DNA from: Dehalococcoidia bacterium
GTDB taxonomy: Bacteria; Chloroflexota; Dehalococcoidia; GIF9; AB-539-J10
Direction of reading: 5' to 3'
Assembly: GCA_030606165.1 (NCBI GenBank)
Contig: JAUWGZ010000004.1
Coordinates: 1-32,552, forward strand
Length of the DNA stretch: 32,552 nucleotides
The notes beneath the pieces are model-generated. The model worked only from the letters and a program-made list of their open reading frames with translations, was not told the origin of the DNA and searched no databases. Both the position numbers and the translations under genes were made by a program. Of the stretch, positions 1-32,552 are shown in pieces (the stretch's first letter is position 1; the number at the start of each line of letters is the position of its first letter).

Positions 1-1
1 A

Positions 2-181
2 TTCGCGGTAAGGAGCTTCTACATTCTGGCACCGGAGATCTCTTACGGCATTCTCTCCGCCGTTATCTTCCAGGGAATCTACTACTACGAAGACTGGTAC
101 CGAATCATAAAAAGGAAAAACGTTCTGCCAACTTTGGCACAACAGATGTCATTAGCTGCCGGGAATGACCAAGGATTTTGA
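2..181 (+). CDS. C-terminal fragment of a CDS running off the left edge (membrane-like tail ...ISYGILSAVIFQGIYYYEDWYRIIKRK...)
   Basis: Frame 2 is open from the window edge to TGA at 179-181; the other two plus-strand frames stop earlier. Hydrophobic segment followed by a basic tail. Confidence 0.45.
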   Translation, partial: FAVRSFYILAPEISYGILSAVIFQGIYYYEDWYRIIKRKNVLPTLAQQMSLAAGNDQGF

Positions 182-336
182 ACGGTTATGATAGAAGAGA
201 TTCGTGACAATGGTGTACAATTATGTAATTGTGCTTCTTTAGGTTCTGTTTCATGTCCTGCGCCTCCTTATTTCTGTGTATTATTTTAGGGAGCAGGACC
301 CGACCTTAACAAGCTGTCCAAATTTCAGGGACCATC

Positions 337-1620
337 TCAATGTCTCACCTTCCTTGGTACTTTGATAAAGGTGAGAAGTATCAGTGCAATGATGGTGCAC
401 ATGCCGCTGACCAGGAAAGCAAGGTTATATGTACCCGTTACATCAAACACATATCCTCCGAGGAACGGCCCAATTGCTCCACCGATTGCTACCCCTAACA
501 TTTGAAAACCAACAATTTCGCCTATCGACTTCAGCTCGAAGATTTCCCCGGCTATCACCGGGAGTTGGGGGACACAACCGCCATAGGCAAACCCAAAGAC
601 TGCGGCAAACAGATAGAGCATCCATATATCTGTCGCCCTGAGGAGCCAGAACATCGCCAGGGCCTGAAGGATTAAACAGATAAAGAGTGTGCGCTTTCCC
701 CCCAGTCTGTCAGACACGGCACCCATGGCCAGCCGGCCGATAATGCTGGAAATGCCAATCACAGACATGAAGCTGGCAGCCACTCCCCAAGGTATGCCGA
801 GGACGGTTGCATGGGGATATATGTACATCATTGTCATTTGGACGCATATAGACCAAAAGATAATTATCGCCAGCAACAGCCAGAATGCTCTGGTACGCGC
901 TGCTTCTTTTAATGAGAATCCTGCGCTTTCTGAAGTAAGGCTGTCCTCTCTTTTTGCTATATTTGAATTCTCCTCATCACCCGCTGTCGCTTCAGCCTTA
1001 CCCAGTGGCAGCAGCCCTTTCTCATCAGGACTACGCCTTAGCAGAAATGCCCCAGGGATAATGATAATCAAGGCCAGGAGACCGATGATAATATAGGACA
1101 AGCGCCACCCATACGTAGCGACGAGATGTGCGGCTAACGGAGACATGACCGCTGTGCCCGCCCCTATTCCGGCAGCAACGATACCTATTGCCAGACCCCG
1201 CTTGGACACGAACCACCTTGACACTGTTGCCATTAAAGGAGCATAGGCCACACTTAGGCCGAACCCTCCCATTAGACCGTAGAATAAATATAATTGCCAG
1301 GCAGTGCTGCTTTGGCTGGTCAATATGAGGCCCAGACCCAGGAAAAGGCCACTGATGGCGACTATTATTCTGGGTCCGTGCCTATCGGTGATTCGTCCGG
1401 TGAGGATGGCCAGGGCGCCACGCGAAAACATGAAAAGTGAAGCAGCTCCTCCTACCAATGCTCCACTCCAGCCAAAATCTGCTTTTAGAGGATCGATGAA
1501 TATGCCGAAGGAGTATTGGATCCCATATGCGACCAGAGCCACGCAGAAGGCTGCGGCCACCACTACCCAGCCATAGAAAAAGCGTGAAGCTTTCGCCTGG
1601 TCAACTCCGCCAGATTTCAT
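337..1620 (-). CDS. MFS transporter, oxalate/formate antiporter (OFA)-like or monocarboxylate type
   Basis: 427 aa, about 12 hydrophobic segments, N-terminal FFYGWVVVAAAFCVALVAYGIQYSFGIFIDPLKADFGWS typical of OFA/MCT-like MFS. Confidence 0.85.
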   Translation of the reverse strand: MKSGGVDQAKASRFFYGWVVVAAAFCVALVAYGIQYSFGIFIDPLKADFGWSGALVGGAASLFMFSRGALAILTGRITDRHGPRIIVAISGLFLGLGLILTSQSSTAWQLYLFYGLMGGFGLSVAYAPLMATVSRWFVSKRGLAIGIVAAGIGAGTAVMSPLAAHLVATYGWRLSYIIIGLLALIIIIPGAFLLRRSPDEKGLLPLGKAEATAGDEENSNIAKREDSLTSESAGFSLKEAARTRAFWLLLAIIIFWSICVQMTMMYIYPHATVLGIPWGVAASFMSVIGISSIIGRLAMGAVSDRLGGKRTLFICLILQALAMFWLLRATDIWMLYLFAAVFGFAYGGCVPQLPVIAGEIFELKSIGEIVGFQMLGVAIGGAIGPFLGGYVFDVTGTYNLAFLVSGMCTIIALILLTFIKVPRKVRH

Positions 1621-1629
1621 TCAGACCTC

Positions 1630-3012
1630 CTAGCGCATATCTTTTATCAATTTTTTGGCTCGAGTGCTTTTTCGCAATGAGCCCGGGGTTACCAGTTGTA
1701 TCTCAGGTATGGTCATTTTTCCCATTTTGACATTTTTTTGAACCGGCGGGATTTTTAATATCACTTTCCTTACCAGTTCTTCGACCGCTGCTCCTTTTCT
1801 GGCTATCTCCACCTGAAAAGTCAGACTATCTTTGACGCCATCATTGCCGATGCTCACTTCATAACCAACGATGTCGGGAATCGTATAAAGTGCCTCGTCA
1901 AACATCGCTGGATATATCTCATCACCCTCTCCTATTTTTACTGCTGACTCCAGCCTTCGTGTTGTCCTGTCCAATTTCTTGAGAGTGGTTATGCCACACT
2001 CACAGGGTTTAACACTCAGTCTGGATATATCGTGCGTTCTGTATCTGATTAACGGCATTGCTTCTCTAGTTAAGGTGGTAAAGACTAATTCTCCTTCCTC
2101 CCCGTCAGGCAAAACCTCCCCGGTTTCTGGGTCTATAATCTCGGCCAGAAGGTCAGCCTCGTTAAAGTGGTAGCCATTATGGGCTGGGCACTCCACAGCT
2201 ACCCCTAATCCCATCTCAGTTAACCCGTAGTGGGTGAAGACTTCACAGTTCCACGCAGACTGGAGGTTAACCCTCATCGAGTCAGATAGATAGTTGGAAG
2301 TAAGGTATAGGGCTTTGACCCCCATTTTTGTTAAATCACGATTGTTTTTAGCTTCCACCGTAATTCGATTAAAACGGAGTGTCTCACAGAACACAACAGT
2401 TGAGCCATGTCTCTCAATCGCCTGAATTTGCTCCTCAGGGGTTGGCTCAGTACCAGTGATGACTGGCGTAGCGCCCATTTTCTCTACACCTCGTGCCAGC
2501 AGGTCAGACTGCCCTAAAACCGGACCCCTTGGCAGCATTATCTGAACGACATCATTGCTGGTAGCCACCACGCTCATGCCAGCCCCCATAAAATCGGTCA
2601 TTACCTCAACATCCTTTTCACTAAAAAAAATCCTCTTCTGCGGGCCAGTAGTACCTGAGCTAGTAAAGGTAATCACCCGGCTCACCTCTCCTAGGGGAAC
2701 ACATAAGAATCTAAGGGGTTTCTCGGCCAATTCCTCGGGCGCAGTTAAAGGTAGCTTGGCCAAATCAGCCAGTGATTGGACTTCACCCGGCTCTATCCCC
2801 TTTTTGCTGAATAGTTCTCGGTAAAACAGGCTCTTGTTATAAACATAGTGCAGTGTATTCTGAAGCTGGAAAAGCTGAAAATCCTCAAAATCGCCTCTGG
2901 TTATTTTCTCCAGGCTTTCCTTAGCAATATGTTTTCGGTATTCCGGAGTCTCCCTTATCCTTTGTTTAAGTATCTTGCTGAGTGACTCCTGTAGGGAAAT
3001 CCGCTCTGCCAT
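1630..3012 (-). CDS. AMP-dependent CoA ligase, phenylacetate-CoA ligase (PaaK)-like; resembles the DVU_1553-type ligase
   Basis: 460 aa; ATP/AMP signature TFTSSGTTGPQKRIFFSEKD; HYGLTEMG; EGELVFTTLTREAMPLIRYRTHD. Confidence 0.85.
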   Translation of the reverse strand: MAERISLQESLSKILKQRIRETPEYRKHIAKESLEKITRGDFEDFQLFQLQNTLHYVYNKSLFYRELFSKKGIEPGEVQSLADLAKLPLTAPEELAEKPLRFLCVPLGEVSRVITFTSSGTTGPQKRIFFSEKDVEVMTDFMGAGMSVVATSNDVVQIMLPRGPVLGQSDLLARGVEKMGATPVITGTEPTPEEQIQAIERHGSTVVFCETLRFNRITVEAKNNRDLTKMGVKALYLTSNYLSDSMRVNLQSAWNCEVFTHYGLTEMGLGVAVECPAHNGYHFNEADLLAEIIDPETGEVLPDGEEGELVFTTLTREAMPLIRYRTHDISRLSVKPCECGITTLKKLDRTTRRLESAVKIGEGDEIYPAMFDEALYTIPDIVGYEVSIGNDGVKDSLTFQVEIARKGAAVEELVRKVILKIPPVQKNVKMGKMTIPEIQLVTPGSLRKSTRAKKLIKDMR

Positions 3013-3028
3013 TTGATTTGTCTCCTAG

Positions 3029-4381
3029 CTATGCTATTCCCGGGTAAAGCTGCTGCCCGTCGACACTGGTCAAGTATTTGGCGCATAAAGGTACCATCTT
3101 CCCTGTAGAAGTAACGATATGAATACAGCATCTCTTCAGTCTTTCAAGGTCGATATTCCACACATCTTGAAAGGCCATGCCTGAAATGTATAAATACTTC
3201 CTTTGAAGGTGCTGGAAAAAACTATAAAAGGGAGTCGGCTCATATTGAGACGTTGGGTAGAGTTGTACATCATCTTCCTCAACAAATCTCCAATATCGCT
3301 TGGCAAATCGTCTTGAATGTTCAGCCCCGTCTTCAGTGATTTGTCTCGGTTGCAAGTGGGTGGTTGATAATAACCTCCCATCGTCCATCAATATGAAGAA
3401 GCCTGAAAAAGAGCAGTGAGGATGCTCACAGACAGGAGGTACAAAGTTGCTCTCCTTCAACTCTCCCTGTGTTTGTTCCTCAAGAGCCCTAAGTATATCT
3501 GGTATAGTTAGCCTATCCCTGTCATCGGGTGTTCCTGGGTATCTACCAAAGTAACTGATTGGCTGGAAGAAAACTCCTTTTACCGTGGGCACCCATCTCT
3601 TGGCAAACCGGATGATGTCTCCTATTTGCTCAAAATTAACATTGGGGATGACTGTTGGCACTAGGGTAACTCCTATCTTCACCTCAGCGCAATTCTTTAT
3701 GGCTTGGACTTTGAGGTCAAAGAGATTTGCGCCTCGGGTATAACGATATACTTCATCAGTTACACCATCAAACTGAAGATAGATGGTGGTAGCCCCCGCC
3801 TCCTTTAATCTACTCAGATATTCCTTGTCTTCAGCCAATCTGATGCCATTCGTATTTATTTGGATATGATTAAAGCCCATCTCCTTACCGATAGCAATAA
3901 CTTGAGGCAGGTCATCCCGGACAGTTGGTTCCCCGCCACACAGTTCCATAGGATATGTCCCGCAAGTATCCAACACGACTTGGTACATCCTTTTAATGCT
4001 GTCCAGGGAAGGCTCATAGACAGGCCCTTCGTCGCCATAGGTAAAACAAATAGGACAGTGAAGGTTACACCTATTGGTAGTCATAATAGCTGCGGAAGAG
4101 GTGTCTTGTACATGGTCTGGACAAATACCACAGTCGTAGGGGCAACCCCTATTATGCTCGGTAAGCCTTTTCTTGGGACCTTTAGGAATTCTATCACCAC
4201 CAAACTCAGCCCATTTAAGGTAATGTTCAGCGTCATTCCTCCAAATGATAACTTTATAATCGCCGTGTTGGGGGCAACTTTTCTCCAGATAAACCTTGTT
4301 ATTTTCAGTGATTATCCTCGCTGGTATCCTGCTCAGGCAAACTGGACATAGGCTCTCTGTTTCTTTCAGTATCTCTTTCAT
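3029..4381 (-). CDS. Radical SAM protein with rubredoxin-like N-terminus (TrsS/Tes-like family), paralog 1
   Basis: CPVC...CPQHG N-terminal motif, CPYDCGICPDH, radical SAM motif CNLHCPICF (CX3CX2C), C-terminal LKRCCIHIV...PLC. Confidence 0.85.
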   Translation of the reverse strand: MKEILKETESLCPVCLSRIPARIITENNKVYLEKSCPQHGDYKVIIWRNDAEHYLKWAEFGGDRIPKGPKKRLTEHNRGCPYDCGICPDHVQDTSSAAIMTTNRCNLHCPICFTYGDEGPVYEPSLDSIKRMYQVVLDTCGTYPMELCGGEPTVRDDLPQVIAIGKEMGFNHIQINTNGIRLAEDKEYLSRLKEAGATTIYLQFDGVTDEVYRYTRGANLFDLKVQAIKNCAEVKIGVTLVPTVIPNVNFEQIGDIIRFAKRWVPTVKGVFFQPISYFGRYPGTPDDRDRLTIPDILRALEEQTQGELKESNFVPPVCEHPHCSFSGFFILMDDGRLLSTTHLQPRQITEDGAEHSRRFAKRYWRFVEEDDVQLYPTSQYEPTPFYSFFQHLQRKYLYISGMAFQDVWNIDLERLKRCCIHIVTSTGKMVPLCAKYLTSVDGQQLYPGIA

Positions 4382-4408
4382 CCAATTACCATTATCCGGA
4401 TGAATTCC

Positions 4409-5809
4409 CTAATCTGTGAGAGACAGTGCAGTTTCTGTGGGAAGGTTCTGGTATAGCCTTTCCCCAGTAATACTGGTGACATAAAAGGCACATAGGGGTA
4501 TTAATCGCTTACTGTTGGTGACTACATGGACACAGCATCTCTTTAGCCTTTGTAAATCGAGGGTCCATACATCCTGGAAGGGCATGCCAGTAATCGTCAG
4601 GTAGTACAGGCCTTCTCTTTTTCTGAAACGTAGCCAAGAGTCTTGATTTTGTCCACAGCCCTGACCACACCCTTTCTCAGCTTGTTCTGCCTCTTCATTA
4701 ACCAATCTCCAGCGTCTATTGATAAACCTTCTCGCTGCTACCGCAGGGGGGTCTTTCTTATAGCCGAATCCGCTTACCGATTCCCGGGCGATGTCTGTCC
4801 TTGCTTGTAATTTACCATCTTCCATCAATACAAAAAAACTACTAAACGAACAATGCGAGTCCTCACATCTGCGAGGCACAAAATTCGCTTTCTTAAGTTC
4901 GCCCCTGGTCTGGACTACTAGCCCATCCAGAACATCTGATAAGGTTACCCTATCTTCGTCTTTCGGTGACTGGGGATATCTGCCAAAATAGCTAACCGGT
5001 TGGAAATGGATACCCTTCACCGTAGGTATCCATTTTTTAGCAAATTGGACAACCTCGCCTAACTGGTGAAGATTAACATTGGGGACCACTGTTGGCACCA
5101 AGACGACCCCTATCTTCACCTCAGCGCAATTACTTATGGCTCGAACCTTGAGGTCAAATAGGTTTCTACCTCGGATGGTACGATAAACGTCGTCGGATAC
5201 GCCATCGAACTGGAGATATATCAAGTCAGCACCACTCTCTTTTAGCCTCATAAGATATTCCTTATCTTGAGCTATTCTGATGCCATTGGTATTTATCTGA
5301 ATATGATAAAACCCCAATTTCTTTCCTAGCGCTACAATGGTGGGCAGGTCATCCCTGATGGTAGGTTCTCCACCACTTATTTGCACCGGGTAAGGTCCTC
5401 CAGCTTCTATGATGGTTTGATACATTCCTTGAATTGCATGGCTATCCGGTTCGAAGTGGAGACCTTCGTTGCCAGAAGCAAAGCAGATGGGACAATTGAG
5501 GTTACAGTTGTGGGTGACTTCCATTACAGTGGTGCAGGTATCTGCCTCGTGGCTGGGACATAGACCACAATCATAAGGACAGCCTCGAGCAATATCAGTA
5601 AACCTTTTTTCGGGACCAACAGCCTGCTGGCTGTACTGACTCCAATTACGGTAAAGCTCAGCATTTCGCCAAATCAGAGCCTTGAAGTTACCGTGCTCAG
5701 GACAATCTTTTTCCAGATAGACATCTCCCCCCTCCACTACCCTTTTGGCTGGTATCCGGCTTAAGCAAACCGGGCACAGGCTCTCTGTCTTAGTTAGCAC
5801 CTCCTTCAT
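4409..5809 (-). CDS. Radical SAM protein with rubredoxin-like N-terminus (TrsS/Tes-like family), paralog 2
   Basis: Same architecture as 3029-4381 (CPVC...CPEHG, CPYDCGLCPSH, CNLNCPICF, LKRCCVHVV...PLC) plus a Cys-rich insertion EKGCGQGCGQNQ. Confidence 0.85.
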   Translation of the reverse strand: MKEVLTKTESLCPVCLSRIPAKRVVEGGDVYLEKDCPEHGNFKALIWRNAELYRNWSQYSQQAVGPEKRFTDIARGCPYDCGLCPSHEADTCTTVMEVTHNCNLNCPICFASGNEGLHFEPDSHAIQGMYQTIIEAGGPYPVQISGGEPTIRDDLPTIVALGKKLGFYHIQINTNGIRIAQDKEYLMRLKESGADLIYLQFDGVSDDVYRTIRGRNLFDLKVRAISNCAEVKIGVVLVPTVVPNVNLHQLGEVVQFAKKWIPTVKGIHFQPVSYFGRYPQSPKDEDRVTLSDVLDGLVVQTRGELKKANFVPRRCEDSHCSFSSFFVLMEDGKLQARTDIARESVSGFGYKKDPPAVAARRFINRRWRLVNEEAEQAEKGCGQGCGQNQDSWLRFRKREGLYYLTITGMPFQDVWTLDLQRLKRCCVHVVTNSKRLIPLCAFYVTSITGERLYQNLPTETALSLTD

Positions 5810-5895
5810 CTTGCCAAACCCTCTATTACATAAACTAGAAGCTATATAAATATAAAACTACACTCCTTTTAGAAGGTGGTAGGAAATTGCTTGCT

Positions 5896-6663
5896 CTATG
5901 GCTTGGTCAGAGCTATCAAAGCATACCCAAGCTCCGCTTCCTTAGAAAACCTTTGACAGGTCTCAATAAGTGAATCAACATCTAATATCTCTTTACTACC
6001 GCAGTCGGACTGTGCTGATGGGTTAGCAAACAACTTAACCCAAGAACCAGAGGTATAAGCTATCCACCAGCCTGTCCTTTTCACTTCCTGTGGGTAGTCT
6101 TCAATGTAGGAATTTTGAAAGCCCACTTGTTCAAAGAGCCTGATATATCCCTCCAAGTGTCTTGTTCTGGCTAAACAAGGAAGGAAAGATACTTGGCTCT
6201 GGAGTTCCTTTTTTATTTCCTTTCGAAGTACAAAGTCTAGTATCAATAATTTCCCACCAGACCTTAAGACACGCCTGAACTCTTTAGCAGCCCTTTCTTT
6301 ATCTACAATAGTGGAGAAGACAGCTTCACATATTATGGTATCAAATATAGAATCTGGAAATGGTAAATTCGCTGCGTCTGCCACCAAAAACTTCACGTTG
6401 TAAGCTAACTTCTCAGCTTCGGCTTGTCTTGCCGCTAAAGCAATCATCCTTTCCGATGAATCGATGCCAACGACATTGCAGCCATATTCTTGAGATAAAA
6501 AGACGGCTGCAACTCCACTGCCACAGCCGACCTCTAAAAGCGTATGGGTGTCGCTAAGTCCAGCAATTCTTACTGCGTCAGCAATAAGTTTAAGTCTACT
6601 GGGACGCATTCCAAAAACTTGGGTAAGTGACATTAGCTTGGAATCGTCTAACTCCGACTTCAT
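5896..6663 (-). CDS. Class I SAM-dependent methyltransferase (DVU_1556/TrsM-like by context)
   Basis: LLEVGCGSGVAAVFLSQEYGCNVVGIDSSERMI motif I; position beside radical SAM and zinc-ribbon genes. Confidence 0.8.
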   Translation of the reverse strand: MKSELDDSKLMSLTQVFGMRPSRLKLIADAVRIAGLSDTHTLLEVGCGSGVAAVFLSQEYGCNVVGIDSSERMIALAARQAEAEKLAYNVKFLVADAANLPFPDSIFDTIICEAVFSTIVDKERAAKEFRRVLRSGGKLLILDFVLRKEIKKELQSQVSFLPCLARTRHLEGYIRLFEQVGFQNSYIEDYPQEVKRTGWWIAYTSGSWVKLFANPSAQSDCGSKEILDVDSLIETCQRFSKEAELGYALIALTKP

Positions 6664-6700
6664 AATCGCTTTAACTCGCTACAAAGCATATCTTTACCTC

Positions 6701-6889
6701 TTACTTCGCCTCCAGCATTTTCTCACCTTCATTTACTTGCGTGAGCACGAATTCCTCCAGCAGGTATTCCGCCCCACATTTAGGACATTTAACTCCAAAA
6801 GCTCCTGGTAACGCCATATCCCCGTAGGTTAGGGATACCTCTCCCTCTTCCATTTTCTCTTTACATTTAAAGCAATACCATTGCTCCAT
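6701..6889 (-). CDS. Small zinc-ribbon/redox protein (DVU_1557-like)
   Basis: 62 aa; WYCFKCKEKMEEGEVSLTYGDMALPGAFGVKCPKCGAEYL with two CXXC pairs. Confidence 0.7.
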   Translation of the reverse strand: MEQWYCFKCKEKMEEGEVSLTYGDMALPGAFGVKCPKCGAEYLLEEFVLTQVNEGEKMLEAK

Positions 6890-6893
6890 TGCT

Positions 6894-7157
6894 CTACTCC
6901 TTGCCTATCTTCGACCTATGTGAATAAGCCGTATGGATTATATAGCCCTTTTCATCAGTAGAATATTCGACGTAGATTGTCACCTCGCCAAGCCTGCTTT
7001 TAGCCAGGTATCTGTTTGCCTCCGGCTGGTATAGCTTCTCACCCTCGGTCTCGGCAAAGTCTATTACCCTCTTTACCTCCTCCTCTGATATATGCCTTTC
7101 CTCCAGCAGTTTCTTTACCTCATCGCTCACCTGCAGCTTTATCTCTTCCCAAGACAT
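6894..7157 (-). CDS. Conserved-looking small hypothetical protein (87 aa)
   Basis: Full ORF embedded in the gene block with short gaps: 4 nt to the 6701-6889 gene and 16 nt to the 7174-8340 gene. Confidence 0.65.
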   Translation of the reverse strand: MSWEEIKLQVSDEVKKLLEERHISEEEVKRVIDFAETEGEKLYQPEANRYLAKSRLGEVTIYVEYSTDEKGYIIHTAYSHRSKIGKE

Positions 7158-7173
7158 ATTGACACCTCCATTC

Positions 7174-8340
7174 TTAAGATGTTTTTAATCTTTCCGTCAA
7201 TAATGATTTAAGGAGTGATTGGTTCTCTCTTCTTACCGCTACTTTATTGATAGGTTTGGCTTTATCCTTTTCCCAATTAGGGTTAAACATGAGGTCAAGA
7301 ATGTGCGAAGTGGGCTTGTGCATAGCGAAAGTCTCACGGCAAGCAGCACAGTAGGTGAGCATGTCAAAATGAGACTCAGCTATTCTTGATTTCGTTAAGC
7401 TAAACACCAGGAAAGGATTAAGCCCAACAATTAACCCCCCTTGTCCACAGCAGCGGGTTAATTCCCTGGAATATCTCATCTCTTCTATCTGATAGCCCAT
7501 AAGAGCTACCAAATCTCTAACGCTATCCTGTAATCCCTTTTCCCATCTCGTTTTGCAAGAATCGTGAAGAGTGAAAGTTTGACCGCTCCCTTTAGGCACC
7601 TCAGGGATACCTGTTTCTGCCATCACCTCATATAAACTTCTTAGTTGATAGCGAGGTGCCACTCGCTTAATGGTGTCATAGCATTCGGGGCAGCCAGTAA
7701 TTAGCTCGGATGCTCCTAATTTGTGCACCTCGTTCTCCAACTCCTGTGATATCTTTTGGAACTGGGAGTACAGTCCCAGGTCATAGGAAAGAGCCCCACA
7801 GCATCTCAGGATAATTCCTGTGCCTGGCAGCTTCGCTCTAAGATAGTCCCAGGTAGCGATAACAACGGAAGGAGAATATGCAGACAAGTTACAGCCAGGG
7901 AAGAAGACCCTTTTACATTCAGTGCTATCAGGGTCGGGAAGAGACAGGGTGAAAGAGGGGGTGGTGACGAATTCCTGCTCCTCTTCCATAAATTTATGTT
8001 TAGGAAGTGGACCTATCCCATCCTCTACCAATTGCTCGCGAAGTGCTAAACACAGATCACCGATATTCAGTCCATAAGGGCAAGTCTCTTGACATAACCC
8101 ACAAAGGTTGCATAGATAGGGAATTTCAGGGTTTTCCTTGAAGTAGTCTTTTGCTCCCAGCAAGACCATATGACATATCTTTCGGGGATTAAATCTCTTA
8201 TCAATCTCTCTAACGGAGCAGCCAGCACTGCATGTTCCACACCCCAGGCAATGCTTTAAATTTTCTCCCCCAACTTGCGCTATAATCTTGTCCCTAAATT
8301 TGAAATCTAATTGGTTTACCAGTATTGGACTCAATTTCAA
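7174..8340 (-). CDS. HdrC-HdrB fusion / HdrD-like Fe-S and CCG-domain protein
   Basis: Two ferredoxin motifs (CLGCGTCSAGC; CNLCGLCQETCP) followed by two CCG-type domains (RCCGALSYD; RCCGQGG). Confidence 0.85.
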   Translation of the reverse strand: MKLSPILVNQLDFKFRDKIIAQVGGENLKHCLGCGTCSAGCSVREIDKRFNPRKICHMVLLGAKDYFKENPEIPYLCNLCGLCQETCPYGLNIGDLCLALREQLVEDGIGPLPKHKFMEEEQEFVTTPSFTLSLPDPDSTECKRVFFPGCNLSAYSPSVVIATWDYLRAKLPGTGIILRCCGALSYDLGLYSQFQKISQELENEVHKLGASELITGCPECYDTIKRVAPRYQLRSLYEVMAETGIPEVPKGSGQTFTLHDSCKTRWEKGLQDSVRDLVALMGYQIEEMRYSRELTRCCGQGGLIVGLNPFLVFSLTKSRIAESHFDMLTYCAACRETFAMHKPTSHILDLMFNPNWEKDKAKPINKVAVRRENQSLLKSLLTERLKTS

Positions 8341-8370
8341 TCACCACCTTTAAAAGTTTTCCGTCAATTT

Positions 8371-9210
8371 TTAGTACTCGCTGGGTAACTCATTTAACTG
8401 GGCTAAGGTAAATATGGGACCGTCTTTACAAACATACTGGTTTCCTATGTTGCACCTTCCACACATTCCTATCCCGCATTTCATTTTCATCTCCAGCGAC
8501 AGGACAATCCTTTCCGGTGGAAAACCAAGGTCCCTGAGAACTGGCAGGGTAAACTTTATCATGATTGGTGGTCCGCAGACCACAGCATAGGCATTCTCCG
8601 GGCTAGGAGCAATCTCCTTGACAATATTGGGGACGACTCCCACCTTTCTTTGCCAATCCTCCTCTGCCCTATCAACAGTAAGATGTAGGTCAAGGTCAGT
8701 CCTTACTTCCCACTTCTCAAGTTCATCTCTATAAAGCAACAAGCCGGGGCTTCTGGCCCCATAGATTACTACAACATTGCCGAAGCGGCTTCTATTCTCC
8801 TGGTATAAAATGTAGTTGGTAAGCGAGCGTAAGGTAGTAAAGGCAAAACCACCCCCGATAATAATCGTATCCTTGCTTTCAAGCGCCTCTATTGGGAAAC
8901 AATTTCCGAGGGGACCTCTTACCCCGATTATTTCCCCTTCTTCCAGGTTGTGGAGTGCTGTGGTTAACACCCCCGCCTTGTTGACGGTAAATTGAAGCTC
9001 CCCTGGCTCTGTTGGAGACGAGGCTATTCCGAAGGGCGCTTCCCCTTCGCCTAGAACAGATAGCTGGGCAAACTGACCTGGCAGATAGTTGAAATTAGCT
9101 GCATCCTCATCATTGAGGAACTTGACGCTGAACGTCTTTATATTCTTGTCCTCGGTTTCGATGACAATCTTTTCTACCCTCATCGGTAATGGTAAATATG
9201 GGTTCTTCAT
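8371..9210 (-). CDS. FAD/NAD(P)-binding oxidoreductase, sulfhydrogenase gamma (HydG)/anaerobic sulfite reductase B-like
   Basis: FNR fold motifs (LPGQFAQLSV; VRGPLGNCFP; IIIGGGFAFTTLRSL) and C-terminal 2Fe-2S motif MKCGIGMCGRCNIGNQYVCKDGP. Confidence 0.85.
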   Translation of the reverse strand: MKNPYLPLPMRVEKIVIETEDKNIKTFSVKFLNDEDAANFNYLPGQFAQLSVLGEGEAPFGIASSPTEPGELQFTVNKAGVLTTALHNLEEGEIIGVRGPLGNCFPIEALESKDTIIIGGGFAFTTLRSLTNYILYQENRSRFGNVVVIYGARSPGLLLYRDELEKWEVRTDLDLHLTVDRAEEDWQRKVGVVPNIVKEIAPSPENAYAVVCGPPIMIKFTLPVLRDLGFPPERIVLSLEMKMKCGIGMCGRCNIGNQYVCKDGPIFTLAQLNELPSEY

Positions 9211-9224
9211 CTTTACCCTATGTC

Positions 9225-10250
9225 CTAACGATTTAATATGCTATTTAGTACTACCTGAATATCCAGATTCACGGGACACTCTTTAATGCACCGGCCACAC
9301 CCCACGCAGGCTGCCATACCATGATTAGCTACGAAATAGTTAAACTTGTGCATTATCCTTTGCCTGAGTCTTTCCTTGCTGCTGGGTCTGGGATTAACTC
9401 CTGAGGCCTGCAGGGTGAAATTGGGAAAGGCACAAGAATCCCAGGTACGAACCCTTTCCCCCCTTTGGCCTGTAACCTCATCAGTTATATCGAAGCAATA
9501 GCAGGTGGGACAAAGATAAGTACAAACGGCACAACCGAGGCATTTCTCAGACACCAGGTCCCAGAAGGGGTCATCAAACATACTATCCAATTTCTCCGTT
9601 ACCTTCTGCACCTCTATCTTGGATTTTATCAAAGCTTCTGCTGTCTCTATGGTGTCTCGCATTAAAGACAAACTATTGTCTTCTGCTTCCTTGAATTCGT
9701 TATGTTTTTTTGCAAGCTTCTTGCCCTTCTCAGTAACTACCTGAACGATATACTTCTGACCGATATCTACCAGAATCAGGTCTGAGCCGTCCTGGGAAAA
9801 AGGGCCCCCTCCGAGGGATGTGCAAAAACAGGTGCTGCTTGGCTGGTTACAACCTATGGCAATAATGGTTGTGTTTTTTCTCTTACCTGAGTAGTACGGG
9901 TCTTTATATAGTTGCCCATCAAATACATTATCCAGAAGGACGAGACTTCTGGCATCACAAGGGCGGATGCCGAAGATTATCCTTTGCTTCTTTTCCGATG
10001 CAGGTTCCTCTACACTCCAACCTTCTCCTTTACTCAAATCATAGCTGAACAATCTTTCTGACTGAGGGAAAAATATCTCCTTGGGAGGTTTCTTGGAGTT
10101 AATATAATCGAGGAACGCCTCGCTACCTGAGTGAATTTCTTGGAATGTAATAAAGCCGTTTTGCCCTACTGGAGCAAATACCTTATACTCCTTGATTAAG
10201 GTGTTCAGGAGACTAACTACCTCAGTTTTAGCAATTTCCAATTCTTTCAT
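9225..10250 (-). CDS. 4Fe-4S dicluster protein, sulfhydrogenase beta (HydB)/AsrA-like
   Basis: IIFGIRPCDARSL, CLGCAVCTYLCPTCYCFD, CVGCGRCIKECPVNLD motifs typical of the family. Confidence 0.85.
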   Translation of the reverse strand: MKELEIAKTEVVSLLNTLIKEYKVFAPVGQNGFITFQEIHSGSEAFLDYINSKKPPKEIFFPQSERLFSYDLSKGEGWSVEEPASEKKQRIIFGIRPCDARSLVLLDNVFDGQLYKDPYYSGKRKNTTIIAIGCNQPSSTCFCTSLGGGPFSQDGSDLILVDIGQKYIVQVVTEKGKKLAKKHNEFKEAEDNSLSLMRDTIETAEALIKSKIEVQKVTEKLDSMFDDPFWDLVSEKCLGCAVCTYLCPTCYCFDITDEVTGQRGERVRTWDSCAFPNFTLQASGVNPRPSSKERLRQRIMHKFNYFVANHGMAACVGCGRCIKECPVNLDIQVVLNSILNR

Positions 10251-10276
10251 CAGCTACCTTCAGTGGTTCACCATGC

Positions 10277-11230
10277 TTACACCATCATGAATTCTTGAGG
10301 GTCATCTGGATTAAAGGTTGCCAGGGGCGGCATGTCCTCAAGACTTATTCCGGCTTCGTAATGAAATAGGTCTTTAACATCCATTTCCATCTTTTTGGTA
10401 AGCCTTCTAAGGTCAATCCCCATCGGACAGGCTCTGTCACAGCTACCACAATCAACACAACGCCCGGCAATGTGGAAGGCGCGAACGATATGAAAGATCG
10501 CGGTATCGCTGAGGTTAGTGGTCTTTCCAATCCATTGAGGCTGGGAGCTATCTACAAAGCACTCCTGGCAATAGCAGAAAGGGCAGGCATTTCTGCAGGC
10601 ATAGCATCTAATACATTTACTAACTTCATCGCTGAAACTCCGCCATCTCTCATCGTGAGATTGAGCTTCAAACTCCTTCACCTCTCTATATTCATCAACT
10701 GCTTGGTCTTCCACCACCTTGTCTCCTATCAGGACATCGTAGATTACTGGATTCCTGTGGGTACAGGTCTTGCAGGAGTTATGAAGAAATTCCTCTTTTT
10801 TGATAATCTCCCTGAGGTTGTTACCTGTAAGGATAATCGTGTCATCCTTCTCCTCGGCTTCTATTATTTCCTTCCCGTCCAGTTTGGCTTCTATCTTTCT
10901 TCTATCAATCATCCCTTTACAGGGAATACCGATGATAAATACTTGTTCTCTGGTAACCTGATTTTCCTTGATGAGGCCGATGATTGAGCGGACATCGCAG
11001 CCTTTGGCAACAATGGCAACCCTCTCTTTTGTCTTCGGTAGATACTTGGCGAGATTATTCTCACAATTTACATTCCAGATAAGCCTGTCTGCTTCCGAGG
11101 TGCTCCTGACAAAACAAGGAGTGCTCCGCAGAGGGACGCTGCCTTTTTCAAATCCAATTATGAGGTCAACCCTCTTCTCGTCAAGCAGTTTCTTGGCTAT
11201 ATCTCTTATGGCAACGGATGTATTCAACAT
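10277..11230 (-). CDS. 4Fe-4S ferredoxin-domain protein of FrhB/Hdr-associated type
   Basis: VAKGCDVRSIIGLIKENQV (FrhB-like) plus CIRCYACRNACPFCYCQEC and CVDCGSCDRACPMGIDLRRL. Confidence 0.75.
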   Translation of the reverse strand: MLNTSVAIRDIAKKLLDEKRVDLIIGFEKGSVPLRSTPCFVRSTSEADRLIWNVNCENNLAKYLPKTKERVAIVAKGCDVRSIIGLIKENQVTREQVFIIGIPCKGMIDRRKIEAKLDGKEIIEAEEKDDTIILTGNNLREIIKKEEFLHNSCKTCTHRNPVIYDVLIGDKVVEDQAVDEYREVKEFEAQSHDERWRSFSDEVSKCIRCYACRNACPFCYCQECFVDSSQPQWIGKTTNLSDTAIFHIVRAFHIAGRCVDCGSCDRACPMGIDLRRLTKKMEMDVKDLFHYEAGISLEDMPPLATFNPDDPQEFMMV

Positions 11231-11239
11231 AAACCTGCC

Positions 11240-11710
11240 TTAACCCTGTTTTCGAACCAATCTCGTTGCTGGTCCCAAGGTCCTTACATCTTCGGTAACC
11301 TTTTGGACAAGCTCGGCAAACCTTTTCCCTTCAGCTGCAGATATCCAGGCAAATTGCACTCGCCCTTTCTCAATACCTAAATATTCAAGAAAATTATTTA
11401 GAATAGCGAACTTTCTTCTAGCTACGTAGTTACCGCTGATATAATGACAATCGCCAGGGTGACACCCTGAAACAAGAACACCGTCAGCCCCATGCTGCAG
11501 GCATCTTAGAATTAGTAACGGGCTGATCCTGCCTGAACAGGGAACACGGATAATCCGGGTATTGGGAGGGTATTGAAGGCGGCTTACCCCGGCCAAGTCT
11601 GCCCCGGCATAACTACACCAGTTACAAAGAAATGCGATTATCTTGGGTTCCCATTCGTCTACTTTTTCCCTAGGTTGTTGGATTTGATTTTCCATTATGT
11701 TGAGTTCCAT
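11240..11710 (-). CDS. mvhD: MvhD-like iron-sulfur subunit (hydrogenase delta subunit family)
   Basis: PKIIAFLCNWCSYAGADLAGVSRLQYPPNTRIIRVPCSGRI...DGVLVSGCHPGDCHYISGN is the MvhD signature. Confidence 0.9.
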   Translation of the reverse strand: MELNIMENQIQQPREKVDEWEPKIIAFLCNWCSYAGADLAGVSRLQYPPNTRIIRVPCSGRISPLLILRCLQHGADGVLVSGCHPGDCHYISGNYVARRKFAILNNFLEYLGIEKGRVQFAWISAAEGKRFAELVQKVTEDVRTLGPATRLVRKQG

Positions 11711-11731
11711 TTCTTAAGCTCATTGTAATTA

Positions 11732-14700
11732 CTAAGAGGCATCAATCGCAGCCAAAATCTGAGTATCGCTAAATCCCTTTATGTTTATAGCACCACATAT
11801 ACAGGAGGAAACACATGCTCCACATCCCTTGCATAGAGCCTCATTAATCACCGCTACCTTCTCCTCATCATCAATCTCTATTGCCTGGAAGGGACAGATC
11901 AATTGGCAAACACCGCAACCACTGCACTTGTTCTTATTGACAAACGAGACTAATCCGCCTACTTCAATTACGTCTTTAGATAAGATAGTACCAGCCCGGG
12001 ATGCAGCAGCCTTAGCCTGGGCAATACTTTCATCAGTAAACTTGGGGCTATGAGCGAGACCACACATAAACACACCTTCGGTAGCGAAGTCCACAGGGCG
12101 TAGTTTCACATGGGCTTCTAACAAAAAGCCATCCTCGTTTAATGGCACTTTGAATAATTGGGACAGTCTTTTGTTGTCGGCGGCAGGAATAGTAGCCACT
12201 CCCAGGGCCAGTATGTCCGTATCTATGATTAAATCCTCACCGGATAGTGGGTCTTTCGCGGTAACCCTCAGCAGATTCTGATTGTCTTCTGTTACAGTTT
12301 CTACCCTGGGCTTATCATCTACTTCATAACGAACGAATATCACCCCACGCTCCCTGGCTTCGCGGTAGTAATCTTCCTTAAATCCGTAAGTTCTCATATC
12401 CCGATAGAGGATAAAGACATTCATCTCAGGGTTCACATTTTTTAGTTTCAAGGCACATTTTATCGACTCACTGCAGCACACCCTGCTGCAATAGGGTCGT
12501 CCATCTTCTCTGGAACCCACGCATTGAATGACCACCAGGTTATTACAGCTCGTAATCCTACCGTTGCCTTTAGCGATCTCACCCTCTAATTCCAGTAAGG
12601 TCATCACCCTGGGGTCTTTGCCATAAAGGTATTCACTAGGTTTATGCTCCTCGCCACCACTGGCAATAATGACTACTCCATGCTTGAGTTCGTGGGAATC
12701 CTGGTTAGGACCAACCGCTATCTTGGTGGTGAAATTCCCTACATAGCCGGTGGCTTCAACGATATCCGAATTGGTATACACTTGGATTAAGCGATTTTCA
12801 GAAACCCTGGTGATAAGGTCTCGAAGATAGGTCTGGACATCGTTACCCTCAAGAGTATGTTGTATTCTTCTGGCTATTCCACCCAGTTGGTCGCTTTTCT
12901 CAACCAGGTAGACCTCAAATCCCTGTTCAGCCAGGTTCAAGGCAGCCACCATCCCAGCTATTCCACCGCCAATGACCAGGCCACTATGAATTACCTCCAG
13001 AGGCGTCTGCTCGACAGGCTGGAGCAGCCTGGCTTTGGCTATTGCCATACTTACTAACTCCTTAGCTTTCTCAGTAGCTTCCACCGGATACTCTTTATGC
13101 ACCCAAGAGCATTGGTCTCGAATGTTAGCCATCTCAAATAAATATCTGCTTAACCCTGCCTCCCTAATTGTCTCTTGAAATAGAGGTTCGTGGGTCCGGG
13201 GAGTACAAGAAGCAACTACCACTCGATTGAGGTTATGCTCTCTAATCTTCTCCTTTATCCTTTCTTGGGTATCCTCGGAGCAGGAGTATAGATTGTCCTC
13301 GGCATAGACTACGTTAGGAAGTAAACTCACATACTCTTTAACCTGGGGTACATCCACTACTCCACCAATATTGATGCCACAGTGGCAAATAAAAACACCA
13401 ATCCTCGGTGGCTCTCCCTTTATATCTCTTTCTGGGGGGTATTCCTTTCTTTTTATCAAGCTATTACGCACTGGGGAAAGAGAAGCAGCGGCAGAAGCTG
13501 CGGCGGCACTCGCCTGCGTCACCGTCTCAGGAATGTCCTTGGGACCCTGGAAAGCTCCGCAAATGAATATGTCTGGCTTAGAGCTCTCAACTGGAGAAAA
13601 ATTGTCAGTTTGGCAAAATCCATATTTATTAAGCTCAATACCCAGTATATTCGCCAGCTTCTCAGCTTCTTTGGGTGGCTCAAGCCCAACTGAGAGAACG
13701 ACCAGGTCAAACTCCTCCTTTATTAGCTTGCCATCCTCAGTTTCATACTTTATTGTCAGATTCTTTGTCTCTGCTATCTCCTCTATTACTGATGGCCTGC
13801 ACCTGATAAACCTCACCCCGTATTCGGTCATGGCCCTGTCATAATAGGCCTCAAACCCTTTGCCGAAAGTCCGTATATCTATAAAGAAGATAGTAGCCTC
13901 AACCGAATCATTATGTTCCTTAGCTACTACTGCTTCTTTGATAGCGTAGGTACAGCAGACTGAGGAGCAATAGCCACGCTCTGGAGCCGTTCCTCGTGAG
14001 CCGACGCATTGAATCCAGGCAATCTTTTGTGCCTTTTGCCTGTCAGAAGGTCTTAGTAACTCACCCTCATACGGTCCAGAGGCACTTAGAATCCGCTCAA
14101 ACTCAATACTAGTGATGACATTGGGGAAATTACCATACCCGTATTGCGAGACAGGGCGAGGATCAAATTCATTAAAGCCGGGGCATGCGACAATAGACCC
14201 TACCTTCAGCTCAATTAACTGATCGGTCTGCGTGAAATCAATAGCGTCCGCTTCGCAGAATTCTTCGCAGATTTTGCATTTCCCGGTAGCAAAATGAACA
14301 CATTTGTCACGATCCACTGTGGCAACATTAGGAATTGCCTGAGGAAATGGAATATAGATAGGAGCTCTTGAGTCCAAACCCATCTCAAATTCAGAGAGGA
14401 TCGGGATTGGCTTCTTCGGTGTAATATCTTCGAGCTTGATTGCCCCCGTAGGACAAACGAAAGCACAAGCCCCGCATGCTATGCAAGCATCAAAGTCTAC
14501 GTCCAGGGTTCCTTGAAAAGGAGTTTGTACTTTACGCTCAACCCCCCGGCCAACAAAATTGATCGCGCTTACTCCAATCCTTTCTTCGCAAACTCGGGCA
14601 CACAAGCCGCAGAGAATGCAGAGGTTTTCTGGGTCTTTTATTTTGAACCTCGTTTTTTCAACACCATATTCTTTAGCTAAATCCTGAATTACCTTAGCCT

Positions 14701-14998
14701 GGGGGGCACGAGCAAGCATAAGCTCAATGAGCATCTTGCGGTCTCTTATCACAGTGTCACTCTTGGTCTTAACTACCAGTCCCTCTTCCACAGGGTAAAC
14801 GCAGGAAGTGACTATCCTCGACCTCCGCCCTCGAAAAATCTCCACGATGCAAAGCCGACAACCTCCATAGGGAGTCAGAGCCCGATGATAGCAAAGTGTA
14901 GGTATATTAATACCAACACTTCTAGCTGCCTCTAGTATTGTCGTCCCTTCCTTAGCCCTGACTTCCTTGCCGTCAATCTCTAAAGTTATTTCAGCCAT
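11732..14998 (-). CDS. hdrA: Large fusion: NuoG-like N-terminal 2Fe-2S/4Fe-4S domains, C-terminal half of an HdrA, then a complete HdrA with C-terminal 2x4Fe-4S
   Basis: NuoG part: YHRALTPYGGCRLCIVEI, CILCGLCARVCEE, CIACGACAFVCPTGAI. HdrA C-half: IYIPFPQAIPN...ICGAFQGPKDIPETVTQASAAAA. Full HdrA: CHCGINIGGVVDV...LVIGGGIAGMVAALNLA...CSGCGVCQLICPF. Confidence 0.85.
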   Translation of the reverse strand: MAEITLEIDGKEVRAKEGTTILEAARSVGINIPTLCYHRALTPYGGCRLCIVEIFRGRRSRIVTSCVYPVEEGLVVKTKSDTVIRDRKMLIELMLARAPQAKVIQDLAKEYGVEKTRFKIKDPENLCILCGLCARVCEERIGVSAINFVGRGVERKVQTPFQGTLDVDFDACIACGACAFVCPTGAIKLEDITPKKPIPILSEFEMGLDSRAPIYIPFPQAIPNVATVDRDKCVHFATGKCKICEEFCEADAIDFTQTDQLIELKVGSIVACPGFNEFDPRPVSQYGYGNFPNVITSIEFERILSASGPYEGELLRPSDRQKAQKIAWIQCVGSRGTAPERGYCSSVCCTYAIKEAVVAKEHNDSVEATIFFIDIRTFGKGFEAYYDRAMTEYGVRFIRCRPSVIEEIAETKNLTIKYETEDGKLIKEEFDLVVLSVGLEPPKEAEKLANILGIELNKYGFCQTDNFSPVESSKPDIFICGAFQGPKDIPETVTQASAAAASAAASLSPVRNSLIKRKEYPPERDIKGEPPRIGVFICHCGINIGGVVDVPQVKEYVSLLPNVVYAEDNLYSCSEDTQERIKEKIREHNLNRVVVASCTPRTHEPLFQETIREAGLSRYLFEMANIRDQCSWVHKEYPVEATEKAKELVSMAIAKARLLQPVEQTPLEVIHSGLVIGGGIAGMVAALNLAEQGFEVYLVEKSDQLGGIARRIQHTLEGNDVQTYLRDLITRVSENRLIQVYTNSDIVEATGYVGNFTTKIAVGPNQDSHELKHGVVIIASGGEEHKPSEYLYGKDPRVMTLLELEGEIAKGNGRITSCNNLVVIQCVGSREDGRPYCSRVCCSESIKCALKLKNVNPEMNVFILYRDMRTYGFKEDYYREARERGVIFVRYEVDDKPRVETVTEDNQNLLRVTAKDPLSGEDLIIDTDILALGVATIPAADNKRLSQLFKVPLNEDGFLLEAHVKLRPVDFATEGVFMCGLAHSPKFTDESIAQAKAAASRAGTILSKDVIEVGGLVSFVNKNKCSGCGVCQLICPFQAIEIDDEEKVAVINEALCKGCGACVSSCICGAINIKGFSDTQILAAIDAS

Positions 14999-15008
14999 TC
15001 TGGTCTCC

Positions 15009-16931
15009 CTATTCCTTGCCCCTTACCAGGACCCTTTCATCCTCCGGCAGGGATGGTGGCACAGGCTCACCCGAAATCCTTTTAACCGCATCGAAGCGAG
15101 GTGGACAGAGGTCAAAGCAGTTGCCACACTTAGTACACTTAGACTGATCAATGACATGAATCTGGTTCTTACCACCGCTTATAGCCTCCGCGGGGCAGCT
15201 TCTCAGACAAATCATACAAGCTTGGCATTTGGCTGGGTCAATATAATACGACACCAATTCTTTGCAGCCATATGCAGGACATTTTTTCTCTTTGATATGT
15301 GCTTCATACTCATCCCTGAAGTATTGGATAGTGGTCAAAACTGGATTGGGTGCGGTTGCTCCCAAAGCACAGAGAGACGTATCCTTGATTACTTCAGACA
15401 ACTCCTCCAGAAGCTCGATATCTCCTTCCCTACCCCTTCCTCCACAGATATCAGTCAAAATTTCCAGCATCTGTTTGATGCCCTCTCGGCACGGGGTGCA
15501 CTTCCCGCAAGATTCATCAGCGAGGAAATCAAGAAAATACCTGGCCGTGTCAACCATGCACGTATCCTCATCCATGACAATCATGCCCCCCGACCCCATC
15601 ATGGAGCCCAACCTGGCAAGCTCATCAAAATCTACGCGAGAATCAAGAAATTGCTCAGGAATACAACCCCCAGATGGCCCGCCGGTTTGAACCGCCTTGA
15701 ACTTCTTGCCTCCTGGAATACCTCCTCCAATCTTATAGACGATATCCCGCAGAGTAATCCCCATAGGTACTTCAACCAGTCCCGTGTTGTTCACCTTGCC
15801 CACCAGCGAGAAAATCTTGGTCCCTTTGCTTCCCCCGGTGCCGATTGAGGTATACCAGGTAGCTCCATTATTGATTATGAGGGGTATGTTGGCCCACGTC
15901 TCCACATTGTTCAAACAACTGGGCCTGTCCCAAATGCCCTTCTTCGAGGTATGAATATATTTCGGTCTAGGCTCCCCCACGTTGCCTTCTATCGCTGTCA
16001 TCAGTGCGCTAGACTCGCCGGAGACGAAAGCCCCAGCTCCTCGGTGCACCTTAACAGTGAAATCAAAGCCTGAGCCGAGGATATTTTCCCCAAGAAAACC
16101 ATATTCCTCAGCCTGCTTGATAGCGATGGTCACATTCTCTGTTGCTAAGGGGTATTCCTGCCGAACGTAAATAAAACCTTTGCGGGAACCAATAGCATAA
16201 GCTCCGATGCTCAACCCCTCGAGGACTGAATGAGGGTTCCCCTCGAGAAGAGCCCTATCCATAAAAGCTCCAGGGTCTCCCTCATCTGCATTGACAATTA
16301 CATATTTGATCTCCCCTTGAGCATTGCGACATTCTTCCCACTTTCTCCATGCAGGAAACCCACCGCCTCCTCTCCCTCTCAGGTTGGATTTTTTAACTTC
16401 TTCCAATACTTGCTCGGGGGGCATCTGGGAAAGGACTTTCGCTAAAGCAGAATAGCCGCTGAGTGCCAGATAGTCATCGATGCTTTTAGGGTCAAGCTTA
16501 ATATTATTGCCGATGAGGAGCCGCATCTGATTCTTATAGAATGGTATCTCAGATTCGCGGACTGCCTTCTCGCTCGTGGTGGGATCAACATAAAGCAACC
16601 TATTGATGACCTTCTTGGCAAGTATGGTCTGAGAAATGATCTCTCCTGCATCCCCCGGCTGCACTTGAAGATAGCATATCTTCTCAGGGTAAATCACAAC
16701 CACAGTACCCCTCTCACAGAAGCCGGGGCAGCCTGTTTCCTTGATATCTACTTTATCCTCAAGCCCATGCTTTTTAATCTCCTTTTTAAGGGCAGCGACA
16801 ACTTTCTCTGCGCCAAGAGCAAGGCAACCGGTTCCAGTACATACAGCAATGCAAGACTTATTTGGGTCTCTTTTCGATAAAATGCCCTTCCTGAGCTCTT
16901 CCAATTCAGCAGGCGAATTTATCTTTGGCAT
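15009..16931 (-). CDS. nuoF: NuoF-like NADH-binding flavoprotein with N-terminal thioredoxin-like 2Fe-2S and C-terminal 2x4Fe-4S domains
   Basis: GRGGGGFPAWRKWE, NADEGDPGAFMDR, GAGAFVSGESSALMTAIEG, ESCGKCTPCREG, C-terminal CQACMICLRSCP and CTKCGNCFDLCP. Confidence 0.92.
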   Translation of the reverse strand: MPKINSPAELEELRKGILSKRDPNKSCIAVCTGTGCLALGAEKVVAALKKEIKKHGLEDKVDIKETGCPGFCERGTVVVIYPEKICYLQVQPGDAGEIISQTILAKKVINRLLYVDPTTSEKAVRESEIPFYKNQMRLLIGNNIKLDPKSIDDYLALSGYSALAKVLSQMPPEQVLEEVKKSNLRGRGGGGFPAWRKWEECRNAQGEIKYVIVNADEGDPGAFMDRALLEGNPHSVLEGLSIGAYAIGSRKGFIYVRQEYPLATENVTIAIKQAEEYGFLGENILGSGFDFTVKVHRGAGAFVSGESSALMTAIEGNVGEPRPKYIHTSKKGIWDRPSCLNNVETWANIPLIINNGATWYTSIGTGGSKGTKIFSLVGKVNNTGLVEVPMGITLRDIVYKIGGGIPGGKKFKAVQTGGPSGGCIPEQFLDSRVDFDELARLGSMMGSGGMIVMDEDTCMVDTARYFLDFLADESCGKCTPCREGIKQMLEILTDICGGRGREGDIELLEELSEVIKDTSLCALGATAPNPVLTTIQYFRDEYEAHIKEKKCPAYGCKELVSYYIDPAKCQACMICLRSCPAEAISGGKNQIHVIDQSKCTKCGNCFDLCPPRFDAVKRISGEPVPPSLPEDERVLVRGKE

Positions 16932-16940
16932 AACTTTCCC

Positions 16941-17393
16941 TTAATCATAGCTTTTTAGTATCTCCTCTGCCTTGGCTGGCATTATCTTGCCATGGTATTC
17001 ACCATCAACTAGCATCACTGGTCCCAAAGCGCAGCAGCCGAGGCAATTGACCCTTTCCAGGGTGAACTTCATGTCCTGGGTTGTCTCCCCAGGGTTTATG
17101 CCAAGAATGTCTCTTATCCTATCCATGACCCTGGGGCCACCCCGTACCTGGCAGGCAGTACCCAAGCAGACGTTTACTAAATGCCTGCCCCTCGGTTCTA
17201 GGCTCATACTCTTATAGAAGCTAGCTACCCGATATATCTGACTTAGCGGAACCTGGAGTCTCTCGTTTATCCGCTGTACAGCTTCCTTCGGAACCCAGTT
17301 CAATTCCCTCTGCACGTCCAGTAGTAACTGGATCAAAACCCCTTCCTCGCCTGCATATTTATCTATGATTTGGTCAATCTTTTCCTGGTCCAT
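16941..17393 (-). CDS. nuoE: NuoE-like 2Fe-2S (thioredoxin-like) subunit
   Basis: 150 aa; LLDVQRELNWVPKEAVQRI...VCLGTACQVRGG...VNCLGCCALGPVMLVDGEYHG. Confidence 0.9.
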   Translation of the reverse strand: MDQEKIDQIIDKYAGEEGVLIQLLLDVQRELNWVPKEAVQRINERLQVPLSQIYRVASFYKSMSLEPRGRHLVNVCLGTACQVRGGPRVMDRIRDILGINPGETTQDMKFTLERVNCLGCCALGPVMLVDGEYHGKIMPAKAEEILKSYD

Positions 17394-17814
17394 TTCCTCT
17401 TTCTTCTTCTTTTACTTGGGGTATATACCTAACCGGGCAATTCTTGGTACAGTCTCCGCAACCAGTACAAAGGGTCTCATCTACAAATCTTGCTCGCTTC
17501 TTTATCAATACACTGAAGTTCCCTGGCTCCCCCTTGACATCTAAAACGTCGGCACAGGTTATGATCTCGATATTGCGATGCCTTCCACACTCCACCAATT
17601 TTGGGGAAAGGATACACATAGAACAATCATTGGTAGGGAAAGTCTTATCCAGTTGAGCCATCACCCCACCAATAGCCGGGGATTGTTCCACTAAATAGAC
17701 ATAGTACCCAGACTCTGCCAGGTCCAGTGCTGTCTGTATGCCACCTATGCCCCCGCCAATAACGAGTACCGCCCCTGTTTTCTGGCTGGTAGCCTGCTGA
17801 ATATTTGATACCAT
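17374..17814 (-). CDS. hdrA: N-terminal HdrA half-protein (FAD Rossmann plus one 4Fe-4S), 146 aa
   Basis: MVSNIQQATSQKTGAVLVIGGGIGGIQTALDLAESGYYVYLVEQSPAIGGVMAQLDKTFPTNDCSMCILSPKLVECGRH...LCTGCGDCTKNCPV, then stop. The supplied ORF starts at 17862, but an AAAGGAGAGG ribosome-binding site lies just before the ATG at 17814. The 3' end overlaps nuoE by 20 nt. Confidence 0.85.
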   Translation of the reverse strand: MVSNIQQATSQKTGAVLVIGGGIGGIQTALDLAESGYYVYLVEQSPAIGGVMAQLDKTFPTNDCSMCILSPKLVECGRHRNIEIITCADVLDVKGEPGNFSVLIKKRARFVDETLCTGCGDCTKNCPVRYIPQVKEEERGNGPGKD

Positions 17815-17913
17815 GATTACCTCTCCTTTACTAAGCAGGAGGAGAGACACGCTCTCCTCCACTTAGAACCCCAGCTATGAGTATACCGAAGACATTGGTC
17901 GACTTTCAGGTAG

Positions 17914-17940
17914 ATTCTACCACAAATGTCTCTTTGGCAA
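17914..17940 (-). promoter_or_regulatory. Possible promoter for the minus-strand gene block
   Basis: Minus strand TTGCCA-N15-TAGAAT, about 100 nt upstream of the ATG at 17814. The spacer is short, so this is tentative. Confidence 0.3.
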
Positions 17941-17964
17941 AAATGGCTGCCTGATGAACTCCCA

Positions 17965-18035
17965 GCCAGCGGTCGGATTCGAACCGACGACCGGCGGTTT
18001 ACGAAACCGCTGCTCTACCCCTGAGCTACGCTGGC
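17965..18035 (-). tRNA. tRNA-Thr (anticodon CGT)
   Basis: Reverse complement GCCAGCGTAGCTCAGGGGTAGAGCAGCGGTTTCGTAAACCGCCGGTCGTCGGTTCGAATCCGACCGCTGGC: 7-bp acceptor stem, D-arm, anticodon loop TTCGTAA, GTCGG-TTCGAAT-CCGAC T-arm. Confidence 0.95.
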
Positions 18036-18160
18036 ATAGAAGCTAAATTTTAGTTCTTACTTGAGCTTATGTCTACCTTCTGGCTTTAAAGTGGCGCTAT
18101 TTTTCTAGCGCCGTTCCCTTGGCGGTAACACCCCGCCCGGTAACCCTCATAGCATCCCAG

Positions 18161-18230
18161 GGTATGCCTCAAATCGAATAGGGTCGAGGTTAACTCCTCG
18201 ATCCTATCTTTTTGCCTCTGAAGTAACAAC
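18161..18230 (+). repeat. Interspersed hairpin repeat, copy 1
   Basis: GGTATGCCTCAAATCGAATAGGGTCGAGGTTAACTCCTCGATCCTATCTTTTTGCCTCTGAAGTAACAAC; inverted repeat AGGGTCGAGG/CCTCGATCCT then a T-run. Confidence 0.8.
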
Positions 18231-18285
18231 CTAGGCTAATGTGCAACGATGGGTCGTTCGTCTTTGGGCGTGGTGACTATTTTAT

Positions 18286-18915
18286 CTATTCAGGCAGTTC
18301 CTTGGAAGTAAGAGTGCTGAATTCGTGGAGCATTCCCTGCATGCTTCTTATCGCATACCGTGCTGCTGAAGCGTTGAAATCGGCTTTCTCAGGAGTGACA
18401 TGCCCCTGAACATCTGGCCATGGGGAAGGCATTGGGGTACTTGGCATTCCCTTATAATGTAGGATTTTATTGCGTAGCTCAACAAGTTTTTTGAACCCTG
18501 AGAAGGGTTCCTTCCCTTTATTGAACCGTTTGCCACTGATTTTCTCAGTGATCTCAGACCATTTGTCTTCTAGCTTCGGATAGCCTCGCTTCTTAGGAAG
18601 AGCGTTGCCATGCACGTCGATATAACCCTCGTCATATTTTTGGAATTCTTCGCGGAGTATCTGAATGCCTTGCTGATTAATAAATGCCTCCATAAAAGCG
18701 GCCGCCAGCATGATCGCTAGTATAGATTGTTCAAGTTCATCTTTATGGTTACCGCTCGTTCTACAAGTCTCAGCATTAGTTGCATGCTTCAGTGCGAGCT
18801 CATACAGGGGCTTCTCCAGAGGTGTTCGGACGCCGTACCATCCAGTAACTTTGAAGCCGATTCGAGCGGTTCCACTCCTTTTGTAGCAAGACCGAAGCCT
18901 ATCCCATAGTTTCAT
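18286..18915 (-). CDS. Hypothetical protein, possible HEPN-like domain
   Basis: 209 aa, alpha-helical looking; contains LRNKILHYK (R-N-x3-H, HEPN-type Rx4H motif). Confidence 0.6.
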   Translation of the reverse strand: MKLWDRLRSCYKRSGTARIGFKVTGWYGVRTPLEKPLYELALKHATNAETCRTSGNHKDELEQSILAIMLAAAFMEAFINQQGIQILREEFQKYDEGYIDVHGNALPKKRGYPKLEDKWSEITEKISGKRFNKGKEPFSGFKKLVELRNKILHYKGMPSTPMPSPWPDVQGHVTPEKADFNASAARYAIRSMQGMLHEFSTLTSKELPE

Positions 18916-18946
18916 AAGCTATTAGTAATTCCGGGGACACCATACC

Positions 18947-19795
18947 TTAATATTCCCGCCAATTCCAATCAAATCCACCTTTGAACACATTTGCGTTCAT
19001 TTCATTACTGATAAAGAGGTTGGCCTCAGGGAAGCGTTTAACCATAGCGTAATAAAAACCGGCAACATCGTTTGTTCTGGCCAGTTCCTCCTCAGTAGCC
19101 ACAAGATAATCCTTGGTGAAATCGCAGGAACTGGAGTCGAAGGGCATTCTAGGTTTCTGGTGGCCGGGAATAATCACCTCGGCGTTCATTTTTTCCAAGC
19201 GCTCGATATCCCGTATCCATTGCTGGCGTTCTTCCGTGGTAAGCTCGCAGGTAAAGGGATGTGCCTGGTTAAAAAGGACGTCGCTGCCGTATAGAGTCCG
19301 TATTGAGGGGATCCAGACCACCGTGTTGTATTTCATGTCCCCCATCACTTCCGGGATAATCTCGATACGCTGCCCTTCCAGTTCGAAGTAGTTCTCGGTA
19401 AGAGGTTCGATATCGGCTGTTTTTCCGGGTACGTTTATAGCTCCTATTACTTTTTCCCAATGCTCGATTTTGCCGAAAAACTGTTTATTGATGATACGGG
19501 CTTCCGAAGGGAGCGCTATAACTCGAACTTCAGGGAAAGCCTCTGCGATGGTGCCGAGTCCAAAGTAATGGTCGGGATGCGCATGAGTAATATAAATCGT
19601 TTTAAGATATTTGCCTGTTTCCAGTATTTCTGCGATTACCCGGTGGGCATTTGATAACGTCCACTGTGCATCAATGAGAACGGCGTCGGTCTTGCCTGTC
19701 ACGATTACAGAGGCAACTTCGAAACCACTTTCGTCGCTGAAAAAAACTTTCGTCGCCAGTGAGTTCCGCCCGTGTGCGTTTAATCTGATCTCCAT
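18947..19795 (-). CDS. MBL-fold metallo-hydrolase
   Basis: ITHAHPDHYFGLGTI (HxHxDH), VIIPGHQKPR, lactamase-like spacing. Confidence 0.88.
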   Translation of the reverse strand: MEIRLNAHGRNSLATKVFFSDESGFEVASVIVTGKTDAVLIDAQWTLSNAHRVIAEILETGKYLKTIYITHAHPDHYFGLGTIAEAFPEVRVIALPSEARIINKQFFGKIEHWEKVIGAINVPGKTADIEPLTENYFELEGQRIEIIPEVMGDMKYNTVVWIPSIRTLYGSDVLFNQAHPFTCELTTEERQQWIRDIERLEKMNAEVIIPGHQKPRMPFDSSSCDFTKDYLVATEEELARTNDVAGFYYAMVKRFPEANLFISNEMNANVFKGGFDWNWREY

Positions 19796-19870
19796 GAGCT
19801 ATCTCCCTCCCGACAAGATTTTATTTAATTTAACAGGCAGTGTTCTAGATTGCAATGAGACCTCAATATC

Positions 19871-19930
19871 TTAAGGCTGGCAAAGGTATTCCTCAAATCG
19901 AATAGGGTCGAGGAATTAACCTCGACCCTG
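19871..19930 (+). repeat. Interspersed hairpin repeat, copy 2 (terminator-like)
   Basis: TTAAGGCTGGCAAAGGTATTCCTCAAATCGAATAGGGTCGAGGAATTAACCTCGACCCTG followed by TTTTTTTTT. Confidence 0.85.
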
Positions 19931-19999
19931 TTTTTTTTTGCTTCTTAAGCAACATCCCATGTCAAATGTTCAGCATCGGCACCTTAGCTGTAGTGGCTA

Positions 20000-20029
20000 T
20001 TGACACCGTGGCAGTAAATATCCTACTAT
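20000..20029 (+). promoter_or_regulatory. Housekeeping-type promoter for the small ORF at 20054
   Basis: TTGACA (20000-20005)-N18-TACTAT (20024-20029), 24 nt upstream of the ATG. Confidence 0.55.
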
Positions 20030-20053
20030 CTATCCCAAAAAGAGGAGGGTCAA

Positions 20054-20188
20054 ATGCAAGCATACTGTATGAAGTGCCGTGCCAAAAGAGAAATGAAGGA
20101 CGCTAAGAAGATAATTATGAAGAATGGCAGGCCGGCAACTCAGGGCGTGTGCCCTGTGTGCGGAACCAAGATGTTTAAAATTGGCTAG
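20054..20188 (+). CDS. 44-aa zinc-ribbon protein (DUF5679-like); absent from the supplied ORF track
   Basis: MQAYCMKCRAKREMKDAKKIIMKNGRPATQGVCPVCGTKMFKIG; ribosome-binding site AGGAGGGT upstream; CXXC pairs. Confidence 0.8.
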   Translation: MQAYCMKCRAKREMKDAKKIIMKNGRPATQGVCPVCGTKMFKIG

Positions 20189-20227
20189 AGTTAGACTTGC
20201 TCCTTGCAGAGCCTAACGGAACGCAAG

Positions 20228-20269
20228 AGGGCTGGATTTTCCCGACGGAATCTCCAGCCCTTCTATTTT
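20228..20269 (+). terminator. Rho-independent-like terminator
   Basis: AGGGCTGGA...TCCAGCCCT inverted repeat followed by a T-rich tract (TCTATTTT). Confidence 0.65.
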
Positions 20270-20368
20270 ACGAATCACTACCGTCCTATCAATAATATTC
20301 CAATCATCATCCCATAAGTCTTCACCTTCTACCTTTTTAGAGAGCGGCAAGCATTACTCCCATTCTTA

Positions 20369-21625
20369 TTATAATCCCAGTTTTGGCTCTATGTCGCCCA
20401 ATTCTTCTAGCACTGCTTCAATAGGACTAAAGACACCGTAACCATTAGGGAGTCCACCCCAAAAAATTCCGCCCAGCGCTGCATACACAGACCCACCGTC
20501 GGCAATGGCTACATAAACAGGCCCTCCACTATCCCCTGTAGCCCACTCGAAGTCCGCGATAACTTGATCGTCCATCCAGCCATGTGCCGGATTGTGAACG
20601 TCCGAGATGTCCACCACATAGCCAAATGTCGTATCAGTCGTACTGCCCGTCTTCCAAACTGGATGACCTTCAGGTGGGAGACCAGTATACCAGGTCTCTA
20701 TGGGTATGCGGGTTCCATAATGTCTAACACCAGGTAAGATACTCCAACGCCATCCACTCTTTACCCGAGAGGCGTCAGCCTCATCGCCACCCACCAACTC
20801 TACGTATCCCAGGGAAGTATCATCATCATCATAGATCTTGGTTTTTATCGGCATAGGTATAGGTTCAGGGTCGCCTGAGCCTGTACAATCAAGGAAGTGT
20901 CCTGCTGTAACAAACCTCTCATCATAAAAAAAGCCAAGCCTCTTAGTACGGAAACAAGCTGACATCCGAAGATAACCACATTCAGTTTCTTGGTAATAAC
21001 CGTAGATGGCATCTCCCCCAGTAACGTCAGTACTTCCCCGAACCACCTCAGTCTCAACTTCCTCGGCATCAAGAGTCTCAACAGCACAGGAAACGGTTCC
21101 GACCCAGAAGGCGATCGGGAAATCTTCTCCTCCAAGCTCCTGCAGTTGTTCTACTGTTCTATCAATGACATCCCAATTACCATTCCACCTATCTCTATCT
21201 AATAAAACAGAATAATAACCATCTGCCCCGTAGCCAAGTGCAACAATAATAGGTCCTCCAGAAGGATCTGCATAGTCTAACAACTCCACAACACGCTGCC
21301 CAAGAACCTCCTCCTGACTCTCATAGAAGCTCTTCACACGATTGAGATCTGGTGTCCCTGTCTGGTAAATATACTCAGGCATTGGGCGCTCTGGAGCTTC
21401 CATTGGCGGGAGCTCAAGGTAAATAGACTGATGAGGCCTTTGGGGATCTGGAGCTATTGGCAGGTCTTCAAGGCAAATATACTCAGGCACTTGGGGATCT
21501 GGACCTTCCATATCTGGTTGTTCTGCCAACACCAAGAATGGAGTCAACACTAAGGCTAACCCTACTACTAACAGACATATAAGTTTCTTTGACATCGTAA
21601 TCCTCCTTTCTTTCATATTTAGCAA
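20369..21625 (-). CDS. Secreted trypsin-like (S1) serine protease with propeptide
   Basis: Signal peptide LICLLVVGLALVLTPFLVLA; RFVTAGHFLDC (His region); WATGDSGGPVYVA (catalytic Ser). Confidence 0.8.
   Translation of the reverse strand: MLNMKERRITMSKKLICLLVVGLALVLTPFLVLAEQPDMEGPDPQVPEYICLEDLPIAPDPQRPHQSIYLELPPMEAPERPMPEYIYQTGTPDLNRVKSFYESQEEVLGQRVVELLDYADPSGGPIIVALGYGADGYYSVLLDRDRWNGNWDVIDRTVEQLQELGGEDFPIAFWVGTVSCAVETLDAEEVETEVVRGSTDVTGGDAIYGYYQETECGYLRMSACFRTKRLGFFYDERFVTAGHFLDCTGSGDPEPIPMPIKTKIYDDDDTSLGYVELVGGDEADASRVKSGWRWSILPGVRHYGTRIPIETWYTGLPPEGHPVWKTGSTTDTTFGYVVDISDVHNPAHGWMDDQVIADFEWATGDSGGPVYVAIADGGSVYAALGGIFWGGLPNGYGVFSPIEAVLEELGDIEPKLGL
21365..21526 (-). repeat. Three imperfect 54-nt tandem repeats encoding an 18-aa Pro-rich repeat
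   Basis: Repeat starts at 21365, 21419 and 21473 (54-nt period); protein ...PDPQVPEYICLEDLPIAPDPQRPHQSIYLELPPMEAPERPMPEYIYQ. Confidence 0.7.
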
Positions 21626-21744
21626 CCTATCACCTACATTTCCATCTTTATATGATTTTCACCTCCTTGTTTTTTCTTTAAGACTTCTTGCGTCCAGTTC
21701 ATTCTTAATATTACCAACTCACCTCCTTTGTCTATATAGTAGAC

Positions 21745-22632
21745 TCAGTTCAGAAGGATTTCGGCTTCCATTCCCTTCAGTCCCGTCTCTATGGATGCAA
21801 CAACTCCTGCCGCCAATTCGGGATCCAATATCCTAACAACCTCGCCTTCATCAATGTCAACCAGCCACGTTTGATTATCCACCACTATCACTACCACGGG
21901 CAATATTCTGCCATTCTCTACCGCTATTTCTCCCTCTTCGTCGTCTAGCTTGAAACTTATCGCACCGTCGGCATCACCTATAGCGAGTGGAATTACCTTA
22001 TAAATCGTGCCTCCTTTATCAAGAAGCTCTTGAACCTTGGGGTCTACCTCGGCTATTTCTATGGCTCTAGCCTTCTCCTCATCGCTAAATTCGGGGAATT
22101 TATAAACACGGGTCACTTCCTTGGCTCCCAAGTTCACATCAGCTACGGCATACCTTCCCCATTCTCCCCTAACTAGAACCCTTGCATTGTCCCCGTCTTC
22201 CTCTATTAATTCCACCCTTACTAGCGCCACCGCTACTGAGTGCACATCTACTTGCCCCGCCTCTATGGGCTTCACCACAAGAGCAGCCCAAACCTCAGGG
22301 CTATTACGGACAATGGATGCAGCTAATGCTTCAGGCGATTGCCCGATAAGTAATGGTAATGCTATTGCTAGCCCAGTAATTAGCGCTACCGTTAATACAC
22401 AGACCAGGGAAGTCTTCCACACCGGCTGTTGCGAAACCAAACCTCTCCTTATCGTGTCCATGCCTCTGCTTACCTTGGATTTAGCCAGAGCCAAAGTAGT
22501 AACCCTTGGTTGCTCGTTAAGAAGCTGGTCAGCATTTAGCACCGCTACCCTCAGCCGCCGTCGATGGCTTTCAAGCTCAATCAGGGGAAGCTCGACCTTT
22601 TCTAGCTTTTTGATTAACTCTTCTTCCTTCAT
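21745..22632 (-). CDS. Membrane-anchored protein, probable anti-sigma-like partner of the adjacent ECF sigma factor
   Basis: N-terminus MKEEELIKKLEKVELPLIELESHRRRLRVAVLN, a single TM segment near residue 75-95, encoded directly downstream of the ECF sigma gene. Confidence 0.65.
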   Translation of the reverse strand: MKEEELIKKLEKVELPLIELESHRRRLRVAVLNADQLLNEQPRVTTLALAKSKVSRGMDTIRRGLVSQQPVWKTSLVCVLTVALITGLAIALPLLIGQSPEALAASIVRNSPEVWAALVVKPIEAGQVDVHSVAVALVRVELIEEDGDNARVLVRGEWGRYAVADVNLGAKEVTRVYKFPEFSDEEKARAIEIAEVDPKVQELLDKGGTIYKVIPLAIGDADGAISFKLDDEEGEIAVENGRILPVVVIVVDNQTWLVDIDEGEVVRILDPELAAGVVASIETGLKGMEAEILLN

Positions 22633-22646
22633 AACTCCCCTCTAAT

Positions 22647-22679
22647 TACTATAACCCCGCTTTCGCCAAAAAGGTTGCA
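22647..22679 (-). promoter_or_regulatory. Putative ECF-type promoter, site B
   Basis: Minus strand TGCAACCTTTTT...; TGCAAC-N19-TTATAGTA, upstream of the 22632 start. Confidence 0.6.
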
Positions 22680-22681
22680 CT

Positions 22682-23239
22682 TTATTCCATCAAATTTCCT
22701 AGTTTTTTTAAGGCCCGGTGCAGTAAAGATTTCACCGTCCCCTCTCGCTTTCCTAGGATTTCTGCAATTTCTTTGACTTGTTTATTTTCAAAGAACCTAA
22801 GCGTAATAACTTCCTGGTATTTAATCGGGAGCTTAGATATGTTTGCGTGTAAAGCAAGGTATTCCTCATGCCTTCTCAAATCCGCCTCAGCCTCAAGGAG
22901 CTCGGACTCAGCCGATGAATCGCCGATGCTGATCGAGTCGGAGACTTCTTCCAAAGAAAATTGCCCCGGTTTATTTTTGCTGAAGTAGTTGGCAATCTCA
23001 TGGGTAGCGATGCGGTAAAGCCACGAGGAGAAAGGAACACCCCGCCAGTGGAATTGTCGCAGGTTCTTTAGAGCCTTGAAAACTACTTCTGCAGTTACAT
23101 CCTGGGCGATTTCAATGCTGGCTGTCCTTCTTAGAACATAGCCAAAAAGCTGGGGGTAATAATGGTCATAGAGCTCAGCGAAAGCCTCGGTATTGCTCTT
23201 AGCTCTTTCGACTAATTCTTTTTCCCGCTCTAAATCCAT
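22682..23239 (-). CDS. ECF RNA polymerase sigma factor 1
   Basis: LYDHYYPQLFGYVLRRTASIEIAQDVTAEVVFKAL and C-terminal sigma4 ITLRFFENKQVKEIAEILGKREGTVKSLLHRAL. Start moved from 23407 to 23239 (MDLEREKELVERA) by alignment with the second sigma factor. Confidence 0.88.
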   Translation of the reverse strand: MDLEREKELVERAKSNTEAFAELYDHYYPQLFGYVLRRTASIEIAQDVTAEVVFKALKNLRQFHWRGVPFSSWLYRIATHEIANYFSKNKPGQFSLEEVSDSISIGDSSAESELLEAEADLRRHEEYLALHANISKLPIKYQEVITLRFFENKQVKEIAEILGKREGTVKSLLHRALKKLGNLME

Positions 23240-23273
23240 TTCTTGCTGCCTAATTAATGACGCAATACCCCTA

Positions 23274-23305
23274 TAGTATAACCCGCGATTTCTAAAAAGG
23301 TTGCA
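23274..23305 (-). promoter_or_regulatory. Putative ECF-type promoter, site A
   Basis: Minus strand TGCAAC-N18-TTATACTA with CTTTTT after TGCAAC, 34 nt upstream of the revised sigma start. Confidence 0.65.
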
Positions 23306-23483
23306 CTTATTGCTTTGAGAAACAGACAAGGGTCTGTCGGGAGCCGCCAGAGAAAAGGGCGGGTCAAACAGTACTACTTGAGTTTCATGATTGCGGAGGG
23401 ATTGCACAAAAGTCAGAGAAATGCAATCCCCTTTTGGGGATTAGGGCTTCGGAGACAACATTTGGCTTGGCACCAAGCGGTAA

Positions 23484-23540
23484 TTAAGGCTGGTCAAGGT
23501 ATTCCTCAAATCGAACAGGGTCGAGGTTAACCTCGACCCT
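23484..23540 (+). repeat. Interspersed hairpin repeat, copy 3
   Basis: TTAAGGCTGGTCAAGGTATTCCTCAAATCGAACAGGGTCGAGGTTAACCTCGACCCT; perfect palindrome AGGGTCGAGGTTAACCTCGACCCT. Confidence 0.85.
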
Positions 23541-23575
23541 ATTCAATGCCTCTGTGCAGTAAAGGAGGCGTTTGC

Positions 23576-24871
23576 TCAGGCACCGGGATTCATGACGCGC
23601 CCGACAAAGAGAATGGCACCCGTCTCAATGTCGCGAATCAGGAAGATGAAGGGGCGGTCTAGGGTGACTTTCACAGGAGGTTCAGGTACTGCCGTTGTTC
23701 CGACAATCACTGCGGTGGCAGCCGCAGCTTCGGTGCCTGCTTCATCCACGGCAACGAATGCCTTGTGCACAACGTCTGATATGAACAGCTCGGGTTTACC
23801 AGTCATTCCGGAAAAATCCGCGTCATGAGGAGAAAAGGCAATCGGCATGCCCATCCCGGCGAGGGTATCCTTCAGGCTGAATTCTGAGTCAAATTCAAAC
23901 TGGGGCATCGTCAGGGCGACCTCAGTAGGTTGCAGACCGCTTATAATGTCACAGACCTGCTGAGCCTGAAGTCCTTCTTCAAAAGCCTCGAACTCGCCAG
24001 CTTCGGGCAGGAAAATAACCATGGAGAGTTCATCGCCGTCATAGAGCAGCTCGACTGCCTGGTATCCTTCCCCCTCGGTGTAGCCGAATGACTCCGTCTG
24101 CTTCATCATCGGCACAGTTACCTGCCCGCCGTCAAGCAGGTAGAACGGGCCGTCTGCTGTCATGTCCTCATCGAAAGGGTACTCCCAGGCAGCATTGAAG
24201 TAGATAGCATTAGTTAGCACAAGTCGGGTCAGTTCATCAATCGCGCCTTGCGGGATAAGGTCTTCGATGCGGCCTTCTGTCTGGTCACTGACCCAATCAT
24301 TGATGGTGAGGCGGGACTTTTCCGTCTCCGTCATGAAATCAAGTATTCTCAGCCCGGCACCGTAGTTCTCGGCCAGGACATCCAGGAAGTCGGACAGGAA
24401 CTCATAATCCTTTTGCCCCCAGATGGCATTAACAATGTTCAGCCTGAATCCTTCCCCGTCCTTGCCTTCAGCACCTTCACCCCTTTTAGCAAGTTCTGCA
24501 TCGAGCCAGTTAAACGCCGGGTGCAGCTTATCCTGGTCAAGAAGGAGTTGAAGAGTATCGGCCATCTGTTGGGCGGTTTCGCCACTCGCTCCGGCATATG
24601 TCATCGCCAGCGCCAGTGAGATGCTATAAGGAGAGTAGAAAAGATTACCCTCCTCCCCTTTAAGCGCCTGATAAAGCTCGAAGGCGAAGGCGCTGTTTCC
24701 TTCAACCAGCAATGCCTGCTCACTCGTGCTGACATCCGGTGAGGTTATCCGCTCTTTATCTGATTTGAGCACCTCGCCTGCTGCCGGCTGAGCCATCTGA
24801 ATAGAGGCTATCACCGGCAGCAGCAACACTATGACTAATACGGCTATCAATCTCCTATTCATTTTGTTCAC
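23576..24871 (-). CDS. Secreted serpin (serine protease inhibitor)
   Basis: NLFYSPYSISLALAMTYAGASGETAQQM, LVLTNAIYFNAAWEYPF, hinge DEAGTEAAAATA, C-terminal DRPFIFLIRDIETGAILFVGRVMNP. Confidence 0.95.
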   Translation of the reverse strand: MNKMNRRLIAVLVIVLLLPVIASIQMAQPAAGEVLKSDKERITSPDVSTSEQALLVEGNSAFAFELYQALKGEEGNLFYSPYSISLALAMTYAGASGETAQQMADTLQLLLDQDKLHPAFNWLDAELAKRGEGAEGKDGEGFRLNIVNAIWGQKDYEFLSDFLDVLAENYGAGLRILDFMTETEKSRLTINDWVSDQTEGRIEDLIPQGAIDELTRLVLTNAIYFNAAWEYPFDEDMTADGPFYLLDGGQVTVPMMKQTESFGYTEGEGYQAVELLYDGDELSMVIFLPEAGEFEAFEEGLQAQQVCDIISGLQPTEVALTMPQFEFDSEFSLKDTLAGMGMPIAFSPHDADFSGMTGKPELFISDVVHKAFVAVDEAGTEAAAATAVIVGTTAVPEPPVKVTLDRPFIFLIRDIETGAILFVGRVMNPGA

Positions 24872-24949
24872 CTCCTACAAGTATTTAAACTGTTTAATTT
24901 TGCCCTTCCGTTCAAATTTGGCCATTTCGAAAACTTTTTACCTCCAGAT

Positions 24950-26947
24950 TTAGTATAAGAGTTGCACCTCATTGATGTAATCCAGATTTTCCAGGTTGTT
25001 CATCTTTATCTTAGCGTCCGAGATAGTGTAGAGAACATCGTCTATGTAAAGAGACCTCGTCACCGAGAAGGGATAGTAAAAATAGTAATAATCTTGCTCC
25101 AGTTCAGCGAGATTCTCAATATGGGTGATTCTGCCTTCCAGCCTGAGGCCTGCATCCGGGGATATATGGAATACATACGCGCCTTGCCAGACAGGCTCGC
25201 CGTAAGCCCACGAGGGAACTCCTCCAGGATGCTTTGACTGATCTACTTCTGCGACCAAAACAGGTATCACCAGCAGGTTCCTGGACTTATCAAATAGAAA
25301 TGCTTTGTGGTTCCGCAAAACCGGCGAATCGGTGCCCCTGTGACCTATTATTTCCTTGTCTATCTCCCTCGGGTTGTTGACATCGCTGACATCAAAGAGT
25401 GATATCTTGACTCCTTGATACCAGGCAAATTCCCCCTCGTCTGTTGTTTCCTTACCTATCCCTATGAGGTGGTTTTCGTCATAGGGGTGGAGATAGTCTG
25501 AGTAGCCAGTTACCTTTAAGTAGCCGAGCTCTTTAGGGTCACGGGGGTTACTGAGGTCTATCACGAATAGCGGGTCAACCTGCTTGAAGGTTACCAGATA
25601 GCCTCTCTCACCCATAAACCTGGCGGAATAGATGGTTTCCCCGGGAGCGAGGTTTTCCAGTGAGCCGGTAATGTTGAGGGCCATATCCAGGATGTATATG
25701 TGATTCCGGGATGTTCCTTCGCGGGTTGTGGTTGCCACCCTGAAGTAGCCATCATACTCATCCATGGAGAACTGATTCAGCACCATGCCGGGGACCTCGC
25801 CGCTGGCAACAGGCTCTATTTCGGCACCTTCTATATGAATCCGGTGGATAGAGGTTTTTCCAAAATCTCCTACATCCCTCCCCCACACCGGGAAGGTCAG
25901 ATAAATGTTATTCAAAGAGACATACAGGTTGCTACTGGCTCCCAGCAGGATTGTTTCATATGTCGGCTCCTGGTTATCGACCTGTGTGTTTATGGCTATA
26001 ATAGTCGTGTACATATAATAGTAGTCAGAAACATCGAAATAGTAGATATCTGTGGCAGGTATTTCCGTCTCGTTGCCGCCAGAATAAATCCTGGGAAGGT
26101 TCAGTTCATCGTCTTGTTCATACACAGGCTCGTTTATCACAACGTAAGTGTAATTGCCTATCATCCGTGAACTGACGTATTGACCATCGGCGGAAATTTC
26201 CCTTTGCAACCGGGGGTTTTCCCTGTTTGAGACATCATATACTTTGATATTGATAGATGTCTCGGGTAATATGTAACCGATGTAAGATTCCCTTACAAAG
26301 GGGGGCGGGGACATGTCATCATAATAAGGATAATAAGGTGGTCCCTCCTCAAACACGACCAGCCTATCTCCGTTGATGAATATTCCTATCGCTGTTCCCT
26401 CTAGCTCTATTTCAGACAAGACTTGAGCCTGTGCAGGAGGATACGCCTTCACGATGATAGTCCTGTTCCCCGAAACGAGATAGATATACTTTCCGTCGGT
26501 CTTAACGATATCTGCCTCGTCCACCCCGGCAACCTGTATATTGGTTGTAGCGTAGTCTGGGGCGGCGGGGGCATATACGAAGCCTTCTCCCTTTACTGCT
26601 CCACTTACGTCCAAAAGGACGACGTCCCTCCAAGGGAATGCTGTATATTGTGCGTTTGCCTTTATGAAATCTTGCAATTCCTCATAAGAAGCGAACCTGC
26701 TGATTTGATTCTCTCCCAGAAGCGCGGGCTGAGGCTCGGGCTCAATCACCGCCGAAAGTCCCAAAACCGCTATTAAAAGCAGAGCAGTAGCGACGGGGGC
26801 TAATATTTTTGCCCAATACATAATAGTCCTTTTCTTAAAATGCCCGGAGTTCAGCAAAGCCATTTTTAGTGCCTGTTTATGGCCAGTAAGTTCGATTTCC
26901 GGAGTTTCAAGGTTTTCCAGTTTCTGGATTAGGTCCTCGTGTTTCAT
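24950..26947 (-). CDS. Membrane-anchored beta-propeller domain protein (PF09826-type) with anti-sigma-like N-terminus
   Basis: QVAGVDEADIVKTDGKYIYLVSGNRTIIVKAYPP signature; N-terminal MKHEDLIQKLENLETPEIELTGHKQALKMALLNSG then a TM segment. Confidence 0.82.
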   Translation of the reverse strand: MKHEDLIQKLENLETPEIELTGHKQALKMALLNSGHFKKRTIMYWAKILAPVATALLLIAVLGLSAVIEPEPQPALLGENQISRFASYEELQDFIKANAQYTAFPWRDVVLLDVSGAVKGEGFVYAPAAPDYATTNIQVAGVDEADIVKTDGKYIYLVSGNRTIIVKAYPPAQAQVLSEIELEGTAIGIFINGDRLVVFEEGPPYYPYYDDMSPPPFVRESYIGYILPETSINIKVYDVSNRENPRLQREISADGQYVSSRMIGNYTYVVINEPVYEQDDELNLPRIYSGGNETEIPATDIYYFDVSDYYYMYTTIIAINTQVDNQEPTYETILLGASSNLYVSLNNIYLTFPVWGRDVGDFGKTSIHRIHIEGAEIEPVASGEVPGMVLNQFSMDEYDGYFRVATTTREGTSRNHIYILDMALNITGSLENLAPGETIYSARFMGERGYLVTFKQVDPLFVIDLSNPRDPKELGYLKVTGYSDYLHPYDENHLIGIGKETTDEGEFAWYQGVKISLFDVSDVNNPREIDKEIIGHRGTDSPVLRNHKAFLFDKSRNLLVIPVLVAEVDQSKHPGGVPSWAYGEPVWQGAYVFHISPDAGLRLEGRITHIENLAELEQDYYYFYYPFSVTRSLYIDDVLYTISDAKIKMNNLENLDYINEVQLLY

Positions 26948-26966
26948 AAACTTTGTCTCCTTCTAT

Positions 26967-26999
26967 TACTGTAAATGCAGGAGGCCGAAAAAGGTTGCA
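26967..26999 (-). promoter_or_regulatory. Putative ECF-type promoter, site C
   Basis: Minus strand TGCAACCTTTTT; TGCAAC-N19-TTACAGTA, upstream of the beta-propeller gene. Confidence 0.6.
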
Positions 27000-27039
27000 T
27001 TGTTTAGCCCAAAAATTCGCAAGATTTTCGTGGGGTGGT

Positions 27040-27612
27040 TTAATCTGCTTCTCTTAATTTTTCCACTGCCCGGTGGAGCAGGGATTTTATCGTTCCCTCT
27101 TTTTTCCCCAGGATTTCGGCGATTTCTTTAATCTGTTTTTGCTCAAAAAATCTGAGAGCAATGACCTCCTGGTATTTAGCAGGGAGCCGAACGATTTTTT
27201 CCTGAATTTCCAGAAAATCCTGATGTTGTTTTAATTTTTCCTGCGCTTCTATTAGTTCGCTTTCGGGGTTATGGGACGATATGGGTTCAAAACCCTGTTC
27301 CTGCAATTCCTCCAGTGATACGGATTTTTTGTATTCGGCTTTTCTAAAGTACTGGTTAATCTCGTTGGTGGCGATTTTATACAGCCACGAGGAAAAAGAG
27401 ATATTGCGCCAGCGAAATTGCCAGAGCTTCCTCAATGCCTTTAAAAATGTCTCTGAAGTAATATCCTGGGCAGCTTCAAGATTGGCAGTTCGCCTCAGGA
27501 CATAGCCAAAGATTTGGGGATAATACTGGTCATAAAGCTTGGCGAAAGCAACAGGGGCTTTTTGTGCCTGTCTGACGAGTTCCTTTTCTTCGCTTAAATC
27601 TATATTAGCCAA
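27040..27612 (-). CDS. ECF RNA polymerase sigma factor 2
   Basis: LYDQYYPQIFGYVLRRTANLEAAQDITSETFLKALRKLWQFRW and IALRFFEQKQIKEIAEILGKKEGTIKSLLHRAVEKL. Confidence 0.92.
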   Translation of the reverse strand: MANIDLSEEKELVRQAQKAPVAFAKLYDQYYPQIFGYVLRRTANLEAAQDITSETFLKALRKLWQFRWRNISFSSWLYKIATNEINQYFRKAEYKKSVSLEELQEQGFEPISSHNPESELIEAQEKLKQHQDFLEIQEKIVRLPAKYQEVIALRFFEQKQIKEIAEILGKKEGTIKSLLHRAVEKLREAD

Positions 27613-27636
27613 TGGAAAAAACTAAGCGTACTTCAT

Positions 27637-27668
27637 TAGTGTAATGCACCAGTAACGATTTAGTTGCA
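27637..27668 (-). promoter_or_regulatory. Putative ECF-type promoter, site D
   Basis: Minus strand TGCAAC-N18-TTACACTA, 24 nt upstream of the sigma factor 2 start; lacks the CTTTTT extension. Confidence 0.45.
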
Positions 27669-27911
27669 CCAAAATCTTAGTTTATACTGTATCACCCCCC
27701 CACACACTGTCAAGCGTTCTTTTTAGATTTTCGGCGGATTGGTAAAAAGCCGGTAAATTGAGTGATAGGGGCTGAGCCCCACAGTTGCTGGGAATGACTC
27801 AGAACCTTAAGCTATTATAATGTTATAATAAAAGAGATTCGTGACAATAGTGCACATATATAAAAAAAGAAGCTCAAATGAGATTCTGCGCGCATTAGAT
27901 GTGAAGTCTTC

Positions 27912-29066
27912 ATGAAAATCGGTCTTTTCACCGACACATTCCTTCCCGACACAAATGGTGCTGTTACCGTAATCCAGATGATGGAGCAGGAACTTACCAG
28001 GGAAGGGCACGAGGTGCATATCTTCGCTCCAGCCTATCCCGGTTGGAGTGATAATGAGCCGCGTGTCCATCGCTTCTCTTCACTGAGATTCGTCTTTTAC
28101 CAAGGCATGAGGATGGGTATACCCTACAGCCGTAGAGCGTTCCAGGTGATTCCTGGTTTGGACATAATCCATTCCCACACCCCCTTCCCCCTTGGTCTTC
28201 TCGCCTCGTGGGCCTCCAAAAGATATCAAATTCCTCACGTCCACACCTACCACACTTTCTACGCAGAATACTTGCATTACCTTCCTTTACCAATACGTCC
28301 CTCGCAGCGAATGGTCAAACGGCTCAGCCGAGCCTTTTGCGACTCCTGTGATGTGGTCATCGCCCCCTCGGTTCAAATGAAGCGGGAACTCGAAGGCTAC
28401 GGGATAAACCGTCCGATTTATCCTCTCCCCTTCGGTGTAGACGAGGAGGAGTTCTCGCGTGACATTGAGTGGAATGCAAGAGCAGAGTTGGGGCTTCCAA
28501 CCGAAGACTTGTTGCTCTATGCGGGGAGACTGGGGAAAGAAAAAAACCTTCTCTTCCTTCTCCGTGCCTTTAAGCGACTCCTTTCCTACCGTGCCACTGC
28601 GAGATTGATCATCGCTGGTGACGGTCCCCAACGGCAAGCATTGCAAAGATACGCTGCCGAGCTTGGTGTTGCTCCCTACGTCATCTTTACGGGCTTTCTC
28701 GGACGAAGGCAGCTCATTGACCTCTATAAGCAGACCCTGTTCGTTTTTGCTTCCAAGACAGAGACGCAAGGGATGGTTCTGGTTGAAGCCATGATGGCAG
28801 GAAGTCCTGTGGTTGCTATTGGGGAAATGGGAGTGCTGGATATTGTTCATCATCAAGAGACAGGCATTCTGGTCGAGGAAAATGAGGATGAATTTGCGCG
28901 GGCTTGCCATAGACTCCTTGAAGATAAGACAGAGAGGGAGAAGCTGGGAAAAGCTGCTCACAAATGGGCTTGTTCACAAACTGCTCAGGTGTCTACTCGT
29001 AAGCTACTGGAAATTTATCTTGCCCCTACTGCGCGCAAATCAGCCGCTAAAATAACCCCTACGTGA
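27912..29066 (+). CDS. GT4-family glycosyltransferase (diacylglycerol glucosyltransferase/PimB-like)
   Basis: MKIGLFTDTFLPDTNGAVTVIQMMEQELTREGHEVHIFAP; YAGRLGKEKNLLFLLRAF; GMVLVEAMMAGSPVVAI. Confidence 0.9.
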   Translation: MKIGLFTDTFLPDTNGAVTVIQMMEQELTREGHEVHIFAPAYPGWSDNEPRVHRFSSLRFVFYQGMRMGIPYSRRAFQVIPGLDIIHSHTPFPLGLLASWASKRYQIPHVHTYHTFYAEYLHYLPLPIRPSQRMVKRLSRAFCDSCDVVIAPSVQMKRELEGYGINRPIYPLPFGVDEEEFSRDIEWNARAELGLPTEDLLLYAGRLGKEKNLLFLLRAFKRLLSYRATARLIIAGDGPQRQALQRYAAELGVAPYVIFTGFLGRRQLIDLYKQTLFVFASKTETQGMVLVEAMMAGSPVVAIGEMGVLDIVHHQETGILVEENEDEFARACHRLLEDKTEREKLGKAAHKWACSQTAQVSTRKLLEIYLAPTARKSAAKITPT

Positions 29067-29157
29067 GTTACTCTCGAAAACCAGCCCAGGCATTCAGGAC
29101 GTCGTACAATCTGGGCGATTGTGCAACCAGCCGAGCTTCTTTCTGTTCTGTTTAATT

Positions 29158-29397
29158 TTATCCCCCCGGGGGCATCTTAACTGCGTGTTCCGCTGGAGGC
29201 TTAACAGTCTCACCCATCATCCACTCGTCACCAAGTTCAGCACGCCATTGGAGCATTTCTCGCCAGAATGTTTCATAATCTTTCTGAATAATATCGTATG
29301 CTCTGAGATTTTCCAAAGCTACGGCACTAAGGCTGGCAATTGTCTCTACAAAATGTATATCCTCGTTAGTGAATCGGTATGGCTTGCAGTGTACATG
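29158..29397 (-). pseudogene. GAF-domain gene remnant (C-terminal fragment)
   Basis: Minus-strand frame reads HVHCKPYRFTNEDIHFVETIASLSAVALENLRAYDIIQKDYETFWREMLQWRAELGDEWMMGETVKPPAEHAVKMPPGG*, bounded upstream by an in-frame TAG, no start codon at the break. Confidence 0.7.
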
Positions 29398-29627
29398 CTA
29401 GACGCTCCGACGTCGTCGAATTTGTAAACTTGCGGATTTACCGAACTCATTCCTCCGCTATCTTGGGCGAGTTGCTTAATTGGAGTAAATACAAGAGGTT
29501 GCAAATGGTCATGATTTTGTATAGGCTTAGTGGGTTGAGGAATAGCATTTTGTTCGTGGTGGGAAACCTTGTGAGTTTCCTTGCTGGCTCTGGAAAATCC
29601 AGGGCTATTTTGGTGAAGTAACTGACG

Positions 29628-30932
29628 ATGAAAAAAGGTAAGGAAGTTAAGAAAGCTGCCGGTCCAGCTAGCTCTGATTTAAATCTATCTAATCAGGGCA
29701 GCAAAGCTGAGAAATATTATCAGGGCCTTATGGCTTCGAGCCGAGTCTCGGCGGCAATCAGCGGTCTGCATGAGTTGGATGATATTCTTAGGATTGGCTT
29801 GGATAATGTGCTTAACATCATGAATGGAACCGTTGGAGGGATAATGCTCCTGGATGAGCCGAGTCAGACGCTGTTCTACCGTGTTTACCATGGTCTATCC
29901 GACAAATATGCTGAAGAGATGCGTCTTAAACTTGGGGAAGGAATCGCAGGAAAGGTAGCTCAAAGCGGCAGGGCAGTGCTACTGGAGGACATTACCTCAG
30001 AACCAGATGCCATTCGGATTGACCTGCTAAGCTTAGAGGGTTTAAGGACATTCATTTGCGTTCCCCTCCGAGCGAAGGATAATGTTCTAGGAGTGCTCAA
30101 TGTTGCTAGCCACGTGCCACATCGCTTCACCAAAGAAGACGTGCATCTCTTGCACTCGATCGGGGATCAACTTGGCACAGCCATCGAGCAGGCAAGGCTG
30201 TACGAGCGGCTGAGAAAAGCACGGGAAAGATTACGTAAACTTGCACGACAGAATCTTGTAGCAGAGGAGGAAGAACGGAGGAGGATTGCCCGTGAGCTAC
30301 ACGATGAGACCAGCCAATCGCTCTCCGGGATAGCACTTCAGCTAGAAGCACTGATGGAAATGTTCGCGAAGTCTGGTAATCAAGATGCTGAATTAATTGC
30401 TGGACTGAAGAAAGTCCAATCGCTGACAGTGCAGGTACATAAGGAAGTAAGTAGGGTAATTTCCAATCTCCACCCTGCTGTATTGGATACGCTGGGATTA
30501 GCCGCTGCTGTTCGCCAGCATGCCAACAGTAGCCTTCAGCCCTTAAACATTAACGTAACAGTGGAGGTTAAAGGGACTGAAATGAGGTTTCCTCCTGATG
30601 TAGAAGCTGCTCTTTTCCGCGCTGTTCAGGGGGCCATTGGCAATATTGTCGAGCATTCTAAAGCAAAGAATGCTTCCATAGTGCTGGTGTATCAACCAGA
30701 TGAGTTCTCGCTGAGTATTAGCGATGACGGGCAAGGATTTGATGTTTCCAAAATCACCGATGTGGAGGAAAGTGGGCGAGGCCGTGGATTATTCAGTATG
30801 AGAGAGAGGATCGGCTTCCTTGGCGGCACCAGCGGTATTGAGTCCAAGATTGGAGCTGGAACTACGGTTTGGGCCAAGATTCCAATAGGTCAAGACATTA
30901 GATATGGCGAAAATAAGAGTACTGGTGACTGA
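29628..30932 (+). CDS. GAF-domain sensor histidine kinase (NarL-partner, HisKA_3 type)
   Basis: GAF domain (GEGIAGKVAQSGRAVLLED...), RRRIARELHDETSQSLSGIALQLEAL H-box, HATPase motifs SISDDGQGFD and GRGLFSMRERIGFLGG. Confidence 0.92.
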   Translation: MKKGKEVKKAAGPASSDLNLSNQGSKAEKYYQGLMASSRVSAAISGLHELDDILRIGLDNVLNIMNGTVGGIMLLDEPSQTLFYRVYHGLSDKYAEEMRLKLGEGIAGKVAQSGRAVLLEDITSEPDAIRIDLLSLEGLRTFICVPLRAKDNVLGVLNVASHVPHRFTKEDVHLLHSIGDQLGTAIEQARLYERLRKARERLRKLARQNLVAEEEERRRIARELHDETSQSLSGIALQLEALMEMFAKSGNQDAELIAGLKKVQSLTVQVHKEVSRVISNLHPAVLDTLGLAAAVRQHANSSLQPLNINVTVEVKGTEMRFPPDVEAALFRAVQGAIGNIVEHSKAKNASIVLVYQPDEFSLSISDDGQGFDVSKITDVEESGRGRGLFSMRERIGFLGGTSGIESKIGAGTTVWAKIPIGQDIRYGENKSTGD

Positions 30933-31557
30933 TGACCATGCCATCGTACGTGATGGTATTTGTGCCTTGCTTGCTCTTACCGGGGATATAGAAGCAGTAG
31001 GTGTGGCCGCCAATGGAAGGGAAGCATTGGAAATGGTCAGGGAGCTTACGCCTGATGTGGTACTCATGGATATCGCTATGCCTATTATGGGTGGGGTGGA
31101 GGCCACACGAAGGATACGCAAGGAATTTCCCAAGGTAAAAGTATTGGCGCTGACTCAATATGATGACAAAGCTTATGTATTCCCAGTGATCGAAGCCGGA
31201 GCCTGCGGCTTCATCAGTAAGACAGCAGCGTATTCGGAACTTGCCGCTGGTATCCGCTCCGTTCACCGGGGGGATTCCTTCCTGTCTCCTTCCGTAGCCA
31301 GGTTTTTGGTCGAGGATTATCAACAAGTAGCCAGTATGAAGGAGAGTCAAGATCCCTACGAGCAATTAACGAATCGGGAAAGAGAGGTTCTTAAACTGGT
31401 GGCGGAGGGGCATACTACCCAAGAAATAGCGGCTATGTTAGTTCTTAGCCCGAAAACAGTTGAGAGGCATAAGACCAATCTTATGGCCAAGCTTGATATC
31501 CACAATCGTACTGAGTTGGTCAAATATGCCCTGCGTAAGGGCATTATCACCGTCTGA
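30904..31557 (+). CDS. NarL/LuxR-family response regulator
   Basis: REC (VLVTDDHAIVRDG, VVLMDIAMP) and LuxR HTH (LTNREREVLKLVAEGHTTQEIAAMLVLSPKTVERHKTNLMAKL). Overlaps the kinase gene by 29 nt. Confidence 0.93.
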   Translation: MAKIRVLVTDDHAIVRDGICALLALTGDIEAVGVAANGREALEMVRELTPDVVLMDIAMPIMGGVEATRRIRKEFPKVKVLALTQYDDKAYVFPVIEAGACGFISKTAAYSELAAGIRSVHRGDSFLSPSVARFLVEDYQQVASMKESQDPYEQLTNREREVLKLVAEGHTTQEIAAMLVLSPKTVERHKTNLMAKLDIHNRTELVKYALRKGIITV

Positions 31558-31779
31558 GATTATTAACTCGTAGTCTTCACGGCACTACTTAATTTCCCAC
31601 ACCCCACTAATGGGTAGTGTTATCCACATAAATGAGCGATTAACTGCAGAAAATTGCGGTGATATTTCCCTACCTTCTGGGGTAAACACCTCTATTCCTT
31701 CAGTAGGCTGGGCACTATACTTTATAGTAGCAGGCTAAAATAAACTCCTAAAAACGTGTAGTTGGCAAGGGGGTGAAAG

Positions 31780-32552
31780 ATGGAAAAGAGCACTAAAATT
31801 CTGCTGGTGGATGATGAGCCGGATTTCATTGAGGATATGCAAGCTAAATTACTGGCAAAAGGTTGGCAGGTGCTTACCGCCGGCAACAGATTACAGGCGG
31901 AGGAGGTAGCGCGTCACGAAAAACCTGACCTGGTTATTTTGGGCACAATAATGCCACGTGGAGATGCCTTTCGGCTGCACCAGTGGTTGAAACAGAACCC
32001 CAATTTCAGAGAAGTGCCTCTCATTGTGGTTGATGCCCCACCGGAAAAGCGTCTGATTAAGGGGTGGCGTATGGACGAGGGCTTGAAGCTTGAAGCCGAA
32101 CAATATTTAATCAAGCCAGTCGAGTCAGCTTCAATAGTGGCTTGGGCTGAGAAATTCCTGGATAAGACACTGAGAAGAATCAAGGTACTGGTGGTAGATG
32201 ACCATGCTGTAGTCAGGGAAGGAATTTGCGCCCTGCTGAGTTTGCAAAAAGACATGGAAGTAATAGGTGAAGCTGTTGACGGGCGAGATGCCATTGATAA
32301 AGTGCAGCGTCTCACGCCGAATGTAGCAGTGATGGATATAATCATGCCGGTGATGAGCGGACTTGAAGCAACGAAACGAATAACCAAGGAATGGCCGGAG
32401 ACAAAGGTTTTGATTCTAACCCAATATGACGAAGAAGAGAACATGTTTGTTGCTAAGCAGGTAGGGGCTTACGGCTTTATTGCCAAGAGCGCTGCCAGCT
32501 CCGACCTCTTGACTGGCATAAGGACAGTAGGTGAAGGAAGATACTTCCCTCG
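31780..32552 (+). CDS. Dual receiver-domain response regulator, truncated by the window edge
   Basis: ATG at 31780 with GGGGGTG ribosome-binding site; MEKSTKILLVDDEPDFIEDM... (REC1) then IKVLVVDDHAVVREGICALL...VAVMDIIMPVMSG (REC2), open to the window end. Missing from the supplied ORF track. Confidence 0.88.
   Translation, partial: MEKSTKILLVDDEPDFIEDMQAKLLAKGWQVLTAGNRLQAEEVARHEKPDLVILGTIMPRGDAFRLHQWLKQNPNFREVPLIVVDAPPEKRLIKGWRMDEGLKLEAEQYLIKPVESASIVAWAEKFLDKTLRRIKVLVVDDHAVVREGICALLSLQKDMEVIGEAVDGRDAIDKVQRLTPNVAVMDIIMPVMSGLEATKRITKEWPETKVLILTQYDEEENMFVAKQVGAYGFIAKSAASSDLLTGIRTVGEGRYFP

Follow-up and report, generated by a model that had tools for sequence, protein, structure and literature searches.

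The 32,552-nt window analysed here, from the 1.28-Mb genome of an uncultured Dehalococcoidia bacterium, very likely (probability about 0.8) encodes two paralogous modules of an extracytoplasmic function (ECF) sigma factor and its anti-sigma factor, with their own promoters, partial insulation through the -10 element and copying of a promoter to other genes (Table 1). In the proposed circuit, a membrane-anchored partner protein would sense a signal and release its sigma factor, which would bind and transcribe the partner gene from the partner's own promoter (TGCAACCTTT-N-CRTTA). Such sigma-driven expression of the partner would provide fast negative feedback. Sigma A would transcribe its own gene as well, while expression of sigma B would come mainly from a housekeeping promoter, supplemented by a weak ECF site. 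Region 4.2 of both sigma factors would read the common -35 element, and the -10 element would give partial insulation, with GGTTA for A and CATT or CGTT for B and a wider envelope regulon. The B-type regulon may have gained targets at least partly through copies of the partner-gene promoter.

Table 1. Positions of genes, protein segments and promoter sites in the window.
Feature	Position	Strand	Description
Partner A, 295 aa	21745..22632	-	37-aa N-terminal segment, one TM helix (~residues 76-96), extracytoplasmic domain
Candidate anti-sigma segment, partner A, 37 aa	22522..22632	-	Only region common with partner B
Partner-A promoter	22647..22679	-	-35 TGCAAC 22674-22679, T-tract CTTTTT, N17, -10 GGTTAT 22651-22656
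Sigma A, ECF sigma factor, 185 aa	22682..23239	-	ATG 23239; Pfam Sigma70_r2 and r4_2
Sigma-A promoter	23274..23305	-	-35 TGCAAC 23300-23305, N16, -10 GGTTAT 23278-23283
Serpin	23576..24862	-	Pfam PF00079; downstream of propeller gene
Partner B, 665 aa	24950..26947	-	Same N-terminal segment, TM ~residues 48-68, Beta_propel PF09826 (E 1.5e-168)
Candidate anti-sigma segment, partner B, 37 aa	26837..26947	-	Common with partner A
Partner-B (propeller) promoter	26967..26999	-	-35 TGCAAC 26994-26999, N16, -10 CATTTA 26972-26977
Sigma B, ECF sigma factor, 190 aa	27040..27612	-	TTG start; Pfam Sigma70_r2 and r4_2
Weak ECF-like site 5' of sigma B	27637..27668	-	TGCAAC-N16-CATTAC, -10 27641-27646
Housekeeping-type promoter 5' of sigma B	27686..27713	-	TTGACA-N16-TACAGT, TG before -10, 10/12 matches

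Predicted promoters of the sigma and partner genes

All four promoter sites that a first-pass annotation had placed on the minus strand are present at those positions, and the TGCAACCTTTTT extension it described was confirmed in three of the four. The pattern TGCAACN{17,20}TTAYASTA matches the window at exactly these four sites, against 0.01 matches expected; bare TGCAAC is not enriched (18 observed, 14.5 expected). The four sites are not due to chance. The genome-wide motif search that had been proposed as a check returned five matches in the 1.28-Mb genome and none for a control pattern, and the fifth match stands upstream of a DUF4349 lipoprotein gene. A promoter matrix trained on 41 sites, all from other genomes, ranked the sites of sigma A, partner A and partner B first to third in the window (30.8, 27.8 and 24.5 bits), compared with a best score of 8.2 elsewhere in the window and a maximum of 16.4 over 40 Markov windows, although the matrix tests conservation and not discovery, since its training set consists of orthologous promoters. 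The matrix scan of the window did not recover the site upstream of sigma B.

The sites are most readily interpreted as ECF promoters with a BldN-like register, TGCAAC-N16-CRTT(A). The sites upstream of partner B and sigma B read TGCAAC-N16-C(A/G)TT and that of sigma A reads TGCAAC-N16-GGTT, while an extra spacer base is found only at the partner-A site, which starts 2 nt past the sigma-A stop codon. The variable N18/19 spacing reported earlier is an artefact, as the -10 element had been begun two bases late. Because the -10 begins about 2 nt upstream of TTAYASTA, the accompanying concern that its position was uncertain, being only 14 nt from an ATG, has largely been removed. Hallmarks of ECF promoters are AAC at -35 and CGT at -10 (PMC8103513), and TGCAAC-N16-CRTT/GGTT combines an AAC -35 with a CGT-like -10 and a spacer of about 16 nt. 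The TGCAACTCTTATACTA at 24951-24966, where the propeller gene ends, was also considered as a promoter and ruled out because its halves are separated by only 2 nt.

The assignment of ECF-type promoters with an AAC -35 to the sigma and partner genes is supported across genomes, where the motif tracks the sigma genes. A search of 60 genomes gave 35 matches and none for the control pattern, and the motif was present in 14/25 relatives with sigma genes compared to 1/34 without; because members of a clade inherit their sites, neither these counts nor the Fisher tests are independent. The partner-gene site is kept in all three sigma clades (A, B and f2), with a homologous site in 7/7 A-clade modules and in essentially all B-clade modules. 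Most of the other targets encode products with an apparent signal, lipoprotein or membrane sequence, among them DUF4349, DUF58 and secreted proteins.

Autoregulation, which had been suggested for both sigma genes, appears likely for sigma A, whose promoter site is conserved in 7/7 A-clade modules. The site upstream of sigma B matches the motif on paper, but its TGCAAC is found in this genome only, and relatives have TGAAAC, GGAAAC or AAAAAC in the same register. The TTGACA of the housekeeping-type promoter is largely kept in closer B-clade relatives. Autoregulation of sigma B through this site thus appears weak, given that relatives carry a degenerate -35 and that the housekeeping-type promoter is located directly 5' of the site.

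The two sigma factors are 58% identical, with a near-invariant region 4.2 and a different region 2.4. At the position of the start codon ATG in relatives, the sigma B gene reads ATA. Both proteins exceed the NCBIfam sigma70-ECF cutoff, and the top NCBIfam match of both is the BldN family (TIGR02952) at 122.3 and 136.8 bits, below its curated cutoff of 206.45 for membership. The nearest solved chain is 6dxo, the BldN-RsbN complex.

Suggested partial insulation between the two modules

The shared sites had been taken to imply two cross-talking sigma circuits. This is not supported as stated, since the -10 half differs between the modules, with GGTTATA in A and CATT or CGTT in B and every other target. 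In relatives, GG precedes TTA in 8/10 sites of sigma-A modules but in 0/27 sites of sigma B or other targets, and as GG is confined to A-module sites, free cross-talk is not supported. The module-specific -10 suggests instead a partial insulation of the sigma circuits. That both sigma factors read all four sites equally, with neutral -10 differences, seems unlikely to us also because the A-type -10 is found in no external target and because single -10 bases separate SigX from SigW in B. subtilis (PMC6767563), even though three of the sites are identical in -35 and T-tract, both clades derive from a sigma factor already using the motif, and the recognition helix of region 4.2 is near-identical, which fits the common -35. 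Some cross-recognition between the two sigma factors may occur. One clade-A sigma module (G056) has GG at one site and CG at the other, and f2 modules mix CG and CA; thus, the -10 difference may reflect promoter strength instead of specificity.

Partner genes as candidate anti-sigma factors

The partner proteins, each with an N-terminal segment, a TM helix and a sensor-like domain, are probably anti-sigma factors. Their 37-aa N-terminal segments are 49% identical and are the sole region they share, and H23 and L27 are invariant in 20 homologues. The segment has no match in Pfam, a profile of it had no match among solved chains, and no homologue of known function was detected. Class I anti-sigma factors have an N-terminal domain (ASDI) of about 100 aa (size from PMC7406223), often with a zinc-binding Hx3Cx2C, and at 37 aa, without Hx3Cx2C and without a Pfam match the segment falls outside this class. 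Low-confidence models place a helix-loop-helix before the TM helix (H3-11, H23-33, TM H42-66), and class II (CnrY-like) factors have two short helices wrapping the sigma factor, whereas class III (RsbN) factors carry an N-terminal domain of three helices, as in the BldN-RsbN complex; with a mean pLDDT of 55 for partner A and 30 for partner B, the predicted structures are too weak for naming a fold. The extracytoplasmic domain of partner A has no match in Pfam, and the top Foldseek matches of its model were the YpeB C-terminal domain and YpmB at E >0.03.

The short cytosolic segment and TM helix adjoin each sigma factor and are kept in all clades, and they remain constant while the C-terminal domain is swapped between a propeller, a ~130-aa acidic domain and the A-type domain. 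Furthermore, where the propeller is a separate protein (L047, L049, L051), the segment-TM protein is still present. These observations make it improbable that the partners are ordinary targets, i.e., secreted propeller or other envelope proteins, even though no known anti-sigma domain was detected and, in some relatives, a secreted-protein gene directly follows sigma B, with the partner further along. The serpin gene, which occupies the equivalent position in L039, L040, L042, L044, L045, L047, L049 and L051, probably belongs to the B operon.

Apparent copying of a partner promoter

The DUF4349 promoter matches a partner-B intergenic region over 78 bp with 97.4% identity, and the match takes in spacer DNA that is not contacted as well as a hairpin lying upstream. 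The 78-bp block is missing from the collinear DUF4349 locus of a relative (G010), and DUF4349 genes of other genera with readable upstream regions have no such block. Across 13 promoters, the 11-nt spacers are 51% identical compared to 29% for the null. As the DUF4349 promoter is a copy that is absent in a relative, the regulon seems to expand through copied promoters, with one promoter apparently pasted in near-identical form before other cell-surface genes. There is a single clean empty-site comparison, which by itself is compatible with a deletion in G010; yet the identity across non-contacted DNA, the spacer identity and the absence of the block from other genera leave little room for convergence or for such a loss. 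A recent transposition as the source of the copy was set aside, since the aligned empty site has no clear target-site duplication. Its borders share only short A-rich and AGGCAAA similarity.

Whether ECF regulons of this lineage expand by intragenomic copy-and-paste of the promoter of the anti-sigma gene, in blocks of about 50-100 bp inserted 5' of unrelated envelope genes, is in our view an even question. If they do, each copied block would bring along a ribosome-binding region as well as the -35, spacer and -10, and a recruited gene would automatically come under the same control as the negative feedback on the sigma factor. In horizontal regulatory transfer, a gene gains a non-homologous upstream region and its regulation changes (PMC5890482); unlike in such switched intergenic regions, the donor is recognisable here as the promoter of the sigma factor's own partner gene.

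Comparison with known systems

This type of circuit is already known, and its closest counterpart is BldN/RsbN. The Streptomyces BldN promoter, CGTAAC-N16-CGTTGA (PMC2375139), has the same N16 register and similar halves, but the window sites have TGCAAC and CRTTAY and, in addition, a T-tract. RsbN is encoded by an adjacent membrane anti-sigma gene with its own sigma-dependent promoter and is far more divergent than the sigma factor (PMC4255298). The window likewise has a membrane partner gene next door with its own promoter, but the partner segment is shorter and not detectably RsbN, and the targets are envelope genes instead of aerial-hypha genes. Given this fixed N16 register with BldN-like halves and the co-occurrence of the motif with sigma genes, it is very improbable that some other transcription factor binds the conserved block, or that TATAGT/TACAGT serves as a housekeeping -10 assisted by an activator bound to TGCAAC, although TAYAST looks like a sigma-70 -10 and f2 sigma promoters have an additional TGCAAC..GTTGCG inverted repeat. 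Since the f2 sigma sites retain CGTTA and lose TAYAST, we dropped TAYAST as a sigma-70 -10 and take CRTTA as the core -10.

In Clostridium thermocellum, several homologous SigI factors are paired with RsgI anti-sigma factors carrying extracellular sensor modules, and cross-talk is limited by promoter elements (PMC6056542). However, SigI is not a canonical ECF sigma factor, its promoters have A-tracts, and each sigI-rsgI operon has one promoter. In B. subtilis, ECF promoters have a T-tract adjoining the AAC -35 (PMC6056542), and the promoters of SigM, SigW, SigX and SigV combine this arrangement with discrimination by -10 bases (PMC6767563), as is suggested for the window. Their sequences differ from those found here, and the known regulators, e.g., RsiW, are class I anti-sigma factors.

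ECF signalling in Dehalococcoidia seems little studied, and our literature search found no dedicated work on it. The present results give this class a promoter code and a candidate family of sigma and anti-sigma factors. The sister modules, with the same -35 and different -10 elements, offer a ready-made test of how sigma factors become insulated from each other after duplication. The DUF4349 case would represent a traceable entry of a gene into a sigma regulon by physical copying of a promoter, and it allows a direct test of the common assumption that such sites evolve by convergence.

Promoter motif and register

The four sites are located exactly where the first-pass annotation had placed them, and they are the only exact matches to TGCAACN{17,20}TTAYASTA in the window, where shuffled sequence predicts 0.01. 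TGCAAC alone occurs there at chance level, neither rarer nor commoner. The motif is not equally frequent in coding DNA, as the genome (1.28 Mb, 123 contigs, 81% complete) contains five matches and none to the reversed control pattern. The fifth match is found on contig C18, 17 nt upstream of a lipoprotein gene with a DUF4349 domain. Judged by sequence, the four sites appear to be genuine ECF promoters, in a circuit whose type is known.

The variability of the 18/19 spacing reported earlier results from anchoring on TTAYASTA, where the GCATTTACAGTA type has one extra T. With TGCAAC-N16-(C/G)(A/G)TT as the reading, sites B, C and D all have the same spacing, and only the partner-A site has one additional base. 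By information content, the core conserved across clades is TGCAACYTTT ... GCRTTA. In the neighbouring family f2, sigma promoters lack the ASTA tail, which is therefore not the core of the -10. The TGCAAC...CRTTA sites share the AAC and CGT layout of ECF promoters (PMC8103513), and their register is nearly that of BldN, whose promoter is CGTAAC-N16-CGTTGA (PMC2375139). They also have a T-tract directly 3' of AAC; such tracts are known to act as selectivity elements in ECF promoters of B. subtilis (PMC6056542; PMC6767563).

Sigma factors and partner proteins

Positions of the sites and genes in the window
Feature	Position	Strand	Description
Partner-A site	22647-22679	-	upstream of partner A
Site B	23274-23305	-	upstream of sigma A
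Site C	26967-26999	-	upstream of partner B
Site D	27637-27668	-	upstream of sigma B
Sigma A	22682-23239		two-domain ECF factor
Sigma B	27040-27612		two-domain ECF factor
Partner A	21745-22632		extracytoplasmic domain without assignment
Partner B	24950-26947		Beta_propel domain
Serpin	23576-24862	-	same cluster as both sigma modules
Secreted protein	20369-21595	-	weakly trypsin-like (best Pfam Trypsin, E 0.18), same cluster
Propeller gene end	24951-24966	-	TGCAACTCTTATACTA, both promoter words just 2 nt apart

Sigma A and sigma B are 58% identical; for both, the top NCBIfam match is the BldN family, under the family cutoff, and among solved chains 6dxo is the closest. At 27603-27605 (-) the window has ATA where relatives have the sigma B start ATG (ATGGATTTAAGC), and sigma B translation would therefore have to begin at a TTG further upstream (27612), or else be weak.

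The partners, which are probable anti-sigma proteins, are alike only in their first 37 residues (49% identity). This segment is followed by a linker, one hydrophobic helix and then unrelated extracytoplasmic parts. Among 20 homologues the segment has the pattern MK.E.LI.KLE...P.I.L..H+..L+..LL, in which the histidine and one leucine are invariant, and it matched none of the Pfam domains or solved chains. Models of both partners, each of low confidence, draw it as a helix-loop-helix ahead of the transmembrane helix, and its resemblance to the two-helix class II layout, e.g., CnrY (PMC7406223), may offer a lead.

Sigma-B homologues that are >90% identical are followed by two types of partner, either a segment-TM-propeller fusion (the window, L039, L040 and L042) or a segment-TM-acidic protein of 190-200 aa, which in locus L051 is followed by a separate secreted propeller gene. 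A serpin gene comes next in sigma-B operons wherever sequence is available. Because of this partner exchange and the serpin in the operon, we infer that the signal input is likely the condition of a propeller or protease system outside the cytoplasm. It is conceivable that the trypsin-like protein and the serpin, as protease and inhibitor, act together on the partner proteins.

Conservation across sigma clades

Sigma homologues gathered from 60 related genomes and GTDB contigs, with named records mostly from Dehalococcoidia or Chloroflexota MAGs, fall in a tree into clade A (support 96/89), clade B (95/90) and the f2 clade (100/100). The motif precedes the partner gene in 7/7 clade A modules, in the f2 modules and in essentially all B modules with an available region after the sigma gene, often overlapping the stop codon of the latter. 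The motif copy ahead of the sigma gene is strong in clade A (7/7) and almost all f2 modules, and degenerate in clade B. Aligned clade B upstream regions keep the N16 register, with TGAAAC, GGAAAC or AAAAAC as its first half, and have TTRCTAGTRCAYT conserved. About 50 nt further upstream they also contain a TTGACA element, whose window version is TTGACA-N16-TACAGT, a TG preceding the -10. Given these variants in the B-clade relatives, the TGCAAC of site D is a one-base change confined to the window species, and site D is predicted to be the weakest of the four. The conserved feature of the family would be sigma control of the partner, i.e., negative feedback, rather than sigma autoregulation. 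With their predicted separate sigma-dependent promoters, the partner genes resemble Streptomyces rsbN, which has its own BldN-dependent promoter (PMC4255298).

The f2 sigma promoters of L024, L026-L028 and L031-L033 have a further TGCAAC along with an inverted GTTGCG (TGCAACCTTTTTGCAACCGTTGCGTTA), which may be an operator that overlaps the promoter. Homologous sigma/partner pairs are also found in Patescibacteria or other distant MAGs (L053 from CG10_46_32; L054; L056), and L053 retains the motif; they may reflect horizontal transfer or a binning error.

Regulon and probable partial insulation

The pattern TGCAACNTTTN{12,16}TTAYANTA has 35 sites in the 60 genomes, and its control has 0. Sites beyond the sigma and partner genes precede DUF4349, two DUF58 proteins, a Kre9/KNH-like protein and several further proteins with apparent signal peptides, and one doubtful site (G011, contig C138) lies 188 nt ahead of short frames and a QueC-like gene. 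Most of these targets would fit an envelope response.

The shared sites had been taken to imply two cross-talking circuits. The region-4.2 helix GK(K/R)EGT(V/I)KSLLHR is almost invariant across all clades, which would account for the common -35. However, region 2.4 differs (IATHEIANYF in clade A, IA.NE...... in B and f2), and GG precedes TTA in 8/10 A-module sites of relatives and 2/2 in the window, versus 0/27 in B-module and all other targets; the Fisher value of 1e-6 overstates independence, the sites being related by descent. A counter-example is the clade-A module of G056, with one GG site and one CG site. Because GG is module-specific and the B-type -10 is found in all external targets of the same genomes (G011, G013 and G014), the two circuits are more likely to be partially insulated, sigma B serving a wider regulon, than to cross-talk freely, which leaves the cross-talk claim with partial support.

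Putative promoter copying

Over 78 bp, the promoter of DUF4349 in the window genome shares 97.4% identity with sigma-B/partner-B intergenic DNA of the related genome G012, and the match takes in the spacer and an upstream hairpin. At the collinear DUF4349 locus of G010 the flanks align and the block is absent (~57 bp missing). DUF4349 has a different ECF-like promoter in other genera (TAAACCTTT...TCGTTTATAAT), which it shares with another ECF paralogue. There, TAAACCTTT-N-TCGTTTATAATgTTAAA precedes both the paralogue (L034-L037) and DUF4349 (L065-L072), and probably marks a separate regulon including DUF4349.

Thirteen promoters, almost all belonging to unrelated genes, have 11-nt non-contacted spacers with a mean identity of 51%, against 29% when shuffled (largest of 2000: 35%), and a pair of G014 promoters shares 79% identity across 99 bp. 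The simplest interpretation is that targets joined the regulon through copying of the partner-gene promoter. The direction was presumably from the partner promoter to DUF4349, as the former occurs throughout the clade and only two species have the DUF4349 block (G000, the window genome, and G005). We regard this putative promoter copying as the most interesting by-product of the analysis.
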